Part shown: positions 1 through 64,000 of the stretch, in pieces
Numbering within the stretch: the first letter of the stretch is position 1
Layout of the letters: every line of letters begins with the position of its first letter
Source of the DNA: Marinomonas communis
Lineage (GTDB): Bacteria; Pseudomonadota; Gammaproteobacteria; Pseudomonadales; Marinomonadaceae
Assembly (NCBI RefSeq): GCF_004363305.1
Contig: NZ_SNZA01000004.1
Coordinates: forward strand, 124,001 to 188,000
Direction of reading: 5' to 3'
DNA: 64,000 nt
Program-made: the position numbers and the translations under genes
The notes under the pieces: generated by a model
Seen by the model: only the letters and a program-made list of their open reading frames with translations
Database searches by the model: none
What the model was told of the DNA's origin: nothing

Positions 1-1
1 C

Positions 2-1594
2 AAGCTTTGGGGCTTGATTGCGATTCTTGTCAGTTTGCTTGTCATTTTTGAGTTTGACGCTTACTACAAACAATACAACGAATCATTGGAGGCACGAAAA
101 CAACAAGTCAAAGAGCAGGTCGAGAATGCCTACTCTCTTATTCAGTACTACCACGACCAAGCCTCGATCATTGGCGAAGAAGCGGCTAAAGAACAAGCCC
201 TAAAAGCCGTCGCAGCACTCCGCTATGGGTCTGGTGGCTATTTCTGGATCAATGATTACCAGCACACTCTTTTGATGCACCCACTAAAGCCTCAGCTTAA
301 TGGATCAGATGTTACGAACAAAACCGACGCTAGCGGCAATCACCACTGGCAAGCAATGGTTACAACCGTTAAACAGCAAGGCGAAGGCTTTGTGGAATAC
401 ACATACAAAGGCCCACAAGTCGACAAACCAGAAGAAAAAGTCTCTTACGTTAAAGGCCTAAAAGACTGGAACTGGATCGTTGGTTCAGGTGTGTTTTACA
501 CCGATGTAAAGGCCGCGTTTTGGTCAAATGTAAAAGTATCACTTATCATCGAAACACTATTGGTTTTAGCAGCCCTCACCGTAAGCTGCTTTGTGGTGCG
601 CAGTATCGTTAGGCCTTTAAAAGCCGTCACTGCTCACCTGCAAACCGTCGCCAGTGGTGACATGACGCAGCATTTAGAGCTCAATCGCAAAGATGAATTG
701 GGCATCCTCGCAGATTCTGCTAACCAGATGTCACTAGCACTGGGGAACACCTTGGGTAGCGTGTCAAATGCTATTCAGGAATTGCAGGCCGTGTCACTGC
801 AGATGCGTACCAATACTGCGAATACCAAAGGCGGTATGGATGCTCAATTTAACGAAGTGGAAAAACTTGCGACTGCCATGAATGAGATGTCTTACTCTAT
901 TCGCGATGTAGCGAATAATGCCAAAGACACAGCCAACGCAACGCAAGTAGTACAAGAAACGACTCGATCTTCTAGCAAAGATCTCAGCGAGACTAATCAG
1001 AACATTCAAACGCTGACTCATCATGTTGAAGGTGCCAACACCGTTATCATTGAGTTGTTGAGCCAGACCCAAGAAATTGAGTCAGTATTAGGTGTTATCG
1101 GTGATATTTCAGAGCAAACCAACTTGCTTGCACTAAACGCTGCGATCGAAGCCGCACGTGCTGGGGAGCAGGGCCGAGGGTTTGCCGTGGTGGCTGATGA
1201 GGTTCGTACCCTTGCTAGCCGCACGCAAAGCTCAACCGTTGAAATTCGTAACATCATTGAGAAACTTCAACAGCAATCTTCTAATGCATCACAATCTATG
1301 GCGACCAGCACGGAACAAGCTGAGAAAGGTGCGGAGCGCATGCGCAATGCAGCCAACAACTTAGCCAAAATGCTTCAGCAAGTGGATGAAGTGTCAGACA
1401 GTAGCGTGCAAATCGCCTCTGCCGCAGAACAACAAGGCCAAGTCGCCGAAGAGATCAACAGCAACTTGATGGGCATTCGTGAAGTATCTGAACGCGTGTT
1501 ACAAGAAGCGGACGAAGTCTCACAAGGCTCTGAAATGATCGCTAAAATGGCTGATGCCCTGCGTGTACAAATCAACCAATTCCGTTTTAACTAA
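2..1594 (+). CDS. Methyl-accepting chemotaxis protein with single Cache domain (5' end outside window)
   Basis: Membrane chemoreceptor that signals to CheA/CheW. The frame is open to the left edge of the window (KLWG precedes the first possible start, a TTG at 14), so the true start and first part of TM1 are missing. Seen in order: end of TM1, a periplasmic single Cache (sCache_2-like) domain at about residues 20-165 with the GYFWINDY and [10 protein letters not shown] patterns, TM2 at about 180-200, a HAMP segment, and a long helical signalling domain. The conserved hairpin tip around [18 protein letters not shown] is intact, as is [13 protein letters not shown]. The ligand is unknown; sCache_2 receptors often sense small organic acids, which is only a family-level expectation. 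The gene ends in front of a shared terminator facing fghA. Confidence 0.93.
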
Positions 1595-1635
1595 TTTTGC
1601 TTTTAACCCAAGCCATTAGCTAAAGCGATCACAAC

Positions 1636-1673
1636 AAAAAAGGCGAGTCACCTAAACGGTCACTCGCCTTTTT
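1636..1673. terminator. Bidirectional hairpin terminator between MCP and fghA
   Basis: A stem AAAAAGGCGAGT (left arm) pairs with ACTCGCCTTTTT (right arm), with A-run and T-run on the two flanks, between two convergent genes. It can terminate transcription on both strands. Confidence 0.85.
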
Positions 1674-1702
1674 AACACCCAACATTTGCAATGCGCGCTA
1701 GA

Positions 1703-2536
1703 TTATAGACCTAGGGCGTTGGCGTGATGCGCTAGATGATCATCAATAAAACTAGAGATAAAGAAGTAACTGTGATCGTAGCCAGACTGACGACGTAGCG
1801 TCAGTTCATGACCTGCTTTTTCACAGGCTTGCTCAAGCGCTTCAGGTTTAAGCTGTTCTTCTAGGAAGTTATCCGCTTCACCTTGGTCAACCAATAGCGG
1901 TAGACGCTCTTCCGCTGTCGCGATCAACTCACAAGTATCCCACGCTTTCCATGCTTCACGATCATCACCTAAGTAACCTGTGAATGCCTTCTCGCCCCAA
2001 GGACATTGCATTGGGTTCGTGATCGGTGCAAACGCTGATACTGATTGGTAACGGCCAGGGTTCTTCAGCACACAAATTAGCGCGCCGTGACCGCCCATAG
2101 AGTGGCCTGAGATAGAACGCTTGTCTGTGACTGGGAAGTGTTCTTCCACCAGCGTTGGCAGCTCTTTAACCACGTAGTCATACATGTGGTAAGTGTTTGA
2201 GTAAGGCGCCACCGTTGCGTTCACATAGAAACCTGCACCAGAACCAAAGTCGTAGCTTTCATGCTCTGCTGGGTAATCGGTACCACGTGGGCTCGTGTCA
2301 GGCATAACGATCGCAAGACCTAGCTCCGCCGCTTTTTTAAAAGCACCAGCTTTCTGTGAAAAGTTCTCGTCTGTACAAGTCAAACCTGACAACCAGTACA
2401 ACACAGGTACATTTGCGCTTTCAGCTTGTGCTGGCAAAAAGATGGCAAATACCATGTCACCTTTTACAGACAAACTTTCGTGACGGTAGCGTTTCAACCA
2501 ACCGCCGCTTACTTTCGTGCTCGATAAAAGTTCCAT
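1703..2536 (-). CDS. fghA: S-formylglutathione hydrolase
   Basis: Esterase-D type serine hydrolase, cytoplasmic, that splits S-formylglutathione into formate and glutathione, the second step of glutathione-dependent formaldehyde detoxification. The 277-residue product has the family length. It shows the nucleophile motif GHSMGGHGA, the SGLTCTDENF segment and the C-terminal GYDHSYFFI with the catalytic His. The start is set at the ATG ending at 2536, because GAGGGA lies just upstream; a longer frame upstream reads through a terminator hairpin and is unlikely to be translated. It follows the formaldehyde dehydrogenase gene on the same strand, but a perfect hairpin with a U-run separates the two, so it may be expressed partly from its own signals. 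Confidence 0.95.
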   Translation of the reverse strand: MELLSSTKVSGGWLKRYRHESLSVKGDMVFAIFLPAQAESANVPVLYWLSGLTCTDENFSQKAGAFKKAAELGLAIVMPDTSPRGTDYPAEHESYDFGSGAGFYVNATVAPYSNTYHMYDYVVKELPTLVEEHFPVTDKRSISGHSMGGHGALICVLKNPGRYQSVSAFAPITNPMQCPWGEKAFTGYLGDDREAWKAWDTCELIATAEERLPLLVDQGEADNFLEEQLKPEALEQACEKAGHELTLRRQSGYDHSYFFISSFIDDHLAHHANALGL

Positions 2537-2556
2537 AATTCCCTCTTCGTATCTGT

Positions 2557-2587
2557 AAAAAAAGCCCATCCTAGAGATGGGCTTTTT
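2557..2587 (-). terminator. Intrinsic terminator/attenuator between frmA and fghA
   Basis: A 12-bp perfect stem (AAAAAGCCCATC / GATGGGCTTTTT, 5-nt loop) gives, on the minus strand, a hairpin followed by a U-run. It lies inside the frmA-fghA pair, only about 20 nt before the fghA start, so it would stop or weaken read-through. Confidence 0.85.
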
Positions 2588-2601
2588 AAGATGATTAACG
2601 C

Positions 2602-3765
<1,164 letters not shown>

Positions 3766-3807
3766 CTAAGTGTAGACGCAAAAAACTATTGCGATAATAG
3801 TCATTTT

Positions 3808-3824
3808 GACAAATCATTATTGTC
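3808..3824. promoter_or_regulatory. Inverted repeat in frmA-LysR divergent promoter
   Basis: GACAA-N7-TTGTC, a perfect 5-bp dyad lying 30 bp before the LysR start and about 85 bp from the frmA start. Its size and place fit a LysR-type operator; binding is an inference. Confidence 0.5.
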
Positions 3825-3853
3825 ATACAGCAACAATAGCGAGTAATAACGTC

Positions 3854-4759
3854 ATGAAACACTGGGAAGCCATGGAAGCCTTTGTCGAAGTCGTGCATCA
3901 AGGGAGCTTTTCCAAAGCCGCAAGCAGGTTAAATGTTTCAGCTTCACACATCAGTCGCTTGATTACCCATTTAGAAGAGCGTTTAAACACCACGCTGTTA
4001 TTTCGCACCACGCGCAGCATTCGACTCAGTGAAGCAGGCGAGAAGTTTTACCAACATTGTCGTGAGCTGCCGAATGCTCTCGCCAGCGCGGAAGAAGCCG
4101 TCAGCGCCCTCACCCAAGCCCCCATGGGCACATTGCGCATCACCTGCGCCACCACCTTTGGCGAGCGTTACCTCGCGCCCTTGCTCAATGATTTTTTAAT
4201 GCAAAACCCACAAGTCGATTTAGACTTTCATCTAACCAACCGCGAGGTGGACTTAGTGGAAGAAGGCTATGACCTCGCCATCCGCATGGGAGCACTACGT
4301 GACTCCAGCCTGTTATCAAGACGACTGTGTGACCGCGCTGAATATCTGTGTGCTTCTCGGGAATACGTTGACCAGCATGGCGTGCCACACACTCTCGCTG
4401 AACTGAGCAAACACAAATGCTTAATGGGCTCTAAAACTCACTGGGTATTCAGTCAGAACGGCCAGCGCAAAGAAGTTAAAGTCTCCAGCCATTGGCGCAG
4501 TAACTCAGGTCCAGCCCTACTCGACGCCATCCGCCGTGGCCTCGGTATTGCGCAATTGCCTGATTACTATGTAAAAGAAGACTTGACGTCAGGGCGGCTG
4601 ATTTCATTGCTCCCACAATATCAGTACCCCTATACCGGTGTTTGGCTGGTTTATCCCCGCGCCCAACAGCCGTCACCGAAACTCAAAGCCGTGTGCGATT
4701 ACTTGATTGAGCGCTTTGAAAAAGAAGATATCTTCGCCAGTTGGAGTAAACGGCTTTGA
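3854..4759 (+). CDS. LysR family transcriptional regulator, divergent from frmA
   Basis: DNA-binding regulator of 301 residues, the usual LysR length. The N-terminal winged helix-turn-helix (about 3-62; GSFSKAASRLNVSASHISRLITHLEERL) is followed by a LysR substrate-binding domain (about 90-290). It belongs to the CrgA/DsdC-like group with LRITCATTFGERYLAPLL. The start is the ATG at 3854, which begins MKHWEAMEAF as in relatives; an in-frame ATG at 3806 would place the operator dyad inside the gene and looks too early. Its orientation relative to frmA suggests control of formaldehyde detoxification. The last 86 bp of the gene are repeated about 1.2 kb downstream with only synonymous changes. Confidence 0.93.
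   Translation: MKHWEAMEAFVEVVHQGSFSKAASRLNVSASHISRLITHLEERLNTTLLFRTTRSIRLSEAGEKFYQHCRELPNALASAEEAVSALTQAPMGTLRITCATTFGERYLAPLLNDFLMQNPQVDLDFHLTNREVDLVEEGYDLAIRMGALRDSSLLSRRLCDRAEYLCASREYVDQHGVPHTLAELSKHKCLMGSKTHWVFSQNGQRKEVKVSSHWRSNSGPALLDAIRRGLGIAQLPDYYVKEDLTSGRLISLLPQYQYPYTGVWLVYPRAQQPSPKLKAVCDYLIERFEKEDIFASWSKRL
4665..4750 (+). repeat. 86-bp direct repeat, copy 1 (3' end of LysR gene)
   Basis: This segment inside the LysR gene is repeated at 5902-5987 with 82 of 86 identical positions. All four differences fall in third codon positions and change no amino acid (GCC/GCT, GTG/GTT, ATC/ATT, TTC/TTT). Confidence 0.95.
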
Positions 4760-4772
4760 TACTAAGCGAACC

Positions 4773-4797
4773 AGAGCTAACAAGCCTTGTTAGCTCT
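4773..4797. terminator. Hairpin downstream of LysR gene
   Basis: An 11-bp perfect stem AGAGCTAACAA / TTGTTAGCTCT with a 3-nt loop directly after the LysR stop. There is no T-run, so termination strength is uncertain. It overlaps the end of the small minus-strand ORF, which supports that ORF being a broken gene. Confidence 0.5.
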
Positions 4798-4962
4798 CTC
4801 TAAACTCCAATAGCTCTCTGAGTGGCAAAGGATATGTGTGGAGTTGAATATCGGAGTGCTCTGCGACTGATGCGACAAGAACTCATATAATGCTTCAGAC
4901 TGCTCAGCGGAAATAATCCCCTCGTTTGCAGCGGCTTTCAATTGTCTCTTTTTTACATCCAT
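4777..4962 (-). pseudogene. Truncated DUF2157-like membrane protein gene (5' fragment)
   Basis: The 61 codons start with MDVKKRQLKAAANEGIISAE, the typical cytoplasmic N-terminus of DUF2157-type membrane proteins. They continue with TPIFNSTHIL, which matches the segment just before the first membrane helix in that family. Then the frame loses similarity and ends in an inverted repeat; the roughly 300 residues of membrane helices are missing. A good GAGG ribosome site stands before the ATG, so a short peptide may still be made. The break lies close to the LysR 3' repeat and fits loss of the rest of the gene during a recombination event. Family assignment rests on recalled motif similarity. Confidence 0.55.
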
Positions 4963-5017
4963 TTAAGGCCTCAAAATCCAAGGAAAGTCGAAGTGAAGCA
5001 GTGTAGTCCAATAAGCT

Positions 5018-5761
5018 TTAATGCTTTTTAAACTTTACATTGCCGCTTTTGATGGCATCTAGTAAATCTTCAATGTGCTCATTATTGGGCGTTAGGCCTT
5101 TGTAGATTTCAAGATTCTTTACAGCCAACTCCGTATTTTGCTGTGATAAATAGGCCATACCTAGCGAATAGTAAGCTTGTTTCACCCCTGCTTTTGCTGA
5201 TTTTTCTAGATACGGCAATGCTTTGCTGCCTTGATTGCTATCAGCGAGGAAGACACCGTACCTATAATTTGCAAAGGTATCATCTGGCATCTGATTAAGT
5301 AGGTTTCTAAAATCTCGATCCGCCTTATCCGCTGAACCAGGGATATCTAGCATGAATCCAATACTGTTTATAAGACTGCTGCGTTTTAAAAGGTCAGTAG
5401 ATGCTGTCGGCGTATCCACAAGAATATCCAACACTCCTGAAAGCGACCGTGCGTCAGCTTTAGCACGTTGCAAATCCGCAGCGTTGTCAAACCTAGGAGG
5501 ATAAACACTCGCATGTTTCCCAAGGTCATTAATGATTGAATCTAAATATCGTAAATCAACGCCTTTCTTTTGACCGCTTTCAGTTTCCGTAACGATTAAA
5601 ATCTTCTTCACATCGTAATTACCGTACACCTCAGCGTAAGAAGCATTAGCAATCAGCTGAAGAAAGCAAAATAAGGCAATGATTTTAGGCTTCAAATGCC
5701 CCAATGAAGGCTTAAATGACAAAACTTGGCGAACGGCACACACGCCACTTCGATTTTTCAT
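5018..5761 (-). CDS. Exported TPR/Sel1-like repeat protein
   Basis: Protein of 247 residues of unknown function. A basic N-region of about 26 residues precedes a hydrophobic stretch (IIALFCFLQLIANASYA) that looks like a signal peptide, cleaved after ASYA. The C-terminal half has tetratricopeptide-like repeats (FANYRYGVFLADSNQGSKAL, KQAYYSLGMAYLSQQNTELA), so a periplasmic protein-binding role is likely. AAGGATG stands 8 nt before the ATG. The gene lies within the segment bounded by the 86-bp LysR repeats, with a truncated gene on its downstream side, so it probably arrived with, or was left by, that recombination. Confidence 0.7.
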   Translation of the reverse strand: MKNRSGVCAVRQVLSFKPSLGHLKPKIIALFCFLQLIANASYAEVYGNYDVKKILIVTETESGQKKGVDLRYLDSIINDLGKHASVYPPRFDNAADLQRAKADARSLSGVLDILVDTPTASTDLLKRSSLINSIGFMLDIPGSADKADRDFRNLLNQMPDDTFANYRYGVFLADSNQGSKALPYLEKSAKAGVKQAYYSLGMAYLSQQNTELAVKNLEIYKGLTPNNEHIEDLLDAIKSGNVKFKKH

Positions 5762-5901
5762 GATTAGACATCCTTGTTAAATGGATCGGAGAGACCCTAG
5801 TAAAGATCAGCTTATTCTCTTTTGAATCGGCATCAACGGCCCTTACAAATGAGAACGAGTTTTATTCTAAACAAAATACCTTTTAGATAACAAGTGAGCC
5901 T

Positions 5902-5996
5902 AACAGCCGTCACCGAAACTCAAAGCTGTTTGCGATTACTTGATTGAGCGCTTTGAAAAAGAAGATATTTTTGCCAGTTGGAGTAAAACATCGTAA
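5902..5996 (+). pseudogene. 3' remnant of a LysR gene (86-bp direct repeat, copy 2)
   Basis: Codes in frame for QPSPKLKAVCDYLIERFEKE-DIFASWSKTS and a stop, the C-terminus of the LysR protein encoded 1.2 kb upstream. An in-frame stop stands immediately before it, so it is not translated as such. Its four differences from copy 1 are all synonymous and its last codons differ (SKTS versus SKRL). It therefore looks like the tail of a separately evolved allele, not a decaying recent duplicate. Confidence 0.88.
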
Positions 5997-6304
5997 CCCA
6001 CCGAAATTTGCAAGCTTTTGGGAACTTTCACTTCCAAAATCTCACCCAATGCAAAACCGACACAAAGATCAAATCACATGAATAGTCGCACACCCCTTGT
6101 GATCACGGCCATTGCTCCCCCTATCAGCAAAATCTAGAGCGGCTAAGCAAAACTTTTATTCCATTTAGATATAACAAACAATTTTTATATATCTTATCCA
6201 CACGGTCAGCTTTTTGTTAGGATAGCGCCGCTTCAAACGATGCTCCGTTTCTCTAAGTACCAATATCCCGGTGTCGTTATACATTTAATATATAAGGTAG
6301 TTTT
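5997..6304. other. Intergenic leader of tcyP
   Basis: No gene seen. The stretch from about 6150 to 6230 is AT-rich (TTTAGATATAACAAAC, TTTTTATATATCTTATCC) and is the likely promoter area of the cystine carrier gene. AAGGT stands about 8 nt before its ATG. I cannot name a regulator site with confidence. Confidence 0.4.
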
Positions 6305-7696
6305 ATGTTTTACCCCATTATGAATTTAGCGATCTTCGCAGTACTCTTGGCACTGTTAGTAGGCCAACACAGAGCTCAGAAATCGTTATCAGTACGAGTT
6401 TTTACTGGTTTAGGTCTTGGCGTATTGTTCGGTGCCACTCTGCAACTCCTATATGGCGTAGGAAGCACCACTGTGGCCAGCACATTAGAATACGTCAATA
6501 TTGTTGGTTCGGGTTACGTTAGCCTGTTGAAAATGATCATAATGCCTCTGATTTTGGTATCCATCATCGGGGCCATAGTAAAAGTCAAAGACACCAGTTC
6601 ACTGGGCAAGATGTCTGGGTCGGTCATTGGCATTTTACTAGCAACCACTGCGGTCTCCGCATTGATTGGTGTCTTTGTCAGCAACCTATTTGGTTTGTCA
6701 GCAGATGGTATTGTTCAAGGTGCCAGAGAAATGGCTCGAGCTGAAGACTTACAAGTTCGATTGGACGGTCTTGAGAATGTTTCCTTTGCCGATATGATTC
6801 GCTCTTTCTTCCCTGGCAACCCGTTTGCAGACTTAGCAGGTAGCCGCCCTACTTCTACTATCGCCGTAGTTATTTTTGCCAGCTTTATCGGTATAGCGGG
6901 GGTTACCGTGGCGAGAACTCAGCCTGAAATGGGTGCCAGTTTCGAACGTTTCGTCGATGTCTCTCAGTCGATTGTTCGCACTTTAGTACGCATGGTACTT
7001 AGCCTGACCCCTTACGGCATTTTAGCCCTGATGACAAAAGTTGTCGCAGGCTCAAATGTATCTGATATTTTAACTTTGCTTAATTTCGTTGTTGCTTCCT
7101 ACGTGGGTCTAGCGCTGATTTTAGTCCTGCACTTAGTATTACTGGCTGTTAACGGTATTTCTCCATTACGTTACTTGAAAAAAGTATCTCCTGTACTGCT
7201 GTTCGCTTTCACCTCTCGCTCAAGCGCAGGTACGATTCCATTGAACATCGAGACACAAACCAAAAGCCTTGGTAATGGTGATGGCGAAGCCAACTTCTCA
7301 GCCTCATTTGGAGCGACCATGGGACAAAATGGTTGTGCAGGCTTGTATCCAGCAATGTTAGCCGTGATGATCGCACCAACAATCGGCATTAACCCACTGG
7401 ACCCATCGTTTATTATCTCTCTTGTGGCGATTGTCACCATCAGCTCGTTCGGCATTGCTGGTATTGGTGGCGGTGCGACCTTCGCAGCCCTGATTGTATT
7501 GTCTGCATTAGACATGCCAGTGGCGCTAGCTGGTTTGCTGATTTCGATCGAGCCATTGATCGATATGGGCCGTACCGCTATCAACGTCAACGGCTCCATG
7601 ACATCTGGCACCATCACTTCGAAATGGCTAGGACACACAGATAGCGAGCTGTTTGATAGTGATCGCGATATCAGTGAAACCGTAAAGCAGAGTTAA
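6305..7696 (+). CDS. tcyP: L-cystine transporter TcyP (dicarboxylate/amino acid:cation symporter family)
   Basis: Inner-membrane secondary carrier of the DAACS family that takes up L-cystine, driven by sodium or protons. The 463 residues match the TcyP/YdjN length. Visible marks: about eight membrane helices plus two re-entrant loops, the family signature with FTSRSSAGTIPLNIETQTK, the FGATMGQNGCAGLYPAMLAV segment, and the C-terminal DMGRTAINVNGSM substrate and ion site. The TcyP-type N-terminus MNLAIFAVLLALL is present. It is a single gene with its own leader, followed by a hairpin. The naming rests on overall pattern; another DAACS amino acid substrate is possible but less likely. Confidence 0.92.
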   Translation: MFYPIMNLAIFAVLLALLVGQHRAQKSLSVRVFTGLGLGVLFGATLQLLYGVGSTTVASTLEYVNIVGSGYVSLLKMIIMPLILVSIIGAIVKVKDTSSLGKMSGSVIGILLATTAVSALIGVFVSNLFGLSADGIVQGAREMARAEDLQVRLDGLENVSFADMIRSFFPGNPFADLAGSRPTSTIAVVIFASFIGIAGVTVARTQPEMGASFERFVDVSQSIVRTLVRMVLSLTPYGILALMTKVVAGSNVSDILTLLNFVVASYVGLALILVLHLVLLAVNGISPLRYLKKVSPVLLFAFTSRSSAGTIPLNIETQTKSLGNGDGEANFSASFGATMGQNGCAGLYPAMLAVMIAPTIGINPLDPSFIISLVAIVTISSFGIAGIGGGATFAALIVLSALDMPVALAGLLISIEPLIDMGRTAINVNGSMTSGTITSKWLGHTDSELFDSDRDISETVKQS

Positions 7697-7725
7697 TCTA
7701 GTTTGCTACTATTTTAGAAAAGACG

Positions 7726-7756
7726 TATTAGGACGCGTTATTAACGCGCCCTAATA
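7726..7756. terminator. Hairpin between tcyP and MAPEG gene
   Basis: TATTAGG-A-CGCGTT pairs with AACGCG-C-CCTAATA, a nearly perfect stem between convergent genes. A T-run is lacking, so it is only a probable terminator. Confidence 0.5.
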
Positions 7757-7798
7757 GCTACCTGTTGCCAATTTGTGATCATTATCTTTTATGCAGGA

Positions 7799-8227
7799 CT
7801 ATAAATTGATTAACGTCTTAGCACACAAGGCGAGTAATGCGATGTTTGATAATAATCCCATTAGGAAGAAGTAGCTTCGTGGGCTTGGGTTTTCGTTAGT
7901 CGCCACTGCGTAATAAAGCAGCATGTGAATAATACGCGCTACAGCGAAGCTCCAAATACAGATCATTAACCAAAAGGCATCGGCACCAATCAAGATAGCC
8001 AGCAAAATCATACCAAGCATGATTGGTACATTTTCTATCGAGTTCATAAACGTTCGATGTGCCCTGAATGTGAACGATTCATGCCCAAGTGACTCGTCCA
8101 CTTTACCTGGAACTGCTCCCTCCTTACGTGCTTTAGAAATTGCTGCGACAAACCACTGCGCCATCCAAGTCACAAGAATCACAAACATGCCCCAAAATGC
8201 AGTGCCGTATATCGTCGTTAATTCCAT
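7799..8227 (-). CDS. MAPEG family membrane protein
   Basis: Small integral membrane protein of 142 residues from the MAPEG family (membrane-associated proteins in eicosanoid and glutathione metabolism). Four membrane helices are visible. The central motif RAHRTFMNSIENVPIMLG carries the Arg and the Glu-Asn of the family glutathione region, and ARIIHMLLYY follows. The start is the ATG ending at 8227 with GGAGAA upstream; a longer frame is open but has no ribosome site. Bacterial members may be glutathione-dependent detoxification enzymes; substrate unknown. It is transcribed alone. Confidence 0.88.
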   Translation of the reverse strand: MELTTIYGTAFWGMFVILVTWMAQWFVAAISKARKEGAVPGKVDESLGHESFTFRAHRTFMNSIENVPIMLGMILLAILIGADAFWLMICIWSFAVARIIHMLLYYAVATNENPSPRSYFFLMGLLSNIALLALCAKTLINL

Positions 8228-8441
8228 TACATATTCTCCTTTATCATTAAAGTGATATAAATAACGTCGCACAGCAAAGCGCTACATGCACTCTGCTAAA
8301 AGACATCTGCAAAGGATTAACGCAGGCTTTGCATGGTTATTGAACAAAGCTGGGATAGGTTTAAAGAGACGTGACAAAACAACACGGCCTGAGCTTGTAA
8401 TTGCCTTCACGCTCAAGCTCCTGCCCAACAACTAATTAACG

Positions 8442-8801
8442 CTACTGATGCGTCTCAAAGTAGCGCTTTTCCTGCTCTAAAATGCGCTCGCTATTTAATG
8501 AAGCAAGGCTGATATCAGGTGAGTTAGGCAACATACCGATGGTTTGTAAATGCAGATAACGCATGGCACAAACGCGCAAGAAAGAGGTGAAATTTTCCAA
8601 ATCATGACCCGCTGACAATGCTTCATGGTTAAGCTTCACAATCATCTGCGCCAGCGATAGCTTATCTCGCTGAGCGATTTCCTCTAAGGTAAACCAGAAG
8701 ATATTTTCCAATCGAATGCTGGTGACCATGCCATCAATACGCACGGAGCGCGTGACATTTTGCCATAGGCTGGGGTCTGAGTTCACAAACAGCTTGCACA
8801 T
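8442..8801 (-). CDS. Ribbon-helix-helix domain protein (RHH_4 type)
   Basis: Protein of 119 residues. Residues about 17-60 (TRSVRIDGMVTSIRLENIFW, followed by a helix starting LEEIAQRD) fit the RHH_4 ribbon-helix-helix family: a beta strand with the RS-RIDG-TSIRLE pattern, then two helices, used for DNA binding as a dimer. The C-terminal half is helical with no recognised domain. AGGATG stands before the ATG. Its role is unknown; no toxin partner is adjacent. The preceding intergenic stretch (8228-8441) shows only a weak 7-bp inverted repeat. Confidence 0.8.
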   Translation of the reverse strand: MCKLFVNSDPSLWQNVTRSVRIDGMVTSIRLENIFWFTLEEIAQRDKLSLAQMIVKLNHEALSAGHDLENFTSFLRVCAMRYLHLQTIGMLPNSPDISLASLNSERILEQEKRYFETHQ

Positions 8802-8952
8802 AAAATCATCCTGTTAAAATCCCTTAACAACGCAAAAGAACAAACGCAGACAAAATAGGTTAGCTGAATTTTTCGGAAAGTCAGAGGAATGGCGCACTAA
8901 TTTACGCAATAGTGACTATCCACTCCCCCGACATCGCAGAGTAAAGATCAGA

Positions 8953-9522
8953 TTAACGGTTTAACAAAACATAGAACTGCGCTAACCACGCAGGATGGGC
9001 TGGCCACGCAGGCGCTGTGACTAAGTTACCATCGGTCACCGCCTGATCCACTGGGATATCAGCGTAGACACCATTCGCGAGTTCCACTTCTGGCTGGCAA
9101 GCTGGGTACGCGGAACATTGCTTACCTTCCAACACACCTGCTGCCGCCAACAACTGAGCACCGTGACAAATCGCCGCAACTGGCTTATCCGCTTTAAAGA
9201 AATGCTGCACCATGGCAATCACGTCTTTATTTAAACGCAAATACTCCGGTGCACGACCGCCAGGAATCACCAAAGCATCATAGTCTTCCGCCTTGATATC
9301 ACTAAAGGTCGCATTTAACGTGAAACGATGACCAGGCTTTTCGGTGTAAGTCTGATCCCCTTCAAAGTCGTGAATCGCCGTTGCAACAGAATCACCAACT
9401 TTCTTATCAGGACACACCGCATCCACCTGATGGCCGACACTTAACAACGCCTGAAACGGCACCATAGTTTCGTAATCTTCCGTGAAATCACCCGTGATCA
9501 TTAAGATTTTTTTATTAGACAT
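8953..9522 (-). CDS. DJ-1/PfpI family protein
   Basis: Cytoplasmic class I glutamine amidotransferase-like protein of 189 residues. The nucleophile elbow [13 protein letters not shown] carries the conserved Cys, and [15 protein letters not shown] and the N-terminal [16 protein letters not shown] carry the acidic residue of the active site. Close relatives are annotated as PfpI proteases or as YhbO/YajL-like deglycase or chaperone proteins that act under oxidative and electrophile stress; which activity applies here cannot be told. Probably a single-gene unit; it is the last core-type gene before the cassette region. Confidence 0.9.
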
Positions 9523-9620
9523 AATGCTTCCTCTTATTGTGTTTCCAACAGAGATAAGTTGTAACAGTTAGAGTGGCGCGGGAGGTATTAACGGGTTGTT
9601 ACATGAGGGCGGGGTTGTGA

Positions 9621-9896
9621 TTATTCCAATATTTCATAGTGACGCTCAACGTTTACCGTCACCTTTCCCCAATGTGATGCTTTGACTCGTTTTTGATGTA
9701 GTTCAAAAGACTCTTTATCCGCGAACTCTTCGTAAACGTCAAAGCGAAGAGGATTGTCTGGGTTTTGAGTAACACTAAAGGTGATGCAGCCGGCTTCTTC
9801 GAGTGTGAAGCGTGTGTGGTTTACCAATTCAGCTTGTACTAATTCAAGCTCCGATTCAGGGACTAGAATAAAGCCTTTTAGAGTTACTTTTGGCAT
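9621..9896 (-). CDS. Antibiotic biosynthesis monooxygenase (ABM) domain protein
   Basis: Protein of 91 residues with one ABM ferredoxin-like domain: VTLKGFILVPESELELVQAE at the start, then ITFSVTQNP and VYEEFADKESFELHQ, the pattern of small dimeric quinol or haem-type monooxygenases. The start is the ATG ending at 9896 with AAGGA upstream; the frame reads further up into the attC site and is not used. The gene begins within 20 nt of the attC boundary, the position of a cassette gene, but no attC is visible at its 3' side, so it is either the last cassette with a lost attC or the flanking chromosomal gene. Confidence 0.85.
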   Translation of the reverse strand: MPKVTLKGFILVPESELELVQAELVNHTRFTLEEAGCITFSVTQNPDNPLRFDVYEEFADKESFELHQKRVKASHWGKVTVNVERHYEILE

Positions 9897-9911
9897 GGGG
9901 TTCCTTGTGGT

Positions 9912-9983
9912 GCATAACGCCCGCATTTGTGGCTGGTTTGTAGCGCAGCGGAAAACCAGTCCGACAACATGCGCTTGTTAGGC
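9912..9983 (-). other. Integron attC recombination site (about 72 bp)
   Basis: Read on the minus strand it starts GCCTAAC right after the NACHT gene stop and ends GGGCGTTATGC. Inside, CTGGTTT and AAACCAG form the inner 2L/2R-type arms, and a further imperfect dyad (GCGCATGTTGT / ATTTGTGG-side) extends the stem. The outer arms GCCTAAC and the GTTA-type end match attC sites of chromosomal integrons. Confidence 0.85.
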
Positions 9984-9987
9984 ATAT

Positions 9988-11775
9988 TTAAAAGGGTAAT
10001 ATTTTGTCGGTTATTTGATCTGACAGACACAATTCAGACTCCATATTTAGGACTTCTGATTTAAATGGGCTTCTCTCAAACTCTTTCGATATATATTTGC
10101 TAACTTCTCTTTGAAAGTTATTACTTTTAATAAATTTATCTATAACAATAGCAAAGTCACCATCCAGCTCTTGATAGTTCACGTAATCTCTTTCATCACA
10201 GTATGACAGGAAATCGGCAATATCTTTTTTCTTGCTGACCAGGTAGCGACCAATTGCTTTCTTTGCAAACTCAGAATAACGGACATACAAAACCGAAGAC
10301 GAGGTGTCACCCCAGTAAAACTCTTTTAGATCACCTGTTTCATCGACCCTTACTCTAGAATCGCTGCCAATCAACGTCATTAACGATTGATAATTTATAT
10401 TTATGTTAGAGTTATAATCTAAGCATAATACTTCCTTCTTGTATGGCACTAAGAAGTACTTTATATAATTTCTTTCATCTATGGTCTCTAGGAACGCTAA
10501 GGTATTTTGCCATTTTCTAAACTCATCAAACTCATTGATAACCATGCCATAAAAGCCCTGCTTTCTATCTTCGCTTAGCCTTGAGATAAAAATTGCTGCA
10601 AAATATTCTTGAATACTTTTATGCGTAAATGAATATTCGTTAAACCCATCACGAACAATCAATGCGGTTATAGTAGTTATATCATCTATTAAAAGGTCTT
10701 CAATATTGTCAGGCAACCTTTCAAGCTTTGCTGCATTGTTTAAATAGTTTTGAAACAAGTATGTTGGAAAACGTGTATTATTTTCATTTAGTGATAAAAA
10801 ACTTAATGAATCAAACAATCTTTGCATTTGGTAATCAGTTAGGCCGGCTTTCCTTTCTCTCTCAAAGCCTATTTTCATCCTGTCATGCCTGTAAAGCATA
10901 GTAGGAAAGATCAAACTATAAAATTCAGATAGGCTGTCGGGCTTAAATTGCCTTGCATTATAAGTGATAGTAAAGAGAGTCAATAGCAAAGGGGTTGTAG
11001 TAACATCGGAAATAAAGTGGCTATTAGTTAGAATATCTATTATGTTTTTTGATTGATCTACAGATTTATATAAGTGATTTACAAACTTCACCTGCGTATC
11101 AATGTGCATCGGACTTATTTTTCTTTTTGTAAAGTAGAATGAAGATCCCATTCCTGAATCTGGCCTAGAAGAAACAACAATTCTTAAATCAGGATAAGTT
11201 CTAACAATTGTTTCCAGTTCTCTCGCTGCATTGTATCTTTCATTATTTGGTATTTCATCAAAGCCATCTAAGAATAAAACTATTTTTCCAGACTCAGCCA
11301 AGAATTCAAAAAGCGCATTATCTAGTTTTACACCTAAATCACAAATTGCATCCATTAGCTCGTCTTTGAGCTTTTTCTCATACTTTAAGTTTCTAAATTC
11401 GATAAAAATTGGGATGAAAGCACTACCTGAACCTTCTCGGATACATAATTTTCTGAGATACAGGGACTTACCTTGGCCTGGGCCTCCTTCCACTAAAATA
11501 TGCTTACCACCAAGCTGACCAAAGGAGTCTATCTTTTCCCCATTAAAGAGCACAGCCTCTTCAAAAAATATTTCATTCAAGTCGACGATTGAATCAGGGT
11601 TCAATATCGTCTTAACCTGCCCAATTCTACTAACGTTATTCTTAAAGAATTCGAGCTTTTGGATAGCAAAGGCTTCAGATACTTTCTCTTTTATTTTTCC
11701 TTTTGCAGCTTTGACAAGCTCGTCAACTATCCCGTCTAGGCCTCCTGTTGCTTTCTTAATTATATCTTCAATCAT
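9988..11775 (-). CDS. NACHT-domain STAND NTPase, probable antiphage protein, carried in an integron cassette
   Basis: Protein of 595 residues. An N-terminal helical region (1-85) precedes a NACHT module: Walker A GGPGQGKS at 97-104, Walker B IVLFLDGFDE at 165-174 with the small residue plus acidic pattern typical of NACHT, sensor-1 VVSSRPD at 200-206, and the winged-helix region with FTHKSIQEYFAA near 400. The C-terminus (about 430-595) has no recognised repeat and may be the sensor. Bacterial NACHT proteins (bNACHT) are known defence STAND proteins that act in abortive-type immunity. GGAG stands 5 nt before the ATG. AT-rich codon use and flanking attC sites show it as a mobile cassette; 1.8 kb is large for a cassette. 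Confidence 0.88.
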   Translation of the reverse strand: MIEDIIKKATGGLDGIVDELVKAAKGKIKEKVSEAFAIQKLEFFKNNVSRIGQVKTILNPDSIVDLNEIFFEEAVLFNGEKIDSFGQLGGKHILVEGGPGQGKSLYLRKLCIREGSGSAFIPIFIEFRNLKYEKKLKDELMDAICDLGVKLDNALFEFLAESGKIVLFLDGFDEIPNNERYNAARELETIVRTYPDLRIVVSSRPDSGMGSSFYFTKRKISPMHIDTQVKFVNHLYKSVDQSKNIIDILTNSHFISDVTTTPLLLTLFTITYNARQFKPDSLSEFYSLIFPTMLYRHDRMKIGFERERKAGLTDYQMQRLFDSLSFLSLNENNTRFPTYLFQNYLNNAAKLERLPDNIEDLLIDDITTITALIVRDGFNEYSFTHKSIQEYFAAIFISRLSEDRKQGFYGMVINEFDEFRKWQNTLAFLETIDERNYIKYFLVPYKKEVLCLDYNSNININYQSLMTLIGSDSRVRVDETGDLKEFYWGDTSSSVLYVRYSEFAKKAIGRYLVSKKKDIADFLSYCDERDYVNYQELDGDFAIVIDKFIKSNNFQREVSKYISKEFERSPFKSEVLNMESELCLSDQITDKILPF

Positions 11776-11805
11776 AACGACTCCATGTTAGTTAAGAATT
11801 ATACA

Positions 11806-11934
11806 GCCTAACGTCCGCTTAAGGGGCGGGCAACGCATTACAACTTAACTCAAACACAACAAACGCAACTACTGAGGCTTAATGGGACTGGAAACGCCAC
11901 GCATTGACAGTCCCTCTTGAAGCGTTTGTTAGGC
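11806..11934 (-). other. VCR-like integron attC site (129 bp)
   Basis: Bounded by GCCTAAC and GTTAGGC at both ends. On the minus strand it runs GCCTAACAAACGCTTCAAGA, then GGGACTGT, GCGTGGCGTTTCCAGTCCCA, TTGTTGTGTTTGAGTT and ends GCCCCTTAAGCGGACGTTAG. This is close along its whole length to the Vibrio cholerae repeat as I recall it, including the inner GGGACTG / CAGTCCC pairing. It belongs to the HExxH-gene cassette, whose stop codon lies 14 bp upstream in gene direction. Confidence 0.95.
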
Positions 11935-11947
11935 ATTTACTCAAAAG

Positions 11948-12502
11948 CTATCTCATTTTGGGTTTTGATAATAATTGAGAAATGACGTCTGAACTTAAGT
12001 CGGGGTTTTCACTATTTAATACAGAGCTATTGATTGCATTAAAACCACCACAGCTCAAACGACAATTTTTTGCTATTTGATAAGGATTATCACCCAAGCT
12101 ATCGAATAAGCGTAATGCTATTTGATACGAAGTACCATCTGGCAGGTCAGTGATATCAAAGCCATACATACGCATCATATCCAATGAGAACCTCACTGCG
12201 GCGCCCTCCTCTAGCAAAACAGTTTGTTGCCCACCATGCTGATCAAGCAAATGCACAGTTTCATGAGCTAGATGGTAAACAGCCAATCTCCAATTACTTT
12301 TTGCGTTATCCCCTAACTCCGCAAAAGCACCATCTTTAGTTGGTGTATATCTGATATGTGGTCCTTCAGGGTCCCAAGATGGTTGATAGATCTTTTTTGA
12401 CTGGTCGCGCTTACCAAATAGATTTTCCGCTTTAGCAAGTAACTCTAGTTGTAACTGCCAAAGAGCACTTGCATCCGTTGGTTTTACATTAATAAAATCC
12501 AC
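11948..12502 (-). CDS. Integron cassette protein with HExxH motif (putative zinc metallopeptidase-like)
   Basis: Protein of 184 residues that I do not recognise as a named family. Residues 80-84 are HETVH, in the context LAVYHLAHETVHLLDQHGG, and an acidic pair follows at 98-99 (LLEEGAAVRFS). This is the layout of a gluzincin-type zinc site, HExxH then a downstream Glu. Metal binding and proteolysis are inferences. The start is a GTG without a strong ribosome site, as is usual in cassettes where the gene starts close to the recombination point. The VCR-like attC is directly behind it. No signal peptide, no membrane segment. Confidence 0.75.
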   Translation of the reverse strand: MDFINVKPTDASALWQLQLELLAKAENLFGKRDQSKKIYQPSWDPEGPHIRYTPTKDGAFAELGDNAKSNWRLAVYHLAHETVHLLDQHGGQQTVLLEEGAAVRFSLDMMRMYGFDITDLPDGTSYQIALRLFDSLGDNPYQIAKNCRLSCGGFNAINSSVLNSENPDLSSDVISQLLSKPKMR

Positions 12503-12531
12503 TTATTAATCCGTAACAATTTTATTGGTAT

Positions 12532-12673
12532 GCCTAACATTTTAATAGTGCGCATGCTCGTTTACGCAGTACCAGAGAACCTAAATAATTCCCTCTAACA
12601 ATCTGTTTTAACAACACTTTTTAAATTTATCCAATAACAACTCAAGACACAAAATCGAGCATGCGCGTTATAT
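12532..12673 (-). other. Probable degenerate attC site
   Basis: Has GCCTAAC at one end and GTTATAT at the other. An 11-bp perfect dyad GCGCATGCTCG / CGAGCATGCGC lies just inside both ends, about 95 bp apart. Length and layout fit an attC whose outer box on one side has decayed. It precedes the HExxH gene in gene direction, as the attC of an upstream cassette would. Confidence 0.55.
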
Positions 12674-12884
12674 CATTTGTCCACAGCACGTTATTCTAGC
12701 TGTCGTATTGCTTAATTATTGATCTTAATACACTTTTGTAGGCGCTTCTATGACAATGCAAGAAACTGAATAGCATTAAAATCATAAAAACACGCACCGT
12801 CTTGAACAAACCAAAAATCAACTGGATATTTGATCAGCTGTTAACGCGGTTGGTAAGTACCGAAGCTGATGAATAGCATCCTAG

Positions 12885-12930
12885 AGATTGCCTAGTTTGT
12901 AGACTGATCCCTCGCACAGCGAGGTCGTAC
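12885..12930. repeat. REP-like repeat, type A copy 1
   Basis: 46 bp, 42 identical to copy 2 at 13026-13071. Each contains a hairpin (CCTCGCACAGCGAGG) followed by TCGTAC. The block between 12674 and 13121 has no gene; it holds these copies and one type B hairpin. Confidence 0.85.
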
Positions 12931-12970
12931 AACTTTGGGATTTCGATTTATCGTAGCACTGCGAGTTTGG

Positions 12971-12987
12971 TCGCGGGTGCAACCCGC
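12971..12987. repeat. REP-like hairpin, type B
   Basis: TCGCGGGTGCAACCCGCTC contains GCGGGT-GCA-ACCCGC and resembles the REP elements of Pseudomonas-like genomes (GTAGGAGCGGG type). It lies between the two type A copies, as in REP doublets. Confidence 0.7.
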
Positions 12988-13025
12988 TCATACAAAAGCC
13001 AGAGCTGCTCGTTGATGTCCTAGAA

Positions 13026-13071
13026 AGATTGCCTAGTTTGCAGGCTGATCCCTCGCGCAGCGAGGTCCTAC
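13026..13071. repeat. REP-like repeat, type A copy 2
   Basis: Second copy of the 46-bp unit, hairpin CCTCGCGCAGCGAGG then TCCTAC. It has the same orientation as copy 1, 141 bp apart. The spacing and the hairpins suggest a REP-type element. Confidence 0.85.
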
Positions 13072-13121
13072 GAGGCGGTTGTGTGGTAGTATGCGGGGCT
13101 TGTTTTGGGAGGTAGTTGGTT

Positions 13122-13391
13122 ATGATTGAGAAGCAGGATTTGCTGGATATTGCGCGTCAGAAGATGCCGTTTGGTAAGTATGAGGGTCGGTTGATTGTGG
13201 ATCTGCCGGAGGAGTATTTGCTGTGGTTTAATCATAAAGGCTGGCCGGAGGGTAAGTTAGGTCGTTGGTTGCAGTTGGCGTTGGAGGTTAAGGTGAATGG
13301 TTTAGAGAAGATCGTTGAGCCGTTGAAACTGCCCGAGACACCGAAGCCGAAGCAGCCTAAGGTTCAAATTCGCTTTGATGAGATGGACTGA
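13122..13391 (+). CDS. DUF3820 family protein
   Basis: Small cytoplasmic protein of 89 residues. The motif MPFGKYEGRLIVDLPEEYLL at about 14-33 is the hallmark of DUF3820 (also called the QSregVF family), whose function is not established. A Pro/Lys-rich tail follows (LPETPKPKQPK). GGGAGG stands about 9 nt before the ATG at 13122, which decides the start. It is a stand-alone gene directly after the REP-like block. Confidence 0.9.
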   Translation: MIEKQDLLDIARQKMPFGKYEGRLIVDLPEEYLLWFNHKGWPEGKLGRWLQLALEVKVNGLEKIVEPLKLPETPKPKQPKVQIRFDEMD

Positions 13392-13493
13392 TGGCTGCTG
13401 ATTTGAAGCAAGTGCCTTTCAGTTATTGCTTGCTCATTTAGAGCAGCTTTCGTAAAGTTGCGCCACTTTTAATAAACTCGATTCGTATTGACT

Positions 13494-13871
13494 GTGAAAC
13501 GCCGTTCTCATTTCTTTTTGATTTTATGCTGGCTAGCGTACTTTGCTGTACCGCTGGTGAATGGCATTGGTCAAACGGGTGCGCAGCGGATCGAGATCTG
13601 TACCACGCTTGGCGTTGAGTCCTATTACGTCTACAGCAGTGACTCTTCAGATAACGACAAAGCGAGCCAGCACAGCAGTTCGCATTCTTGTCCTTGTACC
13701 CATTTCTTTATGGACATCGCCACCACTACGTTGGCGTTCCATGCTCCCTCAAAGGCGTTTGATTACAGTTTCGCGCCGACTATAGAAGTGCTGGCGGCTA
13801 CCCCACGTACCGTTCAAGCTCGCGCCCCACCATTTAATCCTGCGTTCAGTGAAGATCAAAAACTAGCATGA
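13494..13871 (+). CDS. DUF2946-like exported small protein
   Basis: About 125 residues, started at a GTG (VKRRSHFFLILCWLAYFAVP); an upstream TTG in frame is also possible and no clear ribosome site decides. The N-terminus is a signal or anchor helix. A His/Ser-rich stretch and CPCTHFF with a preceding Cys (EICTTLG) fit the Cys/His layout of DUF2946, proteins found next to metal-uptake or TonB-linked genes. It stands 58 bp before the PepSY gene in the same direction, so a shared metal-related role is plausible but unproven. Confidence 0.65.
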   Translation: MKRRSHFFLILCWLAYFAVPLVNGIGQTGAQRIEICTTLGVESYYVYSSDSSDNDKASQHSSSHSCPCTHFFMDIATTTLAFHAPSKAFDYSFAPTIEVLAATPRTVQARAPPFNPAFSEDQKLA

Positions 13872-13929
13872 TGCCCTGACGACTGTTGGGGCATCTTATT
13901 TTTATGCCCGATTAGTTGCAGGATTTCTA

Positions 13930-15279
13930 ATGTTTGGCACGAAGGACTTTTACCGTTCCGTTTGGCGCTGGCACTTTTTTGCTGGCTTGTATGTTGTTCC
14001 ATTTTTAATGATGTTGGCCATTACTGGCCTGGTGATGATTTTTGACCCGATCATCGAGCGAGTGTTGCACGATGATTTGTACAAAGTCTCGCAAGTCACT
14101 GACTCCCCTATTTCCTTTGAAGAGCGTTACCAGCTGGTCGCTGACCAATACCCCGATAGTACTATTAAGCGATTATACGTCTCAGATGATGCAACCGATG
14201 CGACACGCTTTCAGGTAGCGGTCGGTGATGACACTCGCTCCGTGTTTGTTGACCAATACGCAGGACAAATCAGCGGCGATATCAGTATTACTGACTCTTG
14301 GTATGTTTGGGCGGATGATACGCACGGTACCTTTATGGTGGGATTAACCGGTGACTGGCTAATCGAGATCGCGACAAGTTTTACCATTTTGTTAATACTG
14401 ACTGGTGTATATATGTGGTGGCCTCAATCTGGCCAATCTCTATGGAAAGCTGCTACGCGTATTAATGGTAAAGGCCGTAGTTTATGGCGCGATCTGCACA
14501 GTGTTGTGGGGATTTGGGTCGCGGTTATTTTGCTGTTTTTCTGCATCTCAGGACTGGCTTGGGCAAGTGTATGGGGTGGTAAGATGGTACAAGCTTGGAG
14601 CACTTTTCCTGTTGAGCAAAGCGCTAAGAATGTCTCGTCAACGTTGACCCACGAGGATCTAAACGTAAAAGGCTTAAAGCAGGTGCCTTGGAATCTTGAG
14701 CAAGCTCCTTTACCGGAGTCGGGGGCGCCAGTCTTTGGCCAAGATACGATTACACTAGATCGAGTAGTCGCAGACGCTAAAGCAATGGGCTTTACTCGTT
14801 TTCAAGTGCATTTTCCGAAAGGCGAGACGGGGGTTTTCACCGCAACGGCAAGCACTATGGGACGTGATATCAATAATGCTTTAGACGACCGTACCGTTCA
14901 TTATGATCGTTATTCTGGTTCAGTGATCGCTGATGTTGGCTTTATGGATTACAACTGGTTTGCCAAGTCGATGGCGTTCGGCATTGCCTTACATATGGGG
15001 CAGTTTGGTGTCTGGAACTTGGTCGCTTGTACACTATTTTGTTTGGCTGTGATGCTGCTGTGTGTGTCTGGTGTTGTGATGTGGTGGAAACGCCGCCCAG
15101 CAAAAGCCTTGGCAGCACCGCCGTTACCGAAAGACCTAAAGCGCTGGAAGCATGCGGTATGGATGTTATTACCCATCTCACTGCTCTTCCCTATGGCAAC
15201 TATCGGTATGGTGGTGATTTTACTGTTGGATTTACTCGTGTTGGCTTCGATGCCTAGACTTCGTAAGGTTTGGGCGTAG
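13930..15279 (+). CDS. PepSY-associated membrane protein (PiuB-like)
   Basis: Inner-membrane protein of 449 residues with about five helices (near 20-42, 144-164, 190-215, 358-385 and 415-440) and a periplasmic part. It starts with the family mark FYRSVWRWHFFAGLYVVPF and shows DLHSVVGIW and ALHMGQFGVW, the His-bearing helix motifs of the PepSY_TM family. Relatives are iron-regulated membrane proteins linked to siderophore or ferric reduction; the helix histidines could hold haem, which is an inference. The ATG at 13930 has AGGA upstream. It probably forms an operon with the DUF2946-like gene. Confidence 0.88.
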   Translation: MFGTKDFYRSVWRWHFFAGLYVVPFLMMLAITGLVMIFDPIIERVLHDDLYKVSQVTDSPISFEERYQLVADQYPDSTIKRLYVSDDATDATRFQVAVGDDTRSVFVDQYAGQISGDISITDSWYVWADDTHGTFMVGLTGDWLIEIATSFTILLILTGVYMWWPQSGQSLWKAATRINGKGRSLWRDLHSVVGIWVAVILLFFCISGLAWASVWGGKMVQAWSTFPVEQSAKNVSSTLTHEDLNVKGLKQVPWNLEQAPLPESGAPVFGQDTITLDRVVADAKAMGFTRFQVHFPKGETGVFTATASTMGRDINNALDDRTVHYDRYSGSVIADVGFMDYNWFAKSMAFGIALHMGQFGVWNLVACTLFCLAVMLLCVSGVVMWWKRRPAKALAAPPLPKDLKRWKHAVWMLLPISLLFPMATIGMVVILLLDLLVLASMPRLRKVWA

Positions 15280-15299
15280 TTTCAATTCCAATGCAAGGT

Positions 15300-15350
15300 G
15301 GCTGGAGGGGCTTGCGTCCTCCAGCCAGTCCCATCTTCCTTGATGGGACT
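15300..15350. terminator. Two tandem hairpins between PepSY gene and fumC
   Basis: GGCTGGAGG / CCTCCAGCC, then AGTCCCATC / GATGGGACT, both perfect 9-bp stems, in the gap between convergent genes. No T-run; a transcription stop or mRNA end protection is likely. Confidence 0.6.
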
Positions 15351-15371
15351 TACTTACTCACTGCACTGCTT

Positions 15372-16748
15372 TTATAAGCCACCTTTGGTCAGCTTGGCTG
15401 GATCCAGCAAGGTTTCTAGCTCTTCACGCGTTAAGTCGGTTTCTTCTGCCGCCACATCAATCACTGGGCGTTTTTCCTTGTACGCCTTTTTCGCGATCTC
15501 TGAGGCTTTTAGATAACCAATAATCGGGTTCAATGCTGTCACTAGAATTGGGTTTTTCGCCAATGCTTCGTTCAGCTTGTCTTCATTAACCGTTAACGTG
15601 GCAATGGCTTTGTCCGCCAACAGATGACCGCTGTTGCTCAGTAGTTGAATGCTATTCAGCAAGTTACTAGCGATCACAGGAAGCATTACGTTTAACTCAA
15701 AGTTTCCGGATTGACCACCAATGGTAATGGCTGCATCGTTGCCAATCACTTGTGCCGCAACCATCGCTGTAGCTTCTGGAATCACTGGGTTAACTTTACC
15801 TGGCATGATCGAAGAGCCTGGCTGAAGAGCCTCTAGAGTGATCTCACCTAGACCCGCCAATGGTCCTGAGTTCATCCAACGTAGGTCGTTAGCGATCTTC
15901 ATGTAAGTCACTGCCGTTGCTTTAAGGATCCCAGATAACGCGACAGCTGTATCTTGGGAACCGATCAGCGCAAAGAAGTCGTCACCAGGCGCAAAGGTAA
16001 CGTTCGTCAGGGCTGATAGCTCTTGGCAGATCTTGCCTGAAAATTCAGGGTGAGCATTGATACCCGTTCCTACCGCCGTGCCACCTTGAGCAAGTTTGGT
16101 CACTTTAGGCAGGATGGCTTTCAAGTTATCGATATTGTCTTGCAGTTGCGCCGCCCAACCATTGAAGGTTTGATCCAAACGCACGGGCATGGCATCCATC
16201 AAGTGAGTGCGTCCCGTTTTGGTATAGCCTTGTAGTGACTGTCCTTTCTCGCGCACGGTTTGCGTCAGGTGCTCAAGAGCAGGGATCAACCGCTTAGTCA
16301 CTTCAATGGCTGCGCTGACATGGATCGCACTTGGGATAATATCGTTGCTGCTTTGGCCAAAGTTGACATGGTCGTTCGCGCCAACCTTATCATTTAATTT
16401 CGCCGTCGCTAATGTGGCAATGACCTCATTGGCATTCATATTTGAGCTGGTGCCTGATCCTGTCTGAAATACATCGACAGGAAAATGCGTCATCAAATCC
16501 GATGATTCAAGTAACTCTGAACAAGCGCCATCAATGGCTGATGCCATGTCTGAACTAATACATTCCAATGATTGATTGGCTCTCGCTGCGGCTTGTTTCA
16601 ATTGAATCAAGGCACGAATAAAAGACTCAGGCAGAGGCTGGCCACTGATAGGGAAATTGTTGATCGCGCGCTGTGTCTGCGCACCGTATAAAGCGTCTTC
16701 TGGTACCTCTAGTTGGCCCATGCTGTCCGCTTCAATTCGAGTTTTCAT
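15372..16748 (-). CDS. fumC: Class II fumarate hydratase
   Basis: Iron-free, oxygen-stable fumarase that interconverts fumarate and malate in the TCA cycle. The 458 residues match FumC length. Visible marks: TGSGTSSNMNANEV and NFGQSSNDIIPSAIHV substrate loops, GRTHLMDAMPVR with the catalytic His, and the superfamily signature GSSIMPGKVNPVIPE. It overlaps the fagA-like gene by 4 nt (ATGA), so the two are translationally coupled. With Fur-type sites upstream, it is the fumarase expected to replace iron-sulfur fumarase when iron is short, as in the fagA-fumC-sodA operon of Pseudomonas aeruginosa; no sodA is seen here. Confidence 0.97.
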   Translation of the reverse strand: MKTRIEADSMGQLEVPEDALYGAQTQRAINNFPISGQPLPESFIRALIQLKQAAARANQSLECISSDMASAIDGACSELLESSDLMTHFPVDVFQTGSGTSSNMNANEVIATLATAKLNDKVGANDHVNFGQSSNDIIPSAIHVSAAIEVTKRLIPALEHLTQTVREKGQSLQGYTKTGRTHLMDAMPVRLDQTFNGWAAQLQDNIDNLKAILPKVTKLAQGGTAVGTGINAHPEFSGKICQELSALTNVTFAPGDDFFALIGSQDTAVALSGILKATAVTYMKIANDLRWMNSGPLAGLGEITLEALQPGSSIMPGKVNPVIPEATAMVAAQVIGNDAAITIGGQSGNFELNVMLPVIASNLLNSIQLLSNSGHLLADKAIATLTVNEDKLNEALAKNPILVTALNPIIGYLKASEIAKKAYKEKRPVIDVAAEETDLTREELETLLDPAKLTKGGL

Positions 16749-17113
16749 TGCTTCACTCCAAACGGCATCCCCGCCATGAAATAATGGCTCAATGCTCGCA
16801 ATTCATGTTCTAACCGAAAGTATTCAACGGCGTCTTGGTCGGTAATCACAAAACGCTTCAACTGCAACAAAGGGCGATTGATCGCATTTAAACAAAGCTC
16901 ACGCCAGTGCATTGGTACTGCCGCATCGCACACTGTCTCAAGCAGAACTTGATAGACGCGTTTGTATAGATTGTAAGATTCAGAGATCCCCAGCTGCTCA
17001 GCATAAGCCTCACTGGTGTCTAAATAGTGATACAAAACATTTGGTGAATCTGACGCCACACCACGTTTTATAGTCTGCTCAATTACCGAAAACGGAACAA
17101 TGTGATTCGTCAT
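16745..17113 (-). CDS. FagA/OrfX-like small protein upstream of fumC
   Basis: Protein of 122 residues, mostly helical, no signal peptide or membrane helix. No catalytic motif is seen. Small genes of this kind accompany fumC in the iron-repressed operon of pseudomonads (fagA, orfX); I cannot tell which of the two this corresponds to, so no symbol is given. The overlap with the fumC start (4 nt) and the two Fur-type sites upstream say that it is made together with FumC under iron limitation. Confidence 0.7.
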   Translation of the reverse strand: MTNHIVPFSVIEQTIKRGVASDSPNVLYHYLDTSEAYAEQLGISESYNLYKRVYQVLLETVCDAAVPMHWRELCLNAINRPLLQLKRFVITDQDAVEYFRLEHELRALSHYFMAGMPFGVKQ

Positions 17114-17135
17114 AGCTCAAGCCTCTTGATGCAAA

Positions 17136-17150
17136 TGATAACAGTTATCA
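17136..17150 (-). promoter_or_regulatory. Fur box 1 of the fagA-fumC promoter
   Basis: TGATAACAGTTATCA, a perfect 7-1-7 inverted repeat, the Fur core arrangement, 23 bp before the start of the fagA-like gene. Confidence 0.8.
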
Positions 17151-17180
17151 ATTAAACACCAGATGTTAGTATTGTCAAGT

Positions 17181-17194
17181 AATGATTCTCATTT
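17181..17194 (-). promoter_or_regulatory. Fur box 2 of the fagA-fumC promoter
   Basis: AATGATTCTCATTT; read on the minus strand AAATGAGAATCATT, the classic Fur recognition core. About 30 bp from box 1, so both could cover the promoter. Confidence 0.75.
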
Positions 17195-17350
17195 AATTTC
17201 AAGTCTTGATCGTCGGCAATACTGAAACACTGTACAGGCACGCGATAGCGAAGTGGATAAAGCTTTAGTAAAGATGAAGTAGCTTTTGTTGGGAATAAAA
17301 GAACAGACTAAATCTGGGAAAACAAAGAGAAATAAGAGAGCGGAAAGGGA

Positions 17351-17375
17351 CAGCTGCCGTCTAGCAACGGCAGCT
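17351..17375 (-). terminator. Terminator of slyD
   Basis: CAGCTGCCGT / ACGGCAGCTG stem with a short loop just after the slyD stop; on the minus strand it is followed by a pyrimidine-rich run (TCCCTTTCC). Confidence 0.65.
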
Positions 17376-17384
17376 GGGAAAATC

Positions 17385-17864
17385 TTAGTGGTGATGACCA
17401 CCAACACCGTGGGCATGGCCGTGTGCGATTTCTTCTTCTGTTGCGTCACGCGTCTCAAGAATTTGTACTGAGAAGGTTAGCTCTTTGCCAGCAAGAGGAT
17501 GGTTTAAGTCCACTGTAGCATGCTTCAAGCCTGCTTTTACGATCGTTACTTGGCGTAGGCCTTGATCGGTGCGAACCGTTGCAACCATGCCAGGCTTCCA
17601 CTTTTTAGCACCTTGCAAATGTTTTACTGGGATCTGCTGAGTTTTGTCGTCTTGACGCTCACCGTAGCCTTCTGAACAAGGTACCGTTACATCAAACTCA
17701 TCACCAGCCGCTTTGCCAACCATCGCCTTTTCCAAACCTGGGATAATGTTGCCGTGGCCGTGTAAATAAGCCAAAGGCTCACTTCCTGCAGACGTTTCGA
17801 TTAACGTGTCGCCTTCACGTAAAGTGTAGTGAAACTGCACAACTGTGTTGTCTGAAATAGACAT
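17385..17864 (-). CDS. slyD: FKBP-type peptidyl-prolyl isomerase, SlyD-like
   Basis: Cytoplasmic prolyl isomerase and chaperone of 159 residues. The FKBP half-domains (VVQFHYTLREGDTLIETS, LAYLHGHGNIIPGLEKAMVG, and near the end NHPLAGKELTFSVQIL) enclose an inserted chaperone flap (about 70-125). The tail HGHAHGVGGHHH is a short His-rich metal-binding end, much shorter than in E. coli SlyD, so nickel handling may be limited. Its own terminator follows and no operon partner overlaps. The symbol is used by family; the close paralog group FkpA2/SlpA lacks the His tail. Confidence 0.9.
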   Translation of the reverse strand: MSISDNTVVQFHYTLREGDTLIETSAGSEPLAYLHGHGNIIPGLEKAMVGKAAGDEFDVTVPCSEGYGERQDDKTQQIPVKHLQGAKKWKPGMVATVRTDQGLRQVTIVKAGLKHATVDLNHPLAGKELTFSVQILETRDATEEEIAHGHAHGVGGHHH

Positions 17865-17921
17865 AGGTTTTCCTCATTAATAAAGCTGCCGCTCAGTTGA
17901 ATCATTAGCGGCAAGATAAAT

Positions 17922-18506
17922 TTAAAAAATCATGAATTCAATGGTATCGTCGGTGATCACGATGTTTTTCACCATCTTAGCAGCCGCTTTTTCCACCGCT
18001 GAGTGGTTCAGAACATAGACCGGATGCGTATCGAAATAACGTGCCAAGGCACTTTCGAACTCATCATGCAGTGATCCCAGTGTATTACGCAACATTTGAT
18101 CGCTGATGCTGGAGCCCTGAACGGTTACCTGAGTCAATTTCGCGCCGACTAAGTAAATACGATCTTCTTCAATACGTAGCCCTGACTCAAATGATGGATC
18201 AAGCTCGGCTTTCATGGTCATCTCCTGACCAAAGACATTCAGCACACCGCGTATATCGGTTTTCATGTCCACCATCACTAACCCGCCATCCCGCTCAGTC
18301 AGGTCGATATCGGCTTGCTTAATCAGCAGATCCAGATTGAGCGTCGACTCTTCTAGGGTCAATTTAATGACATCAGGTTGAGTGGTCTTTAATCTTTGCG
18401 CAACTTCCTGATTTAACTCTTGCTCTGTCACGCTCATGTCAGCACAACCGGTTAACAATACCGTTGATGCAATCGTCACCCAACCTAATAACTTACGCTT
18501 TAACAT
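17922..18506 (-). CDS. DUF1439 lipoprotein (YceB-like)
   Basis: Protein of 194 residues with a lipoprotein signal: MLKRKLLGWVTIASTVLLTG followed by C, a lipobox LTGC. The mature part has the DUF1439 pattern of amphipathic strands (LTLEESTLNLDLLIKQADID, VDMKTDIRGVLNVFGQEMTM) that in the YceB fold form a tubular lipid-binding domain. It is probably anchored in the outer or inner membrane facing the periplasm. It lies 12 bp behind the MscS-type gene, in the same direction, so they are likely cotranscribed and may share an envelope-stress role. Exact function is not known. Confidence 0.85.
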   Translation of the reverse strand: MLKRKLLGWVTIASTVLLTGCADMSVTEQELNQEVAQRLKTTQPDVIKLTLEESTLNLDLLIKQADIDLTERDGGLVMVDMKTDIRGVLNVFGQEMTMKAELDPSFESGLRIEEDRIYLVGAKLTQVTVQGSSISDQMLRNTLGSLHDEFESALARYFDTHPVYVLNHSAVEKAAAKMVKNIVITDDTIEFMIF

Positions 18507-18518
18507 TTTCTGCGCCTC

Positions 18519-19373
18519 CTACTGCTGACGCTTTTTCTCATACCAAATTCGCATAAAGTCTTCCGTAACCTTTTGCTCGATCTCTGCCGCTTCATCGGTC
18601 GGACAAAATAGCGATACCGTAAACACATTGTAGCCTTCCACCGTAGTCTTCACTCTAACAGAGGGCTCCGGACCTGCGATTTTGATATCGAGTCGTTTCT
18701 CTATCAGACTGTTATAACGAATGGCAACTTCGTGAAAGTGCTCACTGTACTCACGTATTTTAGCCAGAATTGGCTCTTTGATTTCAAACAGGTTTACGTC
18801 ATCAGTCAGTCTAGAAATCGAAAAACTGTGTTCAACATAACGACGCATGTAGTTTAAGTTCTGCACTGAGTTAGTCAGTAACACACTGTTCGGTACCACA
18901 GTGGTTCGCCCTGTATAGGCATAACTCCCACCTTTAAAGTCGACTTCAAACAGCGTTGTTGACAGCCAGTCACTGTCCGTCACTTCACCTTCAAAATGCC
19001 CGATCTTCACCCAATCTCCAACCTGATAAGGACGGGTGCTGGCTTTATAAAAGGCCCCCACAATACATGAAATAAACTCTTTCGTGGCGATGACCAACGC
19101 CACCATAAATGCGGCAATGGAGATCGCAATGTTCTGCAACTCCGTTGACCAAATCAAAATCAGACCTACAAACGAGACCAGATTGAACACATTATCCACC
19201 GTGTTCAAACGGCGACGTTTACGGTCCACGTCCAGCTTTTCATTTGCTCTTAAAGCACGCTTAACATAATGACGTACAACAAAAATACTCAACAACCATA
19301 GCAAGGTAGCAAAGTACTCAATATTCTCCGTAATAAATGCCGTATCGACATCTGGCCATTCAAAATCAGACAT
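18519..19373 (-). CDS. MscS family mechanosensitive channel
   Basis: Inner-membrane channel of 284 residues that opens on membrane tension. Two N-terminal helices (about 20-36 and 60-75), then the pore helix region (IAISIAAFMVALVIATKEFI) and the cytoplasmic beta domain with the family motif RPYQVGDWVKIGHFEGEVTD and VVPNSVLLTNSVQN. It is shorter than E. coli MscS at neither end, but lacks extra N-terminal helices. The last part, up to EKKRQQ, forms the side vestibule. It is the first gene of a two-gene unit with the DUF1439 lipoprotein. Confidence 0.9.
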   Translation of the reverse strand: MSDFEWPDVDTAFITENIEYFATLLWLLSIFVVRHYVKRALRANEKLDVDRKRRRLNTVDNVFNLVSFVGLILIWSTELQNIAISIAAFMVALVIATKEFISCIVGAFYKASTRPYQVGDWVKIGHFEGEVTDSDWLSTTLFEVDFKGGSYAYTGRTTVVPNSVLLTNSVQNLNYMRRYVEHSFSISRLTDDVNLFEIKEPILAKIREYSEHFHEVAIRYNSLIEKRLDIKIAGPEPSVRVKTTVEGYNVFTVSLFCPTDEAAEIEQKVTEDFMRIWYEKKRQQ

Positions 19374-19457
19374 AACTCTTAACCTTATTTTAGTGGCGCA
19401 ACTTTACCAATCCCCGTGGCGTTAGCCAAATAAAATGCTGGACAAGACAAAAATAAA

Positions 19458-19477
19458 TACTGTATTTTTATACAGTA
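19458..19477 (+). promoter_or_regulatory. LexA (SOS) box upstream of yebG
   Basis: TACTGTATTTTTATACAGTA: CTG-N10-CAG with perfect outer arms, matching the gammaproteobacterial LexA consensus except in the T-rich centre. It lies 20 bp before the start of yebG. Confidence 0.93.
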
Positions 19478-19497
19478 TTTTAAATGAGGTGCGATTT

Positions 19498-19935
19498 ATG
19501 CCTGTCGTAATTAAGTATGTTGTTGAACGAAACGGTGTTGAAAAGATGACCTTCTCCTCTAAAGCAGAAGCAGACCATTATGACAAACTGCTGGAGACGG
19601 CTGAAAACCTAGAGGATCTACTGCAAGAAAGCGGTACCCTATCCGACGCTAATGACATCAGCCAACTAGCCATGTTCTTAGCGGAAAACAAAGAAGACGT
19701 ATTGGAAGCATTGGGAAACAAGCGCAAAAAAACGGCTAAGAAACCCACATCAAAAGCTACGCCTCCTTCTAAAAACGAGTCACAAGCATCCAGTGAAGTG
19801 GAAGCGTCATCAGTAGAAGAGTTGGTCATAGAGCCAGATGAAAACTCTTACATCGATGACAGTGAAGAATATCGTGCCAACGATGATGTCGATTACAACA
19901 AGGACGATATCTACAACGAAAGTGATGCCGCTTAA
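19498..19935 (+). CDS. yebG: YebG-like DNA-damage-inducible protein with acidic tail
   Basis: Protein of 145 residues. The first 75 residues follow E. coli YebG (MPVVIKYVVERNGVEKMTFS, then ADHYDKLLETAENL and FLAENKEDVLEAL). A linker rich in Lys, Thr and Ser and then a very acidic tail (DENSYIDDSEEYRANDDVD) extend it about 50 residues beyond the usual YebG length. GAGGT stands 7 nt before the ATG at 19498, which decides the start; a longer frame begins upstream of the LexA box and would contain it. The LexA box makes SOS control very likely, as for E. coli yebG. The molecular role of YebG is unknown. Confidence 0.9.
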   Translation: MPVVIKYVVERNGVEKMTFSSKAEADHYDKLLETAENLEDLLQESGTLSDANDISQLAMFLAENKEDVLEALGNKRKKTAKKPTSKATPPSKNESQASSEVEASSVEELVIEPDENSYIDDSEEYRANDDVDYNKDDIYNESDAA

Positions 19936-19966
19936 CGGCATCGCTTTCGCTACAGTTCGTTATACT

Positions 19967-20629
19967 TTAAACAGGGATGCTCCAAAGCCAGCCTAGCCAA
20001 GCTAAAGCAAAAATCATAGATACGATGACACCGATCCGTGGCGTTTTAACTGTCAACGCAGCACTTGGCTCATGGGTGGCTTTCTTACCATGTAGCATCG
20101 CAGCAACAAGGCGCTCTTTAAAGCGAATCTCGTGATACAGCACAGCGAGGATATGAGTCGCCACTAGGATCAGTAAAATATCAGGAAGACTATGATGGAT
20201 CGCACCAAGTTGCTCAGTCCAATCATCGGAGATAACGCCATAAAAAGGCCCAAATAGGAAAATTTCATCACTGATAAATAGGCCGCTTCCCCATTGTAAT
20301 GTCAGTGCTAACAACAAAGCCACGACCATCAGCCCCCCTACGGGATTGTGTCCCAAATAATGTTTAGCATTACCGACTAATAATCCCTTTGCATAGCGTA
20401 AGACCGTTTGTGGCTGATATAAAAACTGTTTAAAGCGCGCATATTCAGATCCCAACACACCATACAGCACTCTTGCAATGATCACCGCTGACAATCCATA
20501 GCCCATATAGAAATGCCAGTCCATGTAGTCCCCATCACCTTTGCCTGTGACGATTAACCCTGTAAATAATAAAACCATCAACCAGTGGAGTAGCCTAACT
20601 GGCCAGTCCCAAATCATGATGTTTGCCAT
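19967..20629 (-). CDS. Cytochrome b561 family protein
   Basis: Inner-membrane di-haem b-type cytochrome of 220 residues. Four or five helices carry the axial histidines: WPVRLLHWLMV (helix 1), DWHFYMGYGL (helix 2) and HHSLPDILLILVATHILAVL (helix 4), plus YHEIRF. This is the layout of the bacterial cytochrome b561/hydrogenase b-type subunit family, which passes electrons from quinol to periplasmic acceptors. The partner is not encoded nearby. It is convergent with yebG, 31 bp apart. Confidence 0.9.
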   Translation of the reverse strand: MANIMIWDWPVRLLHWLMVLLFTGLIVTGKGDGDYMDWHFYMGYGLSAVIIARVLYGVLGSEYARFKQFLYQPQTVLRYAKGLLVGNAKHYLGHNPVGGLMVVALLLALTLQWGSGLFISDEIFLFGPFYGVISDDWTEQLGAIHHSLPDILLILVATHILAVLYHEIRFKERLVAAMLHGKKATHEPSAALTVKTPRIGVIVSMIFALAWLGWLWSIPV

Positions 20630-20776
20630 TTCCCTCTCCTTTTATGACGCGCCATCTTTGATGTAAACCACAATCTGTCACTATACTGACCATAAGGTTC
20701 GTCTTTTTATCCATGACAGTGATGTTAAAAAGGCTTTCACTTCTGTCCGTCGTTATGACAGTAAGGAGCATAAACC

Positions 20777-21784
20777 ATGATCATCGGGCTAATGATTTGT
20801 CTTGCCCTGCTAATCGTAACTGTAGGGTACCTGCTGTTTACGCAGAAATACGTTTACGTACAGCATTCTCTTTTGCTTTCTGATTCTCCTGAAGCCCTTA
20901 TTGATAAGGTTAAAGAGATTGAGTTCTGGTCCAGTTGGCTACCTTGGAGTCTTTACGATGATGAAACGACTGTCCAAGTCTCACCAGCTCAAGGCAATGA
21001 GACTATCGGAGCCAGTATCCGCCTTAAAGGACCTAATTTAAAAACCATATCATGCCATGTTACTGGTTTAGACCTGAAGGATGGCCTGTCTTTTTCAATC
21101 GTCAGCGATTATTTTTATCCAGCTCCGATTCAGGTCAAGATAACTTGGACTTCAACGGAAGAAGAGCAAGGCATGATGCAACTTCATGCCAGCAGCCAAT
21201 TGAACATGTGGCAGCGTATCGTCCACGGCCGCTTTCAAAAATCACTTCATGCTGATATGCGTTTGTTGCTACTGAGGCTGAAAGCCCAACTGGTTCCAGA
21301 GAGCGATGCTAACGTACAGCTAACACAAAACGGTTGTCATAAATTACCGAATGTTGATGCCGTGACTCGCCCTTTTATTGTTAGTGATCACCCTATGTCG
21401 GTACAAATGGAGCAAGGTTTTAGGGATCTGATTATTAGCCTCGGACCTGAAAATCGTCCCGCAGGTCCCAGTTTTGCCCTTTATGAAGACGCCGATATCC
21501 GCCAACACTATTTCACAGGAAAACTTGGTATTCCGATTCAATGCTTGAGTGCCTGCGAAGCTCAGCCTGAGCGACTCACTTTTGTCGGCAAATACATGAG
21601 CTTAAAATACCAAGGTAGCTATCAACACCTCTGGTTGGCTTGGCATACATTGCATACCTATTGCCGTATTCATGGTCTGCGCCCAGCTAACCGACGTACT
21701 AGCCTTGAGGTTTACGAGGTATCCCCAAGGGAAACCAGCAATACATTGCAATTTGTTACGGTTTTATACCTACCAATCCTGTAA
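20777..21784 (+). CDS. SRPBCC plus GyrI-like domain membrane-anchored protein
   Basis: Protein of 335 residues. A membrane helix at 1-22 (IIGLMICLALLIVTVGYLLF) is followed by a START/polyketide-cyclase-like SRPBCC domain (about 28-165; SPEALIDKVKEIEFWSSWLP) and a GyrI-like/AraC effector-binding domain (about 185-335; FALYEDADIR, GKYMSLKYQGSYQHLWLAW, LEVYEVSPRE). Such fusions occur in bacteria as putative small-molecule binding proteins. No catalytic function can be assigned. It is divergent from the cytochrome b561 gene, and a DUF2892 gene follows 36 bp behind. Confidence 0.82.
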   Translation: MIIGLMICLALLIVTVGYLLFTQKYVYVQHSLLLSDSPEALIDKVKEIEFWSSWLPWSLYDDETTVQVSPAQGNETIGASIRLKGPNLKTISCHVTGLDLKDGLSFSIVSDYFYPAPIQVKITWTSTEEEQGMMQLHASSQLNMWQRIVHGRFQKSLHADMRLLLLRLKAQLVPESDANVQLTQNGCHKLPNVDAVTRPFIVSDHPMSVQMEQGFRDLIISLGPENRPAGPSFALYEDADIRQHYFTGKLGIPIQCLSACEAQPERLTFVGKYMSLKYQGSYQHLWLAWHTLHTYCRIHGLRPANRRTSLEVYEVSPRETSNTLQFVTVLYLPIL

Positions 21785-21820
21785 ATTAAGTTTTAAGCAT
21801 CAACGTTAAGGAAGTGGATC

Positions 21821-22033
21821 ATGATCAAACCAAACTTACACCCATGGGACCGTGCATTGAGAGGCATTATTGGTGTTGTGGTAATAGCCTTTGCCTTGTT
21901 TAATGGTGATTTCCTTGAAGAGCCGGTGATCGAAATCTTGCTGTTTATCTTTGGTGCACTCAATCTGGTGTCGTTAGCCACTGGGTGGTGTCCAGTTTAT
22001 TCAATTGCCAATATAGACACACGAAGCAAATAA
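21821..22033 (+). CDS. DUF2892 small inner-membrane protein
   Basis: Protein of 70 residues with two membrane helices, the DUF2892 (YgaP C-terminal-like) pattern: NLHPWDRALRGIIGVVVIAF, then the second helix LLFIFGALNLVSLATGWCPV, with the typical CP near the end of helix 2. AAGGAAG stands before the ATG. Function unknown; relatives are sometimes fused to rhodanese domains. It closely precedes the GGDEF/EAL gene. Confidence 0.85.
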   Translation: MIKPNLHPWDRALRGIIGVVVIAFALFNGDFLEEPVIEILLFIFGALNLVSLATGWCPVYSIANIDTRSK

Positions 22034-22050
22034 GTTTTCATTTCAAACCG

Positions 22051-23967
22051 ATGACGACACTTTTTGAACTGCAACTCGATAAACACCTAAGACGTAAGCT
22101 GATCCTTATTTGCTTAATCGTCGCCTTTGTCGTGTCGGTTATTTATGGTGTCGTCGCCTATCGTCTGAGTAATGACTTGGGTGTTGATACTGAGATTCGC
22201 TACCTTGAAAAAAGAGCACTGTTTTTATTAGCGGAAGTGGAAGAAGAAGGTGACGAAGCGCAAGAACGCGTAAACGAGCTGATTTCTCTAATGCAATCGA
22301 GCGAACTCAAGCCTGAAGCCCTATTTCTAAATGTGCGCGATGCCTCAGGTGCTTGGGAATTGAATCAATTCATGCCTCAAGCAACGCTCATGCAAGTATT
22401 GAGCGAAGTTGAAGCTCTACCAACAAGCGCTTTACGCTCAGGCTTCCTCAGCATTGATGGCAACTACTTCCTTTGGACCAAACAGGCCAATGATGACATC
22501 AGCTTAATTCTTATTACGTCTTCTCATAGCATTGATCAAGCACGAGCGCACATCATTAAGCGCTTATCCATCAGCTCTCTTATCGTGTTTTGGATTGCTG
22601 TGTGGTTGGCGTTAACGCTTTCCTCTTGGATAGCAAAACGCGTAGAAGATAAAAATGAAGCGCTTAGGAAGTTGGCTACCCATGATAATTTAACAGGGCT
22701 CCCTAACCGCCTTTATCTAGTCGATCTAATCGAACGAGACCAAAAGAATACCGAGCAGCCTCTGGTGGGTGCATTACTGCTTATCAATATCGATAAATTT
22801 AAAGAGGTCAACGAAACTCTAGGTCATCGTAATGGCGATAAACTGCTGGTGGTATTCTCCCACCGTCTTCACCAAGCATTAGCGCCTGAACAACAGCTTA
22901 TCCGCTCTAACGGCGACGAGTTTTTAATTTGGGCACCTCACTACGATGAGATTCAAGCGACTGAGCTAGTGGGAACTCTTACAGCAACACTTAACGAACC
23001 GTTTTTAATCGATCAGCTACCCATACATCTTAGTATTACAATAGGCGTTGCTTTAGCCCCAATACATGATAACGATATTGAATCACTGATTATTCAAACG
23101 GACATCGCACTTAATGAAGCACGTAAACACAGAAGTGAGTGGTCAATATTCGATCCGTCTAAGCAATTGGAGCAAGATGGCCAGCAGACTTTACGCTACC
23201 GCAGTGAGCTCGCTGACGCCTTACGGGAGCAGCAATTTAAACTTTACTATCAACCTAAGGTAGACCTAAATACAGGTCAAATCCTCTCTGCTGAAGCCTT
23301 AGCTCGTTGGCACCATCCACAAGACGGTGTCGTCCCTCCACTCATGTTCATATCTCTTATTGAGCAAAGCGGAAAAGTGAGAGAGTTCGGTCGTTATGTA
23401 ATTCGCACCGCTATTCGACAGATTGATCAGTGGCAAACCAAAGGGATTGCCGTTCCAGTTGCGGTGAACCTCTCTCCTTATAACTTACTGGATCCTGATA
23501 TCGTTTCGTTTACTGAGTCATTGCTACAGAACTTTAACATTGCTCCGGAAATGCTGGAAATCGAGCTGACAGAAACCGCCACAAGCTTACATCTGCAAAC
23601 CATTTCGAAGAGTCTTAATGGCTTTAAAGAAATCGGTGTGAAGTTATCCATTGACGACTTTGGTACAGGAATGAGCTCTCTGGCGTATATTAGTAGCTTA
23701 AACGTTGATACCATCAAAATAGATCGCGCTTTTGTGTGCGATATGGATAAGAACGACAGTCACCTATCCATTGTCCAAACAGCATTAAATCTTGCCAAAG
23801 CCTTTGGTTGTACAGTCGTTGCAGAAGGCGTTGAAAATACGGCTCAGGCTAAGCTGCTGGACTCTTTAGGCTGTCATTATGGGCAGGGATACTATTACTC
23901 ACCGCCAATACCAGAAGATAAGTTTACGGCAATGTTGAAATTTACCCGATCACTTCCTGCCGTCTAA
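22051..23967 (+). CDS. GGDEF-EAL domain protein, probable c-di-GMP phosphodiesterase
   Basis: Membrane protein of 638 residues. TM1 (about 17-37) and TM2 (about 173-193) enclose a periplasmic sensor of about 135 residues with no recognised name. Then a GGDEF domain in which the signature reads NGDEF (287-291), the first Gly replaced by Asn, so cyclase activity is doubtful, and an EAL domain with E415-A-L, NLSP, the TET metal site, IDDFGTGMSSLAY and KIDRAF all intact. It most likely breaks down c-di-GMP. The ATG at 22051 is chosen as it starts just before TM1; an earlier in-frame ATG overlaps the DUF2892 gene. Confidence 0.9.
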   Translation: MTTLFELQLDKHLRRKLILICLIVAFVVSVIYGVVAYRLSNDLGVDTEIRYLEKRALFLLAEVEEEGDEAQERVNELISLMQSSELKPEALFLNVRDASGAWELNQFMPQATLMQVLSEVEALPTSALRSGFLSIDGNYFLWTKQANDDISLILITSSHSIDQARAHIIKRLSISSLIVFWIAVWLALTLSSWIAKRVEDKNEALRKLATHDNLTGLPNRLYLVDLIERDQKNTEQPLVGALLLINIDKFKEVNETLGHRNGDKLLVVFSHRLHQALAPEQQLIRSNGDEFLIWAPHYDEIQATELVGTLTATLNEPFLIDQLPIHLSITIGVALAPIHDNDIESLIIQTDIALNEARKHRSEWSIFDPSKQLEQDGQQTLRYRSELADALREQQFKLYYQPKVDLNTGQILSAEALARWHHPQDGVVPPLMFISLIEQSGKVREFGRYVIRTAIRQIDQWQTKGIAVPVAVNLSPYNLLDPDIVSFTESLLQNFNIAPEMLEIELTETATSLHLQTISKSLNGFKEIGVKLSIDDFGTGMSSLAYISSLNVDTIKIDRAFVCDMDKNDSHLSIVQTALNLAKAFGCTVVAEGVENTAQAKLLDSLGCHYGQGYYYSPPIPEDKFTAMLKFTRSLPAV

Positions 23968-24017
23968 ACCAATAACGATGCTCAAAAAGCCAAACCTTTT
24001 GAATGAGTGGAGAGACC

Positions 24018-25304
24018 ATGGAAAACGCTTTATACGCACGTCATTTAGAAACTCTACTACGCCGCTATCGAGTGGCCCTCGACGAATTTAAACTTGATGC
24101 GATCGTCATCGCAGCAGGAACACTTAGCTATTACTTTAAAGACGATAATAGCCACCCATTTAAAGCATTCTCCTTTGCTCAGCAGTGGTTTCCTTTTGAT
24201 TTACCTGCGGGCAGCTATGTCGTCATCAAACGTGACAAACCGGAACTGATCTGGCCAGCTAAACAAGACTTCTGGCATATGCTCAACGCTATTCCTGAAG
24301 GTGAATGGCAACATCATTGGCTGATTACCCCAGCTGACAGCAATGCTTGGACCAGTAGCCTGCCTAATAAGGTGGCATACCTCGGACCAGCCTCGTTACC
24401 CGAATACACTCAACATGAATCGCTCTACACTTGGTTAGCATTCGATAGAGCGATTAAAACGCCCTACGAAATTGCCTGCCTCGAAGAAGCCACGCGTATT
24501 GCCACACTTGGACATCATGCGGCACAACAAGCTTTCAGCCAGGGAGCCAGTGAGTTTGAAGTACATTTAGCCTACTTGGCTGCTACACAACAAGACGCAT
24601 CGGAAACGCCTTACCCTAATATTGTTGGAATTAATGAACACGCGGCAGTTCTGCATTACGAACAAAAGTCACGCCAAAGACCATTTCGCCCATTAACATT
24701 ATTAGTCGATGCAGGTGCTAGTCATCATGGTTATGCCAGTGATATCACTCGAACAACAACTTTATTAAATGATGACTTTGCAGCCTTGGTCGAAGGCATG
24801 GATACGTTGGAGCAACATATTGTCAGTCAGGCGGTGACTGGGACTTCATTTGTCGAGTTGCATTATCAAACACTGGCAGGGGTCGCTCGTCTCCTTAATC
24901 AACATGGTATTTGCCGCCTAAGCGTGGAAGAGCAGTTGATTAAACATATCCCGCAGTACTTCTTCCCTCATGGCTTAGGGCACTTATTGGGATTACAGGT
25001 ACACGATGTGGGCGGTAAGCAACACTCAGCAAAAGGCGATATTGTCGACTCCCCTAAGGAAAGCCCTTTCCTTCGACTAACACGCCCATTGCAAGAAAAT
25101 ATGGTCATTACCATCGAGCCTGGGCTGTATTTTATTCCCATGCTGTTGGACAAAATGCGTGCCGAACAACCTCAGCACGGATGCGACATGGAGAAAATTG
25201 AGTCTCTACTTCCCTACGGTGGTATTCGTATAGAAGACAATATTGTCATCCACACAGAGACACCCAGGAACCTAACCCGTGAAGCATTTTCGAAACTCAA
25301 TTAA
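24018..25304 (+). CDS. pepQ: Xaa-Pro dipeptidase
   Basis: Cytoplasmic M24B metallopeptidase of 428 residues that cleaves dipeptides with a C-terminal proline; the family also hydrolyses some organophosphates. The dinuclear metal site is seen: LLVDAGASHHGYASDITRTT (two Asp), HGLGHLLGLQVHDVGG (His), TIEPGLYF (Glu) and the last Glu in GGIRIEDNIV. GGAGAG stands 5 nt before the ATG at 24018; the ATG at 24003 has no such site. A terminator-like hairpin follows. Confidence 0.93.
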   Translation: MENALYARHLETLLRRYRVALDEFKLDAIVIAAGTLSYYFKDDNSHPFKAFSFAQQWFPFDLPAGSYVVIKRDKPELIWPAKQDFWHMLNAIPEGEWQHHWLITPADSNAWTSSLPNKVAYLGPASLPEYTQHESLYTWLAFDRAIKTPYEIACLEEATRIATLGHHAAQQAFSQGASEFEVHLAYLAATQQDASETPYPNIVGINEHAAVLHYEQKSRQRPFRPLTLLVDAGASHHGYASDITRTTTLLNDDFAALVEGMDTLEQHIVSQAVTGTSFVELHYQTLAGVARLLNQHGICRLSVEEQLIKHIPQYFFPHGLGHLLGLQVHDVGGKQHSAKGDIVDSPKESPFLRLTRPLQENMVITIEPGLYFIPMLLDKMRAEQPQHGCDMEKIESLLPYGGIRIEDNIVIHTETPRNLTREAFSKLN

Positions 25305-25341
25305 TACCATTTTCGATATATGACACTTCATCGATAGTTAT

Positions 25342-25384
25342 ATAAGCCCTTGAAATCGCATTTTTATGATTAAAAAGGGCTTAT
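25342..25384 (+). terminator. Terminator-like hairpin behind pepQ
   Basis: ATAAGCCCTT / AAGGGCTTAT, 10-bp perfect stem with a 23-nt loop, followed by a T-rich stretch (TTTCTATATTTTTT). Confidence 0.6.
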
Positions 25385-25508
25385 TTCTATATTTTTTATA
25401 GCTTTCCTAAAAAAAACATATCAAAAGTCGTATATTTTACTTTTCAATACTCTCAAACAGCGCTGTAATACACACCATCAAAATAACTGGGTTATGGAGA
25501 AATCAACT

Positions 25509-26447
25509 ATGATGGAAAACCGTATAAAATATCGCCATCTAGAATGTTTTTTAGAAGTCATCCGTCAAGGCAGCGTTGTCCGAGCGGCCGACGTCCTCTC
25601 TTTAACTCAGCCCGCTGTCTCTAAAAAACTCAAAGAGCTTGAAGAGATTCTCGGAGTACGATTACTTGAGCGTAGCAAGAAAGGCATTGAACTAACTCAT
25701 TACGGCAATTTATTTTTAGAGCATGCCAGCACCAGTGTAGCGGCATTGCGAGAAGGTGCCGAGCGGGTCAATCAAGCTCTAGTAACGGGTCAACAAAAGC
25801 TGAGCATTGGCGTATTGCCTACCGTCGCTACCAGTGTCCTTCCAGAAGCGGTGAAGCGTTTTCGCGCCAATAATGTGGACGTTCGATTACACCTTGTCTC
25901 TGGGCCAAACTCCCTTCTCATGAGCCAACTACGTGTGGGCGAACTAGATCTAGTTGTCGGGCGTATGGGGGTTCCAGAAGCTATGGCAGGCATCTCATTT
26001 CAACATCTTTATTCTGAGCAAGTCGTATTTGCTGTTCGCCCAGGTCATCCCCTGCTGGATAAAGAAGACTTCCAGCTCAATGAAATCACAGGCTTTACCG
26101 TGCTTTATCCGCCTGAAGAATCCATCACTGGCCCAACGGTTGATCGTTTTCTACTAGCTGAAGGTGTGAGCAATATTCGCGATCGTATTGATACAGTGTC
26201 TGACTCGTTTGGAAAGGAGTTTATCCGTCATACGGATGCTATATGGATTATTTCCCGTGGTGTTGTTGCCCGAGAGATCGCAGACGGAGAATTAGCAGAA
26301 CTCCCTGTCAATACAAAAGAAACGCTCAGTGCCGTCGGTTTAAGTGTTAGAGCAGACACCAATGCCTCCATGGCACTGCAACTATTTAGCAAAGCGGTAA
26401 CAGAAACCGCTGCTAAGCTAGATAGCTACTACAACCCAGCTCACTAA
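25509..26447 (+). CDS. LysR family regulator, PcaQ-like
   Basis: Protein of 312 residues. The N-terminal helix-turn-helix (MENRIKYRHLECFLEVIRQG, then QPAVSKKLKELEEILGVRLL) and the start of the effector domain (KLSIGVLPTVATSVLPEAVK, SGPNSLLMSQLRVGELDLVV) follow PcaQ, the activator of protocatechuate degradation, residue by residue over long stretches. No pca gene lies in the window, so the target may be the AEC carrier gene 15 bp downstream. Two adjacent ATGs at 25509 and 25512 follow TGGAGA with good spacing; the earlier ATG at 25494 would use no ribosome site. Confidence 0.9.
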   Translation: MMENRIKYRHLECFLEVIRQGSVVRAADVLSLTQPAVSKKLKELEEILGVRLLERSKKGIELTHYGNLFLEHASTSVAALREGAERVNQALVTGQQKLSIGVLPTVATSVLPEAVKRFRANNVDVRLHLVSGPNSLLMSQLRVGELDLVVGRMGVPEAMAGISFQHLYSEQVVFAVRPGHPLLDKEDFQLNEITGFTVLYPPEESITGPTVDRFLLAEGVSNIRDRIDTVSDSFGKEFIRHTDAIWIISRGVVAREIADGELAELPVNTKETLSAVGLSVRADTNASMALQLFSKAVTETAAKLDSYYNPAH

Positions 26448-26462
26448 GTCAGAGCAGCGAAT

Positions 26463-27404
26463 ATGTTACAGATGCTGCTCACTACCGCCCCCATCTTTAT
26501 CTTGATGGGGTTGGGCTATACCGCTGTTCGAACACAGCTGGTAAGCGATGAAAGCATTGCGGGCATGGCTAAATTGGTCATGTACTTTACACTCCCCGCT
26601 CTAATTTTCAGTACGCTTGCTAAGATGGACCCAAGTGACGTCTTCATTCCTGAATACTTGATCGCCTTTAGCTTGGCATCATTGATGTCGTTAACCATTG
26701 GCTTGTTGTTCGCGCTGTACGTACTTAAGAACTCATCTCTTGCCGCTTCCCTGAAAGGAGCGGGCATGGCCTGTTCCAACTCAGGATTCTTTGGCTATCC
26801 GGTCATGCTGTTGGTTTTTGATGATCCACCAACCACTGCATTTGCCATGACCCTTATTGGGGAAAACGCCGTTGTCCTCCCTGTTGTCTTCGCTCTACTA
26901 AGCTACTTTTCCGCTAAAGACCAGGGAATGAGTTTAGGGAGAACCTTATTAGACACACTGAAACGACTGGCTAAGAACCCTCTAGTTATCGCTGTTATCG
27001 GCGGCATGTTCTTCTCACAATTTCATCTAGCCTTACCCGCTGTTGCTGATCGCGTCCTGGTAATGCTGTCTGGAGCTTCTGCCACACTCGCTCTAATGGT
27101 ACTGGGTGGTTCACTGGTAGGCACCAATATTAAAGGAAATGTTGCTGATATCAGTGCCATCGCTCTGGGTAAGCTTTTAATTCACCCTCTTTGTATGGCG
27201 ATTTTCATGTGGCTAATACCAGGAATTGATCCGCACCTGCAAATGGGCGCAATCATCCTAGCTGCAGTCCCTATGATGAGCATCTATCCGATTATAGGCA
27301 GCCAATATGGCTATCGATCATTTTGTGCCAGCACGCTCTTGATCACCACTCTGCTATCGTTTGTCACACTGTCTTTATTACTAACCTTGGTCACCTCTAA
27401 TTAG
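26463..27404 (+). CDS. AEC family transporter (auxin efflux carrier type)
   Basis: Inner-membrane carrier of 313 residues with about ten helices, the PIN/AEC fold. Marks: LTTAPIFILMGLGYTAVRTQ at the start, the gap helix with CSNSGFFGYPVML and the C-terminal ILAAVPMMSIYPIIGSQYG. Bacterial members move malonate, malate or other organic acids out of or into the cell. The gene sits 15 bp behind a PcaQ-like regulator in the same direction, so the substrate may be an aromatic-derived or dicarboxylic acid sensed by that regulator (inference). Confidence 0.9.
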   Translation: MLQMLLTTAPIFILMGLGYTAVRTQLVSDESIAGMAKLVMYFTLPALIFSTLAKMDPSDVFIPEYLIAFSLASLMSLTIGLLFALYVLKNSSLAASLKGAGMACSNSGFFGYPVMLLVFDDPPTTAFAMTLIGENAVVLPVVFALLSYFSAKDQGMSLGRTLLDTLKRLAKNPLVIAVIGGMFFSQFHLALPAVADRVLVMLSGASATLALMVLGGSLVGTNIKGNVADISAIALGKLLIHPLCMAIFMWLIPGIDPHLQMGAIILAAVPMMSIYPIIGSQYGYRSFCASTLLITTLLSFVTLSLLLTLVTSN

Positions 27405-27532
27405 CGAGTCATCACATAGCGCTACAACTTGGTACATAAAACAGCCACATTTGAAACAATTCATTACTATCACCTCGCTCGCCAAGGAGTAGTCTAATAT
27501 TAGACATAACCAAACGCTTGAGGAGATCTGAA

Positions 27533-28846
27533 ATGTTCGGATTTAGCCCTTCTAAAAAGGAAACCACCACAAGCTTTGTACAGGATGACAATGCCGATTT
27601 AATCAATTCGCTAAAGGAATTTTGCGCCACCATAACCTTTTCTCCAGATGGGGTTATCATGGATGCGAACGATCTTTTTTTGAATGCTGTTGGTTACTCT
27701 CTTGACGAAATCAAAGGACAACACCACCGTATGTTTTGTCATCAACAAGAAGTTGATTCCATTGAATACGCGTCCTTCTGGAATAAGCTTGCCCAAGGCG
27801 AAAGTCACAAAGGTCAGTTTTTAAGACAAAGAAAAGATGGCAGCAATTTGTGGCTAGAAGCCACCTATTTCCCAGTGAAACAAAATGGTCAAGTTGTTAA
27901 AGTCTTTAAGATTGCCACAGACATAACCGCTGAGAAAATTCGTACTCAAGCTCAAGACGCCTTACTCAACGCTATCGATCGTTCTAATGCGACCATTGAG
28001 TTTCAACCGGATGGGACCATCATCACGGCTAATAAAAACTTTATCGATACCCTTGGCTATAACTCTGTTCGAGACATACAAGGTAAGCACCATCGTATGT
28101 TTTGCCATGATGAGTTTTATCAAGAGCACCCTCATTTTTGGCAGGAGCTTGCTTCTGGACAAACAAAATCAGGGCTATTTCTTCGCAAAGATCGAGACGG
28201 CAATAATGTATGGATCGAAGCGACCTATAACCCGGTTTACGATTTACAAGGCAATGTTATCCGTATTGTGAAAGTTGCATCGAATGTCACTGAAAGAATG
28301 GAATGCCAGCTTTCTGTGCAAAATGCCGCTGGACTTGCTCATCAGTCAACGGAAAAAACCGCTGAAAACTCAGCCCACGGCTCTAAGTTACTCCGCCAGT
28401 CCGTTGAAAGCTCTAATGTTATTATTGAGCAAGTTAATCGCTCTGAAAGCTTGGTGGAAGACCTTAATCACCAGTCAGAAGAGATCAGCAAGATTGTTAC
28501 AACCATTGGTGCCATTGCGGAACAAACTAATTTACTTGCCTTGAACGCAGCCATTGAGGCGGCCCGAGCGGGTGAAAATGGTCGAGGGTTCGCTGTGGTA
28601 GCAGATGAGGTTCGCACATTGGCGGCTCGAACCAGTTCATCAACAGATGAAATCAGCACCATGGTAAATAAAAATAATCAGTTAGTTGGTGAAGTGCGCA
28701 ACAGCATGGGACAAGTGACTGAGCAGGTCGCGAAAAATGAGCAACTCATTAATGAAGCGTCAACGATCATCGACGACATTTTACAAGGTGCTAATGAAGC
28801 CTATAAAAGCATTGGCGAATTGGTCGCACGCGCTGAGAAACATTAA
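27533..28846 (+). CDS. Soluble PAS-PAS methyl-accepting chemotaxis protein
   Basis: Cytoplasmic chemoreceptor of 437 residues. Two PAS domains (about 22-135 and 145-258), each with the repeated pattern KG-HHRMFCH and a PAC-type WIEATYNPV, look like an internal duplication. They are followed by the signalling domain with [20 protein letters not shown] and [13 protein letters not shown]. No membrane helix, so it is an Aer-2-like or bdlA-like internal sensor. Both PAS repeats keep HHRMFCH with a Cys and His pairs, which may bind haem or a metal (inference). AGGAG stands before the ATG at 27533, which sets the start. Confidence 0.92.
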
Positions 28847-28855
28847 AGCCTAAAG

Positions 28856-28889
28856 CTCTGCAGCGTTAGAAGTCACTAACGCTGCAGAG
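28856..28889. terminator. Hairpin between PAS-MCP gene and aroQ
   Basis: CTCTGCAGCGTTAG / CTAACGCTGCAGAG, 14-bp perfect stem with 6-nt loop between convergent genes. The flanks are only weakly T-rich. Confidence 0.65.
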
Positions 28890-28896
28890 ACATGTT

Positions 28897-29346
28897 TTAA
28901 GAAAGCTTTTTAATCAGGCCTTGCATGCCCAAAACATAACCCTGAACACCCATGCCGATGACAATTCCAACCGCACAAGGCGAAATGTATGAGTGATGGC
29001 GGAATGCTTCTCGTGCATGAACATTAGAAATATGCACTTCTACCACAGGAACTTCGGCGCCTTTAATCGCATCATGCAAGGCAATCGACGTGTGAGTGTA
29101 TGCACCAGGGTTAAACACAACACCTAACATTTTACCCGCTTTGATCAATTGACCAGCTTCATGGATAGCATCTACCAGCGCACCTTCATGATTTGACTGG
29201 CGAAAGTCCACTTTAAAACCGTGCTTAGCCGCTTCTTCCTGACACATTGCCTCAACATCAGCTAACGTCTCATGTCCGTAGGTTTGTGGCTCTCGCTGCC
29301 CTAGCAAGTTAAGGTTTGGCCCGTTTAGTACCATGATGGTAGACAT
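28897..29346 (-). CDS. aroQ: Type II 3-dehydroquinate dehydratase
   Basis: Shikimate-pathway enzyme of 149 residues that converts 3-dehydroquinate to 3-dehydroshikimate. It has the family length and motifs: VLNGPNLNLLGQREPQTYG with the active-site Tyr and lid, FRQSNHEGALVDAIHEA, VFNPGAYTHTSIALHDAI, and the catalytic His in VEVHISNVHAREAFRHHSY. The start is the ATG ending at 29346 with GGGAG upstream; the frame is open further up without a ribosome site. It stands alone, not beside accBC as in many gammaproteobacteria, so this could be a second copy with a catabolic (quinate-type) role. Confidence 0.95.
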   Translation of the reverse strand: MSTIMVLNGPNLNLLGQREPQTYGHETLADVEAMCQEEAAKHGFKVDFRQSNHEGALVDAIHEAGQLIKAGKMLGVVFNPGAYTHTSIALHDAIKGAEVPVVEVHISNVHAREAFRHHSYISPCAVGIVIGMGVQGYVLGMQGLIKKLS

Positions 29347-29484
29347 ACTTACTCCCAAATAACATTGCACTATGACGCAGTGCATCGATTGTAAAATAGG
29401 CGGTAAATATATCACTTACCTGAACGATGCCGTTCATTTTTCATATGATTTTTTTTACTTAAAAATTGGCTCAATAATTAAGTA

Positions 29485-30705
29485 TCAAGCCAATGACGTC
29501 TCCGAGCGCAAGCGCGCAACAGGTCGCTCATCGATGAATAAATGAATGATGGCTGTCACCATGGCGATGGCAGAAGCGGCCCACCAGACAACATCATAGG
29601 AGCCGGTTGTATCGTACAGGTAGCCACCTAACCACACGCCACAGAAGGATCCCACTTGGTGACTTAAGAAGACGATGCCATACAGCATACCCATATGCTT
29701 AAGGCCAAACATTTGCCCCACAAGGCCAGACGTTGGCGGCACTGTCGCCAACCACAGTAGACCAGTCGCGATAGCAAACACATAAACACTGCCAGCTGTC
29801 ATCGGGTAAAGCATAAAAACGGCGATCACAATGGCTCGTATGCCATAGATATAGGCTAATAATGTTTTTTTAGAGTACTTACCCGACCAAGAGCCAGAGA
29901 TCAAACAACCGAAGATATTAAACAAACCAATGAGTGCCAAGCTCATCACCGCAACATCTGGCTCGAAGCCTTTATCCGATAAAAACGCTGGCATGTGTAC
30001 GGTAATAAACGCCAATTGGAAGCCACAGACAAAAAAGCCTGCCACCAACAGCCAATAATGAGAGTAAGCGCCCGCTTCTTGTAACGCTTGTTTAGCGGTT
30101 TGCCCAGAATTGCTTTCAGTGTTATTGCTAGTCGCCCCATCACGCGCTAAAGGTAAAGCACACACAACCATTAACAGGGCACAGGCCGCCAGTAATAATA
30201 ACGCCGAACTCCAGCCATATGCTGATAAGAATGACTGAGCAACTGGCACAACCAACAACTGTCCTGCCGAGCCCGCCGCACTACCTAACCCTAAAGCAAA
30301 CGCTCGCTTTTCTGGAGCGACCATACGTGCCATCGCAGGTAACACAACGCCAAAACCTGTCGCAGCAATCCCCATTCCCATCAGGAAACCAGAACCTATA
30401 TGCAGTTCAGCCGCCCCACTGGCATTCGCTGTGACATACAATCCAAGAGCATACAGCACCGTGCCGGCCAAAACTGTTTTTAAGGTACCAAATCGGTCCG
30501 AGATTGCCCCTGCAATCGGCTGTGTTAGCCCCCACCATAAATTCTGTAGAGCCAAAGACATGGCAAACACTTCTCGACCATAGCCAAATTCATCAGAGAT
30601 CGGGGCCATAAAAAAGCCCATTGATGAACGTAAACCAAAGTTGAGCGCCAGTAGGACGCAGGCAAATGCGACGGCAATGCTGAGAAGTTTAACAGGCTGT
30701 GACAC
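29485..30705 (-). CDS. MFS transporter (OFA/NarK-like 12-TM carrier)
   Basis: Inner-membrane major facilitator carrier of 406 residues with twelve helices. Marks: FGLRSSMGFFMAPISDEFGY at the start, the A-motif GAISDRFGTLKTV between helices 2 and 3, and the C-terminal VGQMFGLKHMGMLYGIVFLS, all typical of the group with oxalate/formate and monocarboxylate antiporters. The start is taken as a GTG because AAGGA stands six bases before it; a TTG just upstream is too close to the ribosome site. Substrate unknown. Confidence 0.85.
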   Translation of the reverse strand: MSQPVKLLSIAVAFACVLLALNFGLRSSMGFFMAPISDEFGYGREVFAMSLALQNLWWGLTQPIAGAISDRFGTLKTVLAGTVLYALGLYVTANASGAAELHIGSGFLMGMGIAATGFGVVLPAMARMVAPEKRAFALGLGSAAGSAGQLLVVPVAQSFLSAYGWSSALLLLAACALLMVVCALPLARDGATSNNTESNSGQTAKQALQEAGAYSHYWLLVAGFFVCGFQLAFITVHMPAFLSDKGFEPDVAVMSLALIGLFNIFGCLISGSWSGKYSKKTLLAYIYGIRAIVIAVFMLYPMTAGSVYVFAIATGLLWLATVPPTSGLVGQMFGLKHMGMLYGIVFLSHQVGSFCGVWLGGYLYDTTGSYDVVWWAASAIAMVTAIIHLFIDERPVARLRSETSLA

Positions 30706-30795
30706 GGTCAATCCTTGTGCGAAATAAGCAAAATCTGACGTTACGCCAATTCTTGTTCCATCACAATAGCCGCGTAGCAGAAGCGCAATTTTGTT

Positions 30796-31458
30796 CTAAA
30801 ACGCTTTAAACTCTCCTACTCGCTCCACCGCGTGTTGGTAATCCGAATCTTTACGAATCGTCTGAAGCCAGCGCTCAATACTTGGATATTGATCCATTGC
30901 CGAAACGGATCGCATCGCTAATAAGGGGAAACTCATTTGCATGTCAGCAGCACTCCTAGCCTCGCCAGCAAACCATTCATTTGCCTGAAGGTGCTTTTCT
31001 ACCAATGCGAGCACATCTTCTAAACGCGGCATGATGAAGCTATCAATTACTTTATTACAAAGGGATTTTGCTATTGGCTTCACAAAGAAAGGCATCGGCT
31101 GAGTTGGAATCTTGCGAAACACGAGCATCATGACTAGCAGCGGCATAAAAGAGCCTTCGGCAAAGTGAAGCCAGTAGCGATATTTCCTTAGGGCGATTTT
31201 ATCTACTGGCCTTAACTGATTGCTCGTATCGTACTCATCCGCCAAAAACTCCAGAATGGCGCCAGACTCGGCAATCGTCAGCTCTTCATCTTGTAAAACG
31301 GGTGCATGACCAAGTGGGTGTACACGCTTGAGAGATTCTGGTGCGGTATTTCCAGAGGTTCTTTGATAAACCTTAACTTCGTATTCGAGTTTTAGCACTT
31401 CAAGGGCCCACGCAATTCGCTGTGACCTCGAGTTTTCCAAATGGTGTAGTAGCAACAT
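30796..31458 (-). CDS. Glutathione S-transferase
   Basis: Cytosolic GST of 220 residues. Thioredoxin-like N-terminal domain (1-80) with LLHHLENSRSQRIAWALEVL, in which the conserved Ser sits where GSH is activated, and LTIAESGAILEFLAD, the GSH-binding ES motif with the cis-Pro in GHAPVL. All-helical C-terminal domain from 88 with FAGEARSAADMQMSFPLL (the folding Asp motif). It resembles the bacterial GstA/URE2p-like groups; detoxification of electrophiles is expected. A separate transcription unit. Confidence 0.92.
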   Translation of the reverse strand: MLLLHHLENSRSQRIAWALEVLKLEYEVKVYQRTSGNTAPESLKRVHPLGHAPVLQDEELTIAESGAILEFLADEYDTSNQLRPVDKIALRKYRYWLHFAEGSFMPLLVMMLVFRKIPTQPMPFFVKPIAKSLCNKVIDSFIMPRLEDVLALVEKHLQANEWFAGEARSAADMQMSFPLLAMRSVSAMDQYPSIERWLQTIRKDSDYQHAVERVGEFKAF

Positions 31459-31524
31459 TGATCTTCTCCTTGTACTTCTCAGTGAATACGATGAGTGAAG
31501 ATGAACGGATTGTATTAGACATTA

Positions 31525-31558
31525 AAAAAGCGCTCCCTTCATGTTAGGCAGCGCTTTT
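31525..31558 (-). terminator. Terminator of the GGDEF/EAL operon
   Basis: AAAAAGCGCT / AGCGCTTTT stem with a 15-nt loop and, on the minus strand, a U-run, just after the stop of the GGDEF/EAL gene. Confidence 0.75.
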
Positions 31559-31583
31559 AAAATAGTACATTCTGATCCCAGAA

Positions 31584-33956
31584 TTAAGCTTCAATGTGCT
31601 CTTCTTGCCACTGTTCTCGCCAAGTTAAAAACGCTTCAATTGGCATCGGCTTACCTATGAAGTAACCCTGTGCTTCTTCACAGCCAAGCTCTCCTAATAC
31701 TTGATACATTTCTGCGGTTTCTACACCTTCTGCGACCACATCCAGTCCCAAGTTATGGGCCAGATCAATGGTAGATTGCACAATGGTTCGATCATTAGCA
31801 TCATCCATCATGCCGAATACGAAAGACTGGTCCACTTTTAATTCATTGACTGGAAGCCGTTTCAGATAGCCTAACGAAGAGTAGCCAGTTCCAAAGTCAT
31901 CGATCGACAGACGAAAACCCATATTCGAAAGCTTGGCTAAGGTTTGTTCCGCAAAAGCCGGATCATCCATGATGGCGCTCTCTGTGATTTCTAAGCACAC
32001 GCCCGACGTTGGCACATCAAAAGTATCCAGCGTTTGTCGAACATAATCAGGGAAAGACGGCGATAACAAGTCACGCGTCGACAAATTCACAGAGACTCTA
32101 AATAGCCGATTTTCTTGCTGTAAAGCCTGCCATTGCTCCGCCAGCGCACTAATCATCCATTTGGTAATTTCACGTATAAACCCTGTTTGCTCTGCAAAGG
32201 GCACAAATTTATAAGGTGGTACTAAACCTTTTTCAGGATGCTGCCAACGTACTAAGGCTTCAGCAGCCACTACCTTATGATTGGCTGTAGACACCTTCGG
32301 CTGAAGGTAAACTCGAAGCTCATTGTTTGTTACCGCTCGGCGCAATTCTGATAATAAGCTCAAGCTCTCTGGTGTCGACGTCACAAAGTCGCTCTTATAG
32401 ACAACAATGTCTTCACTGCGTCGTTTCGCTGTATACATCGCAACCTGAGATGCATTGATCAAATCATCACACCCAGAAGCATCCAATGGCCATGTAGCAA
32501 TACCGATGCTGGCACTGAGGTCGATTAGGTTATTATCAATTTCTAATGGTTGATTCAGTCGAGCTAATAAAGAGCTAGCCACATGGCTTGCGGAGTCTTC
32601 ATTTGGCAACACCAGCACCGAGAATTCGTCACCACTGACACGTGCTAGCTTCTCATGCCCTGAACAACTTTCCCCCAACAGTCGAGTTGCCGTGGCCTTA
32701 AGAATTTCATCCCCCATTTCATAACCTAGAACATCATTGATCTGCTTGAAGCGATCTAAGTTAATGGTGATCACACTCAAGGCATCATATTCACCAGACT
32801 GAATCATTTGTGCCACTTTGCTGCGAAAGCTCAGACGGTTCGGCAACCCTGTTAAGGCATCGTTGTATGCCAGTTTGGTGATGGTTTCTTGTTGCTGCTT
32901 AATACTACTGCGCATGCCATCAAAGCTCCGCGCCAACTCGCCAACCTCATCGGTTCGACGAACACCGCTAACTTCGACATCATAATTCCCTTGTTCTAGT
33001 GCACCAGTGGCATCTGTCAAACGCTCCAAGGGACGAGCCACGCGGCGGGACAGCCAAGTAACAGCAACAGCAAAAACAACCAAACCAATCAGAGTAATGA
33101 CTAGGTATTGATGAAACAGTTCATCAAACTGAGTGCCCGCTTCTTCTAGAGATTTCATAAACGCCAAGCTTAAAAAGCCACCAATGACTTGCTGACCGTG
33201 AATGACGCTGACATAGGTATCTTCTGCCACACGCATATCAAGCGCTAAATTTTCTAAGAAGAACTGACCTGGAATGTCTTGTAAAAAGTGCTGTTCTAAT
33301 CGCTCTGAGCTGGCTAAGACGTTTACATCTGACTCTTTGTTGTTCGACATCAAAACCACATCGATACCTGACAAATCACGCGCCTCAGCCACCATGTCAC
33401 GCTCAATGGCGAACCCCATGATGACATAGCCTAGCAGCCTCGGAGCCCGAACTGGCACGACAACAAATTGTGTCGGCACACCACTATAGAGAGCCGTAAT
33501 ATAAGCCTCTTCGCCTTTCTCTTGACGAGCTTTTGCCAAGTCATCAATCAAAGCAGCTAATTTGTTCGATTGCATCATGTCATCTTTCGAGGAGGCTTTC
33601 AGATGCCATTGCTGATCTACCAAAATCGCGACCGATGCCCCAATTCGATGAGAACTGTTCACCAGAGCGGAAGCAATGGTATTTTCATCTTGGGAAGCGA
33701 CAGCAGAGCGGAAACCAAAATCGGACGCCAACAATTCGGCGCCCTCTTCTAACTGCTGATGATTTTGAATGATTAATTTATTCCAGACCCGTTCCGAGAC
33801 AGAAATGGAATGTTGAATGTCTTCTCTGACATAGCGCTCGACTGCTCCTTGTACAATCCAAAAGCCAACGGTCTGAATCAATACCAACAGCAGTAATGTC
33901 ATCAAAATAAAGCGAACAGACAACCGAACATGCATCCAGCGCGGTAGGGACGACAT
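31584..33956 (-). CDS. Cache-HAMP-GGDEF-EAL c-di-GMP signalling protein
   Basis: Membrane protein of 790 residues. TM1 (about 14-34), a periplasmic double-Cache-like sensor (about 40-275; ERVWNKLIIQNHQQLEEGAE, LLGYVIMGFAIERDMV), TM2 (about 282-303), HAMP (305-357), GGDEF domain with SGDEF at 441-445, EAL domain with E566-A-L, NLSTRDLL, EITESAIM, IDDFGTGYSSL and KVDQSFV. The first Gly of GGDEF is Ser, often still active; the EAL set is complete, so it may be bifunctional. Its ATG overlaps the stop of the preceding gene by 1 nt, so synthesis is coupled to the periplasmic protein encoded there, which could be its sensory partner. Confidence 0.93.
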   Translation of the reverse strand: MSSLPRWMHVRLSVRFILMTLLLLVLIQTVGFWIVQGAVERYVREDIQHSISVSERVWNKLIIQNHQQLEEGAELLASDFGFRSAVASQDENTIASALVNSSHRIGASVAILVDQQWHLKASSKDDMMQSNKLAALIDDLAKARQEKGEEAYITALYSGVPTQFVVVPVRAPRLLGYVIMGFAIERDMVAEARDLSGIDVVLMSNNKESDVNVLASSERLEQHFLQDIPGQFFLENLALDMRVAEDTYVSVIHGQQVIGGFLSLAFMKSLEEAGTQFDELFHQYLVITLIGLVVFAVAVTWLSRRVARPLERLTDATGALEQGNYDVEVSGVRRTDEVGELARSFDGMRSSIKQQQETITKLAYNDALTGLPNRLSFRSKVAQMIQSGEYDALSVITINLDRFKQINDVLGYEMGDEILKATATRLLGESCSGHEKLARVSGDEFSVLVLPNEDSASHVASSLLARLNQPLEIDNNLIDLSASIGIATWPLDASGCDDLINASQVAMYTAKRRSEDIVVYKSDFVTSTPESLSLLSELRRAVTNNELRVYLQPKVSTANHKVVAAEALVRWQHPEKGLVPPYKFVPFAEQTGFIREITKWMISALAEQWQALQQENRLFRVSVNLSTRDLLSPSFPDYVRQTLDTFDVPTSGVCLEITESAIMDDPAFAEQTLAKLSNMGFRLSIDDFGTGYSSLGYLKRLPVNELKVDQSFVFGMMDDANDRTIVQSTIDLAHNLGLDVVAEGVETAEMYQVLGELGCEEAQGYFIGKPMPIEAFLTWREQWQEEHIEA

Positions 33957-34567
33957 TAAAAAGACACTCCTTTGGTCTTAAGTTGTAATGTGTGCGTCGA
34001 CTTCAGTTCCTCTGCTGTCACTGTGAACGCCTCATAAGGTGCACCATATGGGAAGTTCTTGTGCCACACTTCAAGTGTATAAGCACTAGGCATTAGATCG
34101 TTAAATACAACCGCCCCTGTATCATTTGTCTTAGCAAAAACAGGCGTATCGTTGACTAACACCCAAGCCAACATGCTGTCATGAATATTACAACCTAACT
34201 CAACTATGCCCACTTCATCAAACACCACTGGTGTATCAGGTGTACCAGTATAGAGCTCTAGTTCGAAGACTTTTGCAGGGGAGAAAGAATATACATGATG
34301 GCGAACATCATCTTGGTTAGGAAAAGTCATTGAAGTGTTTAAGGTAACGACTTGAACGCCGGGGATAAACTGACGATCAGCCTGAGCCATCTCTACATTA
34401 GCCAACGGCTGAGACTTGGCCTGAAGCGCAGGAGACTTAACAAACACCACCGCTTCATTTAACGGCTGCCCCTGTTCATCGACCACTTTGAAATCAATCT
34501 GCGCAAACGATACACAAGGCCAAGCCAACGCAAAGCTAACGGCCAAATACGATGAGCACTTCAACAT
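33956..34567 (-). CDS. Periplasmic cupredoxin-like protein, methylamine-utilization type
   Basis: Exported protein of 203 residues with a signal peptide (LKCSSYLAVSFALAWPCVSF, cleavage near AQ). The mature part has the cupredoxin-like pattern of the 'methylamine utilization protein' group: NTSMTFPNQDDVRHHVYSFS, a His pair, and later VELGCNIHDSMLAWVLV with Cys and His, the copper-ligand layout (H, C, H, M). A beta-sandwich tail follows. It is directly coupled (TAATG-type overlap) to the GGDEF/EAL protein; metal or redox state sensing by this protein for that partner is an inference. No methylamine dehydrogenase genes are near. Confidence 0.85.
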   Translation of the reverse strand: MLKCSSYLAVSFALAWPCVSFAQIDFKVVDEQGQPLNEAVVFVKSPALQAKSQPLANVEMAQADRQFIPGVQVVTLNTSMTFPNQDDVRHHVYSFSPAKVFELELYTGTPDTPVVFDEVGIVELGCNIHDSMLAWVLVNDTPVFAKTNDTGAVVFNDLMPSAYTLEVWHKNFPYGAPYEAFTVTAEELKSTHTLQLKTKGVSF

Positions 34568-34699
34568 GATGTTTGATCCCCGGACTGAAAGTAAGGTCAT
34601 TTTACCCATTGAATGAATTCTTTTTAAGCCAAAAAGAGAGCCTACTACTAATTAAATCTCAAACAGACATAAGAATTCTCGCAATCCATAGCATCCTCC

Positions 34700-34728
34700 T
34701 TGAGTCAGAGCTGACAACCACTTATAAT
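34700..34728 (+). promoter_or_regulatory. Sigma-70 promoter of the tRNA-Arg locus
   Basis: TTGAGT, 17 bp spacer, TATAAT, ending 16 bp before the first tRNA sequence. A near-consensus promoter as usual for tRNA genes. Confidence 0.8.
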
Positions 34729-34744
34729 GCGCCGCCTACATGAT

Positions 34745-34790
34745 GCGCCCGTAGCTCAGCTGGATAGAGCGTCGCCCTCCGGAGGCGAAG
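34745..34790 (+). pseudogene. Truncated tRNA-Arg(CCG), 5' part only
   Basis: The first 46 nt of a tRNA-Arg: acceptor 5' arm GCGCCCG, D-arm GCTCAGCTGGATAGAGC and anticodon arm CGCCCTCCGGAGGCG. The variable loop, T-arm and 3' acceptor arm are gone; an unrelated A-rich stretch follows. It stands directly behind the promoter and 93 bp upstream of the intact copy. Confidence 0.9.
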
Positions 34791-34837
34791 GACTGCATTT
34801 AAAAAAATCCGGAGAGAACAAGACAATTTTTAGCAAT

Positions 34838-34914
34838 GCACCCGTAGCTCAGCTGGATAGAGCGCACCCCTCCGGAGGGTGAGGTCGAAGGTTCAAATCC
34901 TTTCGGGTGTACCA
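34838..34914 (+). tRNA. tRNA-Arg(CCG)
   Basis: Complete 77-nt tRNA with encoded CCA. Acceptor arms GCACCCG / CGGGTGT, D-arm GCTC-AGCTGGATA-GAGC, anticodon arm CACCC-CTCCGGA-GGGTG with anticodon CCG (reads CGG), T-arm GAAGG-TTCAAAT-CCTTT. The acceptor stem differs from the truncated copy upstream (GCACCCG against GCGCCCG), so it is not a simple duplication. Likely transcribed from the promoter in front of the broken copy. Confidence 0.95.
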
Positions 34915-35354
34915 TTTCCCAATAAAATCAATGAGATAAAGAACTCTTTAGATTCATTGATTGTCATTTTTCTCTGTAATCAACATTTGACGGACCAAAT
35001 CCAAACCTATTACAGAGGCCTTTGCTTTTTTTAGTCACTCTTGCCCTATCTTTCACTTGTGACCAAAAAGTGACTATTTGGTGTCTATACACCTAAAACT
35101 AAGTATCTGGCCTCTAAACATCTGTACCCTTGCCTTTCAAGAAGAGTGGGGGTATTGATCCTAGTAAAATACTAACAAAATCAGTCATGCTATATGCTTA
35201 ACTAGGCTTTAAGCCATCAAGGATTAAAATTAGTATTTAGAATACACTCGACTAATATGTTATATTTTAAAAGCATATGAAAGAGCTGATAGCAGCCATA
35301 CGTACTGTTCAATACAAGCATTTAAATTTAAACTTTTAGAAAGGATTATTCTAT
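34915..35354. other. Gene-free left flank of the integrated element
   Basis: 440 bp without a gene. AT-rich and with no repeat I could pair with the tRNA 3' end. A probable promoter for the downstream operon lies in the AT-rich stretch around 35230-35280 (TAATATGTTATATTTT); no exact boxes are claimed. Confidence 0.5.
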
Positions 35355-36014
35355 ATGCCAAAGGACTGCAAAGTTAATAGCATGAAGACTATTACGTATA
35401 TTTGTATCCTTACAGCAACAGTATTTTGTATACTGATAATCGCTCTGTTAGTTTACCTCCCATCTCCATCTCTTCTTAGCTACCTAGGCTATGCAGACGC
35501 GGTAACACTAAAAAATGCAGATAACCTTAACAACTCACGTACAATGTATATGATTGGCAGGCTTGTAAAGGATGGAACCCTAGTAAGTTTAGAAGATATT
35601 TGGTCTTTCCAAACTTCATTTTATCAGACATTAATTACGTTTCTCATAGCAATAAATGCACTGATAGCCGCAATATCTGTAATATATATTAAAAGCACAT
35701 CAGAAGAGAAAGCAGAAGAAACAACAAAAAAATTCATGGAAAGTAGTACATTCAACAACATGCTCCAACTTAAAGTCCATGAAGAAGCTAAACTAATGTT
35801 AGAAGAAGCCCAAAATGATTTCAACTCTGCAGTAGGGAGATTGCAAAACATTGAAGATGTTCTTAATCAAGTATCAATTCTGGATAAAAGAAATATCGAA
35901 CTACGTCAACAGATTAGAGTCATTTCTGAGTATTTATCAAATCTTGACTCTTCAGAATCTGAAGGTAGCGATTTAAATATTCAAAAGAAAGGGAATAATA
36001 ATGGCGTTCGTTAG
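35355..36014 (+). CDS. Two-TM coiled-coil membrane protein (first gene of putative defence module)
   Basis: Protein of 219 residues that I do not recognise by family. Membrane helix 1 at about 12-36 (ICILTATVFCILIIALLVYL), an external loop of about 55 residues, helix 2 at about 92-113 (LITFLIAINALIAAISVIYI), then a charged cytoplasmic helical tail (115-200) with coiled-coil heptads (LMLEEAQNDFNSAVGRLQNI). AAAGGA precedes the ATG at 35355; an inner ATG at 35382 is a possible start. It overlaps the ImmA/IrrE gene by 14 nt. A membrane effector or anchor for the two following proteins is plausible from the gene order. Confidence 0.75.
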   Translation: MPKDCKVNSMKTITYICILTATVFCILIIALLVYLPSPSLLSYLGYADAVTLKNADNLNNSRTMYMIGRLVKDGTLVSLEDIWSFQTSFYQTLITFLIAINALIAAISVIYIKSTSEEKAEETTKKFMESSTFNNMLQLKVHEEAKLMLEEAQNDFNSAVGRLQNIEDVLNQVSILDKRNIELRQQIRVISEYLSNLDSSESEGSDLNIQKKGNNNGVR

Positions 36015-36543
36015 AAAATCAGAGAAACGAGTTCAAGTATCAAGCGACTTTGAGGAATTATCTACGCCAGAGGATTTGATCGCATTTGCATCAAAAAAAG
36101 GGCTTGAGACGAATCCAATTAATATTTCTGAGTTAGCAATTCTTCTAGGTATACAAGTTCGCTACCAACCAATGCAAGGTGAAGAGTCCGGTAGTTTAAA
36201 GAAAGATAAAAAAACAGGGGATTGGATCATGACAGTTAACTCTCTGCATCATCCCCATCGCCAACGCTTCACAATTGCTCATGAAATTGCTCATAGAGTG
36301 AGACATGCAGCCAACAGCGATACATTTGAGGATGCAACATTTTTTAGAAACGGTGATTCAAATTGGATGGAAGCAGAAGCAAACTCATTTGCAGCTACAC
36401 TATTAATGCCTTCCGAAGATTTTGAATATTATATTGAAAATGTATCTTCAACTGTTGAAAGTATTGCCATGCACTTCAAAGTATCCTCACACGCTGTCCG
36501 CATTCGAGCTAAATCCTTAGGCTATGAAGGACATAATCTATGA
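36001..36543 (+). CDS. ImmA/IrrE family metallo-endopeptidase
   Basis: Protein of 180 residues with the ImmA/IrrE (M78-like) zinc protease domain: FTIAHEIAHRVRH with HEIAH at 94-98, and EAEANSFAATLLMP (about 124-137) giving the third ligand. The last part has a helix-turn-helix-like stretch (VESIAMHFKVSSHAVRIRAK). Family members cut repressors (ImmA in ICEBs1) or activate stress genes (IrrE). It overlaps both neighbours (14 nt upstream, 4 nt downstream), so the three genes are translated together; the protease is the likely trigger component of the set. Confidence 0.92.
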   Translation: MAFVRKSEKRVQVSSDFEELSTPEDLIAFASKKGLETNPINISELAILLGIQVRYQPMQGEESGSLKKDKKTGDWIMTVNSLHHPHRQRFTIAHEIAHRVRHAANSDTFEDATFFRNGDSNWMEAEANSFAATLLMPSEDFEYYIENVSSTVESIAMHFKVSSHAVRIRAKSLGYEGHNL

Positions 36544-37598
36544 GTGATTTCGTTTACTTCCCGCTCATAAAAACCAGAGATGCCGAGTTGAGATGTTTTG
36601 ATAATATACATCCAGAGGACTTTGATAATATTCTTCCAATATATGAACTGACAAAATCAAGGGTAACTTCTAAAGCCCCTGATGGGGATATATACAGACG
36701 TATGGAGAGAATAAAAAACATCCAAAAAGATAGGCCCTTCATTCTAGATCTGAGTACAGATGAAAGGTATATGAATCCTCAAATTCAGCAACTGCTGTCT
36801 GAGTCTCATGGCTTTAGAGAATGGCAATACTTTATCCTAGATTTACACTCTTCTCTAAACATTATACCTGTGATCCATATCCACGAGGATAACGAGGGGT
36901 TTTCTGACGTCGAAGAGTTTGTAAAAATTGCTTCAAGCAAGAAAGAGTATCTTGCTGTTCGACTTCCTTATGATTTAAGTGAAGATATCGATTACTACTT
37001 GTCCCCAATAATGAAAAACCTGCAAGATGGCTGTAAGCTTTATGTTCTTCTTGATGCAGGATATATACGAAATATAGATAAGGCAAAAGTATCTGAGCAG
37101 TTTCTAGAGACTTGTGAATCTATTAATAATGCAGCTAAGATCAAAGAAGTTGTTATGTTATGCACAAGCTTCCCATCTAGTGTTGCTCAAGAGGGTGGGC
37201 ATGACAGCGATGGTTCTTTTGATATTTATGAAGAAGAAATTTTTAATGATGTAAGAAGAAAGTTTCCTATAAAATATGGAGACTATGTATCTATAAACAC
37301 CGAGCAAATCGAAATGAAAGGCGGAACATTTGTCCCTCGTATAGATGTTGCTTCACTGGATGGCAATACATTTACATACAAACGATTTAGAAGAGATCAT
37401 GGCGGTTACGTAAAATGTGCCAAACAAACTATTTTAGATACTTCTTCATATACCCCGCTAAATACATGGGCAGATAAAGAGATAGAATTAGCTTCTCAGA
37501 ATGACCCAACAGGTATTAGCCCTGCTTTTTGGATCTCCGTCAGGATGAACTATTACCTAAAAACAAGGTTAAACCTACGACTAAAACCGACGCTTTAG
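36540..37598 (+). CDS. Beta-family protein (T4 beta / sce7725-like)
   Basis: Protein of 352 residues. Opening SDFVYFPLIKTRDAELRCFD, then LPIYELTKSR, RPFILDLSTD, NIIPVIHIHE, LAVRLPYDLS and LYVLLDAGYIRN follow the strand-helix rhythm of the phage T4 beta protein family (PF14350), probably a TIM-barrel-like fold. The C-terminal part has YGDYVSINTEQIEMKGGTFV and ends with a Trp/Tyr-rich helix. Biochemical role is unknown. Members occur beside sce7726-type genes and ImmA/IrrE proteases in defence-rich islands, which is also the case here. It overlaps the protease gene (ATGA) and its end overlaps the convergent sce7726-like gene by 18 nt. Confidence 0.75.
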   Translation: MSDFVYFPLIKTRDAELRCFDNIHPEDFDNILPIYELTKSRVTSKAPDGDIYRRMERIKNIQKDRPFILDLSTDERYMNPQIQQLLSESHGFREWQYFILDLHSSLNIIPVIHIHEDNEGFSDVEEFVKIASSKKEYLAVRLPYDLSEDIDYYLSPIMKNLQDGCKLYVLLDAGYIRNIDKAKVSEQFLETCESINNAAKIKEVVMLCTSFPSSVAQEGGHDSDGSFDIYEEEIFNDVRRKFPIKYGDYVSINTEQIEMKGGTFVPRIDVASLDGNTFTYKRFRRDHGGYVKCAKQTILDTSSYTPLNTWADKEIELASQNDPTGISPAFWISVRMNYYLKTRLNLRLKPTL

Positions 37599-38204
37599 AT
37601 GTGTAGAGGCAAGTTTTGTGATAGTTAAAATATCTTCTGAATGAAGTTCATTACTTGCCTCTTTCTTCATCAAAATTGATGCACTCTTATAACGTTTTAA
37701 AAAACTTTCCCTTGAGGCTAGTTTTAACTCCTCCAATGAACATTGCTTTGATGCTTGTTGACATAAATCGAATTTCGACTTTGATCGAATTTTCACCTTA
37801 ATCAGTGATTTAAGCATTTGTATACTCAATACGCTTGCAAGTGATAACTTATCTAACCTCTTAAAAAGATTTGACTTTCTAATGTACTTTATTCCACTTT
37901 CAGTAACCAGCACAATTCCTACACTGCGTGGCACACTAACTCGAACAGCGGCTAAATTACTTGGCTCACAAACAATATAGCAATAGTCAAAAAACTTCAC
38001 GTAGCTTTCGACTTGATAATTCAAACGCGCCATGCTGTCACCAGCACCTTTAATTTCATACGCAGTCAGGGTTTCATGTTCATATAAAACGACATCAGCT
38101 CTTCGAGCACCAAATTGAAAGGTCACTTCAGCGCCAAATATACTTTCGGGTGAATTTTCAATAAAGCTTCTAATCAGCTTCTTCTTGATTTCAAGTTCAT
38201 TCAT
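37581..38204 (-). CDS. sce7726-type PD-(D/E)XK nuclease-like protein
   Basis: Protein of 207 residues. The N-terminal half has a nuclease core of the PD-(D/E)XK kind: ARRADVVL with D37, TAYEIKG with E50-x-K52, and Q64 in NYQVESYVKF, followed by YCYIVCEPSN. The rest is Lys/Leu-rich helix. This is the pattern of the sce7726 family, DNA-acting proteins of unknown exact role. It is convergent with the beta-family gene and overlaps its 3' end by 18 nt, so the two may regulate each other by antisense transcription. It belongs to the same putative defence module. Confidence 0.8.
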   Translation of the reverse strand: MNELEIKKKLIRSFIENSPESIFGAEVTFQFGARRADVVLYEHETLTAYEIKGAGDSMARLNYQVESYVKFFDYCYIVCEPSNLAAVRVSVPRSVGIVLVTESGIKYIRKSNLFKRLDKLSLASVLSIQMLKSLIKVKIRSKSKFDLCQQASKQCSLEELKLASRESFLKRYKSASILMKKEASNELHSEDILTITKLASTHLKRRF

Positions 38205-38239
38205 TCTTAGTACTTATTAAATAATTTACCAGCTATCTA

Positions 38240-38443
38240 TTAATCAACATCTAACTCAAGCAATTCTCCTATTTCACATCCTAAATAGACGCAAAGCTGC
38301 TCTAACACATCAAACTCAACTCGAACAGCAGTCTCATGATACAGGCGAGTAATAGTCCCTCTATTGATTCCCGTGTCTTTTGCAACATCTGAAATCTTCA
38401 GTTTTTTCTCACCCATGAGCTTTGATAAGTGACACTTAATCAT
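38240..38443 (-). CDS. Small XRE/Cro-type transcriptional regulator of the element
   Basis: Protein of 67 residues that is almost entirely one helix-turn-helix domain (LKISDVAKDTGINRGTITRL, LEQLCVYLGCEIGELLEL), the HTH_26 kind. Divergent from the excisionase and integrase genes across an intergenic region with paired inverted repeats, so it is the likely repressor of the integration/excision genes. Such small XRE proteins are also typical substrates of ImmA/IrrE proteases, one of which is encoded 1.7 kb away on the same element. Confidence 0.88.
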   Translation of the reverse strand: MIKCHLSKLMGEKKLKISDVAKDTGINRGTITRLYHETAVRVEFDVLEQLCVYLGCEIGELLELDVD

Positions 38444-38452
38444 CTTTAAAAC

Positions 38453-38520
38453 CTCAAAATGACCTCCTGTAGACCAAAAAGACTTGCAAAAGATTATTTT
38501 GAGGTCATAATGATCTACAG
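38453..38520. promoter_or_regulatory. Operator region between XRE regulator and excisionase genes
   Basis: Nested inverted repeats: TCAAAATGACCTC with GAGGTCA, and CTGTAGA with TCTACAG, about 40 bp apart. Together they give two facing copies of a combined motif. Position between divergent regulator and xis/int genes fits repressor operators. Confidence 0.65.
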
Positions 38521-38570
38521 AAGATCAAATATATCTTCTGAAATACTTTTTAACTTATAGGAGAAGTATT

Positions 38571-38786
38571 ATGTCACAAACATACCTCACAACCGAAGAG
38601 CTTTCTGGTCGCATAAAGTATGACGCTAAGACTATTCGCCGCAAGCTGAAGGACACAGTTCTCATTGAAGGCATTCATTATTTTCGTCCTTTTGGCGGAA
38701 GAAAGATCCTTTATATTTGGGAGCAAATTGAAGAAGACATGTTCAAGGCTCCTGCCATTCAAACTCTTATGACTGGCCTTCAATAA
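38571..38786 (+). CDS. Excisionase-like DNA-binding protein
   Basis: Protein of 71 residues with a MerR/Xis-like winged helix: YLTTEELSGRIKYDAKTIRR, followed by the wing LIEGIHYFRPFGGRKILYIW. Directly before the integrase gene (10 bp apart) with AGGAG-type site. Its place and fold fit a recombination directionality factor or excisionase. Confidence 0.82.
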   Translation: MSQTYLTTEELSGRIKYDAKTIRRKLKDTVLIEGIHYFRPFGGRKILYIWEQIEEDMFKAPAIQTLMTGLQ

Positions 38787-38796
38787 GGAGAAGAAT

Positions 38797-40008
38797 ATGG
38801 GAACGATCAACGTCAGAGCAGGCAAACTGCAAATGGATTTTCGCTACAACGGCGAACGGTATCGAGAGCAAACGAAACTTCCTGATACACCTGCTAACCG
38901 AAAACGTGTTAAACAAATCCTCGACCGGATTGAGGCTGAAATCACTCTAGGTACATTCAAGTACTGGGAGTATTTCCCCAAAAGCAAAAAGGGAGAAATG
39001 CTTAAGGCCAATACGGATCTTGCTATCCAGCATCATGCAAAAGCAAATCAAACAACACCGACTTTTGCAGAGTTCGCTGAGCTATGGTTTTCAGAGAAGA
39101 CTATCGAGTGGCGCTCTTCATACACAAAAACTGTCCGAGCCGTTATGACAGCGTATCTACTAGACCATTTTGGGAATGAAGAGATCAGCAGCATCACTAA
39201 AGCTGACGTATTGAATTTTCGCTCAACTCTCGCCAAAGATCCGAAGCGAAAAAACAGCCCTCTTAAACCAGCATCGGTTAATAAAATTATGACGCCTTTA
39301 AGAATGATCTTGAATGAAGCCGCTGATCGATACGAGTTTACATCGCCGTGGAAAGGAATCAAATCCTTGAAAGTTAACAAGTCAGATATTGAGCCTTTTT
39401 CTCTTGAAGAAGTTAATCTCATCATCAGCAATGTGAGACAAGATTTCAGACCTTATTTTGTCACACGTTTTTTTACAGGGATGCGAACAGGCGAAATAGA
39501 TGGCTTGAAATGGCAATACGTAGACTTCGAAAAACGCCTTATTCTCGTCCGTGAGACTTGGGTAAACAACGAGTTTACTTACACCAAGACCGATGGCTCA
39601 CAGCGAGATATACAAATGTCACAGCCGGTATTCGATGCCCTTCAAGCCCAGTACAAAATAACAGGATCTAAAGAACTTGTTTTCTATAGTGCAGACGGTT
39701 TACCACTAAGGCACGATACGGTTACAAAACGCGTTTGGCATCCGCTGCTCAGACTCCTTGGTCTCAAGTCTCGACGTCCTTATCAAACGCGACATACCGC
39801 TGCGACGTTATGGTTAGCTTCTGGTGAAAACCCTGAATGGATTGCTCGTCAAATGGGTCATACAACGACAGAGATGCTATTTCGTGTTTACTCACGCTAC
39901 GTGCCGAACCTCACTCGACGAGATGGCTCAGCCTTCGAACGCCTTTTGAAATCTGAATACACAGCTGCTATGGATGACGAACAGGCAGGAGGCATTAAGA
40001 ATGACTGA
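38797..40008 (+). CDS. int: Tyrosine-type site-specific integrase (DUF3596 arm-binding type)
   Basis: Protein of 403 residues. N-terminal arm-type DNA-binding domain (1-95; GTINVRAGKLQMDFRYNGER, the DUF3596 pattern), SAM-like core-binding domain (about 95-195), catalytic domain (about 205-385). Box I: FTGMRTGEIDGLKW with the first Arg. Box II: PYQTRHTAATLWL, with Tyr where the His often stands, as usual in this subgroup. Then RQMGHTTTEMLFRVYSRYV with the His and the nucleophilic Tyr. Complete and likely active. It is the expected enzyme for integration at the tRNA-Arg gene. AAGGAG precedes the ATG. Confidence 0.95.
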   Translation: MGTINVRAGKLQMDFRYNGERYREQTKLPDTPANRKRVKQILDRIEAEITLGTFKYWEYFPKSKKGEMLKANTDLAIQHHAKANQTTPTFAEFAELWFSEKTIEWRSSYTKTVRAVMTAYLLDHFGNEEISSITKADVLNFRSTLAKDPKRKNSPLKPASVNKIMTPLRMILNEAADRYEFTSPWKGIKSLKVNKSDIEPFSLEEVNLIISNVRQDFRPYFVTRFFTGMRTGEIDGLKWQYVDFEKRLILVRETWVNNEFTYTKTDGSQRDIQMSQPVFDALQAQYKITGSKELVFYSADGLPLRHDTVTKRVWHPLLRLLGLKSRRPYQTRHTAATLWLASGENPEWIARQMGHTTTEMLFRVYSRYVPNLTRRDGSAFERLLKSEYTAAMDDEQAGGIKND

Positions 40009-40264
40009 TTCATCAAATATCTGGGTGACACCCAAAGTTAAAATTGTGGCGAAAATGCTAATAAACGATCTTCATATTCGTGATGGAGATGGACTCGCCT
40101 CATTGCTTAACATATCCCCAACCTTTTCAAACTTCGAATCTGTAGAACTGTGGGTACAACAGCGATTCTCAACTAATTATGATCATTTTTCGGACTATGA
40201 GGCTTTAAGGCGCACTTTCGTCGGAAATATTCCAGGTTTCCTGCAGGGAGAAGACTGGAGCTAA
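40001..40264 (+). CDS. Small protein of unknown function behind integrase
   Basis: Protein of 87 residues, no recognised domain: MTDSSNIWVTPKVKIVAKML at the start, and several aromatic residues further on. AGGAGG stands 9 nt before the ATG at 40001, inside the integrase gene, and the two frames overlap by 8 nt, so coupled translation is likely. Because of this overlap it is probably a real element gene. Function unknown. Confidence 0.7.
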   Translation: MTDSSNIWVTPKVKIVAKMLINDLHIRDGDGLASLLNISPTFSNFESVELWVQQRFSTNYDHFSDYEALRRTFVGNIPGFLQGEDWS

Positions 40265-40277
40265 CCCTACATTATAA

Positions 40278-40344
40278 AGATGCTCATCAAAGAAGGCATC
40301 TCTGACTTTTATCCAAAAAACTGATGGTTCAAAGAAGCCATCAG
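40278..40344 (+). terminator. Two hairpins behind the integrase operon
   Basis: AGATGC / GCATCT and CTGATGG / CCATCAG, both short stems in the gap before the 9-bp repeat array. They could end the int transcript; no strong T-run, so moderate. Confidence 0.5.
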
Positions 40345-40351
40345 TAATTAA

Positions 40352-40819
40352 CCCAATTAACCCAATTAACCCAATTAACCCAATTAACTCAATTAACTCA
40401 ATTAACTCAATTAACTCAATTAACCCAATTAACTCAATTAACTCAATTAACTCAATTAACTCAATTAACTCAATTAACTCAATTAACTCAATTAACTCAA
40501 TTAACTCAATTAACTCAATTAACTCAATTAACTCAATTAACTCAATTAACTCAATTAACTCAATTAACTCAATTAACTCAATTAACTCAATTAACTCAAT
40601 TAACTCAATTAACTCAATTAACTCAATTAACTCAATTAACTCAATTAACTCAATTAACTCAATTAACTCAATTAACTCAATTAACTCAATTAACTCAATT
40701 AACTCAATTAACTCAATTAACTCAATTAACTCAATTAACTCAATTAACTCAATTAACTCAATTAACTCAATTAACTCAATTAACTCAATTAACTCAATTA
40801 ACTCAATTAACTCAATTAA
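40352..40819. repeat. Tandem array of 52 nine-bp units (CTCAATTAA)
   Basis: 468 bp of uninterrupted 9-bp units. Units 1-4 and unit 9 read CCCAATTAA; the other 47 read CTCAATTAA. No spacers. Each unit holds TTAATTG-type AT-rich core. The array ends 93 bp before the first gene of the four-gene recombinase operon and lies behind the int operon. Two forward frames would be open through the array (TCA ATT AAC and CAA TTA ACT), but no start codon or ribosome site leads into it, so it is taken as non-coding. Confidence 0.99.
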
Positions 40820-40912
40820 GGCAAAAAATAAAAAGTTTGAAAACCAAAAACAATAATGTTTTATTAATACGACACCACTTCAACATTACCATTTATTTAT
40901 AAGGGTAGTTAT

Positions 40913-41695
40913 ATGATTGAAATTAAAGTCGAGGTAGGTAAAAACTTCATCAATATACCATCTGGTATTTCTGGATATAGCGTATATATCAGTCAACTGG
41001 AGGCTTTTGGTAAAATACTCTTTAATTCGGGCTCTATCATTGAGCTTGACTTAGTAAGTTCTAAGTTAAAAAGCAGCGATGGTAAAGTAGTTGTTGATAT
41101 CCCAACAGGAGTCCAACTCAATCAGTTTCTTGGGGAGGGAGCAGCCTCCCCAACGCCAAACCACCTAGATACACCTATTCATGATTGCTCGAAATGTAAC
41201 GTCAAGCCTTTACCTGATGAACTAGCGCTTTCAGAGATAACAGGTCTACATACAAAAGTTCGGCAGGCCATGAGAAAAACCTCGGGCTTAAGCCGAGATT
41301 TAATTCCATTATCCAGTGATGAAGTGATGGACTTCTTAAGAGTGCTCCCTATTACACTAGTTCAAGAGAAAAACAAGAATGTATGCGTTTCAGGGATCCA
41401 CTCTTATCTCCTAGCATCAAGCCATATTAAAAGCAGTAAGAAAGTGCCTGTGCGATGGTACACAGGCAAAATGGGCATGCCTCTTGAGCGACTCATCATG
41501 GTTGAGCTTTTGACGCTCCCCTTTGCTCTTGGTCTGAACAAAAGGCAATACCAGCCATTTTTAAGTTGCGCAAAATCCGCTTTCAATTATCTATACAAGA
41601 ATTCGTTTTATAACAGCCATCACTCAGAAAAACAGATTGCCGCGCATTTAGGCATTGATGAACGCACCTTAAAAAAGGACTCATACGATGCCTAG
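40913..41695 (+). CDS. Hypothetical protein, first gene of the large-recombinase operon
   Basis: Protein of 260 residues with no domain I can name. The N-terminal part (1-70) is strand-rich; from 85 it is helical, with the segment CSKCNVKPLP that could bind a metal, ITGLHTKVRQAMRKTSGLSR, and a C-terminal helix-turn-helix-like end (HSEKQIAAHLGIDERTLKKD). A DNA-binding helper for the recombinases is plausible. AAGGGTAG precedes the ATG. It overlaps the next gene by 8 nt. Together with the two large recombinase-like proteins it resembles the three-gene sets found on gammaproteobacterial mobile islands (inference). Confidence 0.7.
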   Translation: MIEIKVEVGKNFINIPSGISGYSVYISQLEAFGKILFNSGSIIELDLVSSKLKSSDGKVVVDIPTGVQLNQFLGEGAASPTPNHLDTPIHDCSKCNVKPLPDELALSEITGLHTKVRQAMRKTSGLSRDLIPLSSDEVMDFLRVLPITLVQEKNKNVCVSGIHSYLLASSHIKSSKKVPVRWYTGKMGMPLERLIMVELLTLPFALGLNKRQYQPFLSCAKSAFNYLYKNSFYNSHHSEKQIAAHLGIDERTLKKDSYDA

Positions 41696-44282
41696 AGAAA
41701 AAGCGCCATTAATTGAATTCTATAACTCTCCCCTGCATCGCTTCTTACAAGGAATGAAGATTCGCAATTTAACCATCGATAGCATGAGCGCCAAACGGTC
41801 CCGCCAGTTCATACTATCATTCTGCCACAAATTGCTTATCCCTCCTCACCTCAGAGCAATCGATCTTGCGATGGAAAACATGCTCAATAGCTGCGAAAAC
41901 CTGATGGCAGATTGCGATGACATCTCTTTATTAGAAGCCGAACTAGGTACCGATCTTAGAGATGTAAGGCTGTTTGCAGAATTTATGCTAGACAACATTG
42001 ATCTGGCTAGAATGTCCGGTGCATATATTTGGTTTGACGTTGTATTTAAAAGTAACGAAAAACCACACCCAATGGCACAACAATGGGGAACCTACCCTAT
42101 TTACTCTATGCTCGTGACCTCATCTGAGGATGAAAGCTATGAGCTGGCTTTAAGTGCGTTACAGCTCATCGCTATCTCAGCATATGTATCTGTTTGCAAT
42201 ACTCATCAACATCTTTTTGACTATGTGAATGATCAAGCGAAATGTATCACACACCTAAATAGCTCTGCCTCAAGTGCCAGCTGTTACATTAGACAGTTTT
42301 CTGATAACACCATTGATGGTGAAGAGCTAGACTACTTCAGTGGTGAAATAGTGATTTATCATTGGTGCCTTGAAATCACATCATCGAGAAATGACTCAGT
42401 TACTGAAGAGCGTCCTGAATATCGAAAACAGTTAAGTCCATTAATCTCGAAATGGACCTCTTTCCAGCTACTACGCAAAAGCAGCAAACATTCAGGCTCT
42501 AGAAACAAAGCCAAACCCTATAATCGAAAAGCATCTGGCTGGCACGGAGGCTATTATCGTTATCACTCGGGTATTATTAGCGAAGATATGCTGATTGATG
42601 ACAATGAGAGTAGCTATTTTTCAGACAAGAATAAAAGAACCTCAACGTCAATTACCACATTCAAGTTGAAAAAACTCAACTCTCTTATGCCGTTTGAGGA
42701 GTTGAAATACGCAGACTTAGAAGACGATGAGCAAGGTGATTATGATGAACTGATCAGTGTTGATGACCCTACTCCGACTAACAGTAACATTCTCAGTAAA
42801 CGTCAGTTATCTCAGATAATTCGAAGCAATCAACACTTATCATTCCAATACTCAACAGCAACAAATACAGAAATAGCTCAGCTAGTTGCTTTATGCATGG
42901 ATATTATCCGAAGCCCAATAAGCCATGACGACGACAGGGTAACCTATGCAGCCCCCATTGCACTGCTAATGCTATACAGTGGCTGCTCTTTGAGTGATGT
43001 AGTGCTCCGTACAAGATGGACAAACGACAACGTGTCAACCAAAGCCAAATTAACCTCCATATTAGAAGACAACCAACGGAAGTGGCTTCTCAAGATATCT
43101 ACGGTTGAGCGCAAAAAAACGCTAACGGATTCCATTCTTGAACAATGCCGGCAAGTCCAACCTTACTTCAAAATACCTGATGAATTTGGAATTGCTGAGT
43201 GCTTAGAAAAGCAACATTCAGAACAGCTGAAGAGTGCAGAAAAAGGAAGAATATTTAAGAAGCGACTAAAAGATTATCGCCCAATGCTAAACAGTCTTCT
43301 AAAAAAACTTCCCAGTGGGAACAGACTAAACGAGCATAAAATTGCCAATTTTCTTCCCATACACATTACTCATCAAACAGGCGATGTTGCCTTATCTATA
43401 CTAACAACCGGGCAGTATGTGCCACTTGGTAAAACACTTTTACATTACAGCGCACCATCTCCATCGTTATTAGAGCATGTTCGTCAAAAAGTCTGGCAAG
43501 ACCTTTGTAAGGCAATTCCGTTACCAAGCACCATTCAAGACGCTCCAGAAAATGACGCTAATGATACGACGCATGCTGTATCCCCACTCTGCCCTTCCTA
43601 CGATTCTGTATTAAAAATGGTGAGATGTACTAAAGGTGAGATTAGCCGCTATCGAGCATCTGCTAAAGTTCATGAGTTACATAATTTGATCACATATTAC
43701 ACTGCACAAATGTTTGCATACGGAACAGGAGTAAGAGCAATTTGCTCACCGATGATTAGCCTTGATACATTTGATTCGCGCTCTGGAACCGTAGTCATTT
43801 CAGATAAAGACGGTGAAGACTTTTATAACTCCAGACTTTGTATTCTACCGAGACGAGTAAGCGCTCAGTTAGATCTCTATAAAAGGCATGTGGAACAACT
43901 CAAAACCAACTCCTACTTTCAAGCAATGAACTTGAATTATGATGCTCAAGTTCCTGAGTTTTTCTATCTAGATGATCATGGGCACCCAACAGAAATCAAG
44001 CCCAGTATCAGCTTTGCTCTACAAGAAAAGTTTTTCCAGCTTCCACTAAATAGTAATCGTCGCCTGATCAGAACGTATCTAATGGAGCAAAAAGTGAGTG
44101 GCGAGCTTATCAACGCCTTTATGGGCCATTGGGGAATGGGACAAGAGCCTTGGGGCAAGTTTTCTTCATGCTCGCCATTTGAACTGATTGAAGCTGTGTC
44201 GCCTTATATAGATCAGCTTTTACAAGTGCTTGGGTTCGAAGTAGTTGAGGGATTGAACTATGTCCGATATATCGATCCATGA
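41688..44282 (+). CDS. Large tyrosine-recombinase-like protein lacking catalytic residues
   Basis: Protein of 864 residues. A long N-terminal part without a recognised domain precedes a C-terminal region with the outline of a tyrosine recombinase: MFAYGTGVRAICSPM with the box I Arg at 683, ISDKDGEDFYNSRLCILP for the beta-2/3 Lys turn, RRLIRTYLM (R792-x-x-R795) where HxxR is expected, and FMGHWGMGQEPWGKFSS with the box II His at 814. At the place of the nucleophilic Tyr there is Lys-Phe (824-825), so canonical strand cleavage by this protein is unlikely. It overlaps its neighbours by 8 and 23 nt. Probably a structural partner of the second recombinase. Confidence 0.78.
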   Translation: MPREKAPLIEFYNSPLHRFLQGMKIRNLTIDSMSAKRSRQFILSFCHKLLIPPHLRAIDLAMENMLNSCENLMADCDDISLLEAELGTDLRDVRLFAEFMLDNIDLARMSGAYIWFDVVFKSNEKPHPMAQQWGTYPIYSMLVTSSEDESYELALSALQLIAISAYVSVCNTHQHLFDYVNDQAKCITHLNSSASSASCYIRQFSDNTIDGEELDYFSGEIVIYHWCLEITSSRNDSVTEERPEYRKQLSPLISKWTSFQLLRKSSKHSGSRNKAKPYNRKASGWHGGYYRYHSGIISEDMLIDDNESSYFSDKNKRTSTSITTFKLKKLNSLMPFEELKYADLEDDEQGDYDELISVDDPTPTNSNILSKRQLSQIIRSNQHLSFQYSTATNTEIAQLVALCMDIIRSPISHDDDRVTYAAPIALLMLYSGCSLSDVVLRTRWTNDNVSTKAKLTSILEDNQRKWLLKISTVERKKTLTDSILEQCRQVQPYFKIPDEFGIAECLEKQHSEQLKSAEKGRIFKKRLKDYRPMLNSLLKKLPSGNRLNEHKIANFLPIHITHQTGDVALSILTTGQYVPLGKTLLHYSAPSPSLLEHVRQKVWQDLCKAIPLPSTIQDAPENDANDTTHAVSPLCPSYDSVLKMVRCTKGEISRYRASAKVHELHNLITYYTAQMFAYGTGVRAICSPMISLDTFDSRSGTVVISDKDGEDFYNSRLCILPRRVSAQLDLYKRHVEQLKTNSYFQAMNLNYDAQVPEFFYLDDHGHPTEIKPSISFALQEKFFQLPLNSNRRLIRTYLMEQKVSGELINAFMGHWGMGQEPWGKFSSCSPFELIEAVSPYIDQLLQVLGFEVVEGLNYVRYIDP

Positions 44283-47200
44283 TCAATATTCAAAGGCTTT
44301 ATCTAATCTTTCGCCTAAAAGATTAGGCATATTTCAAGATTTTGAAACCACCTTAGATGAAACTCAGCACATATATTTCATGCACCTTATGATCTGGTTG
44401 TCTTCTGATGAAAGTCGCGAATCGAAGCTTATCAAAGACGGTTACCCGAAGGTCAAGCGACAACCTAGGCAGCATAGACAACCTAAGTTTAATTCATCAA
44501 ACTTGCTGATCAGATTTATAAATGCGCATGAAGCTTTGATTGACGACAAAGTCGAAGTTTCAAAAATGCTACGCGGACTGGTTATCCATTTAAAGAATAT
44601 TGAAGAAATGACGCCAGAAACGCCACTTCCAGCCTTGGTGCAAAAGCTTGATCGTGAGCCAGGCCGTTTAACTCCCAACGTATTTAAACATTACATTTCG
44701 AAATATTCTCAACTAGAAGCTGCACTAACAGAATCACTGAAATCAGGAAACTGCTCTGAAGAAGTCGTCAGAGGCCAAGTTGTGCTGTCAGCAGCTCTCT
44801 ATGGAGGATTAATATCCATTGAGGGGTTATATGCACTCATTTTAAATGCTCCAAAGGGGCCGATTAGCATAAGGAACCAGTCTGCTTGGTCTCTAGATCT
44901 AACCTTAAGTGGCTACTATTACGCAGAACCAAGGGTTTGGTACCCCGATCTTTTGACGGAAACACTTCTATTGAATAAAAAGCTTGGGGTATTAGACGAG
45001 AGTACTGGGAACAAAAGAGATATGGCTCAAAAAGTTTCATCTTTCGTTCAAGCGCTCTTGTCTGATCTACCAAAGGATGTTCGCAAATCACTGTCTCTAA
45101 AGAGACAGCAGTTTGAAAAGTGCCTCGATATGATTGCTGTTGGCTACGATATTTATATTCCTCCTTTCATCACCAGATATGCACAAGGCGGATTAGTCAG
45201 CCATTCACTGAAATCATCAGCACTGAGCCGAATAGCGGGGCACCAGATTAGGCTAGACCTTGAATCAACTTTTGATAGCAACTGGGCTCCAACAGATCAA
45301 GATTTGAATTACACAACTAAAGAGACGTGTTCTAACACATACTCTGAAATCAGTGAGGAGTCACAAGCTCTAAATTGGTCATGGATCAAAGGAGAGATTA
45401 TTCATGACCATTCCACTGATCAGTTAGCAGAGAGCCTAGAGTCCCTGATGAGTAGCAGAGACTCACAGATGTCTCACATCCAAAAGCTCGTGATCATGTG
45501 GGGGATAACGCTATCAAAAAATGGAAGTTCAAGTTTCGTAAACCTGCGGCCAGGCCGGATAAAAACCATGATTTCTTCCATTGGTTCTCGCCTTTGCCCT
45601 CTTATTCAAGAGAGGGATGTCACTTTATACAATGCAGAAGAACTGGAGGACTTATATGAGGACTTATTAGGAACCGTTAGCTCTCAAAGTTTAAAGCGAA
45701 AACTAGCAAATATCCTAGCTCGATTTCAGTCATACCTAGAGCGTGAGCACTACGTTGATGAAATTGATTCTAGAGAAGTATTCGGTGTACAGAACTCACC
45801 AATCCCCGTTGATGCCAACATTATCCTTATTGATGAGTACCATCACATCCTAACCACGCTTGAAGGTATTTCTGAACTTGAGTTAGCGCCGGATCTCAAC
45901 ATAATAGTTCGTTTAATTTTCATTCTCGGATATCGATGTGGTCTAAGGAGAAGTGAGGGCCTCAAGTTAAGGTTGGACGATATTCAAGGAGATGACGACC
46001 TTTACTTACTCATCAGACCACACATAGATCGGACTTTGAAAACAAACAACGCAAAGAGAATTTTCAAACTCGATCAGTTCTTAGGTGAAAATGAGCTCGT
46101 ATTTTTGAAGTCTTGGCTGCAAAAGAGAAGAGATGCCTATCATCATAAAGAATCAAACTCACCATTCCTCTTTTATTTAACTGGCAACAATACTCCATGT
46201 ATTGATGGCGATTCAGTATTTCCAATCATCCATAGCGTCATGCGAGCTGTTTGTAGAGATAACTCCCTCCGTTATCACCATCTACGACATTCATTTGCGA
46301 CTCTACTATTGCTGAAGCTAATGCTGAATGACAAATCCTCTTTAAGCATTTTTGAGGCGTATCCACAAACACGGGAATGGATTAGAAACAGCGAAGGGCT
46401 CAAGAAACATCTATTTGGGACTTTAACCACCACTAAAAAGAGTCTGTATGCACTGTCAATGCTTATGGGGCATGCCTCCCCTGAAACAACACTAGAACAC
46501 TATAGCCATCTGCTAGATTACATGGCCCGTGAATTGATTGAAGAAAGGCTGAAGCCAACCAGCGAACAACTCGCGCTAGCATCTGACCAATCAATTTGCA
46601 CCATCTATCGCTGGTTAGAGTCTGGAAAAAATAAGTACAGAGAAAATCTTCGTAAAAAGTATCTTAATGGCGGCCTAAAAACAGCATCAATACCACCCGT
46701 AAAGGCAATCAGAAACTTTAGTCTTGAACTTACTAATAGTAATCTTGAGAAAGAATTTGACCAGTGCCGTAAGGTTCTTTTCAAGCTAATACAGAGTCCC
46801 AATAAAGAAGACAAGCTGACGCAGCTATCAAATAGTACAGGGGTAGCTAAGCCCGATATTGAGACGTGGCGGAACAACCTATATTCTCTTTTAGGTACAG
46901 ATCCTCATAAGTTCGGTATGTCGAGCGCTAAAAAGATCAATTTGGAAATTTACAACGGCGAAACACTTCCTCTACCAGCACAGCCCAGAAAAACAGTTCA
47001 AGATCGCGCAGCATACCTTAGCCTGCTTACATCGCTTGATGAGATGAGTAAACATCAGCCTGAGAAGCTACAAATACTTTTAAACGGGTTCCAGCAATAT
47101 ACTCAAAAGCGAAATTACTTAATGAGATTCACAAGTATTGAAGATGCAAAACCTATAATCGAAGTACTCTCCTTACTCAAAACTGATAATGTCGCCCTGA

Positions 47201-47448
47201 AATTCACTCTACTACATGGAAAAGGCCAGAGTCATAGCAACATCATAAGAGAATGCATCCCAAACTGGAGAATGGGGTTAGGAATATCAAAAAAAGAGTC
47301 ATTTGAGACCACCATAGCAAGCAATGATACTAAGGCTGGTGAGCATGGATGGCTAGGAATAAATTTAGTCAATCGACGAACGGGAAAAGCTATTGAGGGA
47401 GCTAGGTACGCATTGGCTATGAACTATATACTATTTCATAGCCAATGA
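44260..47448 (+). CDS. Large tyrosine recombinase/integrase with complete active site
   Basis: Protein of 1062 residues. An N-terminal half of about 450 residues without a named domain, then a recombinase domain: GYRCGLRRSEGLKLRLDDI with Arg 563, TLKTNNAKRIF with the Lys, YHHLRHSFATLLL with H673-x-x-R676, and MGHASPETTLEHYSHLLDYM with His 738 and Tyr 748. All six catalytic positions are present. A spacer of about 55 residues separates HxxR from the GH motif, longer than usual. The last 300 residues include a helix-turn-helix-like stretch (SEQLALASDQSICTIYRWLE). Active recombination of the island by this enzyme is likely but unproven. The gene overlaps the next by ATGA. Confidence 0.88.
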   Translation: MSDISIHDQYSKALSNLSPKRLGIFQDFETTLDETQHIYFMHLMIWLSSDESRESKLIKDGYPKVKRQPRQHRQPKFNSSNLLIRFINAHEALIDDKVEVSKMLRGLVIHLKNIEEMTPETPLPALVQKLDREPGRLTPNVFKHYISKYSQLEAALTESLKSGNCSEEVVRGQVVLSAALYGGLISIEGLYALILNAPKGPISIRNQSAWSLDLTLSGYYYAEPRVWYPDLLTETLLLNKKLGVLDESTGNKRDMAQKVSSFVQALLSDLPKDVRKSLSLKRQQFEKCLDMIAVGYDIYIPPFITRYAQGGLVSHSLKSSALSRIAGHQIRLDLESTFDSNWAPTDQDLNYTTKETCSNTYSEISEESQALNWSWIKGEIIHDHSTDQLAESLESLMSSRDSQMSHIQKLVIMWGITLSKNGSSSFVNLRPGRIKTMISSIGSRLCPLIQERDVTLYNAEELEDLYEDLLGTVSSQSLKRKLANILARFQSYLEREHYVDEIDSREVFGVQNSPIPVDANIILIDEYHHILTTLEGISELELAPDLNIIVRLIFILGYRCGLRRSEGLKLRLDDIQGDDDLYLLIRPHIDRTLKTNNAKRIFKLDQFLGENELVFLKSWLQKRRDAYHHKESNSPFLFYLTGNNTPCIDGDSVFPIIHSVMRAVCRDNSLRYHHLRHSFATLLLLKLMLNDKSSLSIFEAYPQTREWIRNSEGLKKHLFGTLTTTKKSLYALSMLMGHASPETTLEHYSHLLDYMARELIEERLKPTSEQLALASDQSICTIYRWLESGKNKYRENLRKKYLNGGLKTASIPPVKAIRNFSLELTNSNLEKEFDQCRKVLFKLIQSPNKEDKLTQLSNSTGVAKPDIETWRNNLYSLLGTDPHKFGMSSAKKINLEIYNGETLPLPAQPRKTVQDRAAYLSLLTSLDEMSKHQPEKLQILLNGFQQYTQKRNYLMRFTSIEDAKPIIEVLSLLKTDNVALKFTLLHGKGQSHSNIIRECIPNWRMGLGISKKESFETTIASNDTKAGEHGWLGINLVNRRTGKAIEGARYALAMNYILFHSQ

Positions 47449-47642
47449 GAAATAAAAGAGTGGCTCCTCTAGATGCTCCAGGGAGGTTTGAAGTACACCC
47501 AATATGGCTTATTTCAATTCTCCATCTAATGACTGAAGCGAATTTACATATTGGATCGCCGTGGGCTGAGGCTCAACAAGTTGGTCTTAGTAACAAACTT
47601 GGTTTACAAACTGATCAATTACTGCACTGCCCATCAATCTAA
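47445..47642 (+). CDS. Small protein, last gene of the recombinase operon
   Basis: Protein of 65 residues, no recognised domain (MRNKRVAPLDAPGRFEVHPI, then LISILHLMTEANLHIGSPWA). Its ATG overlaps the stop of the large recombinase gene (ATGA), which argues for real, coupled translation. A strong hairpin follows its stop within 16 nt. It could be a small cofactor of the recombinases; function unknown. Confidence 0.6.
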   Translation: MRNKRVAPLDAPGRFEVHPIWLISILHLMTEANLHIGSPWAEAQQVGLSNKLGLQTDQLLHCPSI

Positions 47643-47657
47643 CTTAATGCTCCCCAA

Positions 47658-47689
47658 AAAGTTAGATTAAACATTTTTAATCTAACTTT
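47658..47689 (+). terminator. Terminator of the recombinase operon
   Basis: AAAGTTAGATTAAA / TTTAATCTAACTTT, 14-bp perfect stem, CATT loop, directly behind the last gene. Confidence 0.85.
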
Positions 47690-48112
47690 CCTGTGTCTAG
47701 GCAATTACTATCATTATGCGCCCGCACAGTACAGCTGAAAAATAGACACCGTTTTGAAATTTACCTTAGGAGCTGAGGTATCCACACAAATTTAAGCATA
47801 AAATTGCCTCCTTTGCTTCAGTTTCTGAACGAGTTGTTTGACACCGTCTCGCCAGTCATTTTTTGATACATGGAAGCAAATCATCACGGCCCTCTTTCCA
47901 ACGTAGACAAGCTTGTTCAACTCACTTCAATAAAGCCTAAACTCCATTCTCATTTGATTCACTAATCAATGTTTAAGAGTTTATATTATGTCATATGTTG
48001 TCAGACAACATATGACATGATATAAAACAAATAAGTTAGATCGAACTGACTGAAAATCGGCCCATACCGAGTTTATGGCTTTAACAATATTCACAGGAAC
48101 TTGGATTCAAAA
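47690..48112. other. Gene-free right flank of the element and promoter region of the hyu operon
   Basis: No convincing gene. It must contain the right boundary of the integrated element or the scar of it, but I found no repeat of the tRNA-Arg 3' end. The 31-bp palindrome at 47988-48018 and a TATAAA shortly behind it belong to the next operon. Confidence 0.5.
47988..48018 (+). promoter_or_regulatory. 31-bp palindromic operator upstream of hydantoinase operon
   Basis: ATGTCATATGTTGTC-A-GACAACATATGACAT, 15-bp perfect arms around one central base. The core TTGTCAGACAA fits the FadR-subfamily GntR consensus TNGTNNNACNA. It sits about 95 bp before the first gene and just before a TATAAA sequence, so a repressor bound here would block the promoter. 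No GntR gene is in the window. Confidence 0.8.
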
Positions 48113-50212
48113 ATGACAAAAGATGCGACACAAAACCCCGTTCGAGTGGGTGTTGATATTGGAGGTACATTCACCGATATCGCACTAGAGCTAGGTGATT
48201 CAATCGTTTCGACGAAGGTGCTGACAAACTACTCGGCGCCAGAACAAGCGATCCTAGATGGTATTCATGAAGTGGTTCAGAAAGCGGGGATCTCTGTTTC
48301 TGATATCGACATGGTCATTCACGGCACCACTTTGGCGACCAATGCTCTAATTGAACGCCGTGGTGCCAGTACCGCATTTATTACCACAGAGGGCTTTCGC
48401 GACGTACTAGAAATGCGTACGGAGAATCGTTTTGAGCAATATGACCTCAATATCGTTCTACCGAAGCCACTCATTCCTCGCCCAGATCGGTTTACGATCA
48501 ATGAGCGCATCAGTGCCAAAGGCGAAGTTCTTAAGCCTCTTGATGAAAAGCAAGTTGAAGCACTTGCTGACGTGATCGCCGAACGCGGCTTTGAAAGTAT
48601 CGCTATTGGTTTCATGCACAGTTATTTAAACGGTAGCCACGAAGCGCGTGTTCGCGACATTCTGCAAGCTCGCTTACCGGAAGTATCTATCAGCATCTCA
48701 TCTGAAGTGTCACCACAAATGCGTGAATATGAACGCTTCAACACCGTGTGTGCGAATGCATATGTTCGCCCCGTTATTGAATCTTATCTAAGCCGCTTGG
48801 TTGTTCGCCTTAAAGAAGAAGGCATTGACTGTCCCGTGTTCATGATTCATTCAGGTGGCGGCATCATTAGCGTGCAAAATGCGGCGGAGTTCCCAGTTCG
48901 ATTGATGGAGTCTGGCCCTGCGGGTGGCGCCATGTTTGCCGCTGACATCGCTGAGCGTTTCAGCTTAGATAATGTGGTTTCATTTGATATGGGCGGTACC
49001 ACGGCCAAAATCTGTCTCATCGAAGATGGCCGCCCGAAAACGGCAAAAACATTTGAAGTGGATCGTAGTTACCGCTTCAAAAAAGGCAGTGGTATGCCAA
49101 TTTCAATTCCCGTAATTGAGATGGTAGAGATCGGTGCTGGTGGTGGCTCTTTAGCGGGTATCGATTCAATGAATCAAATCCGCGTAGGGCCTGAAAGTGC
49201 CGCATCAGAGCCAGGTCCAGCCTGTTACCAGCGTGGTGGCCTGCGCCCAGCGGTAACGGACGCCGATTTGGTGTTAGGTCGCCTTGACGCGGACAACTTC
49301 GCCGGTGGTGCCATCCAACTTAGCACTGATGCATCCTCAACAGCGTTGGTAAAAGAAGTCGGTCAACACTTGTCATTAGATGCCGTTTCTTCAGCTTACG
49401 GAGTGAGTGAAGTCGTTGATGAAAATATGGCTAATGCCGCTCGCGCCCACGCTGTTGAAAATGGTAAGGCGCTAGAAACCTTTACCATGATTGCCTTTGG
49501 TGGTGCCGCGCCCGTTCATGCTGCACGTCTGTGTGAAAAGCTTGGCGTTGAACGTCTTATGATCCCTAAGAGTGCGGGGGTTGGCTCTGCAGTTGGCTTC
49601 TTAAAAGCACCTTTCGGCTATGAAGTGGTTAAGTCAGCTTTCATGCGACTAGAAAACACCAGTGCAGCTCAGATCAACGAAACCCTAGACGAACTCTCTA
49701 GCGCTGCGGCGGCAGTGATCAACGAAGGGGCTGGAGATATCTCACCTGTTTGGGAACGACGTGCCTTCATGCGTTACGCAGGTCAAGGTTGGGAAATCCC
49801 AGTTGATTTACAAGATGGCGCCTATTCAGAGCAAGATAAAGCTCAGTTGGCTGAACAGTTTGCAGCCACCTACACACGCTTTTTCGGCCGCCCAATCGAA
49901 GGCTTACCGATTGAAATCGTCAGCTGGACTGTGAAAGCAAGCTCCCCTATGCCAGAAGTTGAAAAAGTTCCTTCTTTAGCGGATAGCAAAGTCGTCACGT
50001 CCCCTATTGCTCGCCAAGTATTTGACTCAGCACTGGCCAAATTTGTTGATGCACAAATCGTTGAGCGCGACACCTTATCTGCGGGCGCTCGCGTAATTGG
50101 CCCAGCTGTCGTCGTAGAACGCGAAACATCCACCATCGTGCCGACAAGCTTTGATGTGTTTGTGCAAAACGATGGCAGCCTGTTGCTGCAAAGCAAAAAC
50201 CTAACCGCTTAA
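48113..50212 (+). CDS. Hydantoinase/oxoprolinase family protein, subunit A
   Basis: ATP-dependent amidohydrolase subunit of about 699 residues (HyuA/ 5-oxoprolinase N-terminal type). It starts RVGVDIGGTFTDIALELGDS, the ASKHA-type phosphate motif, with HGTTLATNALIERRGA next, HSGGGIISVQNAAEFPVRLM, FDMGGTTAKICLI and the C-terminal oxoprolinase part with MRYAGQGWEIPV. It pairs with subunit B encoded 18 bp downstream to open a lactam or hydantoin-like ring with ATP; acetone-carboxylase-type chemistry is also known in the family. The start is placed at the ATG at 48113, though a TTG 12 nt earlier lies closer to an AGGA. First gene of a six-gene operon behind a palindromic operator. Confidence 0.88.
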   Translation: MTKDATQNPVRVGVDIGGTFTDIALELGDSIVSTKVLTNYSAPEQAILDGIHEVVQKAGISVSDIDMVIHGTTLATNALIERRGASTAFITTEGFRDVLEMRTENRFEQYDLNIVLPKPLIPRPDRFTINERISAKGEVLKPLDEKQVEALADVIAERGFESIAIGFMHSYLNGSHEARVRDILQARLPEVSISISSEVSPQMREYERFNTVCANAYVRPVIESYLSRLVVRLKEEGIDCPVFMIHSGGGIISVQNAAEFPVRLMESGPAGGAMFAADIAERFSLDNVVSFDMGGTTAKICLIEDGRPKTAKTFEVDRSYRFKKGSGMPISIPVIEMVEIGAGGGSLAGIDSMNQIRVGPESAASEPGPACYQRGGLRPAVTDADLVLGRLDADNFAGGAIQLSTDASSTALVKEVGQHLSLDAVSSAYGVSEVVDENMANAARAHAVENGKALETFTMIAFGGAAPVHAARLCEKLGVERLMIPKSAGVGSAVGFLKAPFGYEVVKSAFMRLENTSAAQINETLDELSSAAAAVINEGAGDISPVWERRAFMRYAGQGWEIPVDLQDGAYSEQDKAQLAEQFAATYTRFFGRPIEGLPIEIVSWTVKASSPMPEVEKVPSLADSKVVTSPIARQVFDSALAKFVDAQIVERDTLSAGARVIGPAVVVERETSTIVPTSFDVFVQNDGSLLLQSKNLTA

Positions 50213-50230
50213 GAATTCAGGAATCAGACA

Positions 50231-51895
50231 ATGTCGACTCAAACTCTTGCTAATGTTTATAAACAAGTTATGTGGAACCGCCTGATTTCCGTTGTGGAAG
50301 AGCAGGCAAGCACACTGATCCGTACCGCTTTCTGTCCAAGTGTTCGTGAAGCGGGCGACTTATCAGCCGGGGTCTTTGATTTGGAAGGCCGTATGATGGC
50401 GCAAGCTGTCACGGGTACACCAGGACACGTCAATACCATGGCGGAGTCGGTCTTTCACTTCATCCGTGAAATCGGCTACGACAATATGTTTGAAGGCGAT
50501 GTGTACCTCACTAATGATCCTTGGAAAGGTACCGGTCACCTACATGATATTACCGTGGTAAGCCCTTCCTTCCGTGGCGGAAAACTTATTGGCTTCTTCG
50601 CCTGCACGGCACACGTAGTCGATATCGGCGGTCGTGGTTTCGGCCCTGATGCACGCGAGCTTTACGAAGAAGGCTTGTTTTTACCGATCACTAAATTGTT
50701 CGAGCGCGGTGAAGCCAATCAGACTCTCGTCAGTATTATTCGTAACAACGTACGTGAATCCGATCAGGTAGTTGGTGATATTTATTCTCTGGCTGCGTGT
50801 AATGAAGTCGGTAACCGTCGACTGCTAGACATGATGGATGAATTTGAACTGGATCATCTGCAAGACCTCGCCGAATTCATCTTTGAAAACAGCGCGAAAG
50901 CCACGGCAGAAGCATTGCAAAACTTGCCTCAAGGCAAAACGTCTTACAACGAGATGATGCTCGATGGTTATGATCAGCCGGTAAAACTGGCTGTGACATT
51001 AAGTGTTGCAGACGGCGCTATCGTTGCAGACTTTGACGGCACTTCGCCAGTGAGCCCATTCGGTATCAACGTGCCATTGATCTACGCCAAGGCGTACGCT
51101 TGTTACGGCCTAAAATGTTCTTTGGCACCTGAGATTCCGAACAACCACGCCTCCCTTGCGCCTTTCAAGGTTGTCGCACCTGACAATTGTATTCTGAATG
51201 CTAAGCGCCCTGCTCCAGTATCGGTGCGTCATGTACTGGGTCAATTTACACCTGACTTGGTATTGGGTGCGCTACAGAAGCTAACAGGTATGAACGTACC
51301 GGCTGAAGGCTCCGGCTGCCTATGGAACCTACATGTGAGTGTCCGTTCAACTGCTCCCGATGCCGACGACAGTAGTAATGCTGAAATCCTAATGTTTAAC
51401 AGTGGCGGTACTGGTGCACGTGCAGAGTTTGATGGACTCAGTTCAACCGCCTTCCCAAGCGGTGTGCATACCATGCCGGTCGAAGCTTCTGAGCACGTTG
51501 GTCCGATCACTATCTGGCGTAAAGAGTTACGTCCAAGTTCTGGTGGTGCCGGTAAGCAACGTGGTGGTTTAGGTCAAGTCATCGAAATTTCGCCAAATGA
51601 CGGATTTGAATTCCGCTTTAACGCCATGTTCGACCGTGTAAACCATGCCCCACAAGGCCGCTCAGGTGGTTTGGCAGGTGCCGCTGGACGCGTGTCTTTA
51701 ACGGATGGAACCACCTTGAAATCAAAGGGAACACAAGCCGTCCCATCTGGAAAGACACTGTTATTGGAACTGCCTGGTGGCGGTGGTCACGGAGCTCCAG
51801 CAGAACGTAATCGTGAGCTGATCGCACAAGATGTGGCATTTGGTTACATCACCCGTGATGAAGCGAAATCCCTGTATAACTTCGACGCTGAATAA
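50231..51895 (+). CDS. Hydantoinase/oxoprolinase family protein, subunit B
   Basis: Partner subunit of 554 residues (HyuB type). Marks: SVVEEQASTLIRTAFCPSVR, EAGDLSAGVFDLEGRMMAQA, DVYLTNDPWKGTGHLHDITV, FFACTAHVVDIGGRGFGPDA and near the end LPGGGGHGAPAERN. These are the metal and substrate regions of the B subunits. Together with subunit A it forms an ATP-dependent ring-opening hydrolase in the cytoplasm. Substrate cannot be read from sequence; 5-oxoproline, hydantoins and N-methylhydantoin are known ones of the family. Confidence 0.9.
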   Translation: MSTQTLANVYKQVMWNRLISVVEEQASTLIRTAFCPSVREAGDLSAGVFDLEGRMMAQAVTGTPGHVNTMAESVFHFIREIGYDNMFEGDVYLTNDPWKGTGHLHDITVVSPSFRGGKLIGFFACTAHVVDIGGRGFGPDARELYEEGLFLPITKLFERGEANQTLVSIIRNNVRESDQVVGDIYSLAACNEVGNRRLLDMMDEFELDHLQDLAEFIFENSAKATAEALQNLPQGKTSYNEMMLDGYDQPVKLAVTLSVADGAIVADFDGTSPVSPFGINVPLIYAKAYACYGLKCSLAPEIPNNHASLAPFKVVAPDNCILNAKRPAPVSVRHVLGQFTPDLVLGALQKLTGMNVPAEGSGCLWNLHVSVRSTAPDADDSSNAEILMFNSGGTGARAEFDGLSSTAFPSGVHTMPVEASEHVGPITIWRKELRPSSGGAGKQRGGLGQVIEISPNDGFEFRFNAMFDRVNHAPQGRSGGLAGAAGRVSLTDGTTLKSKGTQAVPSGKTLLLELPGGGGHGAPAERNRELIAQDVAFGYITRDEAKSLYNFDAE

Positions 51896-51924
51896 GCCTG
51901 CGGCAACGCTAACTAGAGAACACT

Positions 51925-53127
51925 ATGAATTATCAATCGACACGATTAGAACAGGTGAAGTCCTCACCTAGCATGGCCGTTTCCCAAGCAGCGAAACAAA
52001 TGGTTCGCGATGGTATGGCGGTGGTAGACCTTAGTCTTGGTGAACCTGATTTCAATACCCCAGAAGATATTATTCAGGCAGCCATTGTTGCCATGTACAA
52101 GGGACAAACACGCTACACCGCGCCAGATGGTACGCCTGAGTTAAAAGACGCCATTATCCAGAAGTTTAAGAGCGATAATGCCTTGGATTTTAATCGCAAT
52201 GAGATCAGTGTTGGCAATGGTGCCAAACAGGTCATTTTCAATGCTTTAATGGCAACGTTAGAGGAAGGTGATGAAGTCGTAATTCTCGCACCTTATTTTG
52301 TTTCCTACCCAGATATGGTGAAACTTCATGGCGGTATTCCGAAAGTGGTTGCTTGTACTGCAGAGAACAATTTCTGTCCAACGAAAGAAGCATTGCAAGA
52401 AGCCATCACCGAAAAAACCCGATGGATCATCATCAACACCCCCTCCAATCCCTCCGGTGCCATTTTAACAAAAGAAAATCTGGCAATGATTGGCAATGTG
52501 GTTAACCAATATCCTCGCTGCTTGATTATGTCAGATGAAATTTACGAGAAAATCTGCTTTGACGAAGGGCAATTCACCTCATTTGGTAAAGCCTGTCCTG
52601 AGCTAAAAGACCGTACATTAATCATTAATGGTGTGTCTAAAAGCTATGCCATGACGGGGTGGCGTATTGGTTATGGCGCTGGCCCAGAAGGCTTGATCAA
52701 AGCCATGAACAAGCTTCAATCTCAAAGCACAACGAATCCATCATCCATCTCACAAGCCGCTAGCGTGAAAGCTCTGACGGGGGATCAATCCTTTGTCGAG
52801 TTTTGCCGCCTTAAATATCAGTCTCGTCGCGATTTGATGATTAGAGGGTTAGCTGATGTACCGGAACTTAAAGCATTCGTTCCTGCTGGTGCGTTTTACA
52901 TCTTCGCTGACTGTGAAGCCTTGATTGGTAAAACCACTAAAAACGGTCAAGTTTTGAACAACGATACCGAGGTCGCCACCTTCCTATTGAGAGAAGCTCT
53001 GGTGGCCTGTGTTCCGGGAGCTGCGTACGGGCTGGAACCTTTCGTTCGCTTTTCTTTTGCCACCTCAGAAGAGCAACTTGAACAAGCCTTAACCAATATA
53101 AAAGCGGCAATCGCCACATTGAAATAA
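51925..53127 (+). CDS. Class I PLP aminotransferase (aspartate aminotransferase type)
   Basis: Fold-type I aminotransferase of 400 residues. VVDLSLGEPDFNTPEDI (substrate loop), RYTAPDGTPELKDAI, NAKQ/NGAKQVIFNALMATLE, INTPSNPSGAIL with the PLP-contacting Asn, SDEIYEKI with the Asp, and SKSYAMTGWRIGYGAGP with the Schiff-base Lys. It is close to AspC/AspB of the I-gamma group. In this operon it probably transaminates the amino acid set free by the upstream hydrolase or prepares it for the FAD enzyme; the exact substrate is unknown. Confidence 0.92.
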   Translation: MNYQSTRLEQVKSSPSMAVSQAAKQMVRDGMAVVDLSLGEPDFNTPEDIIQAAIVAMYKGQTRYTAPDGTPELKDAIIQKFKSDNALDFNRNEISVGNGAKQVIFNALMATLEEGDEVVILAPYFVSYPDMVKLHGGIPKVVACTAENNFCPTKEALQEAITEKTRWIIINTPSNPSGAILTKENLAMIGNVVNQYPRCLIMSDEIYEKICFDEGQFTSFGKACPELKDRTLIINGVSKSYAMTGWRIGYGAGPEGLIKAMNKLQSQSTTNPSSISQAASVKALTGDQSFVEFCRLKYQSRRDLMIRGLADVPELKAFVPAGAFYIFADCEALIGKTTKNGQVLNNDTEVATFLLREALVACVPGAAYGLEPFVRFSFATSEEQLEQALTNIKAAIATLK

Positions 53128-53176
53128 ACAATCATGCTCAAGCTTTTAGTTTGAGTAGGTTAACCAAGGAGCTGAC

Positions 53177-53983
53177 ATGGCTAAATTTAATCGAATTCTA
53201 ATCACAGGTGCGGCAGGTGCATTAGGCACAGTTTTACGTGAAAACGCTCAACATCTTGCCGACACTCTACGTCTTACCGATATCGCAGATATGGGCGAAG
53301 CCAAAGCCAACGAAGAGATTGTTCAAGCAGATCTAGGCGACTTTAATACCGTTCTAGAGATGACCAAAAACGTCGACGCTGTCATTCATTTGGGTGGGAT
53401 GGCTCTAGAAAATACATTCGAAACCATTCTGAATGCCAATATCCGCGGCTTCTACAACCTGTATGAGGCTTGTCGTCAAAATGGTGTGAAACGCATCGTG
53501 TTTGGCTCTTCCAATCATGCGATCGGTTTTTACGAGCGTGAAGCCATGATTGATTCATTTGTCCCCCATCGTCCTGACAGTCTGTACGGTGTCAGTAAGG
53601 CGTTTGGTGAAGATCTAGCTCGTTACTACTGGGATAAGTTCGGTATTGAAACACTCTCTATTCGTATTGGCTCTTGCTTTCCAGAACCACTTGACCGTCG
53701 CATGCTGGCAACGTGGCTAAGCTACAGGGATTTCATTCAACTATGTGATCGAGGCTTAAACACGACTCGCGTAGGCTTTACGGTTGTTTATGGTGTTTCC
53801 GCCAATAGAGAGAACTTCTGGAACAATCAACAGGCCGCGTTCATCGGCTATCAGCCTCAAGATAGCGCAGAAATCTATCGAGAAAAGGTAGAAGCAAACT
53901 CTTCACAACCGAACCCAAATGATACAGCTGTGGTGTATTGCGGTGGTAGTTTCCCCGCTGCCGGCCATTTTGAAGACAAGTAA
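53177..53983 (+). CDS. NAD-dependent epimerase/dehydratase, uronate-dehydrogenase-like
   Basis: SDR-extended protein of 268 residues. Rossmann motif ILITGAAGALGTVLRENAQH, DAVIHLGGMALENTFETILN, catalytic YGVSKAFGEDLARYY with Tyr-x3-Lys, and the segment FVPHRPDSLYGVSK and IRIGSCFPEPLDRRMLATWL that follow uronate dehydrogenase (Udh). Udh oxidises D-galacturonate or D-glucuronate at C1 to aldarate lactones. Whether a uronate is the substrate here, beside an amidohydrolase and an aminotransferase, is not clear; an amino-sugar or cyclic-acid derivative is possible. Confidence 0.85.
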   Translation: MAKFNRILITGAAGALGTVLRENAQHLADTLRLTDIADMGEAKANEEIVQADLGDFNTVLEMTKNVDAVIHLGGMALENTFETILNANIRGFYNLYEACRQNGVKRIVFGSSNHAIGFYEREAMIDSFVPHRPDSLYGVSKAFGEDLARYYWDKFGIETLSIRIGSCFPEPLDRRMLATWLSYRDFIQLCDRGLNTTRVGFTVVYGVSANRENFWNNQQAAFIGYQPQDSAEIYREKVEANSSQPNPNDTAVVYCGGSFPAAGHFEDK

Positions 53984-54014
53984 ACACAGTAAATTTTTTA
54001 GAGAGAGATGTCTG

Positions 54015-55202
54015 ATGTCTGTTAATAAAAAGTATGATGTAGTGATTATCGGCGGTGCCGTGATGGGCAGTTCGACGGCTTATTTCTTGGCTTCAAATCC
54101 GGACTTTAACGGCTCGGTTTTGGTCATCGAAAAAGATACCAGCTATGCCAAATCTTCTACCGCACTATCGTCCAGCTCTATACGCCACCAGTTTTCTAAC
54201 GAGGTGAATATCAAGATTTCTCAGTACGGCACTGAGTTTATCAAGAGCTTCTCTGACTATTGTGCTGTAGATGGTGATGTGCCAGAACTTGGCTTCCAAG
54301 AAAACGGCTACCTCTATCTAGTTGGTGAAAACGAAAAGCCTATTTTGACTGAAAACTACAACACACAAGTTCGCCTTGGTTCTGACATGGCACTTTTGAC
54401 GCCTGATGATATTAAAGCTCGCTTTCCATGGCTCGAAACCCAAGGGGTTGCAGTTGGATGCCTTGGCCTTAAAGGCGAAGGTTGGTTTGATAGTTTTGGT
54501 TTCATGCAAGGCTTTAAGAAAAAAGCACGCTCTTTAGGTGTTGAATACATCACAGATGAAGTGGTGGACTTAGTACGTAATGGCGATGCAATTGAATCCG
54601 TTAAGCTTAAATCCGGTGAAACCATCGACTGTGGCTATGTGCTTAATGCTGCAGGGCCTCGCGCCAACCAAATCTGTGAAATGGCGGGCCTTGGTATTCC
54701 AGTCGTACCTCGTAAGCGTTGTATTTTTGTCTTCGATTGTCGTGAAAAAGTCGCAGATAAAATGCCCGCGATTATTGACCCGACAGGCATCTTCTGTCGC
54801 CCCGAAGGCCAATATTTCTTATCAACACTAGAGCCAAATCCTGACCCTACGGTGGATTACGATGACTTTGATGTTATCCATTCGGAGTTTGAAGAACGTA
54901 TCTGGCTACCACTTGCTGAGCGCGTGCCAGCATTTGAAGCAATCAAAGTTGTGAACTCTTGGGCGGGGCACTATGCCTTCAACACCCTTGATCACAATGC
55001 GATCCTTGGCCCACACACACAAGTGAAAAACTTCCTATTTGCCAACGGCTTTAGTGGACACGGTTTGCAACAGGCACCAGCGGTAGGTCGAGGTATCTCA
55101 GAAATCATCACTTATGGCGAGTACCGCACATTAGATCTGTCTCCACTTGGATACGAACGTATTGAAAAGCAGATCCCATTCCTAGAATCCCTAGTCATCT
55201 AA
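54015..55202 (+). CDS. FAD-dependent oxidoreductase of the DAO family
   Basis: Amine or D-amino acid oxidase-like flavoprotein of 395 residues. YDVVIIGGAVMGSSTAYFLA (FAD-binding dinucleotide fold), SSIRHQFSNEVNIKISQYG, CGYVLNAAGPRANQICEMAG, and the C-terminal NGFSGHGLQQAPAVGRGISE FAD motif. Relatives are sarcosine oxidase, dimethylglycine and glycine oxidases. It starts at the ATG at 54015 with AGAGAGA upstream; a longer frame enters the epimerase gene. It would oxidise a secondary amine or amino acid made in the pathway. Confidence 0.88.
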   Translation: MSVNKKYDVVIIGGAVMGSSTAYFLASNPDFNGSVLVIEKDTSYAKSSTALSSSSIRHQFSNEVNIKISQYGTEFIKSFSDYCAVDGDVPELGFQENGYLYLVGENEKPILTENYNTQVRLGSDMALLTPDDIKARFPWLETQGVAVGCLGLKGEGWFDSFGFMQGFKKKARSLGVEYITDEVVDLVRNGDAIESVKLKSGETIDCGYVLNAAGPRANQICEMAGLGIPVVPRKRCIFVFDCREKVADKMPAIIDPTGIFCRPEGQYFLSTLEPNPDPTVDYDDFDVIHSEFEERIWLPLAERVPAFEAIKVVNSWAGHYAFNTLDHNAILGPHTQVKNFLFANGFSGHGLQQAPAVGRGISEIITYGEYRTLDLSPLGYERIEKQIPFLESLVI

Positions 55203-55214
55203 TTGGATAAAAAC

Positions 55215-56897
55215 ATGACAACAACAAATTCAAACGTCAAATCCATGCGCAATGGCGGCCGTGTTTTAATCGACGCCATTCGTAACAACGGTACTGACCG
55301 CGTATTCTGCGTACCGGGTGAAAGTTACTTAGCAGCTCTTGATGCCATGTACGACACCCCAGAAATTGAGGTAAACGTCTGTCGTAACGAAGGCGGCGCG
55401 TCATACATGGCAGATGCTTATGGTAAGTTAACAGGTCGCCCTGGTGTTTGTTTCGTTACCCGTGGCCCTGGAGCGACGAACGCCAGCTGTGGTCTACACG
55501 TGGCTTACCAAGACTCAACACCGATGATTCTTTTCATTGGTCAGGTAGCACGAGCAGACTTTGATCGCGAAGCGTTCCAAGAAATCGACTATCGCCGTAT
55601 GTTTGGCCAAGTCTCGAAGTGGGTTGCTCAAATTGAAGATGCAAGTCGTATCCCAGAGTACGTCAATCGTGCCTACGCTACAGCAACTTCAGGTCGTCCT
55701 GGTCCAGTTGTACTAGTCCTTCCAGAAGACATGCTTGTAGATGAGACTGACATTAAAGACCTTCCAGCATGGAAACAGATCGAAACATCACCAAGCTTAG
55801 CTGATATCGAATCCGTAAAAGCTGCGCTTGAGACCGCAGAGCGTCCATTGGCTATTATTGGTGGTTCAGGCTGGGGCGAAGAAGCCCGTCAAACACTTGA
55901 ATCCATTGCAGAGACTTGGCAGCTCCCCGTTGCAAACTCGTTCCGTTGCCAAGATTACATCAACAATGAGCACCCTAACTATGTTGGAGACTTGGGCATT
56001 GGTATCAGCCCAGCTCTAACTGAACGTATGAAAACTGCGGACTTACTATTGGTGATTGGTTCACGTCTGGGAGAGATGACCACTCGTGGTTATAAGACGA
56101 TCGATATCCCAATGCCGCAACAACGCATCATTCACATTCATGCTAGTGCAGAAGAGCTAGGGAAGGTCTACTACCCAGAGGTAGCCATCAATGCCACACC
56201 TTCGGCATTTGTCAAAGCGTTCGCAGAAGCGAAGCCTTCTAAAGCGCCTGTATGGGCAGCGGAAACAAAGCAAGCCCGTGCAGAATTTGAAGACTGGAAT
56301 GCGCCAATTAAGGTCTCTGGTGATATGCAAATGGCAGAAATCATGGACTGGCTGAACAGCGAGCTACCTGAAGATTCTGTTATTTGTAACGGAGCAGGCA
56401 ACTACACAACATGGATTCACCGCTTCTACCGTTTCCACCGTCACCGCACGCAACTCGCGCCAACCAACGGTGCTATGGGATATGGCACACCAGCGGCCGT
56501 TGCTGCGAAACTGGTTCACCCTGAGCGTACCTGTATCGCCATGGCTGGTGATGGCTGTTTCATGATGAACGGTCAAGAACTTGCCACTGCCGCTCAATAT
56601 GGCGCAAACGTTATTACCATCGTGGTAAACAACAGCATGTTCGGCACCATTCGTATGCACCAGGAGCGCGAATACCCAACACGCGTGGTAGCAACAGAGC
56701 TTGAAAACCCGGACTTTGTGCAATTAGGTAAGGCCTACGGTTGCCACACCGAATTAGTGGAGAGTACCGAGCAATTTGCTGAAGCGTTTAAACGTGCGCA
56801 AAGCTCAAACAAACCTGCGTTAATCGAGATTCGCATCTCGAAAGAAGTGATCTCCCCCAACATTACCCTTTCACAGCTCCGCGGCACCAAAGTATAG
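55215..56897 (+). CDS. Thiamine-diphosphate-dependent enzyme, acetolactate-synthase-like
   Basis: Protein of 560 residues with the three-domain ThDP fold: PYR domain with NEGGASYMADAYGKL (catalytic Glu) and RGPGATNASCGLHVAYQDST, central domain with IGGSGWGEEARQTLESIAE, PP domain with the ThDP motif AMAGDGCFMMNGQELATAAQ...NN. It lacks a regulatory ACT subunit gene and sits in a catabolic operon, so it is not the biosynthetic IlvB; it may join or cleave 2-oxo acids or decarboxylate one. It is the last gene of the hyu operon, with two strong terminators behind it. Confidence 0.88.
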   Translation: MTTTNSNVKSMRNGGRVLIDAIRNNGTDRVFCVPGESYLAALDAMYDTPEIEVNVCRNEGGASYMADAYGKLTGRPGVCFVTRGPGATNASCGLHVAYQDSTPMILFIGQVARADFDREAFQEIDYRRMFGQVSKWVAQIEDASRIPEYVNRAYATATSGRPGPVVLVLPEDMLVDETDIKDLPAWKQIETSPSLADIESVKAALETAERPLAIIGGSGWGEEARQTLESIAETWQLPVANSFRCQDYINNEHPNYVGDLGIGISPALTERMKTADLLLVIGSRLGEMTTRGYKTIDIPMPQQRIIHIHASAEELGKVYYPEVAINATPSAFVKAFAEAKPSKAPVWAAETKQARAEFEDWNAPIKVSGDMQMAEIMDWLNSELPEDSVICNGAGNYTTWIHRFYRFHRHRTQLAPTNGAMGYGTPAAVAAKLVHPERTCIAMAGDGCFMMNGQELATAAQYGANVITIVVNNSMFGTIRMHQEREYPTRVVATELENPDFVQLGKAYGCHTELVESTEQFAEAFKRAQSSNKPALIEIRISKEVISPNITLSQLRGTKV

Positions 56898-56922
56898 CAG
56901 CCTCCAACTCTATACTCTTTTA

Positions 56923-56959
56923 GCAGATGCGTTTCCTCGCGAACGTATCTGCTTTTTTT
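56923..56959 (+). terminator. Rho-independent terminator of the hyu operon
   Basis: GCAGATGCGTT / AACGTATCTGC-type stem, short loop, followed by seven T. Confidence 0.9.
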
Positions 56960-56971
56960 ATCAATAAAATA

Positions 56972-57002
56972 AAAAACCGCACCTTAAAAAGGTACGGTTT
57001 TT
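56972..57002. terminator. Second, bidirectional terminator between hyu operon and SDR genes
   Basis: AAAAACCG-C-ACCTT / AAGGT-A-CGGTTTTT stem, with A-run and T-run on the two sides; serves the convergent SDR gene pair too. Confidence 0.85.
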
Positions 57003-57039
57003 AAACATCTTCAAGTTATCAAAACTCTACTTATCTCAC

Positions 57040-57780
57040 TTATTCAGTATAGGTACTGCTGCCACCCATTACTTGCATTTGAGGCATCACCTCATAGTGG
57101 GCAATGTCCACATGAGCTGGAGCAGACACAATATGTTTAACCGCTTCAGCAATGTCAGCTGGTTGGAGCGATTTGATCCCTTTGTAGAGCTTTTCTTGCG
57201 CGCCCTCTTCTCCTAAGAACTGATGATACAAGTTCGTCTGCACGCGACCAGGGACTATCTCCGTTATCCGAACATTCGTCCCTAATAAGTCACAACGTAG
57301 CGCTCGACAGAACTGATGTATTGCTGCTTTTGTTGCACCATATGCCGCAACACCCGGCGCAGGACAAAGGGCCGCAGAAGAGCCTATGATCACAATATGA
57401 CCACGGTTGCGCTCGATCATCCCAGGCAGAGCCAAACGCACTGTTCTCATGGTGGCCATTAGATTGGTCGTAATCATCGCCTCGATCTCATCCCATGGCA
57501 TTTGCTGATACGGTGCGACAGAAGGCAGTACACCAGCGTTAGCCACGATCACATCTGGGGCTGATACTTCCAGTACCCCTGCTAAGGCTTGTGCATCGTT
57601 GATGTCCAAGGCATAAGTCTGACATTCAATCTCGCTGTTTAAACTCTCTAAGCTGCTTTCACTGCGTGCCACGGCATGTACAGTTAATCCCATACTGGCA
57701 AGAGTGATGGACACATCACGACCAATGCCCTTGGATGCGCCGGTGACTAAAGCCGATTGATAATTTGGTATTAAACCCAT
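57040..57780 (-). CDS. Short-chain dehydrogenase/reductase
   Basis: Classical SDR of 246 residues. SALVTGASKGIGRDVSITLA gives the TGxxxGIG cofactor motif, VIVANAGVLPSVAPYQ the NAG motif, VIIGSSAALCPAPGVAAYGA the catalytic Ser and Tyr, with YGATKAA the Lys. It lies 11 bp behind a second SDR gene in the same direction and probably forms an operon with it. The pair is convergent to the hyu operon and likely belongs to the same pathway. Substrate unknown. Confidence 0.9.
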   Translation of the reverse strand: MGLIPNYQSALVTGASKGIGRDVSITLASMGLTVHAVARSESSLESLNSEIECQTYALDINDAQALAGVLEVSAPDVIVANAGVLPSVAPYQQMPWDEIEAMITTNLMATMRTVRLALPGMIERNRGHIVIIGSSAALCPAPGVAAYGATKAAIHQFCRALRCDLLGTNVRITEIVPGRVQTNLYHQFLGEEGAQEKLYKGIKSLQPADIAEAVKHIVSAPAHVDIAHYEVMPQMQVMGGSSTYTE

Positions 57781-57791
57781 AACCTTTCTCC

Positions 57792-58538
57792 TTAAGCGTA
57801 AATGTAGCCACCGCTTACAATCGTGGTTTCCCCAGTCATATAACGGTTCTTATCACCGGCTAAGAAGATAATGACATCGGTAATATCCTGTGGCTCTGCA
57901 GCACGACCTAATGGGCTGGCAGCGGTCAGTTCTGGTAAAAAGCCTAGCTCTTTGGCACGATCTGTTGCGATACCAGCGGGTGCCACACCATTAATTAGAA
58001 TTTGAGACGAAGCAAACTCCGCAGCAAAGGATTTGGTTAAACTCACGACGGCCGCTTTCGTCGCCGCATAGTGTGCATTTTGAGGGTGGGCTTTGAAGGC
58101 ATCCACTGAAGCAACATTGACGATTCGGCCGTTAACGTCTGCGCCCGTTGACGTAGCTAGGAAATGTTTCACCACGACTGCCATCATGTTGTAAGTGCCG
58201 CGAATATTCACCGCACACTCTAATTCCCAGTCTGCATCTTCAATCTCAAGAATAGGCTTACGCGGATAAACGCCAGCACAGTTAACCAGCACGGACACAT
58301 CACCAAATTTTTCAATAATACCGTTCAATAGCTCCAACGAAGCAGATTTGCTGGTAATGTCACCGATAAAGAAAGCCGCTTTACCACCTTCACGCTCAAT
58401 TTCTTCTACGGTTTGCTGACTCAATTGCGGGTTGATATCCACAATCGCTACCGTATCTCCCTGCGCGGCAAATGTTTTCGCACAGCACTTACCCAAGCCG
58501 CTTGCTCCACCTGTAATCACAATCACGCGTTCACTCAT
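57792..58538 (-). CDS. Short-chain dehydrogenase/reductase
   Basis: Classical SDR of 248 residues: VIVITGGASGLGKCCAKTFA, DINPQLSQQTVEEIE with the Asp at the end of strand 2 that favours NAD, VLVNCAGVYPRKPILEI, NVASVDAFKAHPQNAHYAAT with Ser and Tyr, then KAAVVSL, and MTGETTIVSGGY at the end. It is the first gene of the minus-strand pair, divergent from a LysR gene that is its likely regulator. Acts on a sugar, polyol or hydroxy acid by family; substrate not determined. Confidence 0.9.
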   Translation of the reverse strand: MSERVIVITGGASGLGKCCAKTFAAQGDTVAIVDINPQLSQQTVEEIEREGGKAAFFIGDITSKSASLELLNGIIEKFGDVSVLVNCAGVYPRKPILEIEDADWELECAVNIRGTYNMMAVVVKHFLATSTGADVNGRIVNVASVDAFKAHPQNAHYAATKAAVVSLTKSFAAEFASSQILINGVAPAGIATDRAKELGFLPELTAASPLGRAAEPQDITDVIIFLAGDKNRYMTGETTIVSGGYIYA

Positions 58539-58654
58539 TCACTCTACTCCTAACTATTGGGCAATTCCCATCTGTTTAAAAATCCTGAAAAGGCATGAAA
58601 CTCACCTCGACATCACCAAGATAATAAAAGTAGACTTTATGAGTAAAACGCTAT

Positions 58655-58673
58655 TTCATTCATAGAAAATGAA
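58655..58673. promoter_or_regulatory. Inverted repeat upstream of LysR gene
   Basis: TTCATT-N7-AATGAA, a small dyad in the divergent SDR-LysR intergenic region, 26 bp from the LysR start; a possible LysR operator. Confidence 0.4.
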
Positions 58674-58698
58674 CTAAAAGTTAAGGATAGAAAGTGCC

Positions 58699-59664
58699 AT
58701 GCCGATTAAAAATTCCGACATTCCTTCCCATAGTAGTCTGATTATTTTTGAAGCGGCAGCACGGCTAGGATCACTCACAAGCGCAGCGAATGAACTGTGT
58801 GTCACCCCTACAGCCGTCAGTAAACAGGTCAAACAGTTAGAAGCGTTTTTGAATACGACATTATTCCTACGTAAGAAGAACGGCTTAGAACTCACCACCA
58901 AAGGGCAGTCCTATCTGACGACGGTTAACCAAGTACTACACTTACTTTCCGAAGAGTCGAAGAAACTAAACGATGACCTCAATCCTTCCTCCATTAATAT
59001 TGAGGTGGGTGCCTGCTTCTCTCATTTCTGGCTGATCCCAAGACTCGATGATTTTCGTAGCAAATACCCTGATATTCATTTGAATATCAGCATCAACAGT
59101 GAACGTAATATTCAGCCAACACTGAGTAAACAGCACGATGTCGCTTTTTACTACAGCGCCAAAGATACCCCAACCCCGCGAGGTATTAAGTTGTTCAATG
59201 ATCGATTGCTATTGGTGTGTAGCCCCAACTTTTTACGAAAAAACCCGCAATGTGAGAACCTTGATCAGATCTGGCAACAGCCTCTTTTGGCCCTGCAAAA
59301 CGCACCTAAGTTTTGGGAAAACTGGCAAACCTGGGCAAAACACCATGGCATTGCTTATCAACGACCAATCAATGAAATGCGTTTAGAGGATCAGATCAGC
59401 ATTATCTATGCTGCCATCAACGGTGTAGGTATTGCCTTAGTTTGGGACTGGCATGTGGAATCATTGATCGAAGCAGGACAGCTCGTCGCCTTAAGTGAGG
59501 TGGTTGAAGGGGATAAAAATGCTTTCTTTCTTACCCTCTCTGAGAAAGAAGATAACTTTGCCGCGAAATCATTTATGAATTGGGTCACTGAAACCGCTAA
59601 AAACGTTAACAACCATCAACGAGTTGCTGTCTCGAACATGCACCGAACATCTTGGACGAACTAA
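58699..59664 (+). CDS. LysR family regulator, GcvA-like
   Basis: Protein of 321 residues. N-terminal helix-turn-helix SLIIFEAAARLGSLTSAANE, TAVSKQVKQLEAFLNTTLFL, and a GcvA-type substrate-binding domain (IEVGACFSHFWLIPRLDDFR, QISIIYAAINGVGIALVWDW). It starts at the ATG at 58699 with AAGGA upstream. It is transcribed away from the two SDR genes; it probably controls them and perhaps the hyu operon, since both ends of the cluster would thus be covered. Confidence 0.9.
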   Translation: MPIKNSDIPSHSSLIIFEAAARLGSLTSAANELCVTPTAVSKQVKQLEAFLNTTLFLRKKNGLELTTKGQSYLTTVNQVLHLLSEESKKLNDDLNPSSINIEVGACFSHFWLIPRLDDFRSKYPDIHLNISINSERNIQPTLSKQHDVAFYYSAKDTPTPRGIKLFNDRLLLVCSPNFLRKNPQCENLDQIWQQPLLALQNAPKFWENWQTWAKHHGIAYQRPINEMRLEDQISIIYAAINGVGIALVWDWHVESLIEAGQLVALSEVVEGDKNAFFLTLSEKEDNFAAKSFMNWVTETAKNVNNHQRVAVSNMHRTSWTN

Positions 59665-59686
59665 ACGTTTAATTTTTCAGATATAA

Positions 59687-59715
59687 AAAAGCCACTTACA
59701 TAATAAGTGGCTTTT
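59687..59715. terminator. Terminator between LysR gene and MazF-like gene
   Basis: AAAAGCCACTTA / TAAGTGGCTTTT, 12-bp perfect stem with 5-nt loop and T-run; serves both convergent genes. Confidence 0.9.
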
Positions 59716-59836
59716 AAATTTTACTTTTGTATCAGCAGCATCGTCCAAGCCCTAAAGAGGAGAATGTCTCTGCCTGTCGCTAAGGTCAAGTGATACGCCC
59801 TTCCAAAGCCAATAACGCAATACTAATACGGTTTAG

Positions 59837-60784
59837 CTAGTCGGTCAAGGTGCCAGGATCGCCCTGAATGTAGCTTATAACTTCATCTAAAGTATCACCA
59901 GCGCCTAAATCGCCTCCAAATTTAAGCAACATGTTCTCTAGAAATGAAATTTTCTCATTTGCAGAAGATACATCGCACTTCAGTCTTTCCATATTACTCA
60001 GCAGCTTAGACTTTTCCTGAGCTAATTGCTTAGCCCTGTTCTCAATAGTATTTTTCTCAGTTAGTAGCCAATCCGTATATTGAGCACCAAGTGAGTCTTT
60101 TAACCTCTGCTTGTCTTCTGCATTCAGCTTATACAGGTGATATTTATGCTCAAACTTTAAATTTGCTGCGCGAGGTGGATGCACTCGATGAGCAGATACG
60201 GTTTGGATCATATTCAGTAGAGCGTACGATTTCTTAGAGCTGTATCGTGTAGCAAGTTTACTAAAGCTCTCTGCACTAATAGGTATGCTAAGACGATCAC
60301 CAGAGCTTGGCACTCTTGTAGAGAGAGGGATAACTTGGACTCTTCCCCCTTTTGCTTTGAGTGTTATACATGGACGTCTCTTATGCATCTCTCCAGGCAT
60401 TAAAGCATTATTAAAAAAGCTATTTTTTTCTGAGCTCCCATCTGACCGGTGTAACTTAGAATGGAATCCGAAATCTACTTCAACAATCTGAAACTCTTTT
60501 AAATAAAACTCCACCGATTTTGATTGCGACGATGCAAAGTCTGCAACAGAAGCGCAAGCGTCATTACTTTCCTCTAGATCAACATATATCACAGCATCAT
60601 CCACCAAATTGACGCTACGGACTCGCCACAATACAGTTTCTTTAGAAGATGAGAATGATTGTTTTAGATAAACATCATGACCATCTTGGGAGCTTGATGG
60701 AACTAGAATCCTTTCAATGTTGTCATGCTGTAATGAGCCTAACGTTTCATTATCAACATTTGAGTTACGGTAAATGAGCTTCAC
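59837..60784 (-). CDS. PemK/MazF-like domain protein with coiled-coil tail
   Basis: Protein of 315 residues. Residues about 98-206 have a MazF/PemK layout: FQIVEVDFGF (100-106), RRPCITLK (136-143, the conserved RP), VQVIPLST (149-156) and SYALLNMIQTVSAHR (186-200), matching the S-x-x-x-x-x-x-I-x-T-V-x-x-x-R end of MazF. An insert of about 25 residues lies between the first strand and RRP. N-terminal 95 residues are unassigned; C-terminal 235-292 is a heptad-rich coiled coil (LAQEKSKLLSNMERLKCDVS). No antitoxin gene is adjacent, which is odd for a toxin. MazF-type RNase activity is only an inference. Native AT-richness and isolated place hint at acquisition. Confidence 0.65.
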   Translation of the reverse strand: MKLIYRNSNVDNETLGSLQHDNIERILVPSSSQDGHDVYLKQSFSSSKETVLWRVRSVNLVDDAVIYVDLEESNDACASVADFASSQSKSVEFYLKEFQIVEVDFGFHSKLHRSDGSSEKNSFFNNALMPGEMHKRRPCITLKAKGGRVQVIPLSTRVPSSGDRLSIPISAESFSKLATRYSSKKSYALLNMIQTVSAHRVHPPRAANLKFEHKYHLYKLNAEDKQRLKDSLGAQYTDWLLTEKNTIENRAKQLAQEKSKLLSNMERLKCDVSSANEKISFLENMLLKFGGDLGAGDTLDEVISYIQGDPGTLTD

Positions 60785-61097
60785 TAAAAAGTACCTAACA
60801 GTATCCCTTATTTAACGCTGCATCATAGCATATGTAGTTTCATTCAAAGCATGATCTCTGAAAGCAACCACAAGGATTTACCTCTAACTACACCCGATGG
60901 GAAAGACGCTTGTTTTACTTTCATCATTCGCCACCAAGTTCTCTAGTCAATTAACATAAACTTCACAGACAAATCGCTCAATTTCATCATACAACTTTAA
61001 GATTCATCCTGCGTTCTTGCACGTTAGTTGCGGTAACAAAAATACCTCTAATGTATCGCTACAAAAGAGGTATTAAAATTTGCTCTTGAGTATGGTT
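60785..61097. other. Gap between MazF-like and usp genes, with usp terminator
   Basis: No gene. AATACCTCT / AGAGGTATT (61041-61074), followed on the minus strand by a U-run, is the terminator of the usp-nhaC unit. The remaining part is the promoter region of the MazF-like gene, with no clear operator. Confidence 0.6.
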
Positions 61098-61517
61098 TTA
61101 ACGCAGTACGGTTACTGAGCATTTAGCATGACGCACCACTTTCGTAGCGGTATTACCAAGTAGATAATCACGCATCACCTGACGGTAGGCTCCGACTAAA
61201 ATCATGTCGACACCCGATTTTTCCGCCAACTCAAGAATTTCATCATACGCTTTCCCATTTAATACTGAGATTGAGTATTGCACGTCAGAGGGGACACATT
61301 GTTTCACTAGACGCATTATGCGCTTTCGAGTCGAATCAACATATTCACGCTTCACATCATAGAAGCGATCGATCATGCTGCTATTCAGGTTTAGGTCCAA
61401 TACATTGACGATTGTTAACTCGCCTTCTGGATGCAGAACTTGTGTTGCGTACTCCAATAACTTTTGAGCGGTCTTTTCTTCGTAAATATCAATCGCGACA
61501 AGTACTTTATTATTCAT
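61098..61517 (-). CDS. Universal stress protein UspA family
   Basis: Cytoplasmic protein of 139 residues with the Usp alpha/beta fold: VLVAIDIYEEKTAQKLLEYA at the start, and the ATP-binding type end GVDMILVGAYRQVMRDYLLG, then NTATKVVRHAKCSVTVLR. The G-2x-G-9x-G(S/T/N) motif is partly kept. It stands 27 bp behind the NhaC gene, same strand, so it is cotranscribed and may signal stress linked to ion balance or acetate use. AAGGTGA precedes the ATG. Confidence 0.9.
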   Translation of the reverse strand: MNNKVLVAIDIYEEKTAQKLLEYATQVLHPEGELTIVNVLDLNLNSSMIDRFYDVKREYVDSTRKRIMRLVKQCVPSDVQYSISVLNGKAYDEILELAEKSGVDMILVGAYRQVMRDYLLGNTATKVVRHAKCSVTVLR

Positions 61518-61544
61518 ATTCTGTCACCTTAATGTGAAAAGCAG

Positions 61545-63044
61545 CTAAACCGATGAAGTCTGGATATCGTTGCGATATTCGGACCCAGTCATTAACTCAT
61601 CACCAACCAGCACATCGGCCTCTTGCTCGGCCCAAAGATCAATATCGTCTTCTGTTGCTTTCGGTACAAACCAGCCCGTTACCGCCCACACCACGTCAAT
61701 CAATAGAGAGGCCCAACAAGCGATGGCCCAAGGCAGATAAGAAAGCGTGGCAACACCAAGGGTTGCGGCAACAAATACAGCACCAGAGCTCCATGGAATA
61801 AGGGGGGCTGACAAGGTACCAGCATCTTCCATCGTGCGAGATAGATTACTCACATGCAGACCTCTACCGCGGTAAGCTGGCGCAAACATACGACCAGGCA
61901 AAGATTGGGCAAGGTAGTTCTCTCCCGTTGCAATGTGTACGCCTAGAGCCGAAGCCAAAGACGATAAAAGCAATCGAGTATTTGAGGTTGCAAACTTGAG
62001 GATGGTTTCTAAGATGGTTTCAAGACATCGAGTCTTTTCCAGCACGCCCCCAAATGCCAACGCCGCGATAATCAGAGTGACCGACCAATTCATAGACATT
62101 AACCCGCCTTTAGATAGCAGGCTGTCTACTGCTGCCACACCAGTATCACTGCGATAGCCATTGAGCATGGTATTAAATACGTCATGCAGAGAGTCCCCTT
62201 GAAAAAGCATCGCAGCGATGCCTCCTAAAACCGCACCGGCAAATAGCCCTGGTAAAGCAGGCTTCTTACTCAACGCTAAATACATCACTGCAACTGCTGG
62301 AATCAGCAACCAAACGCCAAGAGAGAACTCTTGCTGTAACGTGACCACAATAACATTTAGAGCCTCTTGGTTAATCTCACCACCGGCAAAATCAAAGCCT
62401 ACGTATGTATATGCCACCAATGCGATCAACATCGCTGGCACCGTCACTGGCATCATATTTTTGATGTGTGTATAGAGGTCGGTTCCAACCACCGCTGGCG
62501 CAAAGTTTGTCGTATCTGAGAGAGGTGACATCTTATCGCCAAAAAAAGCTCCGGATACCACAGCGCCCGCTGTCATATGTGCTGGAACACCTAACCCTTC
62601 GCCAATCCCCATTAAAGCCAGCCCCATGGTGCCAGTCGTGCCCCATGAGGTTCCCGTACAAAGAGATACAACAGAGCAAATGATACAAGCAGCGGCCAAA
62701 AAATAGCCAGGAGACAGTACTTGCAAGCCGTAGTACACCATATAAGGAACAGTACCTGCTGCAATCCAAGTACCAATGATCATGCCGATTACATACAAAA
62801 TAAAAATGGCTGGGAGTGCTGTATGGATCACATTGAGCATACCCTCTTGCATATCTTTCCAAGCGTAACCACGAAAATAGCCAAATACTGAGGTGATTAA
62901 TGCTCCTATTGCGAGAGGGATATGTGGAGAGCCATCTTGGTATACAAATAACTGGATCATGACTAATACAATCGTTAATAGGATTGGTAAAACAGCCATT
63001 AACAATGAGGGTTTATGAAACTCGGTCTTTGATTGTTGATGCAT
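61545..63044 (-). CDS. nhaC: NhaC family Na+/H+ antiporter
   Basis: Inner-membrane antiporter of 499 residues with about eleven helices, NhaC type. Marks: ALITSVFGYFRGYAWKDMQE, the TGTSWGTTGTMGLALMGIGE helix break, AVVSGAFFGDKMSPLSDTTN with the conserved FGDKxSPLSDTT ion site, and SWGAV/IPWSSGAVFVAATLG. It moves sodium out against protons, or exchanges malate-lactate in some relatives. AAAGGAA precedes the ATG. It leads a two-gene unit with usp. Confidence 0.92.
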   Translation of the reverse strand: MHQQSKTEFHKPSLLMAVLPILLTIVLVMIQLFVYQDGSPHIPLAIGALITSVFGYFRGYAWKDMQEGMLNVIHTALPAIFILYVIGMIIGTWIAAGTVPYMVYYGLQVLSPGYFLAAACIICSVVSLCTGTSWGTTGTMGLALMGIGEGLGVPAHMTAGAVVSGAFFGDKMSPLSDTTNFAPAVVGTDLYTHIKNMMPVTVPAMLIALVAYTYVGFDFAGGEINQEALNVIVVTLQQEFSLGVWLLIPAVAVMYLALSKKPALPGLFAGAVLGGIAAMLFQGDSLHDVFNTMLNGYRSDTGVAAVDSLLSKGGLMSMNWSVTLIIAALAFGGVLEKTRCLETILETILKFATSNTRLLLSSLASALGVHIATGENYLAQSLPGRMFAPAYRGRGLHVSNLSRTMEDAGTLSAPLIPWSSGAVFVAATLGVATLSYLPWAIACWASLLIDVVWAVTGWFVPKATEDDIDLWAEQEADVLVGDELMTGSEYRNDIQTSSV

Positions 63045-63110
63045 TTTTATTCCTTTTGAAACAACGAATTTATCGCATAAATTATTTTTATTAATTGCTA
63101 ATAGATGGCA

Positions 63111-64000
63111 TTACATATTCGGATAGTTGGGGCCACCGCCGCCCTCTGGCGTTACCCAGGTGATATTTTGCGCGGGGTCTTTGATATCGCAGGTTTTACA
63201 ATGTAGGCAGTTTTGTGAGTTGATTTTGAACTCCTTGCCTTGTTGTGGACTCTCGACCACTTCATATACACCAGCAGGGCAATAGCGTTGTGCTGGTTCA
63301 TCATATAAAGGCAAATTGCCAGACAGCGGAATGTCAGGCTCTTTTAAAACTAGATGGCAAGGTTGGTTGTCTTCATGATTGGTATTCGAGATAAACACTG
63401 AGGAAAGTTTATCGAAGCTGAGCACACCATCGGGTTTTGGATATTCAATCTTTTTACTTTTGCTGGCAGGCTGCAAACGGGTGTAGTCTTCCGTCAGATC
63501 TCTAAGTGTTAAAGGCAATTGACCTTGGCAAAGGTTTTGATCGACAAAATTAAACGCACCGCCCCAAAAGGTGCCAAATTTATGCATCGCCGGACCAAAG
63601 TTGCGGGAGCGATACAATTCTTCATACGCCCAAGAGTGCTTGAACGCTAGAGCGAATTCTTCTAAATCCTGATGATGACGCTCCTCTGCCAGTGCTGAAA
63701 ACAGCACTTCAGCCGCGACCATGCCGCTCTTCATCGCTGTATGGGTGCCTTTAATCTTGGCAAAGTTTAAGGTCCCAGCGTCACAACCAACGATTAAGCC
63801 CCCTGGGAAATGCATTTTAGGTAACGCATTTAAGCCCCCTTTGGTGATCGCTCGTGCGCCATAAGAAAGACGCTTACCGCCCTCAAGGTACTTTTTAAAG
63901 ACAGCTTGATGCTTCAAACGCTGTAGCTCATCGAAGGGGCTTAAGTATGGATTTGAGTAACTCAGATCAATAATAATGCCTAACGCGACCTGATTGTTCT
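63111..64000 (-). CDS. Electron transfer flavoprotein-ubiquinone oxidoreductase, C-terminal part
   Basis: Inner-membrane-associated FAD and 4Fe-4S protein that passes electrons from ETF to ubiquinone. The window holds about 296 C-terminal codons; the N-terminal part (FAD-binding) lies outside on the right. Seen: NNQVALGIIIDLSYSNPYLS, GARAITKGGLNALPKMHFPG, GGLIVGCDAGTLNF, and the Fe-S cluster motif CPAGVYEV...NCLHCKTCDIKDPAQN with the four Cys, then the end YPNM. The frame is open to the window edge, so it is a partial gene by truncation of the window, not a broken gene. Confidence 0.95.
   Translation of the reverse strand, partial: NNQVALGIIIDLSYSNPYLSPFDELQRLKHQAVFKKYLEGGKRLSYGARAITKGGLNALPKMHFPGGLIVGCDAGTLNFAKIKGTHTAMKSGMVAAEVLFSALAEERHHQDLEEFALAFKHSWAYEELYRSRNFGPAMHKFGTFWGGAFNFVDQNLCQGQLPLTLRDLTEDYTRLQPASKSKKIEYPKPDGVLSFDKLSSVFISNTNHEDNQPCHLVLKEPDIPLSGNLPLYDEPAQRYCPAGVYEVVESPQQGKEFKINSQNCLHCKTCDIKDPAQNITWVTPEGGGGPNYPNM

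What the first reader, a model, noticed from the sequence alone, without database searches (positions are those of the whole stretch)
9621..12673. Short integron cassette array without integrase (attC cluster)
Two clear attC sites (9912-9983, 11806-11934) and one probable, degenerate one (12532-12673) alternate with minus-strand genes in the order attC - HExxH gene - VCR-like attC - NACHT gene - attC - ABM gene. No intI gene or attI-like site is seen within the window. This is the layout of a CALIN, a cluster of attC sites lacking an integrase, in a genome that is not clearly a Vibrio.
Basis: partly seen in the sequence, partly recalled or inferred. Interest (0 to 1): 0.78.

Follow-up and report, generated by a model that had tools for sequence, protein, structure and literature searches.

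The report
Integron port that lost its integrase
A short string of swappable genes, one of them a probable anti-phage gene, sits at an integron docking site whose own enzyme gene is gone, and related bacteria carry many such enzyme-less docking sites scattered over their chromosomes, which suggests that one enzyme may serve them from a distance.

Summary
The cassette array is real, but one site was misread. Models built without this genome confirm both main attC sites: 9912-9983 (33.9 bits) and 11806-11934 (108 bits). No integron integrase is found in the assembly. The third site (12532-12673) is an attI, not a degenerate attC: 85.5 bits to a genus attI model and 26 of 28 letters of the published Shewanella-type attI. 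A LexA-like box lies behind it, and intI is missing. So this is an integron that kept attI and lost intI. In the genus such attI sites are dispersed: 63 copies of at least 45 bits in 16 of 17 genomes, 6 of them beside a full intI. The same attI in species G003 holds a different array. The NACHT gene is absent from 46 of 47 other genus genomes, close relative G015 included; the exception is 30% identical. Best reading: cassettes were captured here by an integrase acting in trans. The anatomy is secure; trans action and the spread of attI are inferred. One published precedent is a Shewanella prophage; my searches listed no genus-wide case.

The parts
12532..12662 (-). attI; crossover core GTT at 12536-12538, cassettes begin towards lower coordinates
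   Evidence: R2 85.5 bits at 12535-12662; 26 of 28 letters of the published Shewanella-type attI; 94% over 34 nt to the site between integrase gene and first cassette in a Shewanella plasmid
12663..12837 (-). rest of the intI-attI leader, with a LexA-like box CTG-N10-CAG at 12822-12837
   Evidence: 84% identity over 305 columns to the leader of the intact intI of G003:C5; box found; that such boxes regulate intI is recalled
12838..12845 (.). junction where intI is missing
   Evidence: leader ends at 12837 and repeats begin at 12845; the matching places in G003:C5 (L083 1275 and 2287) enclose a full intI
11948..12502 (-). cassette 1 gene, HExxH protein, 184 aa, function unknown
   Evidence: ORF; no Pfam, PADLOC or NCBIfam match; 70% identical to a Vibrio campbellii plasmid protein with no attC found near it
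11806..11934 (-). attC of cassette 1, Vibrio type
   Evidence: R3 108 bits, E 5.9e-31; 88.5% to Vibrio array sites
9988..11775 (-). cassette 2 gene, NACHT with C-terminal SNaCT11 domain, 595 aa
   Evidence: PF05729 and PF22716 over their cut-offs; no PADLOC match
9912..9983 (-). attC of cassette 2, short type
   Evidence: R1 33.9 bits, E 2.7e-7; 91-96% to sites in Alteromonadales and Salinivibrio records
9621..9926 (-). last gene, ABM domain; ATG at 9899 is an alternative start; no attC of its own found
   Evidence: PF03992 35.4 bits; similarity to G003 resumes at 9604
8953..9522 (-). left flanking gene, DJ-1/PfpI family, shared with G003 and G029
   Evidence: synteny
13116..13391 (+). right flanking gene, QSregVF_b family, shared with relatives

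Best explanation
This is an integron whose attI and cassette array survive and whose integrase gene is gone. In this genus attI has been copied to many chromosomal places, mostly without intI. Cassettes are inserted at such orphan attI sites by an IntI protein encoded elsewhere in the cell (G003 has one) or arriving on mobile DNA, by attI x attC recombination at G^TT. Shown by sequence: the attI, two attC, two oriented cassettes, no intI found, many orphan attI with arrays, different arrays at the same attI in two species. Inferred: that the integrase acted in trans, that the NACHT cassette came after the local intI was broken, and that the site still works. How the attI copies spread is unknown. 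I put the anatomy at about 0.95 and trans capture at about 0.6.
For: attI by model and by the published sequence. attC by models built without this genome. No intI against 18 of 48 genus genomes over the cut-off. 63 strong attI in 16 of 17 genomes, 6 beside full intI. 19 of 31 attI have a same-strand attC within 3 kb on the core side, 0 of 31 an opposite-strand one. G003 has another array at the same attI and flanks. G003 and G015 share a decayed intI remnant at this locus, and G000 is nearer G015 (92.1%) than G003 (78.5%). NACHT is absent from G015 and from 46 of 47 other genus genomes.
Against: This genome now has no intI that I could find, so trans action would need a lost or incoming integrase. 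The break point in G000 differs from that in G003 and G015, so the order of events is not fixed. 12 of 31 attI have no attC found on the core side. G015's contig ends in the attI, so its array is unseen. The whole array could have been exchanged by homologous recombination between the flanks. A simple promoter scan shows nothing above chance.
Confidence: 0.65

Rival explanations
1. Plain decayed integron: the cassettes were captured while intI was still beside this attI, then intI was deleted; there is no trans action.
For: Leader and LexA-like box remain; other copies carry truncated or internally deleted intI.
Against: G003 and G015 share a decayed intI remnant at this locus, yet G000 and G003 share no cassette, and NACHT is absent from G015.
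Confidence: 0.25
2. Block replacement: the segment between the flanking genes came in as one piece from another species with its own array, by homologous recombination, so no integrase acted here.
For: Flanks of G000 and G003 are 78-86% identical and could serve as arms.
Against: Similarity to G003 ends at the attI core, and attI and leader are kept. The NACHT gene was not found in other genus genomes that could donate it, except a 30% relative.
Confidence: 0.15
3. Free CALIN made by insertion of cassettes at a secondary (attG-like) chromosomal site.
For: Two attC and no intI.
Against: The anchor scores as attI, not as attC, and keeps the intI leader.
Confidence: 0.04

Closest known systems
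[quoted passage not shown]
   Same: Two attC sites in cassette orientation and no integrase gene nearby.
   Different: Has an attI and intI leader. That paper says attI sites are not detected outside class 1 integrons, so the anchor would be missed.
Attn: CALIN with its own attI in Shewanella prophage M16-3, PMC9892861 (passages)
   Same: An array without integrase that begins with a Shewanella-type attI; window attI matches 26 of 28 letters.
   Different: There one attI-bearing CALIN beside a complete integron in one inactive prophage; here many attI per genome over a genus, some in genomes where no intI was found.
CALINs of Xanthomonas and of Shewanella, PMC12444791 and PMC9229058 (passages)
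   Same: Integrase-less arrays at several chromosomal places, with or without intI elsewhere.
   Different: attI anchors of those arrays are not described in the passages I saw.
Delta-attI gene cassettes of mobile integrons, PMC12901181 (abstract and section 5)
   Same: attI-derived sites other than the one beside intI, shown there to recombine with IntI1.
   Different: Mostly 14-18 nt remnants that close a cassette inside an array; here attI with a leader of 100 nt or more that opens arrays at separate loci.
Bacterial NACHT (bNACHT) anti-phage proteins (recalled)
   Same: NACHT domain with a short C-terminal SNaCT domain.
   Different: No PADLOC match, no NCBIfam match over a cut-off; function not tested.

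Membership tests
CALIN | at least two attC sites clustered | tested here: met
   9912-9983 and 11806-11934
CALIN | no integron integrase gene nearby | tested here: met
   no TIGR02249 match in the assembly
Complete integron | intI gene | tested here: not met
   leader runs into repeats where intI lies in G003:C5
Complete integron | attI site next to the array | tested here: met
   R2 85.5 bits, published attI 26 of 28
Shewanella-type attI | sequence of the core and preceding repeat, first cassette starting at GTT | tested here: met
Shewanella-type attI | recombination with attC by IntI | not testable with these tools
   needs an in vivo assay
   only 6.0 bits, plus strand, filters off
Gene cassette (NACHT) | same gene next to other attC sites elsewhere | tested here: met
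   Ferrimonas copy followed by a scored attC, 44.3 bits; core GTTAGG just upstream in two other copies
Gene cassette (HExxH) | same gene next to other attC sites elsewhere | tested here: inconclusive
   the only close relative found, in a Vibrio campbellii plasmid, has no attC match nearby
bNACHT anti-phage protein | NACHT domain and associated C-terminal domain | tested here: met
   PF05729, PF22716
bNACHT anti-phage protein | phage protection | not testable with these tools
   no PADLOC match

The most novel reading that the evidence does not exclude
A multi-port integron: in this genus attI itself is a dispersed, amplified docking site, so one integrase, often lost and regained, loads cassettes (anti-phage genes among them) at many chromosomal loci in trans, and arrays turn over at attI sites that have no integrase of their own.
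Probability: 0.45. Interest if true: 0.78.

Novelty: new variant of a known kind. Interest (0 to 1): 0.62.

Why it matters
Integrons are described with typically one attI close to the integrase (PMC9024848, passage). If attI is multi-copy and served in trans, the way integrons and CALINs are counted and the view of CALINs as degraded integrons would need revision, and each extra attI could be a separate loading point for cassettes. It makes trans capture directly testable and offers a route by which defence cassettes reach new loci. Because the standard finder does not detect attI outside class 1, such sites may be missed elsewhere.

Tried and rejected
Rejected: the third site as attC. Insertion at an attG-like site, because attI is there. 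REP elements as carriers of attI: the palindrome pattern was found within 3 kb of the attI at G000:C4, G003:C5 and G015:C23 only, 3 of 30 sites scanned, and the attI leaders share roughly 130 to 760 nt without a common outer end. A crude pattern-plus-duplex attC scanner gave 1.3 hits per 10 kb on block-shuffled DNA and 14 in the window, and was dropped for covariance models.

Led nowhere: RF01760, which I misremembered as attC and is traJ-II; a bare GTTAGGC pattern; NACHT plus integron literature (4 papers, none about NACHT cassettes by title); Marinomonas plus integron literature (17 papers, none of the 15 listed titles about its integrons); a search for extra attI sites that was swamped by the word attitude.

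Counts qualified. In one search I kept places with at least 45 bits and dropped weaker ones (among them four of this genome) and reverse-strand echoes; one search scored at most 150 candidates per genome, so copy numbers may be low. One search was given 19 of the 21 other-family genomes at hand; two less complete ones (G036, G045) were left out. One search used attI of at least 26 bits in the 20 stretches, one copy of places that lie in both L144 and L145, R1 hits to E 0.05 and R3 hits to E 0.01; one counted R1 hit (L147:3883-3914, 32 nt) is probably spurious, but its attI has another attC. In one search, 40 attI entries hold one place twice (L101, L108). R2 was trained on many of the copies it later scored, R1 on the five G003 sites it later scored, neither on anything from this genome. 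Relatives of the NACHT gene are not all intact: the Ferrimonas match is split into two frames and the Colwellia frame is shorter than the match.

Full report
1. Observation. I tested the repeats with models built from sites outside this genome. R1 (22 attC arms, 40 positions, 12 pairs) finds 9912-9983 with 33.9 bits, E 2.7e-7; the only other window matches are one palindrome at 15.5 bits. R3 (15 sites of one Vibrio array) finds 11806-11934 with 108 bits, E 5.9e-31, as its only window match. R1 does not report the long site. DNA comparison agrees. The long site is 88.5% identical over 130 nt to a site of Vibrio sp. HDW18, a record with 37 such places. The short one is 91-96% identical over 67-68 nt to sites in Pseudoalteromonas, Catenovulum and Salinivibrio records, one of them 3.6 kb from an annotated integron integrase. 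Both attC follow their genes in cassette orientation.

2. The third site is an attI. Its right end matches a Shewanella plasmid (94% over 34 nt) between a divergent integron integrase gene and the first cassette, and a second Shewanella plasmid likewise. It matches less closely (82% over 44 nt) the site in front of lnuF on a Proteus plasmid, which I take from recall to be class 2-like. It matches 26 of 28 letters of the Shewanella-type attI printed in PMC9892861 (passages); the next best place in the window matches 17. The 'inverted repeat' is the pair of GCATGC-type repeats about 105 nt apart seen in the other attI copies. R2, a model of 38 attI copies from other genomes of the genus, scores it 85.5 bits. 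The attC model with filters off gives 6.0 bits on the wrong strand.

3. The integrase is gone. TIGR02249 has no match in the assembly at E <= 0.001, though the search finds one over the cut-off in 18 of 48 genus genomes. In G003:C5 the same leader (84% over 305 columns) is followed by a full intI and then by REP-like repeats. In the window the leader runs straight into such repeats: 12837 and 12845 correspond to 1275 and 2287 of L083. A LexA-like box CTG-N10-CAG remains at 12822-12837; that such boxes regulate intI is recalled.

4. attI is dispersed in the genus. The 306-nt leader matches 43 of 48 genus genomes at E <= 0.001. R2 matches 17 of 17 genomes tried. I count 63 copies of at least 45 bits in 16 of them, 6 beside a full intI. 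G009, G027, G030 and G067 are single contigs with 4 to 7 such copies and no intI over the cut-off. Of 19 genomes from other families of the order 1 matches, with 2 weaker sites. Of 40 attI entries read upstream, 5 have a full intI, 8 a 5' fragment of 33-67 codons (one place listed twice) and 27 none by tblastn. Of 31 attI in 20 fetched stretches, 19 have a same-strand attC within 3 kb on the core side, none has an opposite-strand one, and 6 have one on the other side. The other 12 have no attC found on the core side; five of these lie in one G013 region. This genome has four further weak attI-like sites (26.6-30.5 bits) at C2:296298, C2:306704, C2:308612 and C3:53347. Three of the four have a downstream attC, one of these weak at 19.4 bits.

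5. Same attI, different arrays. G003 has the same flanking genes (78-86% identical) and attI, but five other cassettes with five attC between them; R1 scores all five, which were among its seeds. One encodes AbiTii (PF18864). The two arrays share only attC sequence. Similarity between the two species ends at the attI core. G029 has both flanking genes, and no match to the attI region there. G003 and G015 share a decayed intI 5' remnant here, with 71% identity over 1,174 columns. G000 is closer to G015 (92.1%) than to G003 (78.5%), and G003-G015 is 77.6%, so the local intI was probably broken before the three split. The NACHT gene is absent at E <= 1e-20 from 46 of 47 other genus genomes, G015 among them; G002 has a 30% identical relative. 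The simplest reading is insertion at an attI with no integrase of its own. G015's own array is unseen because its contig ends in the attI.

6. Cassettes. The NACHT protein carries PF05729 and PF22716. Relatives (83, 79 and 68% identical) lie in a contig labelled Nitrospinaceae (a MAG, possibly misbinned), Colwellia and Ferrimonas senticii. In the first two a GTTAGG core lies just upstream, as in the window, and by eye each of the three is followed by a different attC-like sequence. In Ferrimonas this scores as attC, 44.3 bits, starting 5 bases after the end of the match. The Ferrimonas and Colwellia frames are interrupted or shortened. It is thus a travelling cassette; anti-phage function is inferred from the domain family. 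The HExxH protein has no family match, and its Vibrio campbellii relative has no attC found nearby, so only its position makes it a cassette. ABM is last and has no attC that I could find.

7. Mechanism and limits. attI x attC recombination by IntI is established knowledge. That IntI acted here in trans is inferred. Against it: no intI is found in this genome now, the G000 break differs from that of G003 and G015, and block replacement by homologous recombination is possible. How attI spread is open. IS91-type elements (Y2_Tnp and Zn_Tnp_IS91 transposase, tyrosine recombinase) begin right after GTT of attI in G056, G060 and G005; rolling-circle copying of neighbouring DNA by such elements is an idea only.

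8. What is known. CALINs are standard, and IntegronFinder does not detect attI outside class 1 (PMC9024848, passages). One Shewanella prophage has a CALIN with its own attI (PMC9892861, passages). Delta-attI cassettes of mobile integrons recombine (PMC12901181, abstract and section 5). Xanthomonas and Shewanella CALINs: passages of PMC12444791 and PMC9229058. My searches listed no paper on genus-wide dispersed attI, but the library lacks most subscription journals. No tool named the genus. Marinomonas is my guess, from REP-like palindromes resembling those described for Marinomonas sp. MWYL1 (PMC8266576, passages) and from recall.

Noticed in passing
L166:8592, L167:3831, L169:3575 (G056, G060, G005); L166:4042: IS91-type elements with a tyrosine recombinase begin right after the GTT of attI in three genomes, and once after what looks like an attC core.
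   Followed up: partly
L078 from 2786, L120 (G008:C23, G022:C6): An IS110-family transposase gene follows directly after the attI core, which reads TAATGAAATG instead of GTT (Pfam for L078 only).
   Followed up: partly
L145:1397-9553 (G013:C1 about 3605400-3613550): Four attI in tandem on one strand with genes between them, one a pair with an HTH protein, and no attC found: blocks bounded by attI.
   Followed up: partly
whole genome G000: No XerD match over the cut-off (TIGR02225 best 40.1 bits) and no TIGR02249 match, although both searches ring in 14 of 14 control genomes. Unexplained; could be a gap of the assembly or of the search.
   Followed up: no
window 12843-13071: REP-like palindromes (CCTCG..CGAGG next to GTAGGA) abut the attI leader; similar ones follow intI in G003:C5.
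   Followed up: partly
G000:C1:1059693-1059749 (L164): A further attC (32.6 bits) with no attI match listed near it, a possible single orphan cassette.
   Followed up: no
window about 39472-39897 and 45895-46311: Two tyrosine-recombinase domains (PF00589), the second in an open frame of 1063 codons.
   Followed up: no
G000:C9:33553-33660 (L001): A traJ-II RNA match of 81.8 bits on a 49-kb contig, a possible conjugative or plasmid element.
   Followed up: no
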